Shown in pieces: positions 1 to 64,000 of a stretch of 64,000 nucleotides of DNA (positions are counted from its first letter, which is position 1; each line of letters begins with the position of its first letter). A program made the translations under genes and the position numbers. Location: the NCBI GenBank assembly GCA_020724775.1, contig DYGG01000001.1, positions 178,784 through 242,783 on the forward strand. Reading direction: 5' to 3'. Origin of the DNA: Ignavibacterium sp. GTDB taxonomy: Bacteria; Zixibacteria; MSB-5A5; GN15; PGXB01. The notes below the pieces were generated by a model. The model saw only the letters and a program-made list of their open reading frames with translations, had not been told where the DNA came from and did not search any database.

Positions 1-700
1 GCCGGACTTCGGAGTCCGGGTCTTCGAGGTCGCCGACAATCATTGCTTTCTCAGGACAGGCCTCCACGCAGGCAAGCGGCATCCCTTTAGCCAATCGCTC
101 ATTGCAGAAGGTGCATTTTTCGACTACGCCGCGGGTGCGGGTAGGGAAATCCTGGTCGATTTCCTTGATGAAGGGTCGGGGGTCGCGCCAGTTAAAACTG
201 CGGGAGCCGTAAGGACATGCCGCTACGCAGTAACGGCAGCCGATACAGCGATGCCAGTCCATCATAACGATGCCGTCCTGGCGTTTCCAGGTCGCCTGAG
301 TCGGGCAGACCCGCACACAGGGGGGATTATCGCAGTGATTACAGAGCACCAGGACCGGTTTCTTCTTTAGAGAATCTTCAATAAATTCATTCTCCTGGTC
401 AAGAAAGGCTTTCTCGTACTCTTCTTTCCAGATCCATTTAATCTCATCTTTGCGATTATCGAACTGCGGAACATTGTGAACCCTGTGGCAGGCATCGATG
501 CAGGCGCGGCATCCCTCTTTTTCGAGACATTTTTTGGGGTCGATAACGAGCGCCCATCTTTTGCCGGGATGTCCCTCCTTTTCGGCGGCGCTTTCTGCCG
601 GTTGCGAGGCGAAGGCATCAGCCAGCGGTTTGCCGGAGAGACCGACGATGGTAGTCAATCCGGCGATTTTGATGAAGTTTCTTCTATCTATGCCGCTCAT
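1..700 (-). CDS. dsrO: DsrO, periplasmic ferredoxin-like subunit of DsrMKJOP (3' end cut by window edge)
   Basis: The reading frame starts at ATG 700 and stays open to the left edge, giving 233 residues. The N-terminus (M-S-G-I-D-R-R-N-F-I-K) carries a twin-arginine motif followed by a hydrophobic stretch, so Tat export to the periplasm is likely. Downstream are several ferredoxin-type cysteine clusters, including a CNHCDNPPC motif, a CIGCRYC motif followed by AACPYG, and CTFCNER, as in the HybA/DmsB-like DsrO family. In DsrMKJOP, DsrO is the iron-sulfur electron carrier between the cytochrome DsrJ and the NrfD-like membrane protein DsrP, which should follow just outside the window. The start overlaps the dsrJ stop by 4 bp (ATGA), so translation is coupled. 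The C-terminus is not visible. Confidence 0.9.
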   Translation of the reverse strand, partial: MSGIDRRNFIKIAGLTTIVGLSGKPLADAFASQPAESAAEKEGHPGKRWALVIDPKKCLEKEGCRACIDACHRVHNVPQFDNRKDEIKWIWKEEYEKAFLDQENEFIEDSLKKKPVLVLCNHCDNPPCVRVCPTQATWKRQDGIVMMDWHRCIGCRYCVAACPYGSRSFNWRDPRPFIKEIDQDFPTRTRGVVEKCTFCNERLAKGMPLACVEACPEKAMIVGDLEDPDSEVR

Positions 701-1080
701 AACCCCTCCTTCGGTTCCGTGTGGCAGTCCCAACAATAGGGTGAAACAGCGACATAATTGTGACAGCGGTCACAGAATTCCGCTTTGTTGGAATGGCAAC
801 TGAGACAAGTCTTGGTCAGGCTCATCTCATATTCCTTTCCGGCCGGGGAATGATAAGCGCGCAATTCTTCGCGCACTACCAGTTCGCGCCACTCATAGAT
901 GAGGTCCATATGCGAGGCTTTCATGTAAGCGGTTGCCGCCACACACTCCTTTTCTTCGATCGGCAGTTTGATATCGGGACGCTTCGCGCTGGTACCGGAA
1001 GCGAGATTCACCCAGATAGGAGCGGTGAAAAGAACCAGGAAAAGAATCAATCCGGTAATTATTTTGCCGGCGTCATACAT
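697..1080 (-). CDS. dsrJ: DsrJ, triheme cytochrome c subunit of DsrMKJOP
   Basis: 127 residues. I chose ATG 1080 over an upstream ATG at 1125 because GGAGG lies just upstream of 1080 and the protein then starts directly before its signal/anchor helix (residues about 6-27). Three CXXCH heme-binding motifs are present: CLSCH (92-96), CDRCH (103-107) and CWDCH (116-120). Cys46 sits in a KECVA context at the position of the conserved cysteine proposed as an unusual distal heme ligand in this family. The protein is anchored in the membrane with its hemes in the periplasm and belongs to the complex thought to link the quinone pool to DsrC disulfide chemistry. It overlaps dsrK by 8 bp and dsrO by 4 bp. 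Confidence 0.92.
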   Translation of the reverse strand: MYDAGKIITGLILFLVLFTAPIWVNLASGTSAKRPDIKLPIEEKECVAATAYMKASHMDLIYEWRELVVREELRAYHSPAGKEYEMSLTKTCLSCHSNKAEFCDRCHNYVAVSPYCWDCHTEPKEGL

Positions 1081-2698
1081 GGACTTTTTCCTCCTTTCCC
1101 GGGAGCGGCGTCCCCCGAAAATCATTGTCCCGCTCTTTTTCCCCTTTCATAACGAGGGCGTTTCCGACCAGTTCATGCAAGCCGCCCACGGAGACACCGG
1201 GCACCCAAAAATCCATAAGCCCAGGAAGGGTTGCTTTGTCGATGGCACAGATGCAGACCAGCAGGTTGACGCCATGATTTTCATGGACATATCTGACGGC
1301 ATTGGCGCGAGGAAAACCGCCGCGGAGACGCATCTCCAGGTTTTCATCGGTGCCAAGACCGGAGCCGCTTCCACAGCAGAAAGTCTGTTCCCTAATCGTG
1401 TTTTCCGGCATTTCATAGAAATGGTTGCAGACATTTTTCAGAATGTAGCGGGGTTCTTCCAGAAGTCCCATGGCGCGCGCCGGATTACAGGAGTCGTGGA
1501 AGGTTATCCTGTGATTGTCATTGCGATGCGGGTCAAGTTTTAGTTTCCGATGTTTAATCAGGTCGGCGGTAAATTCGGCGATATGAATCATTTTAGTGGA
1601 GCGGGCGTTCTCAAAGACGGTGCCGGTCACCGGCGATTTGGGAACTTCAAGAAAATCGGCGGGACCGTTCATAGTATCCATGTACTGGTGCAGAACGCGC
1701 CACATATGACCGCATTCGCCGCCGATGATATATTTTACACCGAGCCGTTTGGCTTCGGCATAAATTTTGGCGTTAAGTCGTTTCATCATTTCATGAGAAT
1801 GGAACAGTCCAAAATTGCCGCCTTCGGAGGCAAAGGCGCTGAAGGTGTAATCGAGCCCTATTTCGTGAAACAGAGCCAGGTAACCCAAGAATCCGAAATA
1901 GTGCGGGTCGCCGAAGTAATCAGCAGATGGCACCACAAAAAGAACCTCGGCACCTTTTCTATTGACGGAAGGATTGACCTTGATACCGGTGATATCCTCG
2001 AGGTCATCGGCGGCGAAATCGACGCTGTCTTTGAAACCGTGCGGTTGAATGCCGAGGTGGTTGCCGGTGCGAAAGCAATTGGCGGCCGGGGTGGTTATCC
2101 AATCGATTCCTATACCGACCAGATTCAGAAGTTCTCGTCCGATAATCGTAATCTCGGCAGTATCGATACCGTAGGGGCAGAAGACCGAGCAGCGACGGCA
2201 TTCAGTACATTGGTAAAAGTAGTAAAACCATTCTTTTAGAACCGGTATGGTCAATTCACGTCCTCCGGCAAGTTTCCCGAGTATTTTGCCGGCGGTGGTA
2301 AAATCTTTGCGATAAACGGAGCGGAGCAGTTCGGCTCTCAGGACCGGCATATTTTTGGGGTCGCCGGAGCCGATATAGAAATGACACTTATCGGCGCAGG
2401 CGCCACACCGGACACAAATATCCATAAAGATTCGCAAAGAGCGAAATCTGTCAATTCGTTCACGGAGCCCGTTGAGAATTATTTCTTTCCAGTTGGGCGG
2501 CAGTTTCCAGTCGTCTTCGGTGGGCTGCCACTTGCGCACAAAAGGAAGCCCCAGATACTCCATGCTCTTCGGGTTGGCGCTGTAGTTGAACGTTCCTTTT
2601 CGGAATTCAACATGAGGGTCCATCCAGTCCCGGCGGCGGGGCTGGTAGTCTATTGCGACCAATTCTTCCGGTTTAGGATGTTTTTTTGACATAGTCAT
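1073..2698 (-). CDS. dsrK: DsrK, HdrD-like iron-sulfur subunit of DsrMKJOP
   Basis: 541 residues, cytoplasmic. Two [4Fe-4S] ferredoxin motifs are visible: C95-x2-C98-x2-C101-x3-C105 and C164-x2-C167-x2-C170-x3-C174. A C-terminal half of the HdrD/CCG type follows, with a CGHMW segment and an FCCGSGSG segment that in heterodisulfide-reductase relatives holds the catalytic noncubane cluster. DsrK is the likely site where the DsrC trisulfide or disulfide is reduced with electrons from DsrM. The start overlaps the dsrM stop (ATGA), with GGAG about seven bases upstream of ATG 2698; ATG 2692 (third codon) is an alternative. The length is typical of the family. Confidence 0.93.
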   Translation of the reverse strand: MTMSKKHPKPEELVAIDYQPRRRDWMDPHVEFRKGTFNYSANPKSMEYLGLPFVRKWQPTEDDWKLPPNWKEIILNGLRERIDRFRSLRIFMDICVRCGACADKCHFYIGSGDPKNMPVLRAELLRSVYRKDFTTAGKILGKLAGGRELTIPVLKEWFYYFYQCTECRRCSVFCPYGIDTAEITIIGRELLNLVGIGIDWITTPAANCFRTGNHLGIQPHGFKDSVDFAADDLEDITGIKVNPSVNRKGAEVLFVVPSADYFGDPHYFGFLGYLALFHEIGLDYTFSAFASEGGNFGLFHSHEMMKRLNAKIYAEAKRLGVKYIIGGECGHMWRVLHQYMDTMNGPADFLEVPKSPVTGTVFENARSTKMIHIAEFTADLIKHRKLKLDPHRNDNHRITFHDSCNPARAMGLLEEPRYILKNVCNHFYEMPENTIREQTFCCGSGSGLGTDENLEMRLRGGFPRANAVRYVHENHGVNLLVCICAIDKATLPGLMDFWVPGVSVGGLHELVGNALVMKGEKERDNDFRGTPLPGKEEKVHV

Positions 2699-3687
2699 TC
2701 TTTCTCCAGCGGGATGCCGGCGCCTTTGATAAGTTCGCGAAATTCATCTTCCCATTCCTCGTAGGTATGGACCTTTACAGGAGCATTCCAGGGATTGATA
2801 TGCCGCTTCATCCGGCTGTTATTGGAAAGATTGCGGGTTGGGCTCAAAAAAATTCCGGCCATATGCACCAGTTTGCTTGCCGGGAAGTAAGCCAGAAGGA
2901 CACTGACCAAAAATAGATGAATATAGAAAAGCGGGCTTATTGCTTCCGGCACTATCGGGCTGACGCTGAATAGTCCCAGCATTAATTGCTTTACCGCAAC
3001 CAGGTCGGTCTTAAGAAAATAACGCATTAGCACCCCGGTCGCGGCGATGGCGATAATCAGAAGCAGCGGGAAGTAATCGGAAATGAGGGAGATATATCGT
3101 AACTGGGGTGTTACAATGCGGCGGAAGAAGAGAAAACTCAAGGCGCCAAGAATTAGAATGTCGCTCATAAATAGTACCGGTACGCCGACCTGGAAGAAAC
3201 CGTCAAGGTTCTGCAGAACGCCGACAAAAACCGGGGTCGGCTCAAGGAAAAAGCGGAAGTGGCGCAGGACTATTATCAAGAATGACCAGTGGAAGACCAG
3301 TCCGGCGAGCCAGAGATACTTAGCAGAACCATAAACCAATTTTCCGCCATTCTTGAGTTCCATTTTGGTATTGCGAAACAGTGAGCGGAAAAAGAAGACC
3401 TCGAGAGCCATCCGCCCGATAACTCCCAGAGTTGAAGAGGGGTTATCAAGAGGACTGGACTTAATCCAATCGAGCGATTTCTGCTGGCCGCAGGTGGTGG
3501 TGATATGAAACGGCACCGGCGAGCGTGCCCATCTGACGACGCGGTAAACGATACCGAACAAGAAGAGGAAAACCGCGACCGCCGGAAAAACTACGCCGAA
3601 GAGGTAATGTAAACCGCCCGAGGCGGTCCCTACCCAGGCGAATGCGATAGATATACTCACCGCCAGTAAAGAATAGAGAATTTTCAT
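2695..3687 (-). CDS. dsrM: DsrM, membrane cytochrome b subunit of DsrMKJOP
   Basis: 330 residues from ATG 3687, which has AGGAGG at good spacing; an ATG nine codons upstream lacks this. The protein is largely hydrophobic with about six membrane segments (roughly residues 3-22, 28-50, 110-135, 150-175, 200-225 and 245-270). Histidines in the helices (for example WSFLIIVLRH and FYIHLFLV contexts) can bind b hemes, as in NarI-like DsrM. It is expected to exchange electrons with menaquinone and pass them to DsrK. It is followed directly by dsrK with a 4-bp overlap, the order DsrM-K-J-O being that of sulfate reducers. Confidence 0.9.
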   Translation of the reverse strand: MKILYSLLAVSISIAFAWVGTASGGLHYLFGVVFPAVAVFLFLFGIVYRVVRWARSPVPFHITTTCGQQKSLDWIKSSPLDNPSSTLGVIGRMALEVFFFRSLFRNTKMELKNGGKLVYGSAKYLWLAGLVFHWSFLIIVLRHFRFFLEPTPVFVGVLQNLDGFFQVGVPVLFMSDILILGALSFLFFRRIVTPQLRYISLISDYFPLLLIIAIAATGVLMRYFLKTDLVAVKQLMLGLFSVSPIVPEAISPLFYIHLFLVSVLLAYFPASKLVHMAGIFLSPTRNLSNNSRMKRHINPWNAPVKVHTYEEWEDEFRELIKGAGIPLEKE

Positions 3688-3717
3688 CCGGCGTTCCTCC
3701 TGATGTAGGAGCATTTA

Positions 3718-4263
3718 TCAAGTATTTTCATGAGGTGAGTTTCCTTCCTGTTTGATGTCCAGGCTGATAAGGTCAGAATCTTTCATTATTCTGAAGGCGC
3801 GGGCTTTTATCTCTTTGAGGCGCAGGTCGTAAATCTGCTCGCGGCAGCGGGAATAGATGTCGAAAGCCAAGAGCGCCAGGCTATCAATCCGTTCCTCCAG
3901 CGCCGCCATCTTCTGATAGTCCTCAGCACTCTCCACTGTTGTTTCCTCTCGAATTATCCGTTTTAGTTGGAAAAGGAAGAGGGTTGCCTGGGAGGGGGTG
4001 AAATCTTGAACGGAGCGGATACGAATTAAGCGGTCAAGGGAGATTGCGAGAGTTTCGATATCGCCACCGTCAAAGAGAGTCTGGACTATTTCTGCCGTCT
4101 CTTTCTCGATGGTGAATCCGACGGGATTGGCGAATTGATTTTTCTGGTTCCTAAGGAAAAGTGAGGCATCGGGCGAGTAAGATGCGATAATCGCCTTACG
4201 CCACTTATCCAGAACGGTCTCTTTTTTCTTCAGTAGAGAATCGCCTATCATAGTCGGTTCCAT
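3718..4263 (-). CDS. RsbRD-N-type protein of the dsr locus
   Basis: 181 residues, predicted soluble and mostly alpha-helical, with no signal or membrane segment. The N-terminal part (L-L-K-K-K-E-T-V-L-D-K-W-R) and the overall helical pattern resemble the RsbRD N-terminal (globin-like sensor) domain found beside dsrMKJOP in many sulfate reducers. No catalytic motif is visible. A regulatory or sensory role is inference from family and position only. It lies between the dsrC terminator and dsrM, with 30 bp to the dsrM start. Start choice is uncertain between ATG 4263 and ATG 4251, neither of which has a strong ribosome binding site. Confidence 0.6.
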   Translation of the reverse strand: MEPTMIGDSLLKKKETVLDKWRKAIIASYSPDASLFLRNQKNQFANPVGFTIEKETAEIVQTLFDGGDIETLAISLDRLIRIRSVQDFTPSQATLFLFQLKRIIREETTVESAEDYQKMAALEERIDSLALLAFDIYSRCREQIYDLRLKEIKARAFRIMKDSDLISLDIKQEGNSPHENT

Positions 4264-4270
4264 CCCAGAG

Positions 4271-4318
4271 AATTAAATAAAAGGCGGGGCCTCTCACCTT
4301 GATGAGATATTCCCCGCC
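4271..4318 (-). terminator. Intrinsic terminator after dsrC
   Basis: On the minus strand a GGCGGGG arm (4312-4318) pairs with CCCCGCC (4283-4289). A second short stem (TCTCA/TGAGA) sits inside the loop, and the T-rich tract TTTTATTTAATT follows at 4271-4282. It lies 12 bp after the dsrC stop and before the RsbRD/dsrM genes, so it should end or attenuate the dsrC transcript. Confidence 0.8.
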
Positions 4319-4329
4319 CGGAAAATATC

Positions 4330-4647
4330 TTATACGCAGCCGGTCGGTTTTGCCAGGCCTGCGACTTTGCAGGCGCCTTTGGCCGGTCCCGACGGAAACA
4401 TGTCATAAATCTCTTTGAGAGAGAAGCCGGTTTCCTTGCATAGTTTCCGAATCATCGGAGCGATACCGTACTTCTGATAATACTCGCGAAGGTAGTTAAC
4501 CACTTTCCAGTGATTTTCGGTGAGGTTATCGACCCCTTCGGTAGAAGCAAGGGCCAGAGCAACCTTTTCGTTCCACTGATCGGGCTCTTCCATAAAGCCG
4601 TCTTCATCGACATTGATCTTTACTTCGCCTTGTTCAAATATCGGCAT
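4330..4647 (-). CDS. dsrC: DsrC, sulfur-carrier substrate protein of DsrAB
   Basis: 105 residues, the normal DsrC length. The C-terminal arm carries both redox cysteines: Cys93 (GACKVAG) and the penultimate Cys104 (TGCV), separated by ten residues. This is a true DsrC able to form the trisulfide, unlike TusE/RspA paralogs. During sulfite reduction DsrC is loaded with sulfur at DsrAB and reduced back by DsrMKJOP. A GGAGG site stands before ATG 4647. The gene has its own promoter inside the end of dsrL and a strong terminator behind it, which suggests it is expressed above its neighbours. Confidence 0.96.
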   Translation of the reverse strand: MPIFEQGEVKINVDEDGFMEEPDQWNEKVALALASTEGVDNLTENHWKVVNYLREYYQKYGIAPMIRKLCKETGFSLKEIYDMFPSGPAKGACKVAGLAKPTGCV

Positions 4648-4670
4648 TGTAAGTCCTCCAGATATGTTTG

Positions 4671-4701
4671 ATTATATTGTTAAACGCCTTAGTTTTCTCA
4701 A
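4671..4701 (-). promoter_or_regulatory. Putative sigma-70 promoter for dsrC
   Basis: The minus strand shows a perfect TATAAT (-10) at 4671-4676 and TTGAGA at 4696-4701, with a 19-base spacer, longer than the ideal 17. The -35 lies over the dsrL stop codon. The expected start site near 4664 leaves a very short leader containing the dsrC ribosome binding site. Confidence 0.5.
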
Positions 4702-6380
4702 TGCATTTCGATATACCCGCAGGGGCAGTTCTCCGCACATTTCTTACACCCATTGCAGAATTCAAGTTTAAATTTATAAGCCTGTCCTTTGACCACCGGT
4801 TTTATTATGGCATTGTCCTGACAGAAACTCCAACAGGAGCCGCAATCAAAACAGAGCCCACAACTGAGACATCTCTTGGCCTCAGCGATTGCCTCTTCCT
4901 GTGTGAGAGTTTTGACAATTTCTGCGTCTATCTTTTTAAATCTCTCATCAACCGGCAAGTGCTGAGAGGGATGCGGCTGTTTGGCTTCGTAGTACGAAAG
5001 TTTCATCTTCTCGTGGCGGATAATTTCCTGTTGATGAAGTTCCGGCATCGGCTCGCCGGTTATCAGTTCATGGATAGCCTCGGCGGCGCGACGGCCATGG
5101 TAAATGGCGGTTACGGCGATGCCCAGTTCGATATCGTCACCGCCGGCATAGAAATTCTCTGCTTTGGTTTTCATTTTTTCGTCGGTCTTGATCCAATCGC
5201 GTCCTTCTTTGAGAAATTCGGCGCCGCCGAAATCAGGCTCCTGACTTATAGCGGCAATCAGGGTGGTGAAGGAGAGGTCAAAGGTATCGCCCGGAATAGG
5301 GACCGGTTTCCTTCGTCCGGAGGCATCCGGTTCGCCCAGTTGCATCCGCTGGCATTTCATCCCGACCGCACGGTCGCCGTTCTTGGTGATTTCCAGAGGG
5401 GCCGCAAGGAATTCTATCTTCACACCCTCCTCGAGGGCGCCGTCGATTTCCTCTTTTATTGCCGGCATTTCATTGCGGGTGCGGCGATAGAGAATGGTCG
5501 ATTTGGCGCCGAGACGGCGCGCTACCCGGGCGGCATCGATGGCGGTATCGCCGCCGCCGATGACGACGATATGGTCGCCGACGTCAAGAGTCTGGCCGGT
5601 GTTGATTCGGTGCAAAAATTCGGTGCCGGTGAAGACATTGAGGGCATCATCATCGGGGATATTCAGTTTTATTCCTTTATGGGCGCCTATTCCGACGAAT
5701 ATGGCGCGGTACTCCTTCTGAAGCGATTCGTATGGAATATCATTTCCAACCACCGTGTTGCATTTCAGTTCGACACCCATCTCGAGGACGCGGCTTATCT
5801 CGGCGTCGAGAACATCCTGCGGCAGGCGATAGTCGGGTATCCCGTAGCGAAGCATTCCACCCGGTTTGGGAAATGCCTCAAAGATGGTTACGCCGTATCC
5901 GCGACGAGCCAATTGATAGGCGCAGGAGATACCGGCCGGTCCGGAGCCAATAACGGCGATTTTTTCGCTCCGTTTTTCTTCGGTCAGTTTGCGCGGTTTA
6001 AGATTTTTTGCCAGCCCGTAATCCCCCAGAAATCTTTCGAGGCTGTTTATTTCGACCCCCCCTTCGAGAGCGCTGCGGTTGCAGTCGGTTTCGCAAGGAT
6101 GAGGACAGACCCGTCCCATGGTAGCAGGCATTGGGGTTGTTTCCATGAATATCTGCCAGGATTCCTCGAGCGTCTGGTCGTAAGTTTTGCCCAGGTCATC
6201 GGTCTTGGCAATAGTCATTAAGACTTTTCTCACCTGATTATGATTAGGGCAGTTGCAGATGCAGGGGGGAGTCTTTTCGACAAATACCGGGCGCAGGGGG
6301 GAAGTTTCAACTGATGAACCGCCTGCTGAACTGCTGAGACTCCGGAGCCCTTTTTTCTCTTTCTTTACTATTTTAGGCAT
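4698..6380 (-). CDS. dsrL: DsrL-like NAD(P)H-dependent iron-sulfur flavoprotein
   Basis: 560 residues. Order of parts: an N-terminal GltD-type cysteine region (C40, C42, C44, then CPHPCETDC near 92-100); an FAD-binding Rossmann motif (GSGPAG, about 144-149); an inserted NAD(P)H-binding motif (IGGGDTA near 278) followed by basic YRRTR, which favours NADPH; and a C-terminal domain with two ferredoxin-like clusters (CLSCGLCFDC and CNGCKKCAENC, about 500-555). This is the architecture of DsrL, which passes electrons between NAD(P)H and DsrAB; plain glutamate synthase small subunits lack the C-terminal ferredoxin part. Its place between dsrN and dsrC supports the call. No glutamate synthase large subunit is nearby. 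Confidence 0.82.
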   Translation of the reverse strand: MPKIVKKEKKGLRSLSSSAGGSSVETSPLRPVFVEKTPPCICNCPNHNQVRKVLMTIAKTDDLGKTYDQTLEESWQIFMETTPMPATMGRVCPHPCETDCNRSALEGGVEINSLERFLGDYGLAKNLKPRKLTEEKRSEKIAVIGSGPAGISCAYQLARRGYGVTIFEAFPKPGGMLRYGIPDYRLPQDVLDAEISRVLEMGVELKCNTVVGNDIPYESLQKEYRAIFVGIGAHKGIKLNIPDDDALNVFTGTEFLHRINTGQTLDVGDHIVVIGGGDTAIDAARVARRLGAKSTILYRRTRNEMPAIKEEIDGALEEGVKIEFLAAPLEITKNGDRAVGMKCQRMQLGEPDASGRRKPVPIPGDTFDLSFTTLIAAISQEPDFGGAEFLKEGRDWIKTDEKMKTKAENFYAGGDDIELGIAVTAIYHGRRAAEAIHELITGEPMPELHQQEIIRHEKMKLSYYEAKQPHPSQHLPVDERFKKIDAEIVKTLTQEEAIAEAKRCLSCGLCFDCGSCWSFCQDNAIIKPVVKGQAYKFKLEFCNGCKKCAENCPCGYIEMH

Positions 6381-6400
6381 TATGTCGCTCTCTCAATGTA

Positions 6401-7858
6401 TTAATTAAGACAATAATTCTCAATTCTTCGCCTGTCCGCATTATCAGCGTGGGAATTCGGAATGCTCACCTCGCGTCTGACCCGAGCAAAGGCGAGCGCT
6501 CTGCTGATAAAAGCATTTGCCCAGCCATGCTCGCCGTCAGTATGAATATGGGTATAAGCGGCAAAAGTCTGCCGGAAAACAAGGCCGTCACGTTTATTGC
6601 CCAATCCTACCCCAGTTTCCATTCGGCAACAGCCAGCGTCAGCCGGCAAATTACTTTTAATTCCGGAATAATGAAATTCATGGCCATTAATTCTGGTGCC
6701 AACCGGGAAAAATGGGTTTTCGGCGACTACATCCAGGGAAGTATATCCATGCCCGACCGGTCGGGGATGCATTTCGAGGTCTAAGTCGAAGACCCCAGCC
6801 ATAGGGAATCTGTTCTCATTCCAGATGAGATTTCGGCAGAGATAAATCAAGCCGCCGCATTCGGCGTAAATAGGCATTCCGGCATCTGCAGCGCTCTTAA
6901 CTGATTGCATCAGAATTTGATTCTCGCCCAGTTTCCTGGCGTGGGTTTCCGGAAAGCCGCCACCGATATATAAGGCGTCGATCTCCGGCAGTTTTCGCTC
7001 CTTCAAAGAAGAAATCGGTACAAGTTCGGCGCCTGATTGAGCTAAACGCTCCAGATTCTCAGGATAGTAAAAGGTGAAAACGGAATCGGAAAAGTAGCCT
7101 ATCCGGACCTGGGGAGATGGCGCCTGTTTCTCGTCAACCTGAATCAATTCAAGCGGCTTAGCCTTTTGTGCCGCCTTATAAATTCGCTCCAAGTTGATAT
7201 GATTCTCAGCCAGAAACGCCAGATTCTTCTCAAAAGAAGCCCCAGCATTAAACTCTGAAGGAGGTATTAGCCCCATATGCCGTTCAGGAATTTCGACAAT
7301 CTTATCTTTCAGATTCGGAATCGAACCGAGCACGGGCAGACCGCAGTATCCTTCGATAGCATCGGTGATAATACGGTTATGCCTGTCACCTGCCACCCGG
7401 TTTAATATTACACCGGCGAATTTTAGACCAGGTTCAAATTCAAGGCAGCCTTTGACTATTGCGGCAACGGTTCGTGTTACCTTGGCGCAGTTGATAATCA
7501 ACAGAATCGGGGAGGCGGTCAAACGGGCAATCTCGGCTGTGCTATGTTGCCCCTCGATATTTCTGCCGTCAAATAACCCCCGATTACCCTCAATTATGCT
7601 CAGGTCAAAACCTCGGGCATGTTTCAGGAAGGAGGAGCGGACTTTTTCAGCAGGAACAAGAAAGGTGTCGAGATTACGGCAGGGGGTAGCGGCGACGGCC
7701 GATAGCCAGGCCGGGTCGATATAATCAGGTCCTTTCTTGAAAGGTGCAACCGATTTTCCCCACTTCTTAAATCCAGCCACCAGAGCAAGAGATACTAATG
7801 TCTTGCCGGAATCGCCGGAAATTCCGGCGATTACCAGGCGAGGTACACTGACCAGCAT
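6401..7858 (-). CDS. dsrN: DsrN, CobB-like cobyrinate a,c-diamide synthase / siroheme amidase
   Basis: 485 residues. An N-terminal P-loop (GISGDSGKT, about residues 13-21) starts a MinD/BioD-like ATPase domain, and a C-terminal class I glutamine amidotransferase domain carries the nucleophile cysteine in AECGGLIYL. CobB amidates two carboxylates of cobyrinate or hydrogenocobyrinate; within dsr operons the homolog DsrN is thought to amidate siroheme to make siroamide for DsrAB. No other cobalamin gene is nearby, so the siroheme role fits better. ATG 7858 is the only sensible start before the P-loop, though no clear ribosome binding site is seen; coupling to dsrD (21 bp upstream) may compensate. 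Confidence 0.82.
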   Translation of the reverse strand: MLVSVPRLVIAGISGDSGKTLVSLALVAGFKKWGKSVAPFKKGPDYIDPAWLSAVAATPCRNLDTFLVPAEKVRSSFLKHARGFDLSIIEGNRGLFDGRNIEGQHSTAEIARLTASPILLIINCAKVTRTVAAIVKGCLEFEPGLKFAGVILNRVAGDRHNRIITDAIEGYCGLPVLGSIPNLKDKIVEIPERHMGLIPPSEFNAGASFEKNLAFLAENHINLERIYKAAQKAKPLELIQVDEKQAPSPQVRIGYFSDSVFTFYYPENLERLAQSGAELVPISSLKERKLPEIDALYIGGGFPETHARKLGENQILMQSVKSAADAGMPIYAECGGLIYLCRNLIWNENRFPMAGVFDLDLEMHPRPVGHGYTSLDVVAENPFFPVGTRINGHEFHYSGIKSNLPADAGCCRMETGVGLGNKRDGLVFRQTFAAYTHIHTDGEHGWANAFISRALAFARVRREVSIPNSHADNADRRRIENYCLN

Positions 7859-7879
7859 ATTTAGCAGACCGGCGCCGGA

Positions 7880-8125
7880 TTAGTCGTTAGCGGCGCCCTC
7901 TTTATGCGGAAGTTCAATAAAACTGCCTCCGAAATAAGTGTATACACATCTTCCGGAGTTGACCAACTGCTTGATGGCGTCTTTACAGATCTGTTTGTCC
8001 ACCTCATCGCCGAACATTTCGATGATGCCTTTGGTCAGGTCGGTCGCCTTCAGTTTTTTCAAACCGGTGGCGTCCTTGATCATGTTGTACATGGCTTCCG
8101 CAACTTCCTCTACTGTTTTTGCCAC
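7880..8125 (-). CDS. dsrD: DsrD, winged-helix activator of DsrAB
   Basis: 81 residues starting at GTG 8125, with AAGGA about seven bases upstream. The small alpha/beta protein ends in a wing-like strand pair (CVYTYFGGSFIELP), consistent with the DsrD winged-helix fold, and sits directly after dsrB as in reductive dsr operons. DsrD binds DsrAB allosterically and raises sulfite reduction; it is common in sulfate, sulfite and thiosulfate reducers and mostly absent from sulfur oxidizers. Sequence similarity to textbook DsrD is modest by eye, so the call leans on length, fold pattern and position. Confidence 0.82.
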   Translation of the reverse strand: MAKTVEEVAEAMYNMIKDATGLKKLKATDLTKGIIEMFGDEVDKQICKDAIKQLVNSGRCVYTYFGGSFIELPHKEGAAND

Positions 8126-8136
8126 AATATATCCTT

Positions 8137-9219
8137 CTAATAATTCAAGTGTGTCGATCTCTTAAAAGTAAGACCGGCGTGCTTAAAGTCGTCAATATGC
8201 TCTTTCCGGAATTCGATACCGGCCATCTTGAAAAATCTGGGCCAGCCGATTCGCTCTATCCATTCGCCCATACGCTCGTATTTCCGAGCGTTCTTTGCCC
8301 AGAGTTCCACCAGGTTCTTGACCGCATCCGTCACTTCGGGCCAGCGCGGCGGATTATTGGGCAGGAATGGAATTGCCAGTTTGGAGAACATCGGCTCGTG
8401 ACGGGCATTGGAGACCTTGCCGCCGACCCAGATGGAAACGCCGTCATTGAGCGGGTCATTCAGTTTCATCGAAGGGCAGACGGTGTAGCAGTTAGCGCAG
8501 AACATACAGCGCTCTTCAATAACTTCGACGGACGGCTTGCCGCCGACGGTCGCGGGACGAATGGCCGCGGTCGGACAGGAGGCACTGACACTGGGGATTT
8601 CGCAGGTTTTATGGAGATTGTCATGGTCGATTTTGGGAGGACGGCGGTGAATCCCCAGAATGGCGATATCGGAGCAGTGCACGGCGCCGCACATATTCAG
8701 ACAGCAGGCGAGAGCGATACGGAGTTTGCCGGGGAGAACCATCGTTTCGAAATAGTCAGCCAGTTCATCCATAACCGCTTTGACAATGCCGGAGGCATCG
8801 GTTGCGGCCGAATGGCAGTGAATCCAACCTTGAGTATGGACGATACTGGAAATTGAATTCTGGAGACCTCCGACGGGATGTCCCAGAGCCTTCAAGTCTT
8901 TAATCAGAGGGTCGATGTTTTCCTGTTTGGTCAGAAGAAACTCGACGTTATGTCGGCTGGTGAAACGAAGGAAACCGTCGCAGTACTTGTCCGCCAGTTC
9001 CGCATATTTGCGGATTTTGTCGGTGCTGACCAGACGCGGCGAGCCGGCTCTGACGGTGAATAACTTGGCGCCGGTCTCGGAAACGTGAACCATTACGCCC
9101 GGCTTCAAAACTTCGTGATATTTCCACTTCCCGTAGTTCTGTTTAATAACCGGAGGAAGGAATTTTTCATAGTGCGGGGGACCTATGTCGGTCAATCTCT
9201 CTTGCATTGCTTCTGGCAT
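8137..9219 (-). CDS. dsrB: DsrB, dissimilatory sulfite reductase beta subunit
   Basis: 360 residues. The siroheme-coupled [4Fe-4S] cysteines are all present: C135 (IHCHSA) and the C172-C173-x3-C177 group (CCLNMC). A ferredoxin insert holds C238, C241, C244 and C248 ([11 protein letters not shown]). In DsrAB the beta subunit carries the catalytic siroheme, so this set indicates a working enzyme that reduces sulfite to sulfur bound on DsrC. Length and layout are normal. The gene lies 26 bp after dsrA and 11 bp before dsrD. Confidence 0.97.
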
Positions 9220-9245
9220 ATCAAACCTCTATGGCAAATTGTTAT

Positions 9246-10451
9246 TTACTTTTTTTCTTCTTCTTCATCTTCAACAAAGTACTCTTCATAGAAGACGTAA
9301 GGATTCTCGCGCGGGTGAGCGACCATCTCGGCGACCGGCTCTACGTCGATGGCTTCGAGGAAATTCCCCAAGCCGACGCGCTGGATAAATTCACCGATAC
9401 GCTCGCGGTTCTTCCCTTCCTCGCACCAGAGGTCCCAGATTCTCTCGATGACATCCTTTATCTGACGATAGGGGGCTTCAATCTTAATGAAGGGCATCAG
9501 TACTGAAGAAAGAAGGGCGCCTTCGATAATAGGGGCTTTGGAGCCGAGCAGGACTACCGCGCCGCGGTCTTTGCCGGGGCGAAGCGCCTTGGGCATAATA
9601 TTGATGCAATGCATACAGCGGCGGCAGTAACTGTTGTCGATATGAAGTTCTTTACCATCCCAGTCCATACACTTGGCCGGGCAGTTATCAACCACTTCGG
9701 AGCGGATATCCATGCCGCGGTCGGCATACTCACGAACGGCATCTTTGTCCATCTGGATGCTGTCGCGCCAGGTGCCGATTATGGAGCAGTCGGCACGGGC
9801 GATGGAGGCAACACAGTCGTTAGGACAGCCGGACATTTTGAACTTGAATTTGTAGGGGAATGCCGGACGATGCAATTCATCCTGATAATTCATAGTTAGG
9901 TCATAGGCTAATGCCAGGGTGTCATAGCACGCCCACTCGCAACGGGCGGGACCGACACAGCAAGAGGGGGTCCGGACATCGGAGCCGGAGCCACCGAGGT
10001 CGAAACCGGCCTGGGTCAACTCCGAGAAAATCGGCTCGAGATGCGGGGTGCTGGTGCCCAGGAAGATGATATCGCCGGTGGAGCCGTGCATATTGGTCAA
10101 TCCGGAGCCATGCCTTTCCCAGATATCACAGAGTTTGCGCAGGGCGTCAGATGTATAGAACCAGCCGGCCGGCTGATTAATTCTAATAGTATGGAAGTGC
10201 GATACATTGGGGAATTTGTCGGGGACATCGGAATACCGCCCGATAACGCCGCCGCCGTAGCCCATGACGCCGACAATGCCGCCATGTTTCCAGTGACCTA
10301 TTTTTTCGTTGTACGAGAGTTCCAGCTGCCCTAAAAGGTCGGCTGCCATAGGGCTTTTCTGCGCCGCAGTTTTGATTTCTTTCACAAAACTGGGCCATCG
10401 CCCTTTTTCCAACTCATCGAGTTTTGGTGTCTGTGATTTTGTTTCAGCCAT
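9246..10451 (-). CDS. dsrA: DsrA, dissimilatory sulfite reductase alpha subunit
   Basis: 401 residues. The siroheme/[4Fe-4S] motif is complete: C165-x5-C171 (CVGPARC) and C209-x3-C213 (CPNDC). The ferredoxin domain has C257, C261, C276, C279 and C282 (CRRCMHC). AAGGAG stands before ATG 10451. The C-terminus ends in an acidic run (EDEEEEKK), which is not needed for catalysis. With DsrB it forms the alpha2-beta2 enzyme that reduces sulfite with electrons from DsrL and/or the membrane complex. It is the first gene of the dsr run and is preceded by a 420-bp noncoding gap that should hold its promoter. Confidence 0.97.
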
Positions 10452-10871
10452 TTCTTCTCCTTAAAAAATCAGAATAATGAATCTTCGATACAGATGCATG
10501 TGACTGATAATTCCCCAACAGAGACTGAATTAGACTTTTTTGACAAGCTACTAATTGTCCGATACAGATTTGGGTAGAGGAGTCACACATAGTTTTTCCC
10601 GTTTCTCAATACCTATGTTAACAAATTGAAGAAAATCAGTCAAGAAGAATTTGTGAAAAATTTCATTAAGTCGCACTCTTCAGAAAATCCCGATATCGCC
10701 TTGTCACCCGATTCTTGTCGCGGGAACTATTTATACGACATAATGTTAGAGGGTCAATATGAATTTTCGGGCAGATTCTACCCCAGGTCGAAAGCAAAAA
10801 CGGTTTTAATATATATAGTCAATCTTGCCTTGCCACCCCCGAGTTTGGCAGCGGCAGGGCAAGAATGATGG
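10452..10871. other. Intergenic region between qmoB and dsrA
   Basis: No convincing gene. A 10-base direct repeat CGATACAGAT occurs at 10486-10495 and 10560-10569. Each copy is followed by half of an inverted pair: TGTGACT just after copy 1 and AGTCACA at 10581-10587 after copy 2. The arrangement looks like regulator binding sites upstream of dsrA, but no known consensus is matched. I could not pick a convincing -35/-10 pair for dsrA. Confidence 0.4.
10824..10863 (-). terminator. Stem-loop after qmoB (possible weak terminator)
   Basis: CTTGCC...GGCAAG with an inner TGCC/GGCA extension (one mismatch between them) forms a long stem just after the qmoB stop. On the minus strand it is not followed by a clear T tract, so it may be a pause or mRNA-stabilizing hairpin rather than a full intrinsic terminator. 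Confidence 0.35.
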
Positions 10872-13133
10872 TTACATCCCCTTGTAGGGATTGGGACCGA
10901 CTTTTTCTATAGTCTCCAGAAATTCGTCAAAAATCTTCGGAATTCTGGCATAATCAGAAATGGCAACTTCGTGCAATTGTACCCGCTCTTCTTCCAAAAC
11001 TAACTGTTTCAGTTTTTCGCGGACATTGGTCATTCTGGTTGCAGCCAGTTCACTTCCTCGGATGAAGTGGCACTGGTAATCATCCCCTTTCTTGCACCCA
11101 ATAAGGAGGACACCGTCAAATCCGCTTGCCAGAGCATCACCGACCCAGATAGTATTCATGGAGCCAAGGCAGCGCAGAGGTATAATACGCACCATGGCGT
11201 TGTACTGTAATCTTTTCATCCCTGCCATATCGAGCGAGGGGAGAGCATCGTTTTCGCAAATGAAGGCGAGAATGCGAGGTTTCTCTTCGAACTCATCGGG
11301 AATATGAATTGTCTTTATCATCTGCGAAATCATATTTACGTTGTAATTCTTGAAGGAGACTATTCGCTCGGGGCAGGCGCCCATGCAGATACCGCAACGG
11401 CGACAGCGAAACGGGTTGGGCAGCGGTGTTCCTTTATCGTCTTCATCGAGAGTTCCAAAGGGGCATTCTTCCGTACACCGTTTGCATTGAGTGCATCTTT
11501 GCATAAAGAATTCGGGGAAGGAGAGGTCGCCGGAGCGGGGGTGTACGGCGGCGCCACGGGCGACTGCTTCGACCGCCTGTATTGCCTTGAGAGCGGCACC
11601 ATAGGCGTCCGATTCGGACGCGGAGAGGTCCATTGGGGCGCGCACGGTACCGGCCGCGTAGATACCGGTTCTTCTTGTTTCGTAAGGAAAACAGATATAA
11701 TGAGAATCCGGAAAGCCGTATTTGAGGGTCGGAAGGTCGGTTCCCTGACGATATGTCAGATTAAGGATTTTTGCTCCCTTTTCAGCGCCCGCCGCTTCTT
11801 TCTTACCGTCGGCAGTTAAACCATCCTGTGAGGCAGACGCTGGCTCGGTAGTTTCGGAAGCCTCCGGTGGCTCAACGGCCATTTCTGATTCATCAACTTT
11901 TGTCGTCGGCACCATGCCGGTTGCCAGCACTACCATATCCGCCGTGATCCGGATATCCTCACCCAGGAGAGTCTCCCTGACATCGATAGCGATTTTACCA
12001 CCATCATCCTTATTAACCGAGGCAATTTCACCTTTGGTCAGGAAGATAGCGTCGTCATTTTGTACCTGGGCGTAGAATAGTTCGTACTGTGCCGTGGTAC
12101 GGAGGTCGCGGTAGATTATGAATATCTTGGCGTTGGGAAATTTCTCCCTGACATAAAGGGCCTGTTTCAATGAAACCCGGCAGCAGACAGCGGAGCAGTA
12201 GGGGAGATGGTCCGGTTCGCGCGAGCCGGCACATTGAATGAAGGCGATGCTATCAATACCTTTACCATCGGAAGGTCTTTTAATACCGCCGTTGGAGACC
12301 ATCGCCTCCAGGTCAATGTTTGTTACCACATCGGGCGAAACACCGTATCCCCAGCGAGAGAGTTTGGTGAAATCGTACGGTTTCCATCCGGTTGCCTGGA
12401 CAATCGCCCCAACATTCAGTTCTGTATCGGCAGCGCCGTCATTAATAATGACCGTAAACTTACCCGGCTGACCGGAGGTCTTGGAGATGACCGCTCCTTT
12501 CTTCACTGTAATGTTGGAATGCGATTCGACTTCTCTAATTAATTCGCTAATACCAGAGTTTTCGGGAGATTGATAGGGCGGCTTCTTGGGAAATACTTTC
12601 GAGAATTTGGCTGCCCATCCACCCAGATAACTCTCTTTTTCAATTAGAATCACACTGTATCCGGCGTCGGCGGCGGCTCTGGCAGCCGTCAGTCCGGCTT
12701 TGCCGCCACCCACCACCATTATGCTCTTGCTCGTCTCTTCGACAAACGGCTGTGGCGGCTCGCTGTTGCGAACGCGGGTGACCCCCATCCGGATATAATC
12801 CTCGGCAATAATCTGGGTGTCATCATCATTCGGTTTATGGCACCAGGCGACCTGCTCGCGAAGATTGACCCGGTCGGTCAGGATATCTTTTCCAAAGTCG
12901 AACAGTTCCGGAAACGCGCGATAGGAGCAGGCGGCAACAACCACCCGGTTCACCCCATCCTTTCCAATATCATCTCTAATCGTCTCCAAGCCTTCGATGG
13001 AGCAGAGCATGTCGTGAGTTTTGCAGAGGTCTGCCTTGCCGTCTTTGAGAGCCGTGCCGACAAGTTTCTCAACGTCGATTGACTGGCTGATTTCGCACCC
13101 TTTGCAGATATATACGCCAATTTTCGGTTCCAT
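10872..13133 (-). CDS. qmoB: QmoB, HdrA/MvhD-like subunit of the quinone-interacting oxidoreductase
   Basis: 753 residues from ATG 13133, which has GGAGG and follows the qmoA stop by two bases; an upstream ATG would run back into qmoA. Parts: an N-terminal YICKGCEIS segment, an FAD motif (VVGGGKAG, about 140-147), two ferredoxin clusters (CTQCKRCTEEC and CRRCGICMGAC, 547-586), and a C-terminal MvhD/FrhD-like domain (about 620-740). The Qmo complex links APS reductase (and perhaps other sulfur enzymes) to the quinone pool. Residues 417-455 form a low-complexity Ala/Glu/Thr-rich linker that looks like a lineage-specific insertion. No qmoC follows. Confidence 0.92.
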   Translation of the reverse strand: MEPKIGVYICKGCEISQSIDVEKLVGTALKDGKADLCKTHDMLCSIEGLETIRDDIGKDGVNRVVVAACSYRAFPELFDFGKDILTDRVNLREQVAWCHKPNDDDTQIIAEDYIRMGVTRVRNSEPPQPFVEETSKSIMVVGGGKAGLTAARAAADAGYSVILIEKESYLGGWAAKFSKVFPKKPPYQSPENSGISELIREVESHSNITVKKGAVISKTSGQPGKFTVIINDGAADTELNVGAIVQATGWKPYDFTKLSRWGYGVSPDVVTNIDLEAMVSNGGIKRPSDGKGIDSIAFIQCAGSREPDHLPYCSAVCCRVSLKQALYVREKFPNAKIFIIYRDLRTTAQYELFYAQVQNDDAIFLTKGEIASVNKDDGGKIAIDVRETLLGEDIRITADMVVLATGMVPTTKVDESEMAVEPPEASETTEPASASQDGLTADGKKEAAGAEKGAKILNLTYRQGTDLPTLKYGFPDSHYICFPYETRRTGIYAAGTVRAPMDLSASESDAYGAALKAIQAVEAVARGAAVHPRSGDLSFPEFFMQRCTQCKRCTEECPFGTLDEDDKGTPLPNPFRCRRCGICMGACPERIVSFKNYNVNMISQMIKTIHIPDEFEEKPRILAFICENDALPSLDMAGMKRLQYNAMVRIIPLRCLGSMNTIWVGDALASGFDGVLLIGCKKGDDYQCHFIRGSELAATRMTNVREKLKQLVLEEERVQLHEVAISDYARIPKIFDEFLETIEKVGPNPYKGM

Positions 13134-13135
13134 TG

Positions 13136-14413
13136 TTATTTCCTCCCCGCGGCACAGATTGCCTGCATTGCGGCGCCTGTTGCCTGCTGCACACTGTTGG
13201 CGACATCGCACGGTCGAAGAACCGCCCCCGCCCCGACAATTCCGCCGCTTCCGTTGGGTACAATGAATCCATAAGAATCCCGCGTTATCGGAATAGAGGG
13301 AACTTCATCGGCGGTATTCGGCACCATTCCAATTGCCAGAACAGCCATATCGACTTCAGTTTTGGTGATAACTCCGGTAAGTGTGTTTTCCGCTTCCAGG
13401 ACTATATTTTCAGAACCGGGGACCTCGGTCAGATTGCCGACTTTGCCCCGATGGAAATGAAATTTCTGGTCCTGTTGGACCTTGACATAGAAATCTTCCA
13501 TTCTGCCGGGTGAGCGAACATCAATATAAAACATATGTATATCTGCTTCGGGATATTGGGCACGGATATAAGTTGCCTGCTTCATGGAAGCGAGACAGCA
13601 GACGGATGAACAGTAGGGGAGATGATTCTCATCGCGGGAGCCGGCGCACTGGACAAATCCGATCGATTTAATCTCTCTGCCGTCGGAAGGACGGACAATC
13701 TTTCCTCCGGTCGGACCATTCTCGGAAGCGAGCCGTTCCATAATGACATTGGTCACCACATTTTTATATTTGCCAAATCCAAGATTATCAATTCTGGTGG
13801 CGTCGTACGGTTTCCATCCGGTCGCCCAAACAGTGGAAGCAACCTTCAATGTGACCTCCTGCGTTTTCATATCAAGGTCAATGGCGGCATATCTGCAGGA
13901 TTCGACTACCTTTTTCATGGAAGGGTCTTTTATATATTTGGGGTCGATAACATATCGGACCGGATAAGCCATCAGGTGGGGAAGATATATCGCCTTGGTC
14001 CGGGAAAGGCCATAGTTGAAATCGTCATCTCTTTCGACTTCGCAGGCTTTTTCGCAATCGCCGCAGGCAGTGCATTTTTCATTGACAAAACGGGGATTCA
14101 GTTTGACCTGTACATCAAAATCGCCGGCGGCGCCGCTGAGTTTTCCAACTTCTGCCAGAGTTAGCACCCGAATGCAGGGATTAACTCTGATTCTTCTCAG
14201 GTTTATTTCTATACCGCAGGTAGGCGGGCAGAGTTTGGGGAAATACTGATTCATGGCGGCGACTCGTCCGCCAAGCGTGGCCGACCGCTCGAGCAGGACA
14301 ACCGACTTGCCGATTTCGGCCGCCTCAATGGCGGCGGTCATACCGGCGATGCCACCGCCGACAACCAAGATATCTGCTCTTATAAGGCTGGGAATAGGTT
14401 CAATTTCAGCCAT
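13136..14413 (-). CDS. qmoA: QmoA, HdrA-like flavoprotein of the quinone-interacting oxidoreductase
   Basis: 425 residues. It has an N-terminal FAD-binding GGGIAG motif (about residues 18-23), the HdrA-type segment FPKLCPPTCG, a CTACGDCEKAC iron-sulfur motif near 113-123, and the QCAGSRDENHLPYCSSVCC region shared with QmoB and HdrA. GGAGG precedes ATG 14413. It is the first gene of a two-gene unit with qmoB. Promoter and Rex-like operator lie 70-130 bp upstream. AprAB, normally the partner, is not in the window. Confidence 0.93.
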   Translation of the reverse strand: MAEIEPIPSLIRADILVVGGGIAGMTAAIEAAEIGKSVVLLERSATLGGRVAAMNQYFPKLCPPTCGIEINLRRIRVNPCIRVLTLAEVGKLSGAAGDFDVQVKLNPRFVNEKCTACGDCEKACEVERDDDFNYGLSRTKAIYLPHLMAYPVRYVIDPKYIKDPSMKKVVESCRYAAIDLDMKTQEVTLKVASTVWATGWKPYDATRIDNLGFGKYKNVVTNVIMERLASENGPTGGKIVRPSDGREIKSIGFVQCAGSRDENHLPYCSSVCCLASMKQATYIRAQYPEADIHMFYIDVRSPGRMEDFYVKVQQDQKFHFHRGKVGNLTEVPGSENIVLEAENTLTGVITKTEVDMAVLAIGMVPNTADEVPSIPITRDSYGFIVPNGSGGIVGAGAVLRPCDVANSVQQATGAAMQAICAAGRK

Positions 14414-14482
14414 AGTCTCCTCCAGATGGTCTATCTAAGTCGTTATAATATATTGCGTTACATATTTCTTGCAAGCACAACT

Positions 14483-14500
14483 TTGTGAACATATTAACAA
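14483..14500. promoter_or_regulatory. Rex-type redox operator upstream of qmoA
   Basis: The site TTGTGAACATATTAACAA has the form of Rex boxes (TTGTKAA, four bases, TTMACAA). It sits just after the expected transcription start of the qmoAB promoter (-10 at 14511-14516), a place where binding would block elongation. Rex releases DNA at high NADH and represses energy-metabolism genes, including sulfate-reduction genes in Desulfovibrio. Confidence 0.65.
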
Positions 14501-14510
14501 ACTTCATTCA

Positions 14511-14539
14511 TATATAACCGTCGTCTCCGGTTTTGTCAA
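14511..14539 (-). promoter_or_regulatory. Sigma-70 promoter for qmoAB
   Basis: The minus strand has TTGACA at 14534-14539, a 17-base spacer, and TATATA at 14511-14516. The predicted start is near 14504, leaving a leader of about 90 bases before qmoA. Confidence 0.7.
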
Positions 14540-14595
14540 GCGCTAACTGGATTATTTTGTCCTTAATAAAAATCGATGAAATACAAGAGTTGCGG

Positions 14596-16137
14596 TCACT
14601 TCGGCGCCAGTACTGGCATACCCATCATGGGCCATACAAGCCAGACAAATAGACCCAGAATAATCATAAGTATCAAACTGGCTGGGATACCCGCCCGAAA
14701 AAACTCTCCGGAGGAGAATTGACGGCTTTCATAGGCGATAGCGTTGGGGGCGGCGCCGATTAAGAACAGAAATGGCATACCGGCAGTTGCCAAAGAGGCG
14801 AAGAGGATAACCTCCGGCGCAACTCCCAGGTAGGGCGCAATTACCAGCGCCACTGGAAGGGAGATAGCGATGGCGGCGACATTCATTATGAAGTTGGTCA
14901 TTATCAGGACGAAGAAGGCGACACCCATGACGAAGACAAACCAGGAGGCGTTTTTGAACAGAAGGAGCCAATTGACCGCCAGCCAGTTGGCTGCCCCGGT
15001 TTGCCAGAGACAGAAACCGATACTCATGGCGCCGCCGAAAAGTAAGACGATATTCCAGGGGATTTCTTCAAGGTCTTTAATAGTCAGGATATTGAAGGCG
15101 AAAAAAATCAAGGTTGCCAGCAATATCAGGGCGCTTTTCTCCAGCGGCATCAGGAACGGGACAAAGGAGCGCAGTCCGAGAGCGGTGATGACCAACCCTA
15201 CAATTAGAATGGCGATAATCTCTTTGCGTGTTATTGGTCCAAGTTTGGTGTAAAGGGCTGATGCTCGCTCCCGCAGTCCGGGAATGGTACTTCTTTCCGG
15301 CTTGAAAGCAATCAGAAAGAACAGCCAGATTAAGAACACCATCAACCAGCCAATGGGAAGCATATAATAGGAGAGTTCAAAGAATGAGATTTCCCTCCCG
15401 GCCATATCTTTGAAAAAGCCGATGGCGACAGCCCCGCGAGCGGCGCCCAGAAGTGTCACTATGCTTCCGGCTCCGGCGGTAAAAGCCATCCCGATGAATA
15501 GACCCTTACCAAATCGACTGGGTCTCTGCTCATCATCGTACAATCCATAGATTGCCATCAGCAGCGGGAAAACCGCCGCGGCGACCGCCGTATGTGCCAT
15601 TATCAATGTGAGAAATGCGGTCATGGCAAAGCAGCCGAGGTATATCATGCTGGTTCGCTCGCCGACCAGGACGAGCATTTTGTAGGCCATCCTTTGCGTC
15701 AGACCGGTCTTGGTGAAAACCATCCCTATGACAAGCGAGCCGAAGATAAACCAGACCGACGGGTCCATAAAATCGGTGAAGGCGACACGGGCGTCACGAA
15801 TCAGGAAGAGGGCTTGCAGGATGCCGATGGCGATACTGGTAATTCCAATGGGGACGACTTCAAACACCCACCAGGTGGCGGCAAAGAGGAAAAGAGCGAC
15901 AGCCGCTTTTCCTTCACGGGAAAGTTCGAAATGTTTACCTAAGGGGTCGATGGCGTCGGGCCAGGGGGGCGAAAAATAGACAGCGGCAAATAGCGCCAGT
16001 CCGAGGGTAAGGAAAAAAGTTCTTTTCCAGTCGATTCTCTTTCCGGGGACTCTCGCCAGATAAACATCGGCCGGCATCGGCGGCAGCCCGCCTCTTTGAG
16101 TTGATTTATTCTTGGCGCCTTTATTTTTCCAGAACAT
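14596..16137 (-). CDS. SLC13/DASS-family sodium:anion symporter
   Basis: 513 residues from ATG 16137, which has GGAG five bases upstream; a GTG two codons earlier is an alternative. After a basic cytoplasmic N-terminus of about 40 residues there are roughly twelve membrane segments. Two re-entrant, Asn/Thr-containing regions (IMAHTAVAAA and TNFIMNVAAIAI) match the substrate/sodium-binding SNT-like motifs of DASS carriers. Members move dicarboxylates, sulfate or similar divalent anions. Its place beside qmo and dsr genes suggests sulfate or another oxyanion, but substrate cannot be read from sequence. It is the last gene of the 22.0-14.6 kb run. Confidence 0.8.
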   Translation of the reverse strand: MFWKNKGAKNKSTQRGGLPPMPADVYLARVPGKRIDWKRTFFLTLGLALFAAVYFSPPWPDAIDPLGKHFELSREGKAAVALFLFAATWWVFEVVPIGITSIAIGILQALFLIRDARVAFTDFMDPSVWFIFGSLVIGMVFTKTGLTQRMAYKMLVLVGERTSMIYLGCFAMTAFLTLIMAHTAVAAAVFPLLMAIYGLYDDEQRPSRFGKGLFIGMAFTAGAGSIVTLLGAARGAVAIGFFKDMAGREISFFELSYYMLPIGWLMVFLIWLFFLIAFKPERSTIPGLRERASALYTKLGPITRKEIIAILIVGLVITALGLRSFVPFLMPLEKSALILLATLIFFAFNILTIKDLEEIPWNIVLLFGGAMSIGFCLWQTGAANWLAVNWLLLFKNASWFVFVMGVAFFVLIMTNFIMNVAAIAISLPVALVIAPYLGVAPEVILFASLATAGMPFLFLIGAAPNAIAYESRQFSSGEFFRAGIPASLILMIILGLFVWLVWPMMGMPVLAPK

Positions 16138-16176
16138 AGTCACTCCAGATTGATTTACCGATTGCTGAGTATCACT

Positions 16177-16701
16177 TTAAAGTATTAAAGTTGCGATTTC
16201 GTGGAAAACATCGACAGAACGGATAACACCGATTACTCGTCCTTCCCTGGTAACCGGAACCAGGCTCAAATCGTTACTAACCATTTCGTAAATTACTTTC
16301 ATCAGGTGGTCGCCGGCATCGATAGTGCGAACGATAGGCAGCATAACTTCGCTCACCGGCCGTTCCGCCCGCTCGCGAATTCCGATGACAACCTTGTCAA
16401 AGGAAAGTTCCATGAGGTTGGGGTCAACCTGAATATTGAACCATTTGCTCTGCTGTTGTGACGGTGAACTGAGAAACTCCGGTTCGAGCCCGCGCATAAT
16501 GTCGCGGCGGCGCACGGTTCCCATCAGGCGATATTTCTCATCAAATACCAGCACCACTCGCGGAAGTGATTTGCGCCCGTTAATATCCAGTTCCGACTTT
16601 TCCATCTCGGCAATCGTCTGGCGCAGGGTGAACCAGTATGGGATATGGGGATACTTGTTAAGCGGTATCATTATTTCTTCAACTCGTTTGATTTCCGGCA
16701 T
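16177..16701 (-). CDS. CBS-domain protein
   Basis: 174 residues with two CBS repeats (about 5-75 and 105-170), soluble and without any other domain. CBS pairs bind adenine nucleotides or SAM and regulate partner proteins. It lies directly between the response regulator and the anion transporter (39 bp before the transporter), so control of that transporter is a reasonable guess but unproven. GGGAG stands before ATG 16701. Confidence 0.8.
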   Translation of the reverse strand: MPEIKRVEEIMIPLNKYPHIPYWFTLRQTIAEMEKSELDINGRKSLPRVVLVFDEKYRLMGTVRRRDIMRGLEPEFLSSPSQQQSKWFNIQVDPNLMELSFDKVVIGIRERAERPVSEVMLPIVRTIDAGDHLMKVIYEMVSNDLSLVPVTREGRVIGVIRSVDVFHEIATLIL

Positions 16702-16745
16702 ATATCTCCCTTCAAGTTCTTATTGTCATCTATAAATAATAAGCA

Positions 16746-17300
16746 TCACACATTTTTCAAGAAAGCGGCGATTTCATCCGGGCTGAAACCGGAGCGGGAT
16801 GCCATCTCCGGCGACTGCGCGCCGCAGCGCTCTTTCAACCGGTTCAAGTATTCCTGCTTGAACTTTGCCTCGGCCAGGCCGAACGGCTCCAGATTGAGTA
16901 TCTCCGTGAAGCGGTTGTTTTCTCTTTTTAACTGCTGGAATTTCATAGCGCGGTCAACCGTGAAAATAATCTGCTCTTTCTTAAACGGCTTGGTGATATA
17001 ATCAAAAGCCCCCCGAGCAAGAGCCTCAATGGCGCTTTCCATAGAACCGAAGGCGGTGATTATAATCACTTCCGAGTCTATATTTTTCTCTTTGATATGC
17101 TTGAGAAGATCAATGCCGTCCATCCCCGGCATTTTGAGGTCGGTAATAATGATGTCAAAATTTTGTTGGGTCAGAAGGGGGGGAACTTCCAGCGCATTGT
17201 TGGTAGTCTGAATCTGATAGGCGGTCTTCTCGCCGATAATTCTTTCCAGCAACTTTAGCATATGCACTTCATCATCGACCGCAAGTATTTTCTGCTTCAT
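16746..17300 (-). CDS. Response regulator with receiver domain and short Fis-like tail
   Basis: 184 residues. The N-terminal receiver domain (1-120) has the acidic pair D9/D10, phospho-acceptor Asp54 (TDLKMPGMDG), Thr82 and Lys104 (TKPFK), as in NtrC-type regulators. The AAA+ domain of NtrC is absent. After a short helix, residues about 138-184 (FKQEYLNRLKERCGAQSP...) resemble the helix-turn-helix tail of NtrC/Fis proteins in degenerate form. GAGGAG stands before ATG 17300. It follows the histidine kinase stop by four bases, so they are cognate partners. Confidence 0.82.
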   Translation of the reverse strand: MKQKILAVDDEVHMLKLLERIIGEKTAYQIQTTNNALEVPPLLTQQNFDIIITDLKMPGMDGIDLLKHIKEKNIDSEVIIITAFGSMESAIEALARGAFDYITKPFKKEQIIFTVDRAMKFQQLKRENNRFTEILNLEPFGLAEAKFKQEYLNRLKERCGAQSPEMASRSGFSPDEIAAFLKNV

Positions 17301-17304
17301 ATTA

Positions 17305-19476
17305 TTACTCCTCTAAAGATTCGCCGGTATCATGCACCGGAAGCGATATGACAAATTTGGTGCCGTTTGGCTTATGGGGATTATCCTCGCGGCAATTTGA
17401 AGAGAATTCAATTTTCCCTCCATATTTCTTTATGATTCCATAGCACAAGGAAAGCCCCAGACCGGTCCCTTCTCCAACCTTCTTGGTGGTGAAGAAGGGG
17501 TCAAAGATGCGCGGTTTAATTTTTTCGGGAATTCCTTTGCCGGTATCTTCAACCGTTATCTGAACGGAATCCTCCTGACGTCGGACCGAAATGGTCAGCC
17601 TGCCGCCGCCCGGTTCCATAGCGGCAAACGAATTATTTATGAGATTAAAAATCACCTGCTGGAATTCCCGCGAATCGCACCTGACTTTGGGGAGATTGGC
17701 GGGAATATTCAGGGTGACTTCCACTTTTCTGGTCATCAGAGTGTTGCGCACGATTTTGATGACCGTATTAAGGGCCTGGTCTACGTCGACAAATTCCTCC
17801 AGCCCTTCCGTGATTCGGGCAAAGCCGAGCATATTCTCCACTGTCTTTTTTGCCTGGTTGGCGTTGGCTTCAATCATCTTGAGGTCTTCATACTCTTGCG
17901 TGCCGGGCTGGAATCTTTCCAGCAGGAGGTCGGTAAATCCGAGGATTACAGCAAGCGGATTGTTTATTTCATGCGCCACACCGGCGGCGAGAATGCCTAT
18001 TGAAGCCAGTTTTTCGGTGTTGTAAATTCTCTGCTCCAGTTCCATTTTTTCGGTGACATCTTTTATAATGGCGGTGCTTCCCAGGACGTCGCCGTTAGGG
18101 GAACGTATAACGGTGCGCGAGAGGTCGATGGTAATTCTTTTGCCGTCTTTGGTCATTCGCTGCGCGCGATAGTTGCGGATATATCCCTGACAGGTCACCT
18201 CTTCCTGGATGCTGAGCAGTTCTTCATCGGCGTCGATATCCGGCGGTACAAGGCGATGGAAAGTCTGCCCAATCATTTCTTTGGCGGTGTATCCGAAGAT
18301 AATCTCGGCGCCGCGGTTCCAGACTTTGACACGATTGTCGTTGTCGATGAAGATGATGGCGTCAACGGAATTCTGAAGTATGCTGGAGATAAATTCTTCT
18401 TGCTGGCTTACTCGCTCCTTCAAAGCATGAGAAATTCTCTGCTGGTAAATCACGACCACTACGCCGAAGAGAATCATTGCCGCAATGATAGCGGCTTCGG
18501 CGGCAAAGTGGCGGATATAGACACCCCGGACGGCGCCGGCGATTTCTGATGTCGGGGCGGCAACTGCGACCGACCAGACCTGTTTTTTACTCAGCAATCC
18601 GCTCTTAATAGGGGTGAAAGCAATAAGTTTGGTTATCTGTCCCTCAATTCCCCGATGCCAGCCGCTTTCATAGATACCGGTGCCTTCTTCTCCTTTTAAC
18701 ATCTGGTTGCGCATGATATCATTTATCTGGGTGAAACTGACATACGGTTTGCGCTGATAGCGGGCGGTAAAAGCATTTTTGCCGATAAATTCCCGCTCCG
18801 GATGATAGATGAACATTCCGGTCTCATCAATGACCCAGGCATAGCCGGTTTTGCCGGAACGGATTTCCCTGGTCACGCCTGCCACCATCTGCGACACATC
18901 TATCCTGGCGTAAAGAAACCTCGTCGCGCCTGACCCAGTCAATTTCTTACAAATTATTCCAGATATCAGGGAGTAATTTTCGGAAAGCGGCTCGACATAT
19001 AATTGCCCCAATGAGGTTTGCGGGATGCCGAGACTGATACAGTCGCGGAAAAGGCGGGCATCAGCAAGTTGCAAGGCGGTATCAGACGACGTCACCTGTA
19101 TCAGTTTGCGGGTGCTGTCGGCCAGGCCTAATTCGAGTAATCCCTTATTGCGCATCCGTCCCGCTGCTTCATTAAAGACTGTTTGGATATCGCTCGGGTC
19201 GGGGAAGTGTGAGATTTTCCGCGCCAGGCCGTCGATTTCCAGTTCGATGTCGTGCAAAATGACACTTACCTGCCCACTTGCCTGGCGTGCCAGAATCAAC
19301 TGTTGCTGATTGAAGTCTTCGTTGATACGGTCGCGCATGATGCCGGCATTCTGATAGATTATGTATATAGTCCCGCAGAGGATGAGTATGAACAAAACAG
19401 AACTGAGCAGTGGCAGACTGCGGTAATTCAGCAGGGCATCAGCCGCATTACGGAATTTTTCCGTCAGGCGGTTCAT
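17305..19476 (-). CDS. Membrane sensor histidine kinase (dCache-PAS-HisKA-HATPase)
   Basis: 723 residues. TM1 (about 22-42), a periplasmic double-Cache-like sensor of about 280 residues, TM2 (about 323-343), a PAS domain (about 360-475), a HisKA domain with His502 in GVAHEINNP, and an HATPase_c domain with N614, DTGKGIP and GEGTGLGL boxes. All catalytic boxes are intact. The dCache domain suggests detection of a small periplasmic ligand, identity unknown. The start overlaps the stop of the phosphohistidine-domain gene by 4 bp, and the response regulator follows directly. Confidence 0.9.
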
Positions 19477-22025
19477 TTGGTTTCACCCGATTGAGGCTCA
19501 ATGCCGAGTTTTTTCAGAATGTCATGAGTGTACCACAGGGTGACTTCATCGCTGGAGAGAGCCATATCGAGTTGTTTGGTCAGAATGGTAACGCGGCCTA
19601 ACTGGTAAAGCAGCGAGGCAATCATATCACAGTCGAGGTACGAGACCACGGTATCGAGAAAATCGGCGCGGCTGTGGCATTCGAAACCGACGCGCGAAAG
19701 CACCTCGGTTATCAAGCGAATTCTCCTGATGCGCCGATCCAGCGAGGCGCCGCCGTCTTTGAAATGCATCCGGATATAATTCTTGCTTATTTCTTCGGAG
19801 CACATAGCCTCAATGGTGGAAAAGTGGAAACCCATCCGGAGGCTCAAAAGCATATAATTGCGACTGAGGATAGCAAAACTATTTTCGGAGAAACCGGCTT
19901 CTTCACTCCGGGAGAGAGTGGTACCGAGGACTCCGGCAAATCCTTTGAAATCGACCGGCGGCGGCGCGGAGGGCCAGCCTACCTTCATAACCCCAGCCCA
20001 GAATGACCTCATCGGGGCCGAATCAATCTGCTCCTCGGTTATGAATCCTTTGGGCGCCATCTGGGAAATATCCCGGTCGATATAGATTATGGTTAGTTTC
20101 AGTGGAATTTTACTTTTAAGAGTTACACCCAGGTAATTCTGATTGTCGATGCGCAGAATGCGCGAGAACATCTCCTCCATTGCCTTTTGATGCGCAAAGC
20201 GGGTGATATCGTGAAGAGTGCGGCAGTTTTCCGGCTTGAATACGGTATCGCCGCGTCCTATCAGATTCAGGGGGGCGATACGGTCCAGCATCTGGCGAAG
20301 AATCAAAAAGATTCCGATATCTTCAAAAAAATCGAATTCAGGTTTGCGGGCTTCGACCAGGTCGTTTTGAATGTCGGCGTAAATCACGCATTCGGTGGCA
20401 TCGACCGTGACCAAGTCGCCATTACCAAATCGCTCCAGGTTCTGCATCCCCGCAATAGTTGGCACTCGATATTCTCTCGCCAGGGTTGCCATATGGCTGG
20501 CGAGGCTTCCGACGGAGGTAACGATGGCGCTTACTTTTTCCATAATGGTAATCAATCCGGGGAAAGGGTGTGCGGCCATCAGTACCGAACCGTCCGGTAC
20601 CGCCGCCAGATCGGAAGCCGAGGATGCCTTGTATACTGGGCCCGCGCCGGCGCCGGGACAGACAGTCATGCCTCCGGAAGCGAGTTGGCGGAATAGATTA
20701 ATATCGACTGGTCGAGTTGTCGGTTTACTTCTCAGAATCTGCAGCGGACGGCTCTGCAGTATATATATCTGCCCGTTCGTCCCTATCGCCCATTCAATAT
20801 CCTGAGGAGTACGATAATGATTCTCTATCTTGAGAGCATACTCGGCAATCCGTTTCAGTTGAGCATCCTGTAACGACGGCAGGTTCTGCCGCTCCGCCGG
20901 TACCGGTTCTTCAACCGTGCCGCCATCCGGCGACATTCGCAAGCAGACCGCCTTTGTCGAAATCTGGGAACGAACGATTCTTCCGTCGTTACGAGACAGT
21001 AAGAAAGTGTCGGGGGTGAGGGTGCCGTCAACCAAATATTTCCCTAAACCGAAAATCGAACTTACCAGTATTGTGTCACTTTCGGAATTAACCGGGTCGC
21101 GAGTATAGATGACCCCTGCGGCGGCGGCATCAATCATTACCGTGCAACCGACCGACATCGCCAGATTTGATTCTGCCAGAGAATGACTGAGATAATAATA
21201 GATTGCCTGTGGGGTGAATTTGCTGGCGATAATGCTGCGGTAACCATCAAGCGCTTTTTCCGGTGGCACATTAAGCAGGCTTTGATACTGCCCGGCAAAA
21301 CTGAAAAGTGTATCTTCACCTATAGCGCTGGAGCGCATGGCGATTTTCGCGGAGGGATTCCGCTTTTTTAATTCGACGAAGGCGGCCGCGATGGCGTCCG
21401 ACAGGTCCGACGGAATTTCCGATGCCATCACCATGGCTCGGATTTCGTTTCCGATCGCCACCAAATCCGAATAAGATTTAATATCGATCCGGCTTAACTT
21501 ATCGGTTATTTTCTCCTGTAGATAATTGGCTTCGACAAAGCGTTTATATGCCCAGGCAGAAATGGCGAAGCCATCCGGAACCGGCAGACCCAGATTGGTT
21601 TTGAGTTCGCCTAACTGGGCATTCTTGCTTCCGACGCTGAATGCCCGTTCCCGTCCCAGCATATCGAAAGGGACCACATAGTCGTCCTTTTCAATTGCAG
21701 CGCCGCCGGCCATAAGCATATCCAGTTCATGATTTATCTCCCGGTACCGGTCTCGAAGCGCCCTGTAACGGTCGCCGCTCAATATGTTGAGTTCAGCGAT
21801 AAGTTGCTCCATCCCTTCATTTATTTCAGTGCGGGAATTCTGGATGTAACTCATATCAAAGAGATATTCTCCCTGAGATTTTTCTTCCATATCGCTGATA
21901 ATTTTGAGGACGCGGTAATTGCAGTCAAGAATCTTGAGGAAATGCTCGAATTTTTCCTGAATAGATTTGATTAACTCGTCGGAAAACCGGCGCCGCGAGA
22001 GAAATAAAGACTTCAGCCAGTTCAT
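19473..22025 (-). CDS. PEP-synthase-like protein with ATP-grasp and phosphohistidine domains
   Basis: 850 residues. A helical N-terminus (1-110) precedes a PPDK/PEP-synthase ATP-binding domain (about 120-430, with RSSAIGEDT and a terminal QSRPLQ) and a swivelling phosphohistidine domain (about 440-550, active His511 in ASHMATLARE). The remaining 300 residues do not look like the PEP/pyruvate-binding barrel, so a full PEP synthase is unlikely; it may phosphorylate another acceptor, as rifampin phosphotransferase relatives do. It is the first gene of an operon with the histidine kinase (4-bp overlap). The substrate is unknown, and a role in signalling is only suggested by the coupling. Confidence 0.75.
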   Translation of the reverse strand: MNWLKSLFLSRRRFSDELIKSIQEKFEHFLKILDCNYRVLKIISDMEEKSQGEYLFDMSYIQNSRTEINEGMEQLIAELNILSGDRYRALRDRYREINHELDMLMAGGAAIEKDDYVVPFDMLGRERAFSVGSKNAQLGELKTNLGLPVPDGFAISAWAYKRFVEANYLQEKITDKLSRIDIKSYSDLVAIGNEIRAMVMASEIPSDLSDAIAAAFVELKKRNPSAKIAMRSSAIGEDTLFSFAGQYQSLLNVPPEKALDGYRSIIASKFTPQAIYYYLSHSLAESNLAMSVGCTVMIDAAAAGVIYTRDPVNSESDTILVSSIFGLGKYLVDGTLTPDTFLLSRNDGRIVRSQISTKAVCLRMSPDGGTVEEPVPAERQNLPSLQDAQLKRIAEYALKIENHYRTPQDIEWAIGTNGQIYILQSRPLQILRSKPTTRPVDINLFRQLASGGMTVCPGAGAGPVYKASSASDLAAVPDGSVLMAAHPFPGLITIMEKVSAIVTSVGSLASHMATLAREYRVPTIAGMQNLERFGNGDLVTVDATECVIYADIQNDLVEARKPEFDFFEDIGIFLILRQMLDRIAPLNLIGRGDTVFKPENCRTLHDITRFAHQKAMEEMFSRILRIDNQNYLGVTLKSKIPLKLTIIYIDRDISQMAPKGFITEEQIDSAPMRSFWAGVMKVGWPSAPPPVDFKGFAGVLGTTLSRSEEAGFSENSFAILSRNYMLLSLRMGFHFSTIEAMCSEEISKNYIRMHFKDGGASLDRRIRRIRLITEVLSRVGFECHSRADFLDTVVSYLDCDMIASLLYQLGRVTILTKQLDMALSSDEVTLWYTHDILKKLGIEPQSGETK

Positions 22026-22104
22026 CTCAATAAAGACAAACCTTTCCGGGCTTTACCTCCCCGGCATGACCGGTATGTTGGGGAAGTGATTGGCGTTCGA
22101 TTTT

Positions 22105-22132
22105 AATATAGAGTATTAAGTCTCAAAATCAA
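22105..22132 (-). promoter_or_regulatory. Putative promoter of the phosphohistidine-protein/two-component operon
   Basis: Minus strand TTGATT (22127-22132), 16-base spacer, TATATT (22105-22110), about 80 bases before the start at 22025. Both hexamers are near consensus. Confidence 0.45.
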
Positions 22133-22185
22133 GAGGAATTAAATCATCAAAACGTCGAAAGCGACATCTGGAAGGGAATAACTGA

Positions 22186-23247
22186 CTAACAGATGCGGGG
22201 AAGTTGCTCGCCGCTAAACATATCCAGGATACGCGCCACTCCCAGGGTGGATTTCACTGTAACCGCGGAACGGTTGGCGCCGTAAACGGAGCCGACTCTT
22301 GCCGGGGCAAGGTCGGGGAACGCGTTGGAAAGAATGTCCATTGCCCTGCTAACCTGCGCTTCCGGAAGAAATATGGCGAATCGTCCCTCATTTGCGACAT
22401 AGACCGGGTCCAACCCCAGGATTTCGCATGCTCCCCTGACATCCTCACGCACCGGCAGTTTCGCTTCTTCTATTTCTATATGTAAATTTGCGGTTTCGGC
22501 AATTTCGACCAGGGCGCTTGCCAATCCACCGCGGGTAAGGTCGCGAAGGCAATGAATTTCGAGTTCTGCAGAAAGCAGCGCCAGCACGCTATTCCAGAGA
22601 GGCGCGCAATCGCTTTCGATTCTGGTTTGAATTGAAAGGCCTTCTCGTGCCGCCATTATGGCGATACCATGTCGGCCAAGGTCACCGTTTACCAGAACGG
22701 CGTCACCCGCAACGACCGAGCGCGGCTCTATATTCAAGGAGTGTTCGATAATGCCGATTCCGGAACTGTTTATATAGATGCCGTCCCCTTTCCCTTTATC
22801 AACGACTTTGGTGTCGCCGGTTATCAGTTTGACGCGGGCGGTGTCGGCTGCCTGTTTCATTGACTGAAGAATCTGCCAGAGAGTCTCCATCGGGAATCCT
22901 TCTTCGATAATCAAACCGGCGCTCAGGTATAACGGTCGGGCGCCGCTCATAGCGAGGTCGTTGACGGTGCCGTTTATCGCCAGAGTTCCGATATCGCCAC
23001 CGGGGAATTGAATCGGCCGTACAACGTATGAGTCAGTCGTGAAAGCCAGACGAGTGCCGGCAATTTCGAATACAGCGCTGTCGTGACAGTTGTTTTTGAA
23101 ACTGGAAGAAAATGTCGGCAGAATCATTTTCTCCAGAAGTTGATGCATCAATTTTCCGCCGCCGCCGTGCGCGACAAGGATTGAGGGGTAGTCACTAATC
23201 GGCAGGGGACAATTGAACGGCTTTCTGCTTTTGTCTGACATGGTCAT
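22186..23247 (-). CDS. hypE: HypE, carbamoyl dehydratase for hydrogenase cyanide ligand synthesis
   Basis: 353 residues of the PurM/AIR-synthase fold. N-terminal glycine-rich [11 protein letters not shown] and the TGDTKVV segment mark ATP binding. The protein ends in PRIC, the terminal cysteine that carries the carbamoyl and then the thiocyanate group. It works with HypF and then HypC/HypD to build the Fe(CN)2CO centre. The start overlaps the hypD stop by 4 bp. Confidence 0.95.
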
Positions 23248-24347
23248 CCGGCTTTTTCGACAGTTTTCGCCCGATATCGGAAATATGCGGCACAGGCTCC
23301 TTCCGAAGAAACCATGGTGGCACCAAGTGGCTTTTCGGGAGTGCAGCGATTCCCGAAAGCGGGGCAGTCAAAGGGATTTTTAGCGCCCTGCAGAATGAGT
23401 CCGCTGATACATTCCGAGGATTCACAGGCGACAGTATCGCCCGGTTTGAATCTGACTTCGGCATCAAAGTCACGGTACTTCTCTCTTAACGCCAAACCAC
23501 TGAGCGGAATATTGCCTATGCCGCGCCAGGTGCGGTCGGTGACATCAAATACTTCATTTATAATATGCTGTGCTTTAAGATTGCCTGCCTCGGTGACCGC
23601 CCGACGATACTGGTTTTCGACCCGGCACGTTCCGTTCTCGAGTTGGCTGATAAGCATCTCAATACCCTGAATGATATCGAGCGGTTCAAATCCGGTTACC
23701 ACGATCGGAACCAGGTACTTTTCTGCCAGGGGATTGTACTCCCGGTACCCCATAACAGTGCAGACATGTCCTGCGGCAAGAAAACCATTAATCCTGTTAT
23801 CGGGCGCGGAGAGAATTGCTTCAATGGCAGGAGGCACCAGAACCTGGGAAACCAGCAAAGTAAAATTGTCAAGGCTGTCCCGATATGCCTGCAGCACAGC
23901 CATCGCATTTGCCGGAGCGGTTGTCTCAAAACCGACAGCAAAAAAGACTACCTCTCTCCGGGGATTATTTCGGGCAATTTGAACGGCGTCAAGAGGGGAA
24001 TAGACCATTCGTATATCGCCTCCTCGGGCTTTTACGGTCAGCAGGTCTTCTTTGTTACCGGGGACACGCATCATGTCACCGAAAGTGCAGAAGATTACGT
24101 CGGTACGAGACGCCAGTACTAGCGCCTTGTCGATGATATGCACCGGGGTGACGCAGACCGGGCAGCCCGGTCCGTGCAGAATGCTTATTTTGTCCGGCAG
24201 AAGCCGGTCGATTCCGGATCGTATAATAGTGTGGGTCTGCCCCCCGCATATCTCCATTATCGTCCAGCGACGGCTTGTTCTTTCGGCGATCCGCTTTAGC
24301 ATCTTTGATGCCAGCCGGGGGTCGCGATATTCATCGAGATACTTCAA
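23244..24347 (-). CDS. hypD: HypD, iron-sulfur scaffold for Fe(CN)2CO assembly
   Basis: 367 residues. Conserved motifs are seen: the ICGGQTHT segment, [10 protein letters not shown] (cysteines for iron binding), and a C-terminal cysteine group ([26 protein letters not shown]) that holds the [4Fe-4S] cluster. Overlaps hypC and hypE by 4 bp on each side. Typical length. Confidence 0.95.
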
Positions 24348-24601
24348 TTTGCATCCTTCTTCGTCTCTGATGACTCTTCCATCTGGCGCAGATAATCGAA
24401 GATTTTTTCCGCTTCTTCGGCATCTATTATACTGAGGGCAACGCCGACATGAGCCAGGATATAATCGCCAACCTGCGCCTCCGGGACACAGGCAAGATTG
24501 ATTTCCCGATTGGCGCCGCCAAAACTGACTCTGGCGACGCGACCGAGAGCATCAGCAGCATCAATTATTTCTTCAATTTTGCCCGGTATCGCAAGACACA
24601 T
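24344..24601 (-). CDS. hypC: HypC, hydrogenase maturation chaperone
   Basis: 85 residues from ATG 24601, giving the family signature M-C-L-A-I-P-G with the essential Cys2. The longer open frame upstream lies within hypF and would hide this cysteine. The start is two bases after the hypF stop and has GGGAG upstream. HypC carries the iron centre from HypD to the large subunit precursor. Confidence 0.95.
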
Positions 24602-24602
24602 T

Positions 24603-26933
24603 TTATGACTCCCATCTATAATTCCCGGCGGCGGCGAAAATCTGACCCAGGGCAATACCACCGTCATTGGTCGGCACCTGCCGATGCCAGTATGGTTCGA
24701 ATCCGGCCTGCCGCAGCCGGGTGATTGTCCTTTCAATTAGATACGAATTTTGGAAACATCCGCCGCTTAAGGCGACTTTCGAGATACCTACCGACCGGCA
24801 GAGGACAACTATGGCATCAACTAAGGCATTATGAAATGCCGCAGAAATCTTTCCGGCTTCGCGTCCTCTCTCAATATCGTCCAATATAGACCGAATCATC
24901 GGCTCCCAATCGAGAAGGAAATTTTCGCCCTGTCGAACAACCTCAATCTTATAGCAATCATCGTCTGGAGAATAGTCTATGGCTTGCTCTAATCTTAACG
25001 CCGCTTGCCCTTCAAAATTGTTGAAATGGGAAATATCAAGCAGCGAGGAAACGGCGTCGAATAATCTCCCGACACTGGTGGTCAGAGGGCTATTAAAGCC
25101 GGTGCGACAGAGTTCAGCCATTAACTTCAGTTCGTCGATTCGGAAACTCCGGAAGCAGGGAAGATGGAAGAATTGAGCAATATTCTCTCCGAAATTCTGA
25201 TAGAGCAGGCTGAAGGCGACACGTCGTGGTTCCTTAATCGCCTTTTCTCCTCCCGGCAGATGAAATGAGCGGAACGTTCCAATTCTACGGATAGAATCTG
25301 CGCCGACTGCAAAAAATTCGCCACCCCAAATTTGAGTGTCCAGTCCCAGCCCGGTTCCATCCCAGGCAACGCCAAGCACGGGAGGGGTCAGTTCATTTTC
25401 CGCCATGCAGGAAAAAATATGGGCATGATGATGCTGAACATGGCGGAGATTGATTGCCGTTCGAGCGGCGTACTTTGATGATAAATAATCGGGATGGAGG
25501 TCGCAGATTGTTTCCTCCGGTTTTACTTCATAAAGTCCGCTCAAGTCATGAATAGTATTTTCAAATGTGACACCAGTCAGAGCCGATTCCAGGTCGCCTA
25601 TATGTTGACTGACAAAGACCTGATTACCTGAAGAGACAGCGATGCTGTTTTTGAGGTGGGCTCCGACGGCAAGGCGACTTCCAAGGGGATTATTGAGATA
25701 AATGGGAAGCGGGGCATAGCCGCGCGCCCGGCGGATAATCATCTCACGCCCTGATACATGGCGCACAATGGAGTCATCGACCGGTCTGACAATGTCACGG
25801 TTGTGCACCAGAAAATATTCGGCGATGCCGCTCAGTCGGGTCAACGTCTCCTGGTTGTCGATGCAGATAGATTCGTCAGAAATATTACCGCTAGTGGCGA
25901 CTATGGGGCAATTGAGTTCTCTCATCAGGAGATGATGAAGCGGTGTGTAAGGAAGCATCAATCCCCAGTTCCGATTGTCCGGAGCCACCAGTTCCGAAAC
26001 GGAGGATTCATCTGAATTCGACTTTCGGAGAAGGACGATAGGAGCCTCCGGTGAACTGATTAGACGCGTCTCATCTTCTGAAATCTGGCACAGGGAGCGA
26101 GCCGATGCGAGGGAGGGGACCATTAGGGCAAACGGTTTTTCCTCGCGCCCTTTCAATTTGCGCAATCTGGCAACAGCCTCATGGTTGGCGGCATCAACTA
26201 TCAGGTTGAATCCGCCCAGTCCTTTGACGGCAATAATTTTTCCACTCCTTATCAACTCCGCCGTAACGACAATCGGGTCATCCGGTTCTGATGCAGGTCG
26301 CGCGGCTTTATCGAGCAGATGCAGTCTGGGACCGCAGACCGGGCAAGCGTTCGGCTGCGCGTGAAAACGGCGGTCTTCGGGGTTTTCGTACTCCTGACGG
26401 CATTCCGGGCACATGACAAACTGCCGCATCGAAGTGTTGTTTCTGTCATAAGGGAGGGCGGTAATAATACTGTAGCGGGGTCCGCAGTTAGTGCAGTTAG
26501 TGAAGGGGTAGCGGTAGCGGCGATTGGCGGGGTCAAGTATCTCCTTAAGGCAATCGGGACAGGTGGCAATATCAGCCATTACCAGAGCGCTCTTGATGCC
26601 ATCACTGTTACTCTCACGAATTCTGAAATCGTCATATCCGATGACATCCAGAAAGGAGCGCTCCAGACTCTTAATATGCGAACGGGGAGGAGGCTCTTTC
26701 TCGAGAAGAACAAGAAATCGGTTGAGAGTCTCCTCATCGGCTTCGACATCAACGGTAACGCCTCTGGCGTCATTGGTAACCCAGCCGCGAAGCCCCAATT
26801 CTTTTGCAAGTTTGAAGACAAAGGGGCGAAATCCGACTCCCTGCACCGCTCCGCGGATTGTCAGGCAGAGCCGCCGCAAATCTCTTGAAGAGCGCGACCG
26901 ATCGAACCTGCTCTTGGTCTCAGAGAGGCTCAT
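24603..26933 (-). CDS. hypF: HypF, carbamoyltransferase
   Basis: 776 residues with the full HypF layout: acylphosphatase domain (about 22-110; GAVQGVGFRPFVFKLA), zinc-finger-like pairs (CPDCLKE, CTNC, CPEC, CPVC; about 125-210), a YrdC-like domain (about 220-400), and a Kae1/TobZ-like C-terminal domain with HHHAHIFSC. It transfers the carbamoyl group from carbamoyl phosphate to HypE. Start overlaps the protease gene stop by 4 bp. Confidence 0.95.
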   Translation of the reverse strand: MSLSETKSRFDRSRSSRDLRRLCLTIRGAVQGVGFRPFVFKLAKELGLRGWVTNDARGVTVDVEADEETLNRFLVLLEKEPPPRSHIKSLERSFLDVIGYDDFRIRESNSDGIKSALVMADIATCPDCLKEILDPANRRYRYPFTNCTNCGPRYSIITALPYDRNNTSMRQFVMCPECRQEYENPEDRRFHAQPNACPVCGPRLHLLDKAARPASEPDDPIVVTAELIRSGKIIAVKGLGGFNLIVDAANHEAVARLRKLKGREEKPFALMVPSLASARSLCQISEDETRLISSPEAPIVLLRKSNSDESSVSELVAPDNRNWGLMLPYTPLHHLLMRELNCPIVATSGNISDESICIDNQETLTRLSGIAEYFLVHNRDIVRPVDDSIVRHVSGREMIIRRARGYAPLPIYLNNPLGSRLAVGAHLKNSIAVSSGNQVFVSQHIGDLESALTGVTFENTIHDLSGLYEVKPEETICDLHPDYLSSKYAARTAINLRHVQHHHAHIFSCMAENELTPPVLGVAWDGTGLGLDTQIWGGEFFAVGADSIRRIGTFRSFHLPGGEKAIKEPRRVAFSLLYQNFGENIAQFFHLPCFRSFRIDELKLMAELCRTGFNSPLTTSVGRLFDAVSSLLDISHFNNFEGQAALRLEQAIDYSPDDDCYKIEVVRQGENFLLDWEPMIRSILDDIERGREAGKISAAFHNALVDAIVVLCRSVGISKVALSGGCFQNSYLIERTITRLRQAGFEPYWHRQVPTNDGGIALGQIFAAAGNYRWES

Positions 26934-27448
26934 TTTGTGACAGCGGACTTCATGGTTATGGTCTTAATATCTTCCAAAATAAGATTCTTGACTTCGACAG
27001 CGCTCCGTAAGACTTCCGGCGTCAGTTCAGTACCGTTTGAAAAAGATTTCCCTTCAATGCCATAAATTAACAGAGAAGAAGGCAGCGACCCCAGAGCACG
27101 CGAGACTTCAATAGCCTCGGCAACGCTGAAAGCGTGGGAGGAATAGTTGAAGAAACCGACCGGGACAGTACTGGCGACGGCGTCAAAGCGATGAATTCTC
27201 CCCGGAAGTGCCCCCGATTTGACGGCGTCAATGATAATCACGCTCTCAAAAGCATTCCAACTTTCGATAAGAGATGCCCCTTCACCGGAACCTTGAATAA
27301 TCTTGGTCTCTGGCGGCAGCAGGGCGGTTAGTTCCCGTGCGATTCGCAGACCAACACCGTCATCAGACCGGAATTCATTTCCTATTCCGATAATAAGAAG
27401 GCGGGAACGGTCTTGCCCGGTTGCTGTCTTCGCCGGCATAAGAGTCAT
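26930..27448 (-). CDS. Hydrogenase maturation endopeptidase (HyaD/HoxW type)
   Basis: 172 residues. N-terminal [13 protein letters not shown] carries the Glu/Asp nickel-sensing residues, and IDAVKSG and the later SSHAF histidine complete the metal site of the HybD family. It should cut the short C-terminal tail of the adjacent large subunit after nickel insertion. The start overlaps the large-subunit stop by 4 bp. Confidence 0.9.
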
Positions 27449-28734
27449 TCCTGTTCAATATGGAGTTTAAGGAAATGGCAGGAACAGGAGATACAGGGGT
27501 CATAGTTGCGCACCGCCTGCTCGCAGAGCCAGGTCAACTTATCATTGGAGAGCGCCATGTTGTTCTTTACGAACTGATACAGGTCAGATTCGATTATTTT
27601 CTGATTCTGTGACGTCGGGGGGACAATTTTCGCTTCTTTAATATTGCCGCTATCATCAATCCGGTATCGATGATAGAGTATGCCGCGAGGGGCTTCAGTG
27701 CAGCCATATCCGACTCCGGCGCGGGGAGTGATATCAATATACGACTTTTCCGGTGGCTCGTATTGATTGATGATACGAAGCGCCTCCTCGCAGGCGAAAA
27801 CCGTTTCTACCGACCGGACTATAATACTCTTGAACGGATTTTTACAGACTTCTCCCAACTTGACGGTTTCAGCAGCCCTGCGGGCGGCCGGAGTGAGACG
27901 GTCATAGTTGAGATTGTAGCGCGCCAGCGGACCGACATGATAGGCGCCGCTTCCGATATGCACCGAATGCAGGGAAGTGGAATGCTCGATATGCTGCTCC
28001 TCAAAGTGCTTCTCGTAATCGACAATATCAATATCAAGTCCTCTATTGGAAACGAGACGTCCTTCGCATAGAGGGTATTCATCGGGATGACGCAGCGCCA
28101 CGAATTCATAGTCCTGCTCGAAATCGGGAAAATTGAATGTCGCCACCAATTTAACTGTCTCCACGGCCGCTTCCTGCGCCCATTTGAGCGGTTCCACCAG
28201 CGCCATAAGTTCTTTCCTGGTCGGTGCCTTGTAAAATCCGCCGACGCGGGCATTAATCGGATGAATCTCCCTGCCCCCCAGAAAAGTAACCAGGTCATTC
28301 CCGATCTTTTTCAGTTTCAGTCCCTGCTTGACGGCATCAGGATAATCTTTTGCCATTCTGATAGCGTCTTCATAACCGAGAAAGTCGGGGGCATGAAGCA
28401 GATAGATATGAAGAGCGTGGCTTTCAATCCATTCGCCGCAATAAAGCAGCCGTCGCAGTTCGCGCAAAGTCCCCTCTATCTTGACTCCACAGGCGCTTTC
28501 CATAGCATGAATGGAACTCATCTGATACGCGATAGGACATATACCGCAAATACGGGCGGTAATATCGGGAGCCTCCTGAAAATCGCGGTCGCGAAGAAAC
28601 GCTTCAAAGAAACGAGGCGGTTCAAAAATCCGCAGTTTGACGTCGACCACGGAGCGGTTCTTGATTTTTACGAACAGTCCCCCTTCGCCTTCCACCCGCG
28701 CCAGCATATCGACTTTTATAGTTCTACTTCTCAT
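27445..28734 (-). CDS. hydA: [NiFe] hydrogenase large subunit, group 3b-like
   Basis: 429 residues from ATG 28734 (AAGGAG ten bases upstream). The nickel ligands are present: C63 and C66 ([14 protein letters not shown], the tyrosine variant of this group) and C414, C417 with His420 (DPCISCSCH). Nine residues follow His420, a short tail for the adjacent protease to remove. Gene order beta/CNB/gamma/small/large matches NAD(P)-linked group 3b sulfhydrogenase-type enzymes of the cytoplasm. The start overlaps the small subunit by 11 bp. Confidence 0.92.
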
Positions 28735-29503
28735 AGAGTTCACTCTCCTTCCGGAAGGCATCGGCGAAGGCGTTGAATCCCCGGAATGCCCTCTTAATAG
28801 AAATCGGGGAAGAGCCCAACTTTTCCCATTGAGCCGATAGAGCGGACGTGTTAGGAGTCTCTTTGGGACCAAAACAGCCGTAACATCCCCGTGCGTAAGA
28901 GGGACAGATAGAACCGCATCCGGCGTGAGTCACAGGACCAAGACAGGGGATGCCGTGCGCCACCATCACACAGACATTCCCTTTTAATTTGCATTCTATA
29001 CAGAGGCTATGTCGGGGAGTCACCGGTTTACGGCCGTTAAGAAACGCGCTTAAGACTTCCACCAGTTGATATTTGTTTATGGGGCAGCCGCGTAGTTCAA
29101 AATCGACCGCGACATGGTCGGAAATAGGGGTTGACTTGTTAAGGGTATCGATATATGCCGGAGTGGCATAGACAATAGAGATGAATTCTTTGACATCTTT
29201 GAAATTACGCAGCGCCTGGATTCCGCCTGAGGTCGCGCAGGCTCCGATGGTGACCAGAAATTTAGAGGCGCGACGGACTTTATGAATCCGCTCGGCGTCG
29301 TGCGGTGTCGTGATAGAGCCTTCCACCAGCGACAGGTCATAAGTACGACCCACGACCGCCCGGGAAGCCTCCGGAAAATTGGCTATTTCCACGGCTCCCG
29401 CTACCGCCAGAAGTTCCTCCTCGCAGTCGAGAAGACTCAATTGACAGCCGTCACACGAGGCAAATTTCCAAACTGCCAACTTCGGTTTTTTCTTATGTAT
29501 CAT
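28724..29503 (-). CDS. hydD: [NiFe] hydrogenase small subunit, group 3b-like
   Basis: 259 residues from ATG 29503, chosen because it starts just before the core ([19 protein letters not shown]). C17 and C20 bind the proximal cluster; further cysteines ([39 protein letters not shown]) supply the rest of the iron-sulfur set. No Tat signal, so the enzyme is cytoplasmic. Start lies 2 bp after the gamma subunit stop. Confidence 0.9.
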
Positions 29504-29504
29504 A

Positions 29505-30368
29505 TCAGATTTCTCTTTTCTTGAATAGGTCAGCCGTATCACTGTATCTGAAAACGGGACCATCATTGCAGACAAAAAGATGCCCGAATTGACAATGTCC
29601 GCAGTGACCGATGCCGCATTTCATGTTCCGTTCTCCGGATAAAAAGATGTTTTCCTCGGTCAGGTCGCGCTTCAGAAGTTCCAGGACAGTGAAGCGCATC
29701 ATGATTTCCGGACCGCAGACCATGGCAATAGTCTGCAACGGGTCGAAGGTCGCTTTAGGGATGAGAAGCGTCACAACGCCCACATTCCCCTGCCAGGAAC
29801 CGGTGGAGCGGTCAACCGTCACCTGAACATCAAAGTCGAAGCGGGCGCGCCAGGTTTCCAACTCCTGACGAAAGAGAATATCATCAGGCGTACGCGCTCC
29901 ATAATGGAGAATAATCTTGCCGTACTGTTCTCGATGAGCGAGAAGATGGTAAATCACGGGACGGAGCGGGGCCAGCCCGATACCGCCGGCGACGATAATC
30001 ACGTCGTGACCTTTCGCATCTTCTACAGGCCAGGGTCGGCCGAACGGTCCCCGCACACCCACCAGGTCGCCGCGCTTGAGTTGCCGCATATTCTTCGTGA
30101 CAGTTCCGACAGCGCGAATTGTATGCACCAGAGTACGGCTGTTTTTGGGGTCGCCGCTGATTGAAATCGGCACTTCACCTACACCATATATATAGAGCAT
30201 ATTAAACTGCCCGGGCTGAAAGGCGCAACCGGCGCCGTCGGAAGTTTCCAGGTCAAAGGTGAAGGTATCGTATGTCTCTTTGCGGATTCTCTCAACGCGA
30301 AAGAGATTCGGCATCCAGGGCTGCGACCGGTCTAAGCCCTCTTTGATTTTTTCAAGTGTTGTCGCCAT
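29505..30368 (-). CDS. hydG: Hydrogenase gamma subunit, FAD/NAD(P)-binding reductase
   Basis: 287 residues of the ferredoxin-NADP reductase type. FAD-binding region about 50-75 ([12 protein letters not shown]...PISISG), NAD(P)-binding [13 protein letters not shown] at about 127-139, and a C-terminal [2Fe-2S] group with C251, C256, C259 and C267 as in dihydroorotate dehydrogenase electron-transfer subunits. It moves electrons between hydrogenase clusters and NAD(P). The start at ATG 30368 lies 17 bp inside the preceding gene. Confidence 0.88.
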
Positions 30369-30813
30369 AGATATCCAACAATTGAAGTCTTGTGGCCTCC
30401 AGCCGTTCGGCAATTATCAGCGTGAAACGTTTCATAAGTTCGTATCCCAGGTCGTGATCTTCTTCCAGTTTGGAGCGCAGACATTTGCCGTCGAGCGCGA
30501 TGGCACGGGTCAACTCCAGCGCCCGAGCATCAAAACGCCATTTATAGGGAGGCACCAGCCAGGACCAGCCAAGCACTTCTCCCTGCTGACGGGTATGAAT
30601 TGTAATCGGTCCTTTAATCGGCGAGTAAGTCTCGATAACTATTTTCCCCTGTCGTACGATGTAGAAATGGTCGGCATTTTCGCCGGTACGGAATATGAAT
30701 TCTCCCGCCTGGAATACTACATTCGAGGCGCAGCCGACAATCAACTTCAGATATTTCGCGTCAAGTCCTTTTAGAAAAGGATGCTGTGCCAGAATAGGTT
30801 CTAAAGTCTCCAT
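30352..30813 (-). CDS. Cyclic-nucleotide-binding-fold protein of the hydrogenase operon
   Basis: 153 residues consisting of one cupin-like cNMP-binding domain (about 10-130: GEFIFRTGENADHFYIVRQGKI, then GEVLGWSWLVPP) plus a short helix. No helix-turn-helix is present, so it is not a Crp-type DNA-binding regulator. Similar small proteins occur between beta and gamma genes in bacterial group 3b hydrogenase operons; whether it is an accessory subunit or an allosteric sensor is unknown. The phosphate-binding arginine of true cAMP binders is not evident, so cyclic nucleotide binding is uncertain. Confidence 0.8.
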   Translation of the reverse strand: METLEPILAQHPFLKGLDAKYLKLIVGCASNVVFQAGEFIFRTGENADHFYIVRQGKIVIETYSPIKGPITIHTRQQGEVLGWSWLVPPYKWRFDARALELTRAIALDGKCLRSKLEEDHDLGYELMKRFTLIIAERLEATRLQLLDIYGDNT

Positions 30814-30827
30814 TTATCGCTCCTTAA

Positions 30828-31976
30828 TTAAATTGCTTTCGCTTTTACAGTGCCGCTGCGTATAGCCGCGACTTCTTCTGTTATATCAATGCCGGAGGGA
30901 CACCAGGTGATGCACCGTCCACAGCCGACACAACCGGAACTCCCGAACTGGTCATGCCATGCTGCCAGTTTATGGGTAAGCCATTGACGATATCGCGCTC
31001 TCACCGAGGAACGGATACTCCCGCCGTGTATGTAAGAATGGTCGAGCGTGAAGCAGGAATCCCAGCGGCGCACTCGCGTTGCCGTCTCACCGGTCAAGTC
31101 GGTATAGTCGTCAATATTGGCGCAGAAACAGGTGGGGCAGACCAGAGTGCAGTTGGCGCAGGAGAGACATTGTTTTGCGACATCTTCCCAGCGAGGATGC
31201 TCCGCATTAGCATAGAGCATCTCCTTAATATCAGCAGTGTCAATCTTTTTGGAAATCTTGCGCGCGGCCATCTGTACTGCCTCTGCCGCGGATTTGAGAG
31301 CATCGGATGTCGCTTTCTCAGATGGAACCTGCTGAAGTATAAGATTACCTCGTTCTGTCCCGGCCTGCGCCAGAAAATTGTGCTGCCCGGCATCTATCAT
31401 CTCGGTCAGGACAATGTCGTAACCTTCGGCGGCGCCGGGACCGCTTTCCATAGATGTACAGAAGCAGTTGCCCCCCGGCTCGGTGCAGTTGACAGCAACA
31501 ATAAGAATCTGCTCACGTCGCTTCTGGTATATCGGGTCGCGATACTCGCTCCCTATCAGGACCCGGTCAAGAATTTGCAGCGCTCTCAGGTCACAAGGGC
31601 GGATGCCAAAAAATGCCGTTGGTGATACCGTTTCCGCGGCCGCTGACACCTGAAATCCATTTCCGGTTCGTTTCGCTTCAAGAATGGCGGTTGAAGGTGG
31701 AAACAGGAATTTTTTCCATGAGTAGGGTCCCACTACGTACCCGAAATAGGCGTTATCTGACCGCCGCTTAATTCGATAATGCCCCCGGTTCTGTTCATCG
31801 GTCCAGCCGGCCGGAAGTTCTCCGGCTGATTTGATTTCGTCAATAACAATGGACTGGTCGCGGATAACCGGCGCTTGAATTCTAAAGCCGCCGGCGCCCA
31901 GCGCTTTCAATAGATGTTCCAAATCGTCCGCCCTTATAAGCCCGGGCGGATAATCATTCTTCGCCGAATTATTCAT
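30828..31976 (-). CDS. hydB: Hydrogenase beta subunit, 4Fe-4S protein (HydB-like)
   Basis: 382 residues. The C-terminal third has two ferredoxin motifs ([16 protein letters not shown] and [16 protein letters not shown]). An additional [10 protein letters not shown] motif lies mid-protein. This is the beta subunit of sulfhydrogenase-type complexes, relaying electrons to the gamma subunit; the P. furiosus relative also reduces sulfur or polysulfide. GAGG precedes ATG 31976. It is the first gene of the hydrogenase/hyp run, which continues to hypE with overlaps or very short gaps. Confidence 0.88.
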
Positions 31977-32370
31977 ATATCATTCCTCATTGGAAAGAGG
32001 GGGAAAAGGAAACGCCTCGGTGCGGGACGATGGACAAACATAGTCATTTTCCTCAAGGCAGAATTATTCAAATTTCTTCCAAGAAGTCTAATATATCAAT
32101 CGGCGGAAGGCAACTAAAATCGGAGCACTTTGTGAAATAATTCTCATACAAATTGGATTGAAATCCACCTGATTTACTCGTATTTACGCGACAATGTTAA
32201 GACAATTTGGAACTGTTACTTTATCTAAAGTATGATAATATATTAACAATCAATAAGATATAAAGTGTTATTCGGCCTGACAATGGGTCTCGGCAAAAAA
32301 AGAGGTAAAATCGCATTTGTGAGGTGGGTCGCGTGGAGCGCAAACAATATATATTAATTGCAGGAACAAG
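31977..32370. other. Noncoding region upstream of hydrogenase operon
   Basis: No gene is visible. The stretch is AT-rich and should contain the hydrogenase promoter, but no clear -35/-10 pair could be chosen. A degenerate Rex-like element (TTGTGAAATAATTCTCAT, 32130-32147) is present; its right half has two mismatches to the consensus. Confidence 0.35.
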
Positions 32371-32406
32371 AAGAAATTAAAAACGCAGGAGACAACTCTC
32401 CTGCGT
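32371..32406 (-). terminator. Intrinsic terminator after the M28 peptidase gene
   Basis: Perfect 10-bp inverted repeat ACGCAGGAGA/TCTCCTGCGT (32383-32392 and 32397-32406) with a 4-base loop, followed on the minus strand by a TTTTTAATTT tract. It separates the peptidase from the hydrogenase operon. Confidence 0.9.
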
Positions 32407-32434
32407 TGGACATTCAATTTCTCTTATACTTAGA

Positions 32435-34741
32435 TCAGGGACAGATCGGCTCCGGGCCTGATTTATATAGATAGGTCAAAATATAAGTGGCATCGAGAAT
32501 ATTAGTCGAGCCGTTTCCGTTGGCATCGGCCGATTCCGGCGGTGACGGAGCGGCGCCCGATTTGTAGAGGTAGTTGATAATAAAGGTGGCATCAAGAATA
32601 TTCACGCTGCCGCTTCCGTTGGCATCGCCGCAGATATAAGAGGCGCATTCGAAAGAGAGAATTGAGACGGCATCAACACCGGCTTCAACCACAGAGCCGA
32701 GCCCATAATCGGAGGCTTCAAAGCGAATTCTCATGTTAGCCGTGGGGGAGACAAAATCGGAAACCCAGAATGAATGGGTGTACCATCCGCCGGACGCCTG
32801 CTGTGACGGTCCTACCGTTTCTGCCACCGTCCAGTTGGCGCCGTTATCGTTCGAAATGTAAATGATCATGACATCATTAAAGGGGTCATTCCCGGCATTA
32901 TTGGAGTACCACCGGGCGTAACTTATCAGAGCGTCATTGACTCCTCCCAGATTGATGACAGGGGATGTCAATAGAGTATTGCCATTGTCGATATCAGAAT
33001 CGCCGGAAGCATTTCCAGTGAGATAGCAAAATCCGGAGCCGTCATAGTCGGCGGTTGGGTCGCCGCGAAGTCCTCCGCCAAGCGGAATGCCGCGCTGCCA
33101 GTGTCCGGCGTCGGCGGTGCCGCTGACAGTCCAGCCTTTGTGCGTCTGAAAATTATCCTCGAATACGGTAAGAGAGGCATCGGCGACAATAGCATGATTA
33201 GGCTCAACCGGATCGGGGTCAAAGTAGATATTGTTTTCGATATCACGCGCCTCTACATAAAAATCAACTTTTGTGAAACAGTTCTGCGCCGGTATGACCG
33301 CCTGGTAATGATTTGGTGACAACTCCACCATTGATACATCTATATAAGCCCCTTGATTCAGCGAATAATGCAGGCGGCCGCTCCCGGCGAGCGGTTCGGT
33401 TCCATATGTTCCGTTAGTGACCACTTCAAAGGTAGCCGCCTGATTGGGAGGGATTATCTGAGGAATGCCGGCAGGATATGAAAATGTCACAGCCCCGGTA
33501 GGGGTGTAGATGTTATTTACCGTATATACGGTCGCCAGTGATGCCTTGACCATTCGGGTCATGTATTCAAAATTCATATAACTGGTGCTGTCAAGCGGTG
33601 AATGATACACTGTAGAGAAGTTGAATTCATGAGCAAAGGTGGCTTCGTACCCGTTCTGGATAAAAGGGTAATGGTCAGAGCCGCCGGAGGAGCCGCTGAG
33701 TATCCCGGTGATACCTACCAGCGAGCCAGCCAGCGTTTGCCACAGAGCAGTGTAGGTAGTGACCGGACCATGATAGAGTTTAGCCTGGGTGCTGTTGTTA
33801 AAATGCGCGATCATATCCATATTGAACATATAGACAATACTGTCGCCCCGAGCTTTGGCGGCATTGGCATAATTCCAGGAACCGAGCAAACCCTGTTCTT
33901 CGGCGTCAAATAACGCAAAGACGAAGGTCATTTTGGTATCCAGTCCGGAAAGAACCCGGGCCATCTCCAGGACACCGGCAGTTCCGGAACCGTTATCATC
34001 GGCGCCGGGAGAATTGGAGACCGCATCACGGTGCGCCCCAACTATTATCTGATGTTGCGGGTCGACTGTGCCGGTTTTGACACAGAGGACATTATGTGCC
34101 CAGACGGAATAGGTGGGTATGTAGAAACTATCCAGCAGGACGGAATCATATCCGAATTCCTGAAACTTTCCCACCATCCAGGCCGCGGCCGCCCGATTGG
34201 AATCGGTGCCGATATAGCGGCGATAAAATGCCTGGAGGCGGGACGTATAAGAAAAGAGAGAGTCCTGGCGCACCAAGCCAATCAGCGAATCCAGAGAGAT
34301 TTCCGCCTGCAATTGTGACAGGTCAACTGATGCCGAGGTTTTGAATTCGATTTCCAATTTCTCCGTCAGAATCGGGGCAATCTGCATCGGTTTCTCCACT
34401 GCAGGGTCAAACCGGTAAATCCGCAGGTCTCCCTCTTCATAGACCAATGGATAATTTGCAGTGTTGAGCCTGTCGAGACGGTTGTCCAGGGCAAGTTGGC
34501 TCTTATCTATGTCATTTGCCACGAGTTCGACAGACAGCCCGGAACTGAGGAGTCGTTCGGCCGAAAGTCCGTCAGCCACCACCAGGTAACCGTCGTTTAA
34601 TCGAACGACCGGTTCAATCCCTGCCAGACGAAGGGCTGTGGCTTCATTGCTGTTTCGGACCAGAACCTTGTACAGGTCGCCGGCAAACGCTGCGCTGTCT
34701 AAGAATATAAAAGTGAGTATTAGATTTAGAAAGACTCTCAT
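32435..34741 (-). CDS. Secreted M28-family zinc peptidase with C-terminal dockerin-like domain
   Basis: 768 residues. Signal peptide 1-20 (cut after AAFA). M28 catalytic domain about 205-420 with the full dizinc set: H237 and D239 (AHRD), D248 (ADDNGSG), E281/E282 (DAEEQG), D309 and H357 (GSDHYPF). A beta-sandwich region (about 530-695) follows. The last 65 residues hold two dockerin-type calcium-binding repeats (DANGSGSVNILDATFIINYL and DANGNGSTNILDATYILTYL). No T9SS sorting domain is present, so surface attachment could be through the dockerin. An aminopeptidase or similar exopeptidase role is expected. It has its own strong terminator. Confidence 0.88.
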   Translation of the reverse strand: MRVFLNLILTFIFLDSAAFAGDLYKVLVRNSNEATALRLAGIEPVVRLNDGYLVVADGLSAERLLSSGLSVELVANDIDKSQLALDNRLDRLNTANYPLVYEEGDLRIYRFDPAVEKPMQIAPILTEKLEIEFKTSASVDLSQLQAEISLDSLIGLVRQDSLFSYTSRLQAFYRRYIGTDSNRAAAAWMVGKFQEFGYDSVLLDSFYIPTYSVWAHNVLCVKTGTVDPQHQIIVGAHRDAVSNSPGADDNGSGTAGVLEMARVLSGLDTKMTFVFALFDAEEQGLLGSWNYANAAKARGDSIVYMFNMDMIAHFNNSTQAKLYHGPVTTYTALWQTLAGSLVGITGILSGSSGGSDHYPFIQNGYEATFAHEFNFSTVYHSPLDSTSYMNFEYMTRMVKASLATVYTVNNIYTPTGAVTFSYPAGIPQIIPPNQAATFEVVTNGTYGTEPLAGSGRLHYSLNQGAYIDVSMVELSPNHYQAVIPAQNCFTKVDFYVEARDIENNIYFDPDPVEPNHAIVADASLTVFEDNFQTHKGWTVSGTADAGHWQRGIPLGGGLRGDPTADYDGSGFCYLTGNASGDSDIDNGNTLLTSPVINLGGVNDALISYARWYSNNAGNDPFNDVMIIYISNDNGANWTVAETVGPSQQASGGWYTHSFWVSDFVSPTANMRIRFEASDYGLGSVVEAGVDAVSILSFECASYICGDANGSGSVNILDATFIINYLYKSGAAPSPPESADANGNGSTNILDATYILTYLYKSGPEPICP

Positions 34742-34971
34742 AGGTGTGCTCCCAGGGTCATCAGGTTATTAATATCGCACAGACTGGTTGTGAGTGACGG
34801 CGCCATTTGACGGAAAAAGAACTTCGGACCTTGAATAAGAAAATAGAGGCAGATATTGGGGAATTGACAATCTGAGGCAACCAACTTCTCACTTTAAAAA
34901 TATAGAGCAATACGCCTAATTGTCAAGGCAAATAAGCCCACATTGTTGCCGGTGAAGCAATTCTGCGTCAG

Positions 34972-35002
34972 AAAAAACGGCGGGACTGATTTCCCGCCGT
35001 TT
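34972..35002 (-). terminator. Intrinsic terminator after the giant surface protein gene
   Basis: AAACGGCGGG (34975-34984) and CCCGCCGTTT (34993-35002) form a 10-bp stem with an 8-base loop; a T6 tract follows on the minus strand (34972-34977). It lies 26 bp after the gene's stop codon. Confidence 0.92.
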
Positions 35003-35028
35003 CCATACCATCAATTTAAGTTCCCCTC

Positions 35029-38000
35029 TTACTTGAGGATTATCATTTTTCTACTGGCAACATAATCACCGGCGGAGAGCCGATAAAGGTAAATACCCGA
35101 AGCAAATCCTTCGGCATCCCATTCGATTCGCTGATAACCGGCTTCACTGAATCGTCGCCAGGTTTCGACTTTCTGTCCCAGAATATTGAAAATCTCCAGC
35201 GTCCATTCTCCTGCTTGAGGCAGGGCAAATTCGATAACGGTTTTGGGATTGAACGGATTGGGGTAATTCTGGTCCAGGGCATATTCGGTTGGCACAATGT
35301 TATCCGCATTGGCTTTTAAAATTGACCCGTAGTAATCGGCGGCATCAACCGCAACCAGTTCCGCGGCACCGTCATAACTGAGAATATCGCCGCTGCCGAT
35401 TGCTTTGCCCCGCTCGAAACTGTAAATCAGGACACGGGTGATACCGTCACGATAAACATATTTCATTTCCATTCCGCTGGCGGCCGGCCCGAGGGCCGGG
35501 CGGGCTTCGCCGTCAAAAATCATCAAGAGGGCGCCAATGCTGGTATTAGTCTCCGCTTTCACGACTTTCGCCTCCGTATGGAAACGAGCGAATGCGTCAG
35601 GTCCCGGCTTTGCCAGAGGCTGGGCATCACCGACAATTACGCGCACCAGATAAACCAGGTCGGCGACGGAAAGTGTAATGCCGTCTCCATTGACTTCAGT
35701 CGCGGCGATCTGTCCTTCCAAATTGACGGTAAAAGCGCCAAGACCATAAATAAAATAGTTGGTGAAGACCACGGCGTCACCGATTTCGTTGGGGACACCA
35801 TTCAGGTTGATATCGCCCCGGGCGTCAATGCTGTCAGCACAGATAATATCAACGCCTCCGTTGATAAAATCGATACATCTAATCGGAGCCGGTTTGTCCG
35901 GACCGCCGCCGACCAGACAACTGTCGGGAGCGCCCAGGAAGGTGGGGAAGCGGTCATTGTAATCGGTGATATTGTTCATCTGGAAATCGAAGACATCCCG
36001 CGAAATCCAGAGGGTATCACCGCTGGGGGAGGCAATGCTGTTATCGCCGCAGTCCATCCAGAAAAACCGAATCGGCACAAACTGGCATTCCAGATTGCGG
36101 TCATTGCTCACCAGGAAATCGATAGTTGCCATAGCGCCGACCCGTCCGTCAAGGAAACAGTCAGGGTGATAGGCGCCATTGTTGGTTTCGGCAAGGGCAA
36201 CCAGCCTTAGAAGCCCTGAGGGACATCCGGTGCACTGTCCGGAGTAACCAAAGCGGTAGGTAAAGTATTCCCAGGCACACTCGGACAAGAGCGCCCCGGG
36301 AAGGACCACGCCGGGGTTCAAGGCAGAGTTGTCGTAAGCAATGAGAAAATCAAATCCACCGAGCGCTTTCCCGGAGCCGTTAAGAATGATATTTACCAGT
36401 TTATGGTGCCCCTGGAGAACGTTATGCACTTTCTCAATCTGCACATGGATGCATTCATCAAGCTGAATCTCTATGCAAACGGTATCGACATCGATGGCGC
36501 CACAGAGATCAGTAGCAGTGATAGTCAGGCAATAGGTGCCAATGGAGTCGATATCAACGCAGACTCGTCCGGTGGTCGAGTTATAGATGCCGACGGGAGA
36601 AACCATCACCGAACTGAGGTTGTTGTCCTGGTCCGATACGGTAATATCGAAACAGAACTGGTCGGTATAGTCAAAGAACAGAGTGTAGTCGGGCGGACCG
36701 GTTACGACCGGGGCGCGATTGAAGTTGACCGTGACCATTGCGGTATCTCTATCCTTGACACTGCAGGCGTCGGTCGCCTCAAGAATAAAGGTATAAGTGC
36801 CGCTGTTGGAGGGGGTGAAGCAAATCTGCGAACCGTTGAATGTCCCGGGTCCGCTAACGAGCGAAACCGAGGTGATATTATTATCCGGATCGGTCGCGCC
36901 GGCATTCCAGCAGATTTCGGCAGGGATGCACTGAAATAGATTCTGGTCGGCTCCGGCGTTCGCCACCGGGGCAAAATTGACATCAAACTGCACGAAGAAG
37001 GAATCAATACAACTGACACCACAGGCATCGAGGCAACGAATAATCACCTTCCGGAATTCATCTCCCGAGGGAGTGTAAACCCAGTTGCCTCCCGAGAGAG
37101 AGCCCGGTCCGGTGACTATCTCACAATGGTCGAAATTGCCATCAGGGTCGCTGCCGCTGACCGGCAACGAAACCGGGCCGGGAGTGCACTGGAAGAATTT
37201 ATTTGTGTCCGGCGGCAGATTGCAAACCGGCGGGGCATTCAATGAGACCGTTATCATGGCTGTATCGCGGTCAGTCGCGGCGCAGGCGTCGGTTGCCTCG
37301 ATTATGAAAGTGTAAACGCCGCTAACGGTCGGGGTGAAACAGATATTCCCACCCGTATATGTTCCGGGACCGGAAATAAGTGTGCAACTGGTGAGATTGC
37401 CGTCAACGTCGGAGCAGGACGCCGCCCAGCAGATAGGCGCCGGAGAACATTGGAAGATATTCTGGTCGACGCCGGCATTCGCCGCCGGTGCGGTATTGAA
37501 CGCCACCGTGATATTTATCGTATCCAGGTCAGTGGCGCCGCAGGCATCAGTTACTTTTCCAATGAAGGTATATATGCCGCCGACAGTCGGCGTGAAACAG
37601 ATTTGGTTAAGAGCGGTGTCAATCGTACCGCCATGAATACCCGGCAGAAGTTCTTCCAGAGTTACATTGTTTTCGGGGTCAGTCACGGAATATCCGAAGC
37701 AAATTGCCGATGAGCCGCAGATGAAGAGTGAAGTATCGTTTCCGAAGGCGAATAACGGCGGCTGATTTATATCAACCGTAACCGTGAAATTGTCTTCACA
37801 ATATGCGCCGCAGGAATCAAGACACCGGATAGTGACATTGACCGTCTGGTCACCGGTCGGTGTGAAACACCAGTTTCCTCCCGATAGAGTCCCCGGGCCT
37901 GAGGAAATCTCGCAGCGAGCGAAGTTGCCGTCAGGGTCACTCCCGGATACCGGCAGACAGATCTGACCTGGCGTACATTGGAAAATGCTCTGATTGTCAG

Positions 38001-41000
38001 GTACCGAGCAGACGGGAGATTGGTTGAGGGTGACATTTATGATGACCGTATCGCGGTCAGTTGCGCCGCAGGCATCGGTCGCCTCCAGCACGAACATGTA
38101 TGCGCCGTTAGCGGCAGGGGTAAAACAGATATTTCCGCCACTGTAAGAACCAGGTCCGGAAATAAGAGCGCAATTGGTCAAATTGCCGTTGACATCGGAA
38201 CAGGAGGCGGCCCAGCAAACTTCGACCGCGGAGCAGAGAAGCAGGGTCTGGTCGGGGCCGGCATCTGCCACCGGCGGGATATTAACCAGCGCTGTTACGT
38301 TGATGGTATCGACGTCGCTCAGCCCGCAGATATCGGTCACTTTGACTATGAAAGTATATGTCCCGGTTGCAGGCGGAACAAAACAGACTCTATTTTGAGC
38401 GGTATCGATGGTTCCAGGTCCGGTGAGGAGTTCTTCCAGAACAATATTATTATCGTCATCAGTCGTGCTGTACAGGAAACAGAGGGTGCTTCCGACGCAG
38501 GCGAACTGGTTCATATCATCGCCCAGAGCAACGGTGGGGGGGTCATTGAGATTGATATTATATGTCAGAGAGACGGTGTCAGCGCCGCCACAGGAATCGG
38601 CTACTGCCGCCGTCACGGAATAAGAACCGCTGGCAGTCGGATTGAAACACCATAATCCGGAACTGCTGACGGTGCCATTGCCGGAAATTTTGCTCCAGGT
38701 CAAGGGACCACCGTTGATGTCGCCGGCCGAGAACTGGCGACAGACTGAGGCCGCAGCGCAGAGGAAAGTATCCACGGGGCTGGCCGGGTCGACTGCCACC
38801 GGCAGGGAATTGATGGTAATATCCATGACAATTTGGCAGGTGTCGGCGCCGCAGGCAGTGGATGCGATGACCGTGAGGACGTAGTGACCACCGGTGTCGG
38901 CGGGGAAACAGACATTGCCGGAGTTGTACAAACCGATTGGGCTGACGGTGACAACTGCGCCATCACCTATAACACCGACAGGCGCACAAACCTGTCCGGG
39001 AAGGCAGATAAACTTTGACCCCGGAGAGAAACAACTCAATTGCGCCGCCTGACCGATATCTACATTGAATGTAATCTGACAGGTATCGGCGCCGCAGGAA
39101 GAAGCGGCGATTATGGTGATAACGTAGACTCCCGAGGTATCAGCCATAAAACAGAGTTCACCGCCGGAATAGGAGCCATAAGAAACCGACACAGTTGCCG
39201 AGGCGGGAGTTATATCAATCGTCTGGCAAACTGTCTCAGGGCTGCAGAGTGACACCGAAAGGGGAGTAGCGGGGCAATCGATAACAGCGAATTGCCCAAA
39301 ACTGATATTGGCGACAACGGTATCACGGTCGAAAGCGCCGCAGGAATCGGAAACATTGATGATGAATTGATATACGCCGCTTCCGGTCGGGGTGAAACAG
39401 ACCTGATTCAGAGCGGTGTCGATATATCCGAAACCGGAAACCATAGTTTCGACCAGTTTATTTAAGCCCTGCGGGTCGGAAACAGTGTAACCGAGACAAA
39501 CCGGCTGCGGCTGGCAAAGGAAAAGCGTTGTATCATTACCGAAGGCAATGGTTGGGGGGAGGTTCAAACTGACATTTACTACAACTGTGTCCCTGTCAGT
39601 AGCCCCGCAAGCATCCGAGGCTTCAATTACAAATGTGTAACTTCCGCTGCCGGTCGGCGTGAAACAGATATTTCCGCCGCTGAAGGTACCGGTTCCGGAA
39701 ATGAGAGTGCATCCCGTGAGATTGCCGTCAACATCACTGCACGATGCGGGCAAGCAGATAGAAGCCGGATTACATTGATAGAGCGATTGGTCGGCTCCGG
39801 CGTTGGCGACTGGCGGATTGTTGAGGGTAATATTGATGACACAGGTATCACGGTCGGTCGCTCCGCAGGCATCGGTCGCTTCCAGAATGAAAGTATATGA
39901 GCCATTGGCCGAGGGTGTGAAACAAATCTGAGAACCGTTAAACGAGCCAACGCCGCTGACCAGTTGCACCGATGAAATATTGTTATCAGCGTCGGTCGCT
40001 CCGGCATTCCAGCAGACCTGAGTCGGCGTACACTGGAACAAGGTCTGGTCGGCGCCGGCATTGGCTATCGGCGCCGCATTTATGTCAAACCTGACAAAGA
40101 AGGAGTCGATACAGGCGGCGCCACAGGCGTCAAGGCATTGCACTACCACTTTTCGGAATTCGTCGCCCGAAGGCGTATAGACCCAATTTCCACCGACAAG
40201 GGAGCCGGGACCGCTCAAAATCTGGCAGAGACTGAAGTTATTATCGATATCAGTCGCGCCCAGCGGCAAAGATACCGCCGTCGGGGTGCACTGGAAGAAA
40301 CTGCTCGTGTCCGGCGGCATGACACAAACCGGCGCCGAATTGATGGTCACAGTAATTACCGCGGTGTCACGATTGGTCAAACCGCAGGCGTCGGTCGCCT
40401 CCAGTATAAAGGTGTAATTTCCGCTCGCCGTCGGCGTGAAACAGATATTAGTGCCGTTGTAACTGCCGACTCCGGAAATCAGAGTACAGGTGGATAGATT
40501 TCCATCCGGGTCGCTGCAGGAGGCGGGCCAGCAGACTTGAGTCGGGGCGCATTGGAACAGAGTCTGGTCGCTTCCGGCGTTTGCCACAGGCGGTCGGTTC
40601 AAACTCACTGTCACAATTATAGTGTCGGTGTCAATCGCGCCGCAGGAATCGGCGGCTCTTACTACAATAGTGTAGGTTCCGGCAGCGGCTGGCGTGAAGC
40701 AAACCTTATTAAGGGCGGTATCGATACTGCCCGGTCCGGAGAGCAACTCCTCCAGTGTGACGTTTCCTTCATCATCAGTAATGCCGTAACTGACACAGAT
40801 TGGCTGGGGTGAGCATTGGAAGAGTGACGAGTCATTTTCCAGAGCCACCACCGGCGCCTGATTGACTTCAAAGTGCACTGTGAAATTATCTTCGCAACAG
40901 GCGCCGCAGGAATCCTCGCAGCGAACCGTGACGTTCACCGTTTGGTCGCCGGTCGGAGTATAGCACCAGTTGCCACCGCTGAGAGAGCCGGGACCGGAGA

Positions 41001-43047
41001 TAATCTGGCATCGTTTGAAATTGCCGTTGGGGTCGGTTGCTGATACCGGCAGGCATAACTGAGCAGTCGCGCACTGGAAAACGCTGGTATCATTGGGAAT
41101 ATTGCACGCCGGCGGTTGATTGAGTGTAACTGTGATAACCGCTGTATCTCTCTTTTTGGCGCCGCAGGCGTCGGTCGCCTCCAGGATAAAGGTGTAACTG
41201 CCGCTTCCGGCAGGAGTGAAACAGATATTGGTTCCGTTATAGCTGCCCGGCCCGGAAACCAACTGGCAGGAACTGAGGTTGCCATTGGCATCAGCGCAGG
41301 ATGCCGGCCAGCAGATCGGCGCCGGTGTGCACTGGAAGAGAGTAGAATCACGTCCGGCATTGGCTGTCGGGGGGACGTTGAGCGCGTAATAAATCACCGC
41401 CGTATCGTAGTCGGTGGCGCCGCAACTGTCTGTGGCCTTCAATATGAATTCATAATTAAGTGTCCCGCTGGGAGTAAAGCAGATCTGGCTGCCGTTGAAT
41501 GTTCCCGGTCCGCTGACCAGTTCACAGGATTTAAGATTATTGTCGGGGTCGGTGCATGAAGCGGGCCAGCAGATCGGCGCCGCGGTGCATTGAAAGATAG
41601 TCTGGTCGCTGCCGGCATTAGCCACCGGCGGATTGCTGGGGCAGATATCTATAGAATATGGATTTACCTGCGGATTTATGGAAGGGTAGGAGACAGTTAC
41701 TTGTCCGTCTGATGCGGTCATGTAATAATCGAAATTTATTTTACAGTCAAAGGTCGATGCCGGGATGGTAGCGCAAAAAGTGCTGTCATTGGGCGGAGCC
41801 GTCATCGCCACCGTGGTATAACTGACCTGTCCGGTCACGCGATAGAAGAGAGTGACTGTCAATCCGGAAGAAGGAGTGTCCTTATCGGTCACGTAGGCAC
41901 AGATGGTCAGCGGGCTGTTATCCGACTGGCAAGTATCTTCCAGTCCAACAGTTATCGGTGTGCGGGAGATATGGGGGTTATCGCGCTCCTGGCAGTAGGC
42001 GGTGTCACACGGGGAACAAGCGCCACCATCATAATAGCATGCCACTACCATGTGAGTGTCGCCGTTTTGAATCGTGTCGCCACTGTAATAACAGATATAG
42101 TAACGGCTGCAGAGACGCTGTTTGATGCGAGTGTAGAGAGAATCGATGTCATCATTATTGGGAGCCTGGTCCCAATAGCCGCCGGTTCCATTGGCGAACG
42201 CTTGAAGGGCCTCCGGGTTGTACCAGGTGTTGGTTATGGAGCCGAGGTTAAATGTGTAAATTGGAACTCCGGAGTTCTTAGCCAAAGTGCAGATAAGAGT
42301 AGAGTCATCAGCGTAGGTGTTGTCGTTGACGCCATCCGGTGGGGGATAGCAGAGATGGCTGCGGTTTTCCAAGCCGTCGGTAAAGGCAATCACCGCTTTG
42401 CTTCCCAGTTCCAGTTTGGTCAGGTCAACACCTTTGTAAATGCCGTCGAAGCAGGCGGTGTACCCGTTGGCGGAGAGGGCGTTAATGGCATTATGCAGTG
42501 TCGTTTTATTACTGGTGAAAGGGGTTATGGTACCGATACAGTTGGAATACGGTACAATCGCCACCCGGTCAAAGGGGTCCATGTTGTCGACGAACCGATG
42601 CATGGCGTTCTTTGCGGCAGTAAGACGGCCGCCGTCGCTCATGCTTCCGCTGACATCGACGACCAAGCAGACCGAGGTAATGCAGGAATCAAGACTCAAC
42701 TGCTGAATGCTGAAACTATCGACGGTTATCCCATCCTGCGACAGACAAATACTATCGCCAGTCATGCCGCCGATAGGGTTGCCGTTGGCGTCCAGAATGT
42801 CGAGGTAGAGGCAGATGAGGGGAAACTGCGAGCAATCCAACTGCGAAATATTGGTTGAGTTCGCAGTTTGTGATGACGAGAGATTGTAGATTGGATAAAT
42901 AAGTTCGGTAGCGCGGGGGATTGGTCCCGGGGGGATGGTGGTATCAATTACAGTCGGGTCGTCTTCAGGTCCGACAACAATCTGGGCATGGCTCAATGCC
43001 GCCAATACCAAGAGCAGCATTAAGCAGGTCGTTAGCGTTTTTCCCAT
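35029..43047 (-). CDS. Giant secreted surface protein: VWA, 20 Ig/PKD-like repeats, cohesin-like and T9SS sorting domains
   Basis: 2672 residues. Signal peptide 1-21. Von Willebrand A domain about 125-310 with a MIDAS start at D131-x-S133-x-S135 (DVSGS). A linker and beta-rich segment run to 472. Twenty tandem units of 81-90 residues follow at 473-2197, most beginning PPVANAG..Q and containing FTP, EATDACG and four or more cysteines. A cohesin-like domain lies at about 2200-2360, a dockerin-like calcium segment at about 2408-2475 (DINLNG, NGDGI), and a type IX secretion type A sorting domain at about 2588-2672 (LDQNYPNPFNP...GIYLYRL...MIILK). It is probably an adhesin or scaffold on the outer surface. 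The many cysteines suggest disulfides, fitting export. ATG 43047 has GGGAG upstream. Confidence 0.88.
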   Translation of the reverse strand: MGKTLTTCLMLLLVLAALSHAQIVVGPEDDPTVIDTTIPPGPIPRATELIYPIYNLSSSQTANSTNISQLDCSQFPLICLYLDILDANGNPIGGMTGDSICLSQDGITVDSFSIQQLSLDSCITSVCLVVDVSGSMSDGGRLTAAKNAMHRFVDNMDPFDRVAIVPYSNCIGTITPFTSNKTTLHNAINALSANGYTACFDGIYKGVDLTKLELGSKAVIAFTDGLENRSHLCYPPPDGVNDNTYADDSTLICTLAKNSGVPIYTFNLGSITNTWYNPEALQAFANGTGGYWDQAPNNDDIDSLYTRIKQRLCSRYYICYYSGDTIQNGDTHMVVACYYDGGACSPCDTAYCQERDNPHISRTPITVGLEDTCQSDNSPLTICAYVTDKDTPSSGLTVTLFYRVTGQVSYTTVAMTAPPNDSTFCATIPASTFDCKINFDYYMTASDGQVTVSYPSINPQVNPYSIDICPSNPPVANAGSDQTIFQCTAAPICWPASCTDPDNNLKSCELVSGPGTFNGSQICFTPSGTLNYEFILKATDSCGATDYDTAVIYYALNVPPTANAGRDSTLFQCTPAPICWPASCADANGNLSSCQLVSGPGSYNGTNICFTPAGSGSYTFILEATDACGAKKRDTAVITVTLNQPPACNIPNDTSVFQCATAQLCLPVSATDPNGNFKRCQIISGPGSLSGGNWCYTPTGDQTVNVTVRCEDSCGACCEDNFTVHFEVNQAPVVALENDSSLFQCSPQPICVSYGITDDEGNVTLEELLSGPGSIDTALNKVCFTPAAAGTYTIVVRAADSCGAIDTDTIIVTVSLNRPPVANAGSDQTLFQCAPTQVCWPASCSDPDGNLSTCTLISGVGSYNGTNICFTPTASGNYTFILEATDACGLTNRDTAVITVTINSAPVCVMPPDTSSFFQCTPTAVSLPLGATDIDNNFSLCQILSGPGSLVGGNWVYTPSGDEFRKVVVQCLDACGAACIDSFFVRFDINAAPIANAGADQTLFQCTPTQVCWNAGATDADNNISSVQLVSGVGSFNGSQICFTPSANGSYTFILEATDACGATDRDTCVINITLNNPPVANAGADQSLYQCNPASICLPASCSDVDGNLTGCTLISGTGTFSGGNICFTPTGSGSYTFVIEASDACGATDRDTVVVNVSLNLPPTIAFGNDTTLFLCQPQPVCLGYTVSDPQGLNKLVETMVSGFGYIDTALNQVCFTPTGSGVYQFIINVSDSCGAFDRDTVVANISFGQFAVIDCPATPLSVSLCSPETVCQTIDITPASATVSVSYGSYSGGELCFMADTSGVYVITIIAASSCGADTCQITFNVDIGQAAQLSCFSPGSKFICLPGQVCAPVGVIGDGAVVTVSPIGLYNSGNVCFPADTGGHYVLTVIASTACGADTCQIVMDITINSLPVAVDPASPVDTFLCAAASVCRQFSAGDINGGPLTWSKISGNGTVSSSGLWCFNPTASGSYSVTAAVADSCGGADTVSLTYNINLNDPPTVALGDDMNQFACVGSTLCFLYSTTDDDNNIVLEELLTGPGTIDTAQNRVCFVPPATGTYTFIVKVTDICGLSDVDTINVTALVNIPPVADAGPDQTLLLCSAVEVCWAASCSDVNGNLTNCALISGPGSYSGGNICFTPAANGAYMFVLEATDACGATDRDTVIINVTLNQSPVCSVPDNQSIFQCTPGQICLPVSGSDPDGNFARCEISSGPGTLSGGNWCFTPTGDQTVNVTIRCLDSCGAYCEDNFTVTVDINQPPLFAFGNDTSLFICGSSAICFGYSVTDPENNVTLEELLPGIHGGTIDTALNQICFTPTVGGIYTFIGKVTDACGATDLDTINITVAFNTAPAANAGVDQNIFQCSPAPICWAASCSDVDGNLTSCTLISGPGTYTGGNICFTPTVSGVYTFIIEATDACAATDRDTAMITVSLNAPPVCNLPPDTNKFFQCTPGPVSLPVSGSDPDGNFDHCEIVTGPGSLSGGNWVYTPSGDEFRKVIIRCLDACGVSCIDSFFVQFDVNFAPVANAGADQNLFQCIPAEICWNAGATDPDNNITSVSLVSGPGTFNGSQICFTPSNSGTYTFILEATDACSVKDRDTAMVTVNFNRAPVVTGPPDYTLFFDYTDQFCFDITVSDQDNNLSSVMVSPVGIYNSTTGRVCVDIDSIGTYCLTITATDLCGAIDVDTVCIEIQLDECIHVQIEKVHNVLQGHHKLVNIILNGSGKALGGFDFLIAYDNSALNPGVVLPGALLSECAWEYFTYRFGYSGQCTGCPSGLLRLVALAETNNGAYHPDCFLDGRVGAMATIDFLVSNDRNLECQFVPIRFFWMDCGDNSIASPSGDTLWISRDVFDFQMNNITDYNDRFPTFLGAPDSCLVGGGPDKPAPIRCIDFINGGVDIICADSIDARGDINLNGVPNEIGDAVVFTNYFIYGLGAFTVNLEGQIAATEVNGDGITLSVADLVYLVRVIVGDAQPLAKPGPDAFARFHTEAKVVKAETNTSIGALLMIFDGEARPALGPAASGMEMKYVYRDGITRVLIYSFERGKAIGSGDILSYDGAAELVAVDAADYYGSILKANADNIVPTEYALDQNYPNPFNPKTVIEFALPQAGEWTLEIFNILGQKVETWRRFSEAGYQRIEWDAEGFASGIYLYRLSAGDYVASRKMIILK
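36457..41631 (-). repeat. Twenty tandem 81-90-codon repeat units in the giant gene
   Basis: Units were delimited by hand in the translation at residues 473-2197. Subtypes: A (ANAG..Q; units 1, 2, 5, 7, 8, 14, 17, 19), B (a CNIP or CVMP start with a GGNW segment; units 3, 6, 15, 18), C (ALEND or AFGND start with a GPGxIDTAxN segment; units 4, 9, 13, 16), and divergent units 10, 11, 12 and 20. Units 2-7 (39820-41376) and 14-19 (36718-38280) share the order A-B-C-A-B-A. Confidence 0.85.
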
Positions 43048-43743
43048 TGGCTTGCACTCCCATGGCGAGTCTATAGTTCATATTTTTAGTCGTAGTTGAA
43101 TCGGTCATCCCCATCCGGTAAGAAAGGGTTCGGGGATATAATCCTCTTTTGAGGATTTCACTAATAATTATTTGAAGGAAAATGTCGGCTACTTTGGCCA
43201 ACCGGCAAGTAATTAGCAAATGCTTTTGCCTTAATCCTCCGTGCGCAGGAAACCATCCAGCGCAATTGCATTATTAACTTTTGAAAGGACCACTTTGCCG
43301 TTTACCACTCGGCAATCTCAAAACCGGTTAAGTTTGTATTTCCGCCATTCTGTGCTCTGGCTAGCCTAACCGTGTAGAAATAGGAATAGCTTAATCACAA
43401 GGTACAACTATTCAATAAGTTGTCAACCAGATTTTCCTATGGAATTTTGGGAATAATGCCACTTCTGTCGAAGATATTAGCCCTGTTTCACCTTACTCTT
43501 TATAAAATGGTTTCATTAGCGTGATTATCTCATTGACAGTCAAGATGTTACTCTTCCGGGTGACGGTGGCTTGAATTGATATGATGGGCAATACAAGAAT
43601 TGGGTGGCAATAACGTAGAGGGTATTCTTTTGCCTTGTGTCGAATCTGCCGACCGTTTATTTTCCACCTTTGACAGCAGATTGAAGTCTGCGAGCATTCT
43701 GCCGAATTGGATTGGATACAGAATTAGACAAGAAAAGGGAAGA
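43048..43743. other. Divergent intergenic region between the giant gene and glnS
   Basis: About 700 bases without a convincing gene; it must carry promoters for both flanking genes. Small inverted repeats are visible (ATCCTC/GAGGAT at 43141-43156; TGCCG/CGGCA at about 43296-43314), but no known riboswitch or operator was recognised. An in-frame extension of glnS back to 43600 lacks family similarity and is treated as noncoding. Confidence 0.4.
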
Positions 43744-45420
43744 ATGGAGAATAACGACAGCACAGTTAAGACCGATTTTATCCGAGAAATTATTCGCGAG
43801 GATATCAATTCGGGGCGCTTTTCCTCCGGGATAATGACTCGTTTTCCTCCGGAGCCAAACGGCTATCTTCATATCGGGCATGCTAAGTCAATCTGTCTCA
43901 ATTTCGGCATTGCAGCCGAGTTTGGTGGGAAATGCAATCTCCGCTTTGACGATACCAACCCTACCAAGGAAGAGCAGGAGTATGTGGATTCGATAAAAGA
44001 GGATGTCCGCTGGCTGGGATTCGATTGGGAAGAGCGGGAGTACTATGCCTCCGATTATTTTGACCAACTATATCAATATGCCCGGAAGTTGATTGATAAA
44101 GGGAAGGCCTTTGTCTGCGACCTAACGGCTGACCAGATTCGCGATTTTCGCGGCACCCTGACACAACCGGGGAAAGGGTCCCCCTATCGTAACCGTTCCG
44201 TCGATGAAAACCTGGCGCTGTTTGAGAGGATGCGCCAGGGTGAATATCCTGACGGTTTCCGCACTTTGCGGGCAAAAATTGATATGGCATCCCCCAATCT
44301 CAATCTGCGCGACCCGGTGATGTACCGGATACTGCATGCCTCACATCATCGCACCGGGGAAAAATGGTGTATCTATCCGATGTACGATTGGGCGCACGGG
44401 CAGAGCGATTCTATTGAAGGTATTACCCACTCGATTTGTACGTTGGAATTTGAAGACCATCGTCCGCTCTATGACTGGTTCATAACGGAACTGGGGATAC
44501 ATCATCCGCGGCAGATTGAATTCGCCCGTCTGGCTCTGACTTACACCGTGATGAGCAAGCGGAAACTTTTGGAACTGGTCAAGCGGAAGATTGTCTCGGG
44601 GTGGGATGACCCCCGTATGCCGACCATATCGGGATTGCGACGGCGGGGATTCACCCCCGAATCAATCCGCCTTTTCGCCGAGCGAATCGGAGTTGCCAAA
44701 CGGGACAGCATGGTTGAAATCAGCGTTCTCGAAGATTGTATTCGTGAACTTCTCAACAAGCAGGCGCCGCGGGTGATGGCGGTGTTGCGCCCCTTGAAAG
44801 TGGTGCTGGTGAACTATCCTGATGAGAAGACCGAGGAATTTGAGACCGATAACAACCCGGAAGATCTTTCCATGGGGAAACGGTTGGTTCCATTCTCGAA
44901 ATTACTTTATATCGAGCGAGAGGACTTCAGTGAAAATCCGCCCAAAGGTTATTTTCGACTGACCCCGACCAATGAAGTTCGCTTGAAGCATGCCTACTTT
45001 ATCCGGCTCAAAGAAGTCGTTCGGGACGGCTCCGGCGAAATAGTTGAATTACATTGTACTTATGACCCGGACACCCACGGGGGAGAGGCTAAGGATGGGC
45101 GCAAGGTGAAAGGGACCATTCACTGGGTTTCGGCGGCGCATTCCGTTGATGCTGAAGTCCGTCTGTACGACCATCTCTTTTCCAAAGAAGACCCTGAAGA
45201 CGACAGCGATGGGAGAGATTTTTTTGGGTCGGTCAATCCGGATTCGATGATTACCCTGAAAGAGTGCAAACTGGAGAAGTCGATGGGGCAAGCGGCGAAG
45301 GGAAGTCGGTTTCAGTTCCTGCGGCATGGTTATTTCTTAGTCGACCCGGTCGATTCGAAACCGGAGAGGCCGGTGTTTGACAGGATAGTGTCGCTGAAGG
45401 ATGCGTGGAAGAAGAAGTAG
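43744..45420 (+). CDS. glnS: Glutaminyl-tRNA synthetase
   Basis: 558 residues, class I synthetase. HIGH-type motif HIGHAK follows FPPEPNGYL at about residue 37, and the KMSKS-type motif appears as VMSKRKL. The anticodon-binding beta-barrels follow (about 345-550). It charges tRNA-Gln directly, so this organism does not need the Glu-tRNA amidotransferase route for glutamine. Start at ATG 43744 (GGGAAG upstream); the frame is open back to 43600 but that part is not conserved. Complete, normal length. A tRNA-Gln gene lies 1.5 kb downstream. Confidence 0.96.
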
Positions 45421-45453
45421 TGTTGCCAATAAGACCTACTAAACGGATGAAGT

Positions 45454-46008
45454 ATGAACATGCAAGAAGCGCTCAAGGCAATTGACAAACTGAAAAACGA
45501 TTATCTGACATGCAAGAAGATGTTTCCTTACATGAGCCGTGACTTGATTGGAAAGAGGGGGGCAGCAACAGCACCATACTATTCTGGGTCGACTATGCCG
45601 GTCGTTTTTCATTATCTTGAAACCGTGACGGAGGAACTCGTTAAGCAAAGCAATGAAGCAGGGCATTGGATTAATCAAAATGCAATAGTGCGTCTGTGCT
45701 CAATTTTGGAATTCTTTGGTTATCTGTCAAACAGCATTCCAATAGATAAGTCAGTACAACATGCGAAATCTGTCGATATAGTCCGCAGATTGAGAAACAA
45801 AATTGTCCACAAGAATGGGTGTTATGATTCAACGGATGGCGACGACATTAAGCTGAAAGACGAGATGACAGAGTATCTCCAACTTGGGGATAAGGTCAAT
45901 ACTTTGAATGAATTTCCGATGTCAATAGACTCAGTAATTCTGCCACTTATTTACCAATGTAGAGAATATATTATTTTGAAGTCCAAAGGGAATTCAAGTT
46001 ACATGTAG
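45454..46008 (+). CDS. HEPN-like small protein of unknown function
   Basis: 184 residues, soluble, mostly alpha-helical by appearance. R114-N-K-I-V-H119 matches the R-x4-H signature of HEPN domains, many of which are RNases in toxin-antitoxin and defence systems, while others are inactive scaffolds. A preceding helix (about 75-110) fits the HEPN four-helix core. No nucleotidyltransferase antitoxin gene is adjacent. Base composition is clearly more AT-rich than the neighbours, suggesting recent acquisition. Start ATG 45454 or ATG 45460; the ribosome binding site is weak. Function unassigned. Confidence 0.6.
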   Translation: MNMQEALKAIDKLKNDYLTCKKMFPYMSRDLIGKRGAATAPYYSGSTMPVVFHYLETVTEELVKQSNEAGHWINQNAIVRLCSILEFFGYLSNSIPIDKSVQHAKSVDIVRRLRNKIVHKNGCYDSTDGDDIKLKDEMTEYLQLGDKVNTLNEFPMSIDSVILPLIYQCREYIILKSKGNSSYM

Positions 46009-46083
46009 CGGACGAGACCTGCGCCTGTTCCATCTTCGATTGATTCCTTAAATGACAAACTCAGTCTCGTATATAAGAGTGAA

Positions 46084-46689
46084 TTAGAAAACTTTCCGAC
46101 TGACTCTATTCCACTCTGGTATATCGCCAATTCTATATGACAACACCCATACGGACCAATATGAATAACCATTTCCGAATTCATCTTCGAAATATGTGAA
46201 GAAGTGCCGATACCATTTTTTGCCTTCAGCTATAGCATCAAGTACTTCTTGACGGTATAGCACATCATAGCCGCAGTCTATTATTTCACCCGGATAGATG
46301 ATGAATTGCTCTAATCTGGTCTGCATCGAGTCAGTGGAGGGGTGGCTTATGGTATCACTTTGAAAGACGCCATGGTAGTACTTCACTTTATATCCATTAG
46401 CGTCTCCATTGTTTATAATATAATAGGGTAATTTCCACTTTTCTTCACCTTTTCCAATGTTTTCTATTCTCATGGCCGCTGGGATAGCTGGATTGTCAGT
46501 TAGACTCTCTACGAGTTTTGGACGATTTGATATTCTTAATTGGCTCTTGAGTGTTCCTAGTGTTTCGCGTGATATTAGAGTTTGGTTGTATGCCTGAATC
46601 GCTATAATGAGAGTGGCAACTGCACTGCCTAATGAGACAAAAATCGCAAACTTTGCCCAGAAACCTATTGAGTTGTTTTCGACATTCAA
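46084..46689 (-). CDS. Membrane-anchored hypothetical protein
   Basis: 201 residues. One N-terminal transmembrane helix (about 10-32), then a short coiled segment and a beta-rich extramembrane domain with many aromatics. No known family recognised. It converges on the HEPN-like gene with 75 bp between stops, and both share AT-rich composition different from the flanking housekeeping genes. It may be part of a small acquired module ending near the tRNA-Gln gene. Start at ATG 46689 lacks a strong ribosome binding site. Confidence 0.55.
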   Translation of the reverse strand: MNVENNSIGFWAKFAIFVSLGSAVATLIIAIQAYNQTLISRETLGTLKSQLRISNRPKLVESLTDNPAIPAAMRIENIGKGEEKWKLPYYIINNGDANGYKVKYYHGVFQSDTISHPSTDSMQTRLEQFIIYPGEIIDCGYDVLYRQEVLDAIAEGKKWYRHFFTYFEDEFGNGYSYWSVWVLSYRIGDIPEWNRVSRKVF

Positions 46690-46912
46690 AGAACTTCTCC
46701 GCTCGTCAGAATATTAGCCTCGATTATCAAGAAACACACTAGCAATCAAATGTCAAGTAAAAATCAAACCAATTCTGACCCTCATTGTGTAAGTGAATTC
46801 TTCTCGAAAAGAATTACTGTCCCTGTAATTTCGACATTTGTGTAGCCATTCAAGGTGTCGGCATATGAATTGAGCAGGCATTCGTATCTTGTGCCCAGAC
46901 TACAATAAAAAA

Positions 46913-46983
46913 CTGGGGAACAGGGAATCGAACCCCGATTTCGTGGTCCAGAGCCACGCGCCCTACCGTTGGACCATTCCCCA
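46913..46983 (-). tRNA. tRNA-Gln (anticodon CUG)
   Basis: The minus strand folds as a 71-nt cloverleaf: acceptor TGGGGAA/TTCCCCA with discriminator G, a D-arm with GGTCCAACGGTAGG, an anticodon stem CGTGG/CCACG with loop CTCTGGA (anticodon CTG), and a T-arm with GGTTCGATTCC. CCA is not encoded. The U1-A72 pair and G73 discriminator match known GlnRS identity features. Confidence 0.95.
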
Positions 46984-47076
46984 GTAATAAACTGGTGGGC
47001 GCTTACTTTATCGGTAACCGCCCTGCAAAGTTCACCCAATATATCACCGGCAAGAGTTTTGTCAAGAAAATGTAGT

Positions 47077-47766
47077 TTAGCCCACTCTTTTTCTGACTGT
47101 CACCACCAGCGCCGTTCCTTTCACGGCTATGGCGGCTTTTGATTCTGCAAATTGATTCCGAAGACTCAGACTGTCGCCAAATTTCAAAGACGCCTTCGGC
47201 GCCGGATACACCAGCCCCGCAAAGCGCACTTTTACTCCATCTGATAGTGGAAGAATCGAAAGATAATCTCCTTTTCTTCCCGTGATTACAGCCTTTTCAT
47301 TCTCTAAAAGAATAACCTCGGAAAGAGGGGAGAGTATCCGCCCGCGAATCCGGCGTCGTTTCAATCTTGACGCCTGTTTTATTACATGAAGTAAGAAAAT
47401 ATTTTCCAGAGTGTGGTCGATTTCGGTCCGTCCCAGCGCTCCGCAGATTTCAATTTCATCGGCGCCCCGCTCTATTGCCATCTCTATGGCAAGCTGGCTG
47501 TCGGTTTTGTCTTTGCGAGGAGAAAATCTGATTACCTCAAGGCCTGACAAGTACTTTTCTGATAGTCGAGGAGCGGAATCGAAATCACCGATAATGATAT
47601 CCGGACGGATTTGGCGCCGGAGAAAGAATCGCACGCCACCGTCAACAGCGACCGTAACTTTGTTGTTCAGCCGCTTACGGTAAAAGTCAGTTTCAGCCGC
47701 AGAATACCGGTTGTTCAAAAACAGGATATATTTCTTCGCTCGAGATTTTCGGCTTTTCTCAGTCAC
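47077..47766 (-). CDS. thiN: Thiamine pyrophosphokinase
   Basis: 229 residues. Family motifs are seen: VDGGVRFF, GDFDSAP and KDKTDSQLA in the N-terminal catalytic domain, then GALGRTEIDHTL, and a C-terminal beta domain for thiamine binding. It makes thiamine diphosphate from thiamine and ATP. The start overlaps the stop of the aldolase-like gene by 8 bp. Confidence 0.88.
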   Translation of the reverse strand: MTEKSRKSRAKKYILFLNNRYSAAETDFYRKRLNNKVTVAVDGGVRFFLRRQIRPDIIIGDFDSAPRLSEKYLSGLEVIRFSPRKDKTDSQLAIEMAIERGADEIEICGALGRTEIDHTLENIFLLHVIKQASRLKRRRIRGRILSPLSEVILLENEKAVITGRKGDYLSILPLSDGVKVRFAGLVYPAPKASLKFGDSLSLRNQFAESKAAIAVKGTALVVTVRKRVG

Positions 47767-48862
47767 TTCGTCCTCTGGCGGCGATTGTGAGTTTTCTCAA
47801 TATCTTCTCCTTACTCACAAGATAGGCAAAATCAAAGAGGTTCATCACGGTGCAGGCATGGTTAGGAATGATTTTGAGCTTTTCGCCTATCTGATATTTT
47901 TCTTTAGGTCTGTCGATTATGCCATGCTCTTCCGAGAGGCGGCTTAATCGGTCTCCCTTCTTTTCAATGTACCCGAAACCTTCTATGAAATTTCTGCCAT
48001 GGGCTCCTTTATCGAGGCCGAGCGCTTTGCTGCCGGAGTCGATGATGACTCGCTCTTTTGAAGGCACGCTTATCACGGTGGCAAACACGGTGAGGGCGCA
48101 ATCAATTATCCGGGCGGTTCCCAGGGCTACCTGAGTCATATCGTTGAAAATGTAATTTCCGACCCTAAGTTCAGTCACGCCTTTCACGACGGCACAGTAC
48201 TCGGCGGTCGGAGTAGAACCGACACTGATGGTTTTGATATCATATCCGGAGCGTCGGAGTCTCTCGGCAAAATTCACCAGCATTGCTCCCTCCATTGTGC
48301 CGATAAATCCCCGTTCCTCCCTGCTTGTTGCGCCGTAGGCATGCCCGGCATGGGTCATCAGTCCGACCAGGTTTATGCCTTTCACAGATGCCGCAGTCTT
48401 GAATATCTTCTCCAGTTGTTTATAAGAATTAACGCCGTTGCGATTCAGGCCGGAATTCACCTCGGCAAGAAGTTGCAGCCGGCCTGCTCGGCGACCCAGG
48501 ACACTTGCAATCATAATCAGATGCTCAGTCGAATCGACTGCCAGGGAGAGGCGACAGTGGGACGCCAGGCGGGCAACGCGGCGTAATTTGTCTTCACCGA
48601 CAACCAGATTGGCGATTTGAATATCTCTGATACCGGCTTTTGCAAAAATCTCCGCTTCTCCTACTTTAGCCACGGCGACGCCGACCGCCCCGGCGCGAAT
48701 CTGCCAGCGGGCAAGTTCCGGTATCTTATGTGTTTTCACATGAACGCGCAGGGCAACCCTATTTCGGGCGGCGAGCCGTTTCATCCGGTGAATGTTCTTT
48801 TCGATGACCTCCCGTTCCAGAAGAATGGCGGGCGTGCTTATGGTGTCAATTGATTTCAACAT
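47759..48862 (-). CDS. PLP-dependent D-threonine aldolase / D-amino-acid-lyase-like protein
   Basis: 367 residues, alanine-racemase-type barrel plus C-terminal domain. The PLP lysine is in VHVKTHK (about residue 44), with barrel motifs MTHAGHAYG and SVGSTPT, and a metal-site NHACTVMN near the C-terminus as in D-threonine aldolase and D-serine dehydratase. It likely splits or deaminates D-hydroxy-amino acids; the exact substrate cannot be told. It is transcribed with thiN. Confidence 0.8.
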   Translation of the reverse strand: MLKSIDTISTPAILLEREVIEKNIHRMKRLAARNRVALRVHVKTHKIPELARWQIRAGAVGVAVAKVGEAEIFAKAGIRDIQIANLVVGEDKLRRVARLASHCRLSLAVDSTEHLIMIASVLGRRAGRLQLLAEVNSGLNRNGVNSYKQLEKIFKTAASVKGINLVGLMTHAGHAYGATSREERGFIGTMEGAMLVNFAERLRRSGYDIKTISVGSTPTAEYCAVVKGVTELRVGNYIFNDMTQVALGTARIIDCALTVFATVISVPSKERVIIDSGSKALGLDKGAHGRNFIEGFGYIEKKGDRLSRLSEEHGIIDRPKEKYQIGEKLKIIPNHACTVMNLFDFAYLVSKEKILRKLTIAARGRSD

Positions 48863-48913
48863 AGTCGGAAGATATATAATGAGCCGTCGAATTCAAATAT
48901 TTATGAATCATGC

Positions 48914-51037
48914 TCACCGCGTGAGATAAGCGCCGAGTGCTCCACAAAGGAGCACCGACAATATTGAAACCAGAATACAATCAACTCCTATTATCGGGAG
49001 CAGGACAGTAAGCGGAAGAATTGCTCCTACAGACGAGCCCAGAATTTCGACGCCGTAACCGATACCCCGATTGGCATGGGCGCGACCATAATAATATCTA
49101 CCGGTAGCGGCGACAAAGAGGCTGCCGGTGCCAAGCGCCACCGTAAAGAGAAAGAGCAGATGATAGTACAGAGCGTATTTGGGGAGAATGCTGTCATAGG
49201 TCAAAAGGAGTAATCCCGAGGCCAGTATGAGCAACATGATTGATGGGATGGAAAGACTGTCGCTGGCGCTTCGAAGCGCCAGATATGTACCGAGCGCAAG
49301 TCCCAGCATGAATACTCCCACCAGAAGCCCCAGGTCCGAATAAAGCGCCCCGGCGCTTGACTGGAAAAGATAAAAGGAGACCAGTTCCAGAGAGAGGGAG
49401 GCAAATCCGGCGACAAAATAAAGAATAAGGGCGAAATTGCGTCGGCGATGGCGCCTGATAAGCGCCGTTAGGTACAGAACGATAAACATAGCCGCGGCGA
49501 GTATAGCCGCGTAAGGACGCTCTAAAAGTATCGTCACCATTACTCTGGCGAACCTCTCGGTCTGCGCCTGAAAAACAGCCCCCCTTTGAACTAAGGATGG
49601 CTTTTCCACTTGATTGATAGCGTTGTCTGTCTGCAAAGCTTGATTGAGCCTTGCTATTTTCAAAGACTGAAGGCGGTCTTCCAGAAATCCCCGATTTACA
49701 AATGCAGTCGAGAATCCCAGTTCTTCGGTTCTCCGGATAATTTCTGCAGCCGGAATATTAATGACCGAATCGGCTGAGGCAAAAAAGAGTGTGGTTTCGC
49801 CGGGCCAGAATGTAACATATGGGAAGGAGGCGCGAATGCTGTTATATATTACAGCCAGCGCTCTTCCTTTCTCATCAGATATATGGCGGTCGCTATCATA
49901 GGGCGTGTTCAGAAGAACAACCCCCTTTGGATTCAATGCCGTTCTCAATTGACTGAGGAAAGATGCAGTTAATAGACGGTTCCCCAGGTAGGTTTCTGTT
50001 TCGCCGATATTTATGACGGCATAATCAAATCGGCTGACCAGGTCCCGTCGGGAGAAAAAAGCAATCGGGTCATCGTTTATCACTGTCAGATTAGATGGCC
50101 TCCCGAAAAGTTGACTCCCTATCTCCTCGAGTTTAGCGCGTGGGTCAAGGCAGACAATTTTAAGACTGGGCAGAGAGTCCGCCAATTCCGAAAAGAGAAA
50201 ATCACCTCGGCCGACATATAGAAAACTGTTACCTTCCGGATTATAAAGGAGCGGGGTAATCAGGGAATATTCGGCGGCGCTCCGATCGGGGAAAGTAGTT
50301 TCCCGCAGATTATCGGTTATAAGGCTGATATTCTCGGCATTGCGGATTATCGCTTGCTTGCCGTACGGGGTTTCAAAACTGTCGATAACTTCAGTAGGGG
50401 CGTATTTGATCTTTTCAATTTTCCACTCCAACTCTGGGATCGCAATTATCACAAATAGCGCGCAGACCAGAACGATAGCCGATTGTAACCAGAGATTTAA
50501 CTTTTTTACAACCATAAATGTCAAAGTAAGAGATGCAATTATGATGGCGATGGATAGCCCCGTGACGGACAGAGAGAGAAATGCCGTAACCGCCGCTCCG
50601 CCTACAAACGCCCCCCATCCTTCAAAGAGATATACCTCGGCAACCGCCGCGGCCGGTTTGTATCCTTCTGCGGTTATCGCCGGGAATAACGCTCCTGATA
50701 CAAACCCAACAGGGAAAATGGCGAGTGTTGATATAAGCAGCGCCTTGCCGAGAGGAATAACTTCTCCCGGAATCAGGCCCAGCAATTGCGGCGCAAAACG
50801 AATTGCCAACAGGACTATAAGCAGCAGAAGAGACCCGGCCAAGAACAATGTCTTGAGGCGAAGTCCTCTTTTTTCATTTCCACGCCAGAATGACCCCAGC
50901 GCCACCGCTAACAACCAGGCGAAAAGAGTAATTCCGATAAATAATTCTCTGCCATTTAAGGTTGCCAATACCTCCCTTAAGATTAAGACCTGCGCCCCGA
51001 CCGAAAAAAGACCAAGAAAGAATGCCTGGCGTTTCAT
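48914..51037 (-). CDS. Polytopic membrane protein with spermidine-synthase-like domain
   Basis: 707 residues from ATG 51037, sharing one base with the stop of the radical SAM gene (TGATG). N-terminal block of about six to seven membrane helices (1-205), a soluble spermidine-synthase/methyltransferase-like domain (about 215-430, with YVGRGDFLF as the SAM/decarboxy-SAM-binding loop and ALNPKGVVLLNTP), and a C-terminal block of about seven helices (500-707). Such fused proteins are widespread in environmental genomes, but their reaction is not established. It lies in one unit with the radical SAM and DUF362 genes. Confidence 0.75.
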   Translation of the reverse strand: MKRQAFFLGLFSVGAQVLILREVLATLNGRELFIGITLFAWLLAVALGSFWRGNEKRGLRLKTLFLAGSLLLLIVLLAIRFAPQLLGLIPGEVIPLGKALLISTLAIFPVGFVSGALFPAITAEGYKPAAAVAEVYLFEGWGAFVGGAAVTAFLSLSVTGLSIAIIIASLTLTFMVVKKLNLWLQSAIVLVCALFVIIAIPELEWKIEKIKYAPTEVIDSFETPYGKQAIIRNAENISLITDNLRETTFPDRSAAEYSLITPLLYNPEGNSFLYVGRGDFLFSELADSLPSLKIVCLDPRAKLEEIGSQLFGRPSNLTVINDDPIAFFSRRDLVSRFDYAVINIGETETYLGNRLLTASFLSQLRTALNPKGVVLLNTPYDSDRHISDEKGRALAVIYNSIRASFPYVTFWPGETTLFFASADSVINIPAAEIIRRTEELGFSTAFVNRGFLEDRLQSLKIARLNQALQTDNAINQVEKPSLVQRGAVFQAQTERFARVMVTILLERPYAAILAAAMFIVLYLTALIRRHRRRNFALILYFVAGFASLSLELVSFYLFQSSAGALYSDLGLLVGVFMLGLALGTYLALRSASDSLSIPSIMLLILASGLLLLTYDSILPKYALYYHLLFLFTVALGTGSLFVAATGRYYYGRAHANRGIGYGVEILGSSVGAILPLTVLLPIIGVDCILVSILSVLLCGALGAYLTR

Positions 51038-52179
51038 CAGAATATACCCGGCACGACTTTCCGGCAAAACCGACAGAGATTCCTCTCGATATTTTTCTGC
51101 AATATTTGATACCCCCGCCGCTCGATCAGAATCTTGCCGCACTTTGGGCAGTAAGTCGATTCCGCCCGGTGTCCCGGAAGATTGCCGAGGTAAACATACT
51201 CAAGTCCTTCCGCGCGGCAGATTTCATACGCCCGCTCCAGTGTTGTTTGCGGAGTGGGGGGAAGATTTTTTAGGAGGTATAGAGGATGGAAGCGCGAAAA
51301 GTGGACCGGTGTCTCGATACCGATATAATTTTTTATCCAATGCGCCAGGTCACGGAACTCGGCCTCCGAGTCGTTTAGAGTCGGCACCACCAGATAGACA
51401 ATCTCCAGCCAGGCGCCGGAATTTTTTATCTGAATGATGGCATCCAGCACAGGTTTCAATTGTCCGCCGACAATGTTCCGATAATAGTCTTCTCGAATCG
51501 CCTTCAAGTCAACTTTGACGGCATCCAACTGCGGAAGGAGTGCCTTGAGCGGCTCCGGCTCGATATAACCGCCGGTTATCATGACTGATTTGATGCCACT
51601 CTTCTGTCCCAGTTCCGCGATGTCATACATAAATTCATAAAATATCACCGGCTCCGAATATGTATAGGCAATGACCGGAACTCGCTCCCTTATGCAGATA
51701 TCAATCGCCGCTTGCGGGGAGAGTTCAAAGTTGTCGGTTTGTTCCGGTCGCATCTGCGAAATCTCCCAGTTCTGGCAGAACTTGCAGTTAACATTGCATC
51801 CGGCCGTCGCCAGCGAAAACGCCCTGGCGCCGGGAAGAAAATGAAAAAGAGGTTTCTTCTCGATCGGGTCGATATTGGCGGAGCAGGGAAAGCCATAGAC
51901 TAGGGTGTAATATTTGTCGGCGCGATTCTCTCGAGTGCCGCAGTATCCTCTTTCGAGGTCGGTTACTCGGCATCTGCGGGGACAGATTTGACATTCGATT
52001 CCGCCGCTCTCGAGTCTCTTGTAGAAACGGGCTTCCTTTGAAGAAAGTTGTTTTGTGAAAGAGAAGGCGCAGGCGTTTTCAATTCCACCCAGAAATCGAG
52101 GAAGGAACTCGGTGCCGGCGAGGGTCGTGGCAAGGGTTCCCCCTGCCACTGATTTTATGAAGAGACGTCTTTTCATCAA
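51037..52179 (-). CDS. amrS: AmmeMemoRadiSam-system radical SAM enzyme with Tat-like N-terminus
   Basis: 380 residues. Radical SAM motif C128-x3-C132-x2-C135 (CNVNCKFC), preceded by another cysteine cluster C63, C66, C70, C80 (CQICPRRC...YCG) and followed by a C-terminal zinc-ribbon-like pair (CPKCGK, CRFC). This matches the PflA-like member of AmmeMemoRadiSam systems. The N-terminus M-M-K-R-R-L-F-I-K plus a weakly hydrophobic stretch resembles a twin-arginine signal, which is unexpected for a radical SAM enzyme. It overlaps the DUF362 gene by 4 bp. Reaction unknown; radical chemistry on a protein or lipid is only a guess. Confidence 0.85.
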   Translation of the reverse strand: MMKRRLFIKSVAGGTLATTLAGTEFLPRFLGGIENACAFSFTKQLSSKEARFYKRLESGGIECQICPRRCRVTDLERGYCGTRENRADKYYTLVYGFPCSANIDPIEKKPLFHFLPGARAFSLATAGCNVNCKFCQNWEISQMRPEQTDNFELSPQAAIDICIRERVPVIAYTYSEPVIFYEFMYDIAELGQKSGIKSVMITGGYIEPEPLKALLPQLDAVKVDLKAIREDYYRNIVGGQLKPVLDAIIQIKNSGAWLEIVYLVVPTLNDSEAEFRDLAHWIKNYIGIETPVHFSRFHPLYLLKNLPPTPQTTLERAYEICRAEGLEYVYLGNLPGHRAESTYCPKCGKILIERRGYQILQKNIERNLCRFCRKVVPGIF

Positions 52180-53132
52180 AACAGACTCCCTTCATGCAGG
52201 GCGCCTTGGCTGTCCATAGTCTTTACGTTGAGTTGAATATTCTTGACATCAGCAGTGCCGTACTTCAGCCGCTCCGCGGTTGCCAGGTATCTGACGGGAC
52301 GTCCCGATTTTTCAAGACTGGGGAGGTTATGGGCGGCACGGAGATGTTCCAGAATTTGAAGAGCGACAGTATCAGCCGCCACCGGGTCATCCGATAAGAT
52401 AATGCCGCCGTACTCAGTCAGGTAGCGGCTGTCAAATCCGGGACCGCCATTATATTGAATGCGGAAGGCATCGATAATAGTCAGTTTCAGTTTCTCTTTA
52501 ACCGGGGCAATCCCGAGTACCTGGGCGGCGAATGGGTCGCAGTTGCTGTCATGGTACTTATTAGGATTGTTGATTACCCCGTACAGATTTTTCAGCCCCC
52601 CCGAGAGTCCTGCAATGGAGTGGTCTTTCAATACCGGCAGATTTATGAGCGATTTAATCTCCTCGGTGAGAATCCGACTGACCAGAGAATTAACCTCGCC
52701 GGAAGAATATATTTCACGGCTGTAGCCGAAACGGCTGACATCGGTGCCGAAGGCTCGCACGCCAAATGACGACAGATTCAGTTTGAAGCCGGCACCATCC
52801 AGTTCATTGCTGGTGCGGTCCCAGATAATTATATCGTTCTCATCGCGGCCGTTTCTTACCAGAAGCGCTATGAGCGCCTCCACCAGAGCCACCGACGTTG
52901 AATTATATTGCCTCGTCAGGCAATTAACTTTGAGACCGATGACTCCAGGTGGAATATATTTCTTAATAGCATCTGTGACTTGAACCATTCCGGTTAATTC
53001 GTTCAGCCCGACCTCAAGCATGGTCATAAAAACTCCCACACTCGGAGACTTTGCCTCTGAGGGCCGCTCTGACCTTACTACAACCACCCGGCTCATACTG
53101 TCATATACAATCGATATCGTTTGGTCTGTCAA
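52176..53132 (-). CDS. DUF362 protein
   Basis: 318 residues of the DUF362 type: SRVVVVRSERP start, GLKVNC segment, NLPVLKDHSIAGLSGGLKNLYGV core, and ILSDDPVAADTVALQIL near the end. The C-terminal ferredoxin domain seen in some relatives is absent. Start choice: TTG 53132 has AAGGA eight bases upstream, while ATG 53096 starts exactly at the first conserved strand and the TTGACA at 53127-53132 could instead be a -35 element. First gene of the unit DUF362-radical SAM-membrane protein. Confidence 0.75.
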   Translation of the reverse strand: MTDQTISIVYDSMSRVVVVRSERPSEAKSPSVGVFMTMLEVGLNELTGMVQVTDAIKKYIPPGVIGLKVNCLTRQYNSTSVALVEALIALLVRNGRDENDIIIWDRTSNELDGAGFKLNLSSFGVRAFGTDVSRFGYSREIYSSGEVNSLVSRILTEEIKSLINLPVLKDHSIAGLSGGLKNLYGVINNPNKYHDSNCDPFAAQVLGIAPVKEKLKLTIIDAFRIQYNGGPGFDSRYLTEYGGIILSDDPVAADTVALQILEHLRAAHNLPSLEKSGRPVRYLATAERLKYGTADVKNIQLNVKTMDSQGALHEGSLF

Positions 53133-53185
53133 CTCTTTTTTCCTTGACCGGCTGAACTTTGTGCGGTATTCTCTTGATTACAGAT

Positions 53186-54712
53186 ATGTCACATTTTCGC
53201 ACCATATTAGAGTCTTTATTGATACTCCTAATTTGCCGCTGTTTACCAGCATCGGCAGAAGTTCGCCAGCCGGCCGTTGCCGGGCAGTTCTACCCGGCAA
53301 GCAAGGTTGCCCTTTCAACTATGGTGACAGAGCATCTGGGGGCTGTCTCCTCATCCGAGCCAATCGACGGCGATATTATCGCTCTCATTGTTCCGCACGC
53401 CGGTCTGGTTTATTCCGGTCCTATCGCGGCGCATGCTTATAAGTTAATTAACGGAAACTCTTTTGACCGGGTTGTTCTCTGCGGTGTGTCACATCGTCAT
53501 CGATTTAAGGGGATTTCGGTCTATGGTCCGGGCATAGTATGGAAAACTCCTCTGGGCGAGGTGCCGTGCGGTGACGAAATCTGCCGGAAGTTGCTCGGCT
53601 CATTTGAAGGAGTGGAGGTAATCCCCGAGGCTCATCTGCAGGAACACAGCCTCGAGGTGCAACTTCCTTATTTGCAAACGGTGCTGACCGGCTTCAAGAT
53701 AATTCCGATTATTATGGGATACCCGGATGAAGAGAACATAACTCTCCTTGAAAAGGTTCTTACGGGTGTCCCGGATGAGGGAAGAACCGTCCTGATTGCT
53801 TCGACCGACTGGCAACATTACCGGTCCGCATCCGAAGGATGGAAACTCGACTCGGTCGGAATAGACTGTATCAAAAATCTTGATGCCGACCGTCTGGAAA
53901 AGAGTTTGCAAACCGGCAAGACCGAAATGTGCGGGGGAGGAGCGGCAGTTGCCGTAATGCGTGCCGCCATTAGCAGGGGCGCCAATCGAGTAAAAATTCT
54001 TAAATACGGCGATTCCGGCGACCAGAGCGGCGACAAAAGTAGCGTGGTTGGATATCTTGCGGCGGTTATTTATCGCTCCGGGAAGGAGTCTTCAAACGAT
54101 GAAGTTAAAATCGATGAAAAATCTGAGACCGCTCTGTCCGTCACGACTACCGATACTGCGCTTTTCAACGAGCGGGATTTGACGTCCGATGTCAAAAATA
54201 AACTCCTGAGTCTTGCCCGTAATTCAATTCTATCGTATATGGAAAACCGTACTGTTCCGGCAATTGAAACTGACGGATGCCTGGGTAAACCAGGCGCCGC
54301 ATTTGTAACCTTGACCCGTAATGGCCATCTTCGCGGCTGTATCGGTCAAACCGCCGCCACCGAGTCGATATCAGGCACGGTGGCGAATTGTGCCATCCAG
54401 GCTGCTTTCGGCGACCCGCGCTTCCTGCCGGTCGGACCTGATGAATTGCCGCAACTGCATATCGAAATCTCCATTCTCACTCCGCTGAAAAAAATAACTT
54501 CACTGGATGAAATCGAAGTGGGCCGTGATGGCTTGATGATTGCTTACGGCAATAGCCGGGGGCTCCTGCTGCCTCAGGTGGCGGCTTCTTATCGATGGAG
54601 CCGCGAGGAATTCCTGATACAACTTTGCCGCAAAGCCGGCATTCCTCCGGAGAGTTATCGCAGACCGGAAGCGGTGATATATAAGTTTGGGGCAATCGTT
54701 TTCGGCGAGTAA
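53186..54712 (+). CDS. Memo-AMMECR1 fusion (AmmeMemoRadiSam proteins B and A) with signal peptide
   Basis: 508 residues from ATG 53186 (an upstream TTG at 53159 would put a signal peptide inside). A hydrophobic N-terminus (LLILLICRCLPASA) ends in an AXA-type cut site, so export is predicted. Memo domain about 25-295 with conserved histidine/aspartate segments VPHAGLVYSGP, GVSHRH and STDWQHY. AMMECR1 domain about 320-505 with LRGCIG. Both halves look complete. Divergent from the DUF362/radical SAM unit, with about 50 bp between starts, indicating shared control. Memo proteins resemble dioxygenases; the joint function is unknown. Confidence 0.85.
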   Translation: MSHFRTILESLLILLICRCLPASAEVRQPAVAGQFYPASKVALSTMVTEHLGAVSSSEPIDGDIIALIVPHAGLVYSGPIAAHAYKLINGNSFDRVVLCGVSHRHRFKGISVYGPGIVWKTPLGEVPCGDEICRKLLGSFEGVEVIPEAHLQEHSLEVQLPYLQTVLTGFKIIPIIMGYPDEENITLLEKVLTGVPDEGRTVLIASTDWQHYRSASEGWKLDSVGIDCIKNLDADRLEKSLQTGKTEMCGGGAAVAVMRAAISRGANRVKILKYGDSGDQSGDKSSVVGYLAAVIYRSGKESSNDEVKIDEKSETALSVTTTDTALFNERDLTSDVKNKLLSLARNSILSYMENRTVPAIETDGCLGKPGAAFVTLTRNGHLRGCIGQTAATESISGTVANCAIQAAFGDPRFLPVGPDELPQLHIEISILTPLKKITSLDEIEVGRDGLMIAYGNSRGLLLPQVAASYRWSREEFLIQLCRKAGIPPESYRRPEAVIYKFGAIVFGE

Positions 54713-54720
54713 GGGCATCC

Positions 54721-54749
54721 TTGACAAGCGGTTTTAATATTGTTATGAT
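54721..54749 (+). promoter_or_regulatory. Sigma-70 promoter for the manC operon
   Basis: TTGACA (54721-54726), 17-base spacer, TATGAT (54744-54749), 30 bases before the start codon of manC, with GGAGG at 54768-54772. It should drive the whole plus-strand run to the right edge. Confidence 0.8.
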
Positions 54750-54778
54750 ATTAATTTACAGGAAAATGGAGGTCCCAT

Positions 54779-55858
54779 TTGATTTACGGAGTCATACTTG
54801 CCGGCGGGCGGGGAGAAAGGTTCTGGCCTCTCTCTCGCGCTGACCGTCCCAAACAACTTCTGCGACTCATTTCCGACCGGACTATGCTGCAAGAGACTAT
54901 TGACCGCGTTTTACCGCTGATTCCGATGGAGCGCATCTTTGTCGTTACCTCCGAAAATATGATCAGGCCGATTCTTGATGAAATCCCATCTTTGAAACCG
55001 GAAAACATTCTGGCGGAGCCTCGCGGCCGTAACACCTGCCTTGCCATAGGGCTTGCCGCGGAACATCTTAGCCGAACTGACCCTGATGCCGTTATGGTAG
55101 TTCTCTCTGCCGACCATATCATTCGTCCCGCCGAGCGGCTAATTGAGATAATCAAGGCGGGGGCGGAAGTCGCTGCCCAGGAAGAGCGGCTGATAACTAT
55201 CGGTATCGAGCCGACCCGCGCCGAGACCGGATATGGATATATAAAACTGGGTCAGCAGCATAAGAAGGTTAATGGGTATGCCTTCTATACGGTCGATGCC
55301 TTCACCGAAAAACCGAAAGCGGTGGTGGCGCAGGAGTATTACTACGGACGGAAACATCTCTGGAATTCGGGGATGTTTATCTGGTCGGTGAAATCGATTC
55401 TTAGTTCCATAGGCCAGTGCCAGCCCGATATGAGGGAGATGCTCGGCGGATATGCCCGGGGTATTGGCACCGGCGAAGAATGGGCACTTCGGACCGACCT
55501 TTATGACAAAGCCGAACCGATTTCCATCGATATTGCCGTCCTGGAAAACGCCGAAAACGTTTTGACCATAAAAGCAGACGTTCTCTGGGATGATGTTGGG
55601 AGCTGGAATGCCCTTGAGCGGTATAAAGATAAAGACCGCGATAATAATGTGATTATCGGTGCCGCCAGAATTTCGGATGTGTATGAGACTACCATCTATA
55701 ATGAGGCTGACGGAATGATTGTCTCTATTGGCGTCTCCGACCTGGTGATTGTCAAAACCGATAAGGTGGTTCTTGTGGCTCATAAGACAAAGGCCAACGA
55801 CATCAAGAAAATTCTCTCTCAGTTTGCCGAGGACAAAGACCTGCAGAAATTTCTCTGA
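54779..55858 (+). CDS. manC: Mannose-1-phosphate guanylyltransferase
   Basis: 359 residues from TTG 54779 with GGAGG six bases upstream. The signature LAGGRGERFWPLSR (residues 7-20), the PKQLL segment and the FTEKP segment are those of GDP-mannose pyrophosphorylases. It makes GDP-mannose for glycans. The C-terminal isomerase (cupin) domain of bifunctional types is absent. First gene of the operon. Confidence 0.92.
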   Translation: MIYGVILAGGRGERFWPLSRADRPKQLLRLISDRTMLQETIDRVLPLIPMERIFVVTSENMIRPILDEIPSLKPENILAEPRGRNTCLAIGLAAEHLSRTDPDAVMVVLSADHIIRPAERLIEIIKAGAEVAAQEERLITIGIEPTRAETGYGYIKLGQQHKKVNGYAFYTVDAFTEKPKAVVAQEYYYGRKHLWNSGMFIWSVKSILSSIGQCQPDMREMLGGYARGIGTGEEWALRTDLYDKAEPISIDIAVLENAENVLTIKADVLWDDVGSWNALERYKDKDRDNNVIIGAARISDVYETTIYNEADGMIVSIGVSDLVIVKTDKVVLVAHKTKANDIKKILSQFAEDKDLQKFL

Positions 55859-55860
55859 TT

Positions 55861-56463
55861 ATGAAGATTACATCGACTTCAATACTGCTTCTATCGCTGA
55901 TTTTTATGGCCGGCTGTGGCGGGATGCGGTTAACCAAAGGAAAAGATGACAGGGGAAAAGTCCGGTTCACGCCGGAAACATACCCTCTCAATATCCCGGA
56001 AGATATGGCGGTCATACCGGCGCTCTATCCAATGCCTGCTCCTGATTCGGCGCCACGGCTTCTTTCCCCTCCGGCACCTCAAACTACATTCCGAATTGAC
56101 AGCACCACAGCGCCATTGGAACTATATCGGGTGCAGATATTTACTTCCCGTACTTATGGACCGGCGGTCCGGGAGCAAAGTATCGCCTCGGAAATTTTCG
56201 ACAAAAGAGTGGCCCTCGACTACGAAGTTCCTTACTATAAAGTGCGACTCGGTGATTTCGAAAACCGCCGTCAAGCCGAAGACTATCTCTCCATTGCAAA
56301 GGACACCGGTTATGACTCTGCCTGGGTAGTGCGGGTCACCCTGAATGTCCAAAATCTTGAGCCGACCTATCGCGCTACCGATGCCGAGAGCCGCTATCAA
56401 TCGCCGTCCATGCCATCGGAAACCGAAATAAATAATGACAGCACCTCTAATCCTGGATATTGA
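55861..56463 (+). CDS. SPOR-domain lipoprotein
   Basis: 200 residues. Lipoprotein signal with lipobox MAGC (Cys19). A proline-rich spacer (about 50-80) precedes a SPOR domain (about 85-165: YRVQIFTSR...YYKVRLGDFENRRQAEDYL). SPOR domains bind denuded septal peptidoglycan, so a role in division or envelope upkeep is likely. Starts two bases after manC and overlaps the next gene by 29 bp. Confidence 0.85.
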   Translation: MKITSTSILLLSLIFMAGCGGMRLTKGKDDRGKVRFTPETYPLNIPEDMAVIPALYPMPAPDSAPRLLSPPAPQTTFRIDSTTAPLELYRVQIFTSRTYGPAVREQSIASEIFDKRVALDYEVPYYKVRLGDFENRRQAEDYLSIAKDTGYDSAWVVRVTLNVQNLEPTYRATDAESRYQSPSMPSETEINNDSTSNPGY

Positions 56464-57070
56464 TCCTCATGCCCCTCGTGGTGATATCATCACGAAAGCC
56501 GCCGCCATGCTGAGAGACGACGGTCTTATTGTGGCGCCGACGGAGACGCGCTACGGTTTATTAGCCCGTCATGACCGTCGCCCCGCTCTGGAGAAGTTGA
56601 TTAACATAAAAGGACGGAAGGCAAACATTCCGGTCGCCCTCTTTGTGCCGTCTTTTGATGACATTAGCATGCTGGGAGAGTTGAGTCGCCTGGCTGAAGA
56701 GATAGCGCATAGTTTTCTGCCCGGTCCTCTGACCCTGGTTCTGAAGGCAAAGAAAGATTTCGGTCCGCCTCTGGTAGTTGACGGCAAGATAGGAATTCGG
56801 TATTCATCATCGGAGGTGATAATGGCGCTTCTAAAGGCATCTGAATTTTATGCCACGGCCACCAGCGCCAACCTTTCGGGACAGGAACAACCGGCTACGA
56901 TAGATGAAATCGCCGCCATGCTGGGTGAAAACGTCTCCTTATACCTGAACGGCGGTCTGCTGGCCGGTGATGTCTCTACAGTCGTCGATTGTTCGGGAGC
57001 GATGCCTCAGGTGCTTCGCGAGGGAGCAATTCCGAAATCTGAAATTGCCCCCTTCCTGGAGACGATATGA
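56435..57070 (+). CDS. tsaC: YrdC/Sua5-family threonylcarbamoyl-AMP synthase
   Basis: 211 residues, a stand-alone YrdC domain: PTETRYGLLA, KGRKANIPV and SANLSGQEQP motifs. It should make threonylcarbamoyl-AMP for the t6A37 tRNA modification. The substrate lysine/arginine pocket (KGRK) is present, though the usual YGL motif is preceded by TRY instead of TVY. Overlaps neighbours on both sides. Confidence 0.85.
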   Translation: MTAPLILDIDPHAPRGDIITKAAAMLRDDGLIVAPTETRYGLLARHDRRPALEKLINIKGRKANIPVALFVPSFDDISMLGELSRLAEEIAHSFLPGPLTLVLKAKKDFGPPLVVDGKIGIRYSSSEVIMALLKASEFYATATSANLSGQEQPATIDEIAAMLGENVSLYLNGGLLAGDVSTVVDCSGAMPQVLREGAIPKSEIAPFLETI

Positions 57071-57561
57071 GTGATGCCAGATATCGGGTCATGTTTGTCT
57101 GTACCGGCAACACCTGCCGCTCCCCGATGGCGGAAGGGGGACTGCGAAAACTATTAGATAATCGCGGTATCAATTGGATAGATGTTTCTTCCGCTGGAAC
57201 GGCGGCGGCGTCCGGATTCCCGCCAACCGTATATGCCATAGAAGCCTGTCGGATATGGGAGGCGGATATAAGCGGGCATAAGTCGCGTCCGTTGACCACG
57301 GAATTAATTGAGCAGACCGACCTGATTCTTACAATGACGCCGGCGCATTGTTATGAAGTGGCGCGTTTGTCTCCCGAAGCGCGCCCGCGAACATTTCTTC
57401 TGAAAAATTTCCCTGACGCCGGATGTGACGGCGAAGGTATCGCTGACCCGATTGGCGGGTCGCTGGATATGTATAATCAGACTTTTGTTGAAATAGGCGA
57501 GGAAATCGGGCGGATTCTTCCTATAATCATTGAGAGGGCGCAGCAGAAAAGGGCTCAGTGA
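57067..57561 (+). CDS. Low-molecular-weight phosphotyrosine-phosphatase-family protein
   Basis: 164 residues. P-loop C-T-G-N-T-C-R-S (CX5RS, about residues 12-19) and the general-acid Asp in ADPIGG (near 137) are intact. Could be a tyrosine/arginine phosphatase; neighbours manC and tsaC fit either polysaccharide control or protein-arginine phosphatase YwlE-like roles. Overlaps tsaC by 4 bp. Confidence 0.85.
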   Translation: MSDARYRVMFVCTGNTCRSPMAEGGLRKLLDNRGINWIDVSSAGTAAASGFPPTVYAIEACRIWEADISGHKSRPLTTELIEQTDLILTMTPAHCYEVARLSPEARPRTFLLKNFPDAGCDGEGIADPIGGSLDMYNQTFVEIGEEIGRILPIIIERAQQKRAQ

Positions 57562-57568
57562 AAATCGC

Positions 57569-58384
57569 ATGACCAAGAAAATATTGATTACTCTGGGAGT
57601 TATTGCGATTGTGGCGGCAGCCTATTTTGTCTATGCCTCCCTCCGTCCGGTATCGGCTCAGGCAACCCATGAGATATCGCCCGATCAGGGACTCGACCGC
57701 TATATCGAGAACAACGCATTCGGTCTGGGGGAGAAACTATCTTTTGACATTGGGTACGGCTTCATTAATGCCGGCTATGCCACCATGGAAGTCACCGACC
57801 TGATAGAATTCAATGGTCGCCCCTGTTACCAGATTATCTCCACCGCCAACTCCAACAAGTTTTTCTCCTCTTTTTACCGCGTTGAAGATGTCGTTACCTC
57901 GATTGTAGATGGGGTTGGCATTTATTCCTGGTTTTTTGAGAAGAAATTGAGCGAGGGGAATTATCGCGCCCAGAAAAAATACAATTTTGACCAGCTCAAT
58001 CACCGCGTTTTCTATGAGAAGGATACCATTGATGTCCCTCCCTATGTGCAGGATGCTCTCTCCGTCCTTTTCTACGTGCGAACGCAGGAGTTGAGAGTGG
58101 GTGAATCGATTTTTGTGGATAATTTCACCGACGGCAAGAAATATCCGCTGGAGGTGAAAGTGCATCGCAAGGAAACCATTCGCGTCAAAGCCGGGAAATT
58201 CGATTGCATCGTGGTCGAGCCGCTTCTTCTCAGTTCGGGCATATTCAAGCATGAAGGGAAATTGACGGTCTGGCTGACCGATGACCGCCTGAAAATGCCG
58301 GTTCTGATGAGGTCGAAAGTCCTGGTGGGCTCGATTTCCGCGGAACTGACCGACTATAAACTTGGCGAAATTGTAGATTTTTGA
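57569..58384 (+). CDS. DUF3108 protein with N-terminal membrane anchor
   Basis: 271 residues from ATG 57569, starting just before a hydrophobic helix (about 4-22) that is a signal or anchor. The rest matches the DUF3108 beta-barrel-like periplasmic family: FGLGEKLSFDIGYGFINAG near the start, and a later KAGKFDCIVVEP segment. Function unknown; family members are envelope proteins. 7 bp after the phosphatase gene. Confidence 0.75.
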   Translation: MTKKILITLGVIAIVAAAYFVYASLRPVSAQATHEISPDQGLDRYIENNAFGLGEKLSFDIGYGFINAGYATMEVTDLIEFNGRPCYQIISTANSNKFFSSFYRVEDVVTSIVDGVGIYSWFFEKKLSEGNYRAQKKYNFDQLNHRVFYEKDTIDVPPYVQDALSVLFYVRTQELRVGESIFVDNFTDGKKYPLEVKVHRKETIRVKAGKFDCIVVEPLLLSSGIFKHEGKLTVWLTDDRLKMPVLMRSKVLVGSISAELTDYKLGEIVDF

Positions 58385-58389
58385 CAATT

Positions 58390-59343
58390 ATGAGCCGCTT
58401 CCAGCAAATAGATTTGAAAAAGGTTCGTCTCGTGTCATTGCGCCGGCGGCAGAGCAAAACTGAAATAGGCAACTTTGGCAAGGCGCTGAATATGAAAGGT
58501 GCCGACCGCTTTTTTACATCCCTGCCCCGTTTTCTGAAAGCGGCGGAACTTCAGGAATTCCTCAAAGCGGTCGCTGTGGCCCGCCGCAAAGGACGCCCAT
58601 TTCATCTCATGCTCGGGGCTCATGTCATCAAAGTCGGACTTTCGGATCTGGTAATCGACTTGATGAATCGTCAGATTGTAACCGGCCTCTCCTTTAATTC
58701 CGCCGGATTAATACATGACCTGGAACTTGCTTTCGGAGGAAGGACCTCGGAGGATGTCGCCGCCGGACTGCGTGACGGCTCCTTTGGTATGGCGAAGGAA
58801 ACAGGACGTATGTACGCCGAAATAGTTCGGCTGGCAATTGAAGATGAACTCGGTCTCGGTGAAGCGGCCGGGCGGTTCCTGAACAGACCGAAATTTCGTT
58901 TTCGTAAACATTCGCTTTTTGCGGCGGCGGAACGTTTATCGCTGCCGACGACGGTTCATTTGGGAATCGGCACCGACATAGTGCATCAGCATCCGGTCTT
59001 TGATGCCGCCGCGGCCGGCGAAACCTCCTACCGCGACTTCAAAATTCTCGCCAATATATTGCTGTCGGCCGACCGTGGCGGCGTTGTCGCCAATATCGGT
59101 TCCGCCGTTATCCTGCCCGAGGTTTTCCTGAAAGCGTTAACCGTCGCACGGAATATTGGAAAGCATACCCCGCACATCACCACCGCCAATTTCGATATGA
59201 TTAACCACTATCGTCCCGCAATGAACATTGTCCGCCGACCTACCGAAACCGGAGGCAAAGGCTACAATTTCATCGGTCATCACGAAATAATGATTCCCCT
59301 GATGGCCTGGGGACTAAAATCGTTTGTCAGAGTCACCAAGTAG
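58390..59343 (+). CDS. Deoxyhypusine-synthase-like protein
   Basis: 317 residues. The segment HLMLGAHVIKVGLSDLVIDL then GLSFNSAGLIHDLELAFGG resembles the NAD-binding, substrate-pocket layout of deoxyhypusine synthases, and later GVVANIGSAVILPEVF fits the same fold. True eIF5A targets are not bacterial, so bacterial members act on something else (for example polyamine or lipid-linked substrates) or have lost the reaction. Start is ATG 58390 or TTG 58381; neither has a clear ribosome binding site. Tentative family call. Confidence 0.5.
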   Translation: MSRFQQIDLKKVRLVSLRRRQSKTEIGNFGKALNMKGADRFFTSLPRFLKAAELQEFLKAVAVARRKGRPFHLMLGAHVIKVGLSDLVIDLMNRQIVTGLSFNSAGLIHDLELAFGGRTSEDVAAGLRDGSFGMAKETGRMYAEIVRLAIEDELGLGEAAGRFLNRPKFRFRKHSLFAAAERLSLPTTVHLGIGTDIVHQHPVFDAAAAGETSYRDFKILANILLSADRGGVVANIGSAVILPEVFLKALTVARNIGKHTPHITTANFDMINHYRPAMNIVRRPTETGGKGYNFIGHHEIMIPLMAWGLKSFVRVTK

Positions 59344-59361
59344 ATTCTGGGAGTTGCCTAT

Positions 59362-60888
59362 ATGATCAGACTTGTTGAGTGTGTGCCTAATTTCTCCGAG
59401 GGGCGCCGAAAAGAAGTAATTGATAAGATAGTCGCCGCCATTACCTCCGTTCCGTCGGTGGTATTGCTTGACCGGGAAATGGATGCCGACCACAATCGGG
59501 CTGTGGTCACCTTCGTCTGCCCGCCGGAAGATGCTGTCGAAGCCTGTTTCCGCGGTTACCGAGAAGCGGCCGAACTTATAGATATGCGGAGCCATCAAGG
59601 GGAGCATCCTCGCATGGGGGCTACCGATGTATGTCCCTTTATCCCGATTTCAGATTTCAGCGAAGCGGAAGCAATCGAACTGGCGCACCAACTGGCTAAA
59701 AGAGTAGGGGAGGAATTGCAGATTCCGGTATATTTGTATGAGTCGGCCGCCACTCATCCCGACCGCCAGAACCTGGCTTATGTCCGGAGGGGGGAATATG
59801 AAGGAATCAGGGATGAGATTGAAACTGACCTGTCGCGCAAGCCCGATTATGGTCCATCAAAAATGAATTTAAAGGCGGGCGCTACTGCTATTGGCGTGCG
59901 GTTTCCGCTGATTGCTTTCAATGTATATCTTGACACTGACCGCGTCTCTATCGCCAAAAAGGTTGCCAATGCCGTTCGCTATGCCAAAGGCGGATACCGT
60001 TTTGTTAAGGCGATGGGTTTTTCCATAAAAGAGCGGAATCTGGTCCAGGTTTCGATGAACCTGGTCAACTATACGCAGACTCCTGTCTTTCGCGTGTTTG
60101 AGACAATCAAGTCGGAAGCAGCCCGTTACGGGGTCAATGTCCTCTCATCAGAAATAGTCGGTCTTATCCCGCAACAAGCATTGCTCGATGTGGCTGATTT
60201 TTATCTTCGCTTTGAAAACTTCTCCGCGGCTCAGGTACTGGAAGAAAAACTGCGTCGCAGCGGTGTCGGGGGAGGCGGCGCGACGGCTTCCTTTTATGAT
60301 GAAGTCGCTTCTTCTTCGCCGACCCCCGGCGGCGGCTCCGTGGCGGCCTCGGCCGGCGCTCTGGCGGCAGCGCTCGATTCTATGGTTTGCCGCTTGACCG
60401 TTGGCAAGAAAAAATATCTTGATGTTCAAGAGGAGTTGACCGCTATCCGGGACAAAACCGAAATTTTGCGCGCGCAACTGACAGAGATGATTAAGAAAGA
60501 CGGCGAAGCGTTTGACAAGGTTATGGCGGCTCGCAAACTGCCTAAGGACACGGAGGCGGAAATCAGCAGGCGCAATGCGGAAATCATAGCCGCTACCAAA
60601 CAGGCTGCCCTGGCGCCGCTGGAGACCGCCCGTCTCTCTCTGCAAGTGCTGGAATTGACCCGCATCGTTGCGGAAAAGGGGAATGTCAACTCCGTTTCTG
60701 ACGCCGGTGTCTCTGCTTTGATGGCAAAAGCCGCCATTGAGGGGGCTATATATAATGTTAAGATAAATATTTCCTCTCTGGAAGACACCGAGTTTATCGA
60801 TAGCCTACGTCGAGAGGTCGCCGACCTGCAGACAAAAAGCAGCCTGCTTGCCGATGAAATCAGGAGTATCGTGGAGAGCAAACTATAG
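59362..60888 (+). CDS. ftcD: Bifunctional glutamate formimidoyltransferase/formimidoyl-THF cyclodeaminase
   Basis: 508 residues. Formiminotransferase N-terminal (about 1-180: ECVPNFSEGR, catalytic His near DADHNRAV) and C-terminal (181-295) subdomains, then a cyclodeaminase domain (about 305-505: SSSPTPGGGSVAA). This two-domain fusion passes formimino groups from histidine breakdown to folate. The rest of the hut pathway is not here. Confidence 0.92.
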   Translation: MIRLVECVPNFSEGRRKEVIDKIVAAITSVPSVVLLDREMDADHNRAVVTFVCPPEDAVEACFRGYREAAELIDMRSHQGEHPRMGATDVCPFIPISDFSEAEAIELAHQLAKRVGEELQIPVYLYESAATHPDRQNLAYVRRGEYEGIRDEIETDLSRKPDYGPSKMNLKAGATAIGVRFPLIAFNVYLDTDRVSIAKKVANAVRYAKGGYRFVKAMGFSIKERNLVQVSMNLVNYTQTPVFRVFETIKSEAARYGVNVLSSEIVGLIPQQALLDVADFYLRFENFSAAQVLEEKLRRSGVGGGGATASFYDEVASSSPTPGGGSVAASAGALAAALDSMVCRLTVGKKKYLDVQEELTAIRDKTEILRAQLTEMIKKDGEAFDKVMAARKLPKDTEAEISRRNAEIIAATKQAALAPLETARLSLQVLELTRIVAEKGNVNSVSDAGVSALMAKAAIEGAIYNVKINISSLEDTEFIDSLRREVADLQTKSSLLADEIRSIVESKL

Positions 60889-61727
60889 TGTACGACCGTG
60901 TCGACCTGCATATTCATACATTCTATTCCGATGGTCTGAATTCTCCGGCGGAGATTCTCGAGATTGTCAGGTCAAAGAAACTGCGCGCCTTTGCCGTTTG
61001 CGACCACGACAACCTTCAGGGGTATCGTGAAATCAAAAGGCTTCTTAAAGCGGATGACCCGGAGTTAATCAGCGGGGTGGAACTTTCGGCCGGAAAGGGT
61101 ACCGAAGATATTCACTTGCTGGGTTATTTTATCGACACTGAGAATCCGGCGCTAACCGGCGCTCTTGCCGATTTTCGCGAAAAAAGGAACCGCCGCGGCG
61201 AAATTATGTTAAGCAAATTAAAAATGATGGGAGTCGATATCCCCCTGGAACTTGTAAAAGAAATAGCCGGGAACTCTGCCATCGGGAGACCACATGTTGC
61301 CGATGCCCTTCTTCGAATCGGCGCTGTGAAATCGTATGATGCCGCTTTTGGGAAATATATTGGTGATAAGTCGCCCGCTTATGTTCCCAAGGAAAATATG
61401 AGCCCGGCTGAGGCTATCGCGTTTATTCATGGCGCCGGTGGGCTTGCTGTTCTGGCTCACCCCGGTATCGGAGATGTCTCCCGTTTCATAAATGACCTGG
61501 TGCCGGTCGGATTGGACGGCATTGAAGTCTATCACCCCAATCATAATAGCCAGCACCGTGCCCGGTACAAAAAAATCGCCCAGGAGCACAACCTACTAAT
61601 CACCGGCGGCTCCGATTTTCACGGCCGTGATGGCAAGTACGGGTTGATCGGGAGCGAACCGGTGGCCCATAATATTCTTGAATCACTGAAAGCAAGATAC
61701 AATTTAAGAAATAGAGGTCTCCATTGA
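60888..61727 (+). CDS. PHP-family phosphoesterase (TrpH/RNase AM-like)
   Basis: 279 residues from GTG 60888, one base overlapping the ftcD stop. Metal-binding motifs: DLHIHTFYSDG (residues 6-16), CDHDN, AHPGIGD and GGSDFHG. Such proteins hydrolyse 3',5'-nucleoside bisphosphates or trim RNA 5' ends. Confidence 0.85.
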   Translation: MYDRVDLHIHTFYSDGLNSPAEILEIVRSKKLRAFAVCDHDNLQGYREIKRLLKADDPELISGVELSAGKGTEDIHLLGYFIDTENPALTGALADFREKRNRRGEIMLSKLKMMGVDIPLELVKEIAGNSAIGRPHVADALLRIGAVKSYDAAFGKYIGDKSPAYVPKENMSPAEAIAFIHGAGGLAVLAHPGIGDVSRFINDLVPVGLDGIEVYHPNHNSQHRARYKKIAQEHNLLITGGSDFHGRDGKYGLIGSEPVAHNILESLKARYNLRNRGLH

Positions 61728-63742
61728 AAACGCCCTTTTTATTTATGATTATTTTTCTGCTCTTCACAGCGGGCTCAGCGAATGCCGAGGCGCTTAGCGA
61801 GCAGTACCAACAGGACTTGCTCGACAGAATGCGCTATCTTCGCGGCGCCGGACCTATACCGGCATCTCTCGATTCCGTAGAGCAGCCTCATTGCGGAACC
61901 AGTATCGCCTTCGAATTATTCTTAAATCTGCCCCAGATGTCGGAGTCGTTCCGGGCCGCCAAACCGATGGCTCGACCGGCTCTTTCCGATTCGATGGTTT
62001 CGCCGGCGCAGAGATTCATGATACATTACACCACCTCGGGAGTTGACGCCGTTTATCAATCCAATGTTGACATTGCCCCGGCGGACGGTATACCTGATTA
62101 TGTCAATCGGGTTTCCGAGATTGCCGATTCGGTGTACAATTTCATAACGGTCTATCTTGGATTCCCGCCGCCTCCACAGGACGATTTCTATCCCGACGGG
62201 GGAGACTCCCTTTATGATATCTACATTCAGGAACTGGGTCTCTCATATTACGGCTACACCCAGGGGGAAATCGCTATCAACGCCCAGTCGGCCACTTCGT
62301 ACCTGGTAATTGATAATAATTATAATTTTGCGCCGTACAGTACCCGTCCTCTCGATGCTGTTCGTGTTACCATCGCTCACGAGTTTTTTCACGCCATCCA
62401 CTTCGGTATGGATTATACCGAATACGAAGGCGCCAATACCTATAATGACCCGGCGCGCCTTTACTGGTGGGAGATGTCCTCGACCTGGATGGAAGAAGCG
62501 GCGTACGATGCTATCAATGATTACTACGGTTATCTCAAGGCATTTTATGATTATCCCTGGCTGGCGCTTCAGGATTTCTCTATCGGCAACTCGCTTCATC
62601 CGTACGGCGCGGCCGTTTTCCCAATTTATTTGAGTGAGAAGTTTGGGGTAAGTATAGTGCGCGAAATCTGGGAGAGATGCCGCGATTACGGCACCGGTCC
62701 TCAGTTTCTACGCGCCGCCAATGATGCCATTGTAGATATTTCGATGGGAGAATATGATCTGGGGCGGGCTTTTGCCGAGTTCAGCGTTTATAATCTGTTT
62801 ACCGGTCCCCGCTCTGTCCGAGCCCCGCTATCATATCGCTATGTAAGAAATACAACCGTAAATACAATAATCGCGCCTCTGGTATTTTCCGAGGCAGCCA
62901 ATTATCCGATGATACCCGATTCGGCGTTTCTCCCTCACTCCAGTTATCCATTCTTTATGGTCTGGCCCTGGCCCAGTAGTACCACGGATATTACAGTTGA
63001 GAAAATGGGTTATTTCAAGCAGCGGGTACCGCAGAACTTAGCATCGAATTATATCGCTCTTAACAATCTTGGTCCGGGAGCGGATACCGCCATTTTTCGT
63101 TTCACCGGCGACCGGATTTCATCACTGCAACTTCGCTGGCATACCGCTGTGGTCGGTTTCCCCATAAATTCAGGATTGCCGGCGGATGTCCGGATTCATT
63201 ATTTGACTGATTCCGCAATTGTCGTCGATTCAATGTTCACATCCGGCTTTTTCAGATTCTATGCGATTCCGTCGGTGACATCGACCATCAATTCCGCCTA
63301 CATCGACGGTTCCACGGGGTATCATTTCGGATATCTCGTAGCCGATTCTGTGAAGAATGTTGGTCTTGACGACAGCACCGCCCTCAGATTCAAAGTCCTT
63401 GCCCCCTATCCCAATCCGATGGTGGTCAAGTCCACTGATGACGAAATCACATTCAAAGTCGAGTTTGACCGGGAAGCCGGCATTCCGGGCGGAACCAAAG
63501 TTTTAGTTTCGGTGGACCTCTTCAATGCTGCCGGAGAAAAGATACTCTCCCCGAATTTGACTGACAGCATCGGCGAAGTCCTCTGGCCTGTCAATGAGGA
63601 TGAATGGGAATGGTCCTGGAACCTGTTTAATGACAAAGGCAAGGCGGTGGCGCCGGGGGTCTATATCGCCGTCATAAAATTGGAAGTTCCCGATGCCAAT
63701 ATCAGCACGGTGAAGAAGTACAAATTAGCCGTTATCAGATGA
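61724..63742 (+). CDS. Secreted MXAN_6640-like metalloprotease
   Basis: 672 residues from TTG 61724 (AGAGG upstream), overlapping the previous stop. Signal peptide 1-21 (cut after ANA). Zinc motif H219-E-F-F-H223, with a downstream glutamate (EMSSTWMEE, 250-258) as likely third ligand. The last 110 residues (LAPYPNPM...GVYIAVIKL) form a FlgD-like/T9SS-type C-terminal domain. Substrate unknown. Confidence 0.75.
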   Translation: MKTPFLFMIIFLLFTAGSANAEALSEQYQQDLLDRMRYLRGAGPIPASLDSVEQPHCGTSIAFELFLNLPQMSESFRAAKPMARPALSDSMVSPAQRFMIHYTTSGVDAVYQSNVDIAPADGIPDYVNRVSEIADSVYNFITVYLGFPPPPQDDFYPDGGDSLYDIYIQELGLSYYGYTQGEIAINAQSATSYLVIDNNYNFAPYSTRPLDAVRVTIAHEFFHAIHFGMDYTEYEGANTYNDPARLYWWEMSSTWMEEAAYDAINDYYGYLKAFYDYPWLALQDFSIGNSLHPYGAAVFPIYLSEKFGVSIVREIWERCRDYGTGPQFLRAANDAIVDISMGEYDLGRAFAEFSVYNLFTGPRSVRAPLSYRYVRNTTVNTIIAPLVFSEAANYPMIPDSAFLPHSSYPFFMVWPWPSSTTDITVEKMGYFKQRVPQNLASNYIALNNLGPGADTAIFRFTGDRISSLQLRWHTAVVGFPINSGLPADVRIHYLTDSAIVVDSMFTSGFFRFYAIPSVTSTINSAYIDGSTGYHFGYLVADSVKNVGLDDSTALRFKVLAPYPNPMVVKSTDDEITFKVEFDREAGIPGGTKVLVSVDLFNAAGEKILSPNLTDSIGEVLWPVNEDEWEWSWNLFNDKGKAVAPGVYIAVIKLEVPDANISTVKKYKLAVIR

Positions 63743-64000
63743 GACCGTCGCCTCAGATTATAGCCAGAGTCGCGATTTTCGCGGCTCTGGTTTTTGTTTT
63801 CTCATATTTCACTCTCCTCTTACCAAATGTCAATCCGGCATTCTTCATTGTATTCTCCGCCGGTTACCTCTGGGGAATCTGGCCTGGTATTGGCGTTGGC
63901 GCTATCGGTTTTTTTCTCTGGTCAAATCTTAATCCTTCCGGTCCGGTTGCTTTTCCGCTGTTACTTTCACAACTGGCAGGAATCTCCCTTTCGGCGCCGG
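63739..64000 (+). CDS. Integral membrane protein, 5' part (possibly ECF-type S component)
   Basis: 87 codons before the window ends, starting at ATG 63739 with 4-bp overlap to the metalloprotease. At least three hydrophobic segments; the second contains AGYLWGIWPGIGVGAIG, similar in style to substrate-binding membrane proteins. Too short to name with confidence. Confidence 0.4.
   Translation, partial: MRPSPQIIARVAIFAALVFVFSYFTLLLPNVNPAFFIVFSAGYLWGIWPGIGVGAIGFFLWSNLNPSGPVAFPLLLSQLAGISLSAP

Follow-up and report, generated by a model that had tools for sequence, protein, structure and literature searches.

The locus at positions 48914..54712 of the window, by which we mean the whole stretch of 64,000 nucleotides analysed, is best explained as an extracytoplasmic paralogue or variant of the AmmeMemoRadiSam system; to this explanation as a whole, mechanism included, we give a probability of roughly 60%. 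The locus reads as a variant of that system because its radical SAM enzyme (rSAM) and its Memo-AMMECR1 fusion carry export signals that are absent from their paralogues. An envelope-located version had been proposed in an earlier note on this DNA, and such a location is strongly indicated by the conserved signals, their association with TatC, a predicted outward-facing domain in the membrane protein of the locus and the signal-less paralogues.

Three genes lie on the minus strand as one operon in the order DUF362, rSAM and SpdM (the name given here to the 14-helix membrane protein of the locus), and the Memo-AMMECR1 gene is divergent from them. Both junctions of the operon are 1-nt overlaps (TGATG), the ATG of rSAM sharing a base with the DUF362 stop and that of SpdM with the rSAM stop. 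The DUF362 protein (52176..53096, minus strand; PF04015, 76 bits) begins with MSRVVVV and lacks a signal. The rSAM (51037..52176, minus strand; 379 aa) is of the AmmeMemoRadiSam type: it scores 347.5 bits with TIGR04337, for which the cut-off is 220, and contains the CxxxCxxC motif as C127xxxC131xxC134 (51775..51798, minus strand), invariant in the alignment of class-b enzymes described below. SpdM (48914..51037, minus strand) was assigned 14 transmembrane (TM) helices and a central spermidine-synthase-like domain (residues ~216-480; 49598..50392, minus strand) from an AF2 model and a profile match. The fourth protein (53186..54712, plus strand) fuses a Memo domain (53267..54067, plus strand; PF01875, 196 bits) with the metal-ligand motifs PHAG, SH and CGGG to an AMMECR1 domain (54209..54703, plus strand; PF01871, 166 bits) with the motif LRGCIG at residue 382 of the protein. 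The scores with TIGR04336 (247.3 bits, cut-off 26) and TIGR04335 (167.3 bits, cut-off 99) place both halves in the families of the system. The earlier note had named these four genes and had described the fusion as divergent to the DUF362 gene and to that of a membrane protein carrying a spermidine-synthase-like domain; positions and strands agree with that description, and scans with TIGR04337, TIGR04336, TIGR04335 and PF04015 gave the families.

The rSAM begins with MKRRLFIK, and the TIGR04337 match starts only at residue 49, so that the first 48 residues are additional to the family core. Residues 1-38 (52063..52176, minus strand) form a Tat-like signal region, MKRRLFIKSVAGG...GGIENACA, in which AxA precedes the mature start; the additional stretch begins MKRRLFIKSVAGGTLATTLAGTEFLPRFLGGIENACA/FSF. 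The signal region combines the features of a Tat substrate, namely a twin arginine at the likely true N-terminus, a weakly hydrophobic region and AxA, and TatC is encoded in the same genome (contig C62). In the AF2 model of the enzyme (pLDDT 89) order begins only at residue ~41, residues 11-37 being of low confidence. The ATG at 52176 is preceded by the Shine-Dalgarno sequence AAGGGAG, and the one later in-frame start before the conserved core, a GTG at codon 10, still lies within the signal. As the overlap of this ATG with the upstream DUF362 stop recurs in many loci, an error in the start site is unlikely. The Memo-AMMECR1 fusion carries a predicted cleavable signal peptide of the Sec type, MSHFRTILESLLILLICRCLPASA/EVRQPAVAGQFYP (53186..53257, plus strand). 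Its plausible starts (53159, 53174, 53186 and 53219) all leave the hydrophobic segment intact at least in part, and the next start beyond 53219 falls behind the conserved core; no clear ribosome-binding site was seen at the Memo start in the window. Signals were judged by motif, hydropathy and comparative tests, and start sites were inferred from the sequence.

The window's own genome provides an internal control. It encodes a second Memo-AMMECR1 protein (MKNNIEVRRPAVAGSFYP; contig C87, L001) and a second TIGR04337 enzyme (MIVKAAYYEKLD; contig C67, L054), which both begin at the core without a signal, and same-family paralogues within other genomes likewise lack the N-terminal extension. TIGR04337 matches, present in 99 of the 111 genomes of the window's phylum, fall into two length classes of ~335 aa (class a) and ~380-400 aa (class b). 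Forty loci were taken from the phylum. Among the 29 class-b loci compared for neighbours, SpdM was present in 28, DUF362 in 26 and Memo-AMMECR1 in 16, and none of the three was found beside the class-a enzymes in the class-a loci fetched. R3R4 is invariant in all 30 aligned class-b enzymes of the phylum; an ATG stands directly ahead in most of them, and the core is mostly preceded, as judged by eye, by AxA or VxA. The Tat model used was Pfam TAT_signal (PF10518), there being none among the NCBIfam models listed, and it matched 7 of the 30 homologs. TatC is present in 96 of the 111 genomes. The twin-arginine-like signal and the signal peptide of the earlier note are thus borne out, the former by the invariant RR, the AxA and the overlap with DUF362, the latter by the plausible starts and the signal-less paralogue L001. 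Of the two objections foreseen there, that homologs might lack these N-termini and that the true starts might lie after them, neither holds: the N-termini are kept within the phylum and in exported forms beyond it, and the starts do not lie behind the signals.

A single scan of named genomes yielded 80 loci for comparison across phyla and placed exported-type enzymes in about twenty of them. The records come from Acidobacteriota, Planctomycetota, KSB1, Poribacteria, Latescibacterota, several deltaproteobacterial groups, Stahlbacteria/WOR-3, Omnitrophota, Eisenbacteria, Elusimicrobia, Chloroflexi, Riflebacteria, Bacteroidetes/Ignavibacteriae, Lentisphaerae/Kiritimatiellae/Verrucomicrobia, Auribacterota, Chlamydiae and some archaeal bins. 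The N-terminal motif is mostly RRxFLK, and KREFLKK in Bacteroidota. Fifteen enzymes, many of them from Omnitrophota, bear Sec-type hydrophobic N-termini (e.g. L144, MKKSLLLLILLLSVLFPAIGA) with an N-in/C-out charge pattern. Of 34 genomes with a Tat-type enzyme 31 encode TatC, versus 4 of 15 with a Sec-type enzyme (Fisher P=1.2e-5, kinship not corrected); these genomes are mostly bins, in which its absence may reflect incompleteness. Where the host has no TatC, the signal is usually of the Sec type. A quick tree built on the mature cores shows clustering of the export label: it takes at least seven changes among Tat, Sec and cytosolic, four for exported versus cytosolic and at least four for the Sec label. 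One clade (L086, L097, L100, L120 and L130) has a signal-less rSAM, which in L120 and L130 adjoins a signal-bearing Memo of the exported type. Export of the rSAM is therefore not universal, and rSAM and Memo are not bound to the same compartment in every case.

Among 42 evaluable pairs with an exported rSAM, a threshold assigns a strong hydrophobic N-terminus to the Memo partner in 41, and that of the last, a weaker one, was assigned by eye; in L135 and L147 a signal-less rSAM is paired with a signal-less Memo. Several Memo partners (L096, L101, L111, L142 and others) show a lipobox-like motif. By motif count the Memo metal motifs and LRGCIG are kept in most; human MEMO1 binds iron or copper via H49, H81 and C244 (PMC11081632). 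Outside the window's phylum, all 10 DUF362 proteins beside exported rSAMs bear Tat signals themselves, some with a lipobox-like cysteine. PaoABC provides a known example of signal-less partners that are co-exported (PMC4273604).

The AF2 model of SpdM (pLDDT 87) shows 7+7 helices around a spermidine-synthase fold (1uir), and a profile comparison relates it to aminopropyltransferases of solved structure (E=6e-21). The Pfam spermine synthase model PF01564 gave no match with the SpdM of the window and is passed by the homolog in L120. Lysines and arginines in the short loops number 19 on the N-terminal side and 4 on the opposite side in the window, and average 18 versus 3.2 over the homologs; the bias runs the same way in 53 of 53 and predicts that the domain after TM7 lies outside. 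The motifs characteristic of the spermidine synthase family are GGGDG and the catalytic DxxDP. In the window they are replaced by VGRGD and INIGETE, and in other phyla they are partly kept, with GGG retained and the first Asp mostly Asn. SpdM thus shares its fold with the membrane-fused spermidine synthase-like proteins (PF01564 / PRK03612), but differs from them in the 7+7 TM arrangement, the predicted outward domain and, in the window, the loss of both motifs.

The radical SAM cysteine motif is kept in 70 of 70 Tat-type, 13 of 13 Sec-type and 30 of 30 cytosolic enzymes. The closest fold to the rSAM model is the pyruvate formate-lyase activating enzyme (PFL-AE) 3cb8 (TMt 0.82), so that an activase fold is combined with a radical SAM site as in the PFL-activating enzymes. 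The rSAM was nevertheless not classed among them, as no glycyl radical enzyme gene recurs among the larger neighbour clusters of the exported loci. Identity to 3cb8 is 19%, and an N-terminal CxxCxxxC, a C-terminal CxxC..CxxC and the export signal are additional. In four enzymes from different groups (L067, L096, L117 and L119) a CxxCH insert precedes the N-terminal cysteines, and no relatives with such an insert were found in the order-level search; if it bound heme c, export would be proven, zinc being the other possible ligand. Candidate electron carriers occur nearby. In 18 genomes of the phylum the cassette has a NapH/NapG-like polyferredoxin membrane protein no more than 7.3 kb away, accompanied in several by a second, Tat-bearing DUF362 protein and sometimes by a DUF6599 lipoprotein. 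The polyferredoxin is present in 58 of 63 genomes with the exported enzyme versus 11 of 48 without it, a comparison not corrected for phylogeny and with class-b presence read by hand from the phylum table; in the window's genome it lies on another contig (C24). Sec-type enzymes are adjoined by a DsbD_2 protein or a DsbD_2-FMN_bind-Fer4_5 fusion. These fusions and the cassette-adjacent polyferredoxin with Fer4_5 and Fer4 may resemble NapGH and NosR, the electron chains of periplasmic nitrate and nitrous oxide reductases; the cassette, however, has no reductase, and it is a radical SAM enzyme that stands beside them.

In the proposed mechanism there are strong grounds to expect that the rSAM crosses the membrane by Tat, folded and with its [4Fe-4S] cluster already inserted, as this route allows, and that Memo-AMMECR1 crosses by Sec. 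With the outward domain of SpdM, all three would then come together on the outside of the inner membrane. The DUF362 protein, signal-less in this phylum, probably hitchhikes with the rSAM. Electrons might reach the rSAM via membrane polyferredoxins, NapH/NapG-like here and DsbD/FMN/NapH-like in other loci; SpdM might bind or hand over the adenosyl cosubstrate by its outward Rossmann domain; Memo might bind iron or copper; and the PFL-activase-like rSAM might radically modify a membrane partner, for which the LRGCIG loop of AMMECR1 would be the foremost candidate. Several points count against parts of this model. SAM is not known to occur outside the cytoplasm, and we know of no precedent for assembly of Fe-S clusters outside, which Sec export in Tat-less hosts would require; both weigh against an exported radical SAM enzyme. 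The altered GGGDG and catalytic Asp weigh against the role assigned to SpdM, and the polyferredoxin on another contig against the electron supply. The broader generalization would be a radical SAM class, widespread in ~20 phyla, that acts outside the cytoplasm, has an electron supply in the membrane and an adenosyl handling of its own, and in Tat-less hosts is exported by Sec and has its clusters assembled outside. This generalization stands at even odds in our estimate.

A rival explanation is export without SAM radical chemistry. The cysteines would then coordinate clusters or metals, with no cleavage of SAM, and the enzyme would handle metal or electrons, for instance in iron/copper homeostasis with Memo. 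Sec-type export in Tat-less genomes, the adjoining DsbD_2, FMN and polyferredoxin proteins, the CxxCH inserts, the lack of a SAM pool known outside the cytoplasm and the binding of iron and copper by human MEMO1 (PMC11081632) fit such a role. Against it, CxxxCxxCQN is kept in exported enzymes as fully as in cytosolic ones and the model matches PFL-AE with bound AdoMet, which argues for a SAM-type core under selection, and we regard this explanation as unlikely.

A different reading keeps the catalytic domains in the cytoplasm, where SAM and reductant are, and takes the N-terminal segments for inner-membrane tethers. It would agree with the clade that combines a signal-less rSAM with an exported Memo and with the conservation of h- and c-region within the window's order, which is unusual for a discarded signal, but is hard to reconcile with RRxFLK followed by AxA, the lipoboxes on Memo, the N-in/C-out charge pattern of the Sec-type forms, the coupling of Tat-type signals to TatC, the outward SpdM domain and the Tat signals of DUF362, and is accordingly improbable. 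That the locus is an ordinary cytosolic one, with N-termini due to chance or mis-set start codons, is very improbable indeed: although start sites rest on sequence and no clear ribosome-binding site precedes the Memo start, mis-set starts were rejected by the start/stop overlap with DUF362, the RR in 30 of 30 enzymes and the signal-less paralogues, chance hydrophobicity by the TatC association and the coupling to Memo, and recurrence in ~20 phyla contradicts both.

The extracytoplasmic variant thus shares with the cytosolic AmmeMemoRadiSam system (TIGR04335/04336/04337) the three families above cut-off, the cysteine motifs and the LRGCIG loop, and adds Tat and Sec signals, a linked DUF362 protein and the outward spermidine-synthase-like SpdM. 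A signal-less N-terminus, the form of the cytosolic members, is no part of the curated definition; the window's rSAM and Memo depart from this form. Among the open-access papers searched, none describes a radical SAM enzyme that is exported, and AmmeMemoRadiSam is mentioned only in passing. We know of no biochemical reaction for any member of the system, and of no molecular function for the AMMECR1 and Memo families, human AMMECR1 and MEMO1 included. By the usual view radical SAM enzymes are cytoplasmic, since SAM, low-potential electrons and Fe-S assembly are located there. Export signals kept across ~20 phyla suggest that radical SAM chemistry may here be carried out in the cell envelope, which would be new with respect to this view. 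A conserved exported form raises three questions, namely how SAM is supplied, what the reductant is and how the cluster matures outside. The AMMECR1 and Memo families gain a genetically testable bacterial context, with defined partners, a compartment and a cytosolic control in the same genome.

The cassette, in which a radical SAM enzyme (rSAM) of AmmeMemoRadiSam type (TIGR04337) is encoded with DUF362, SpdM and Memo-AMMECR1 proteins (window 48914-54712), is directly followed downstream by two genes (47077-48862), one encoding thiamine diphosphokinase and the other an alanine racemase/D-serine dehydratase-like protein; both also lie near the cassette in several relatives. DsbD_2-type membrane proteins formed two clusters of six loci each (L089, L092, L095, L098, L099 and L144; L086, L097, L104, L114, L131 and L143), mostly adjoining Sec-type rSAMs, and in L104, L114 and L143 DsbD_2 is fused to FMN_bind and Fer4_5. 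A NapH/NapG-like polyferredoxin, a candidate membrane electron carrier with an internal Tat-like segment, occurs in the window's own genome (G000:C24:38644-40305, locus L074) and in L043-L045, L047, L049, L050 and L073; it adjoins a Tat-bearing DUF362 protein and sometimes also a DUF6599 lipoprotein.

The rSAMs of L086, L097, L100, L120, L129 and L130 lack a signal and start directly at the N-terminal CxxCxxxC; in L120 and L130 the adjoining Memo carries a signal peptide or lipobox. Additional cytosolic TIGR04337 types were found in L066, L070, L071 and L159-L164, all except L066 sharing the start ..RYWH.L.D.RIQCD.CPR; model matches in L070 and L071 reached ~650 bits.

Exported rSAMs of L067, L096, L117 and L119 bear a CxxCH insert between signal and core (variants CLTCH, CNACH, CLSCH and CVECH), possibly a covalent heme c or zinc site. 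In the alignment of 30 exported-class (class-b) rSAMs from the window's phylum, the h- and c-regions of the signal (residues 9-38, RCLGCGA...LPEFLGGIQNACAF) are unusually highly conserved within the window's order. Judged from these columns, the conservation is greater than a discarded signal would need.
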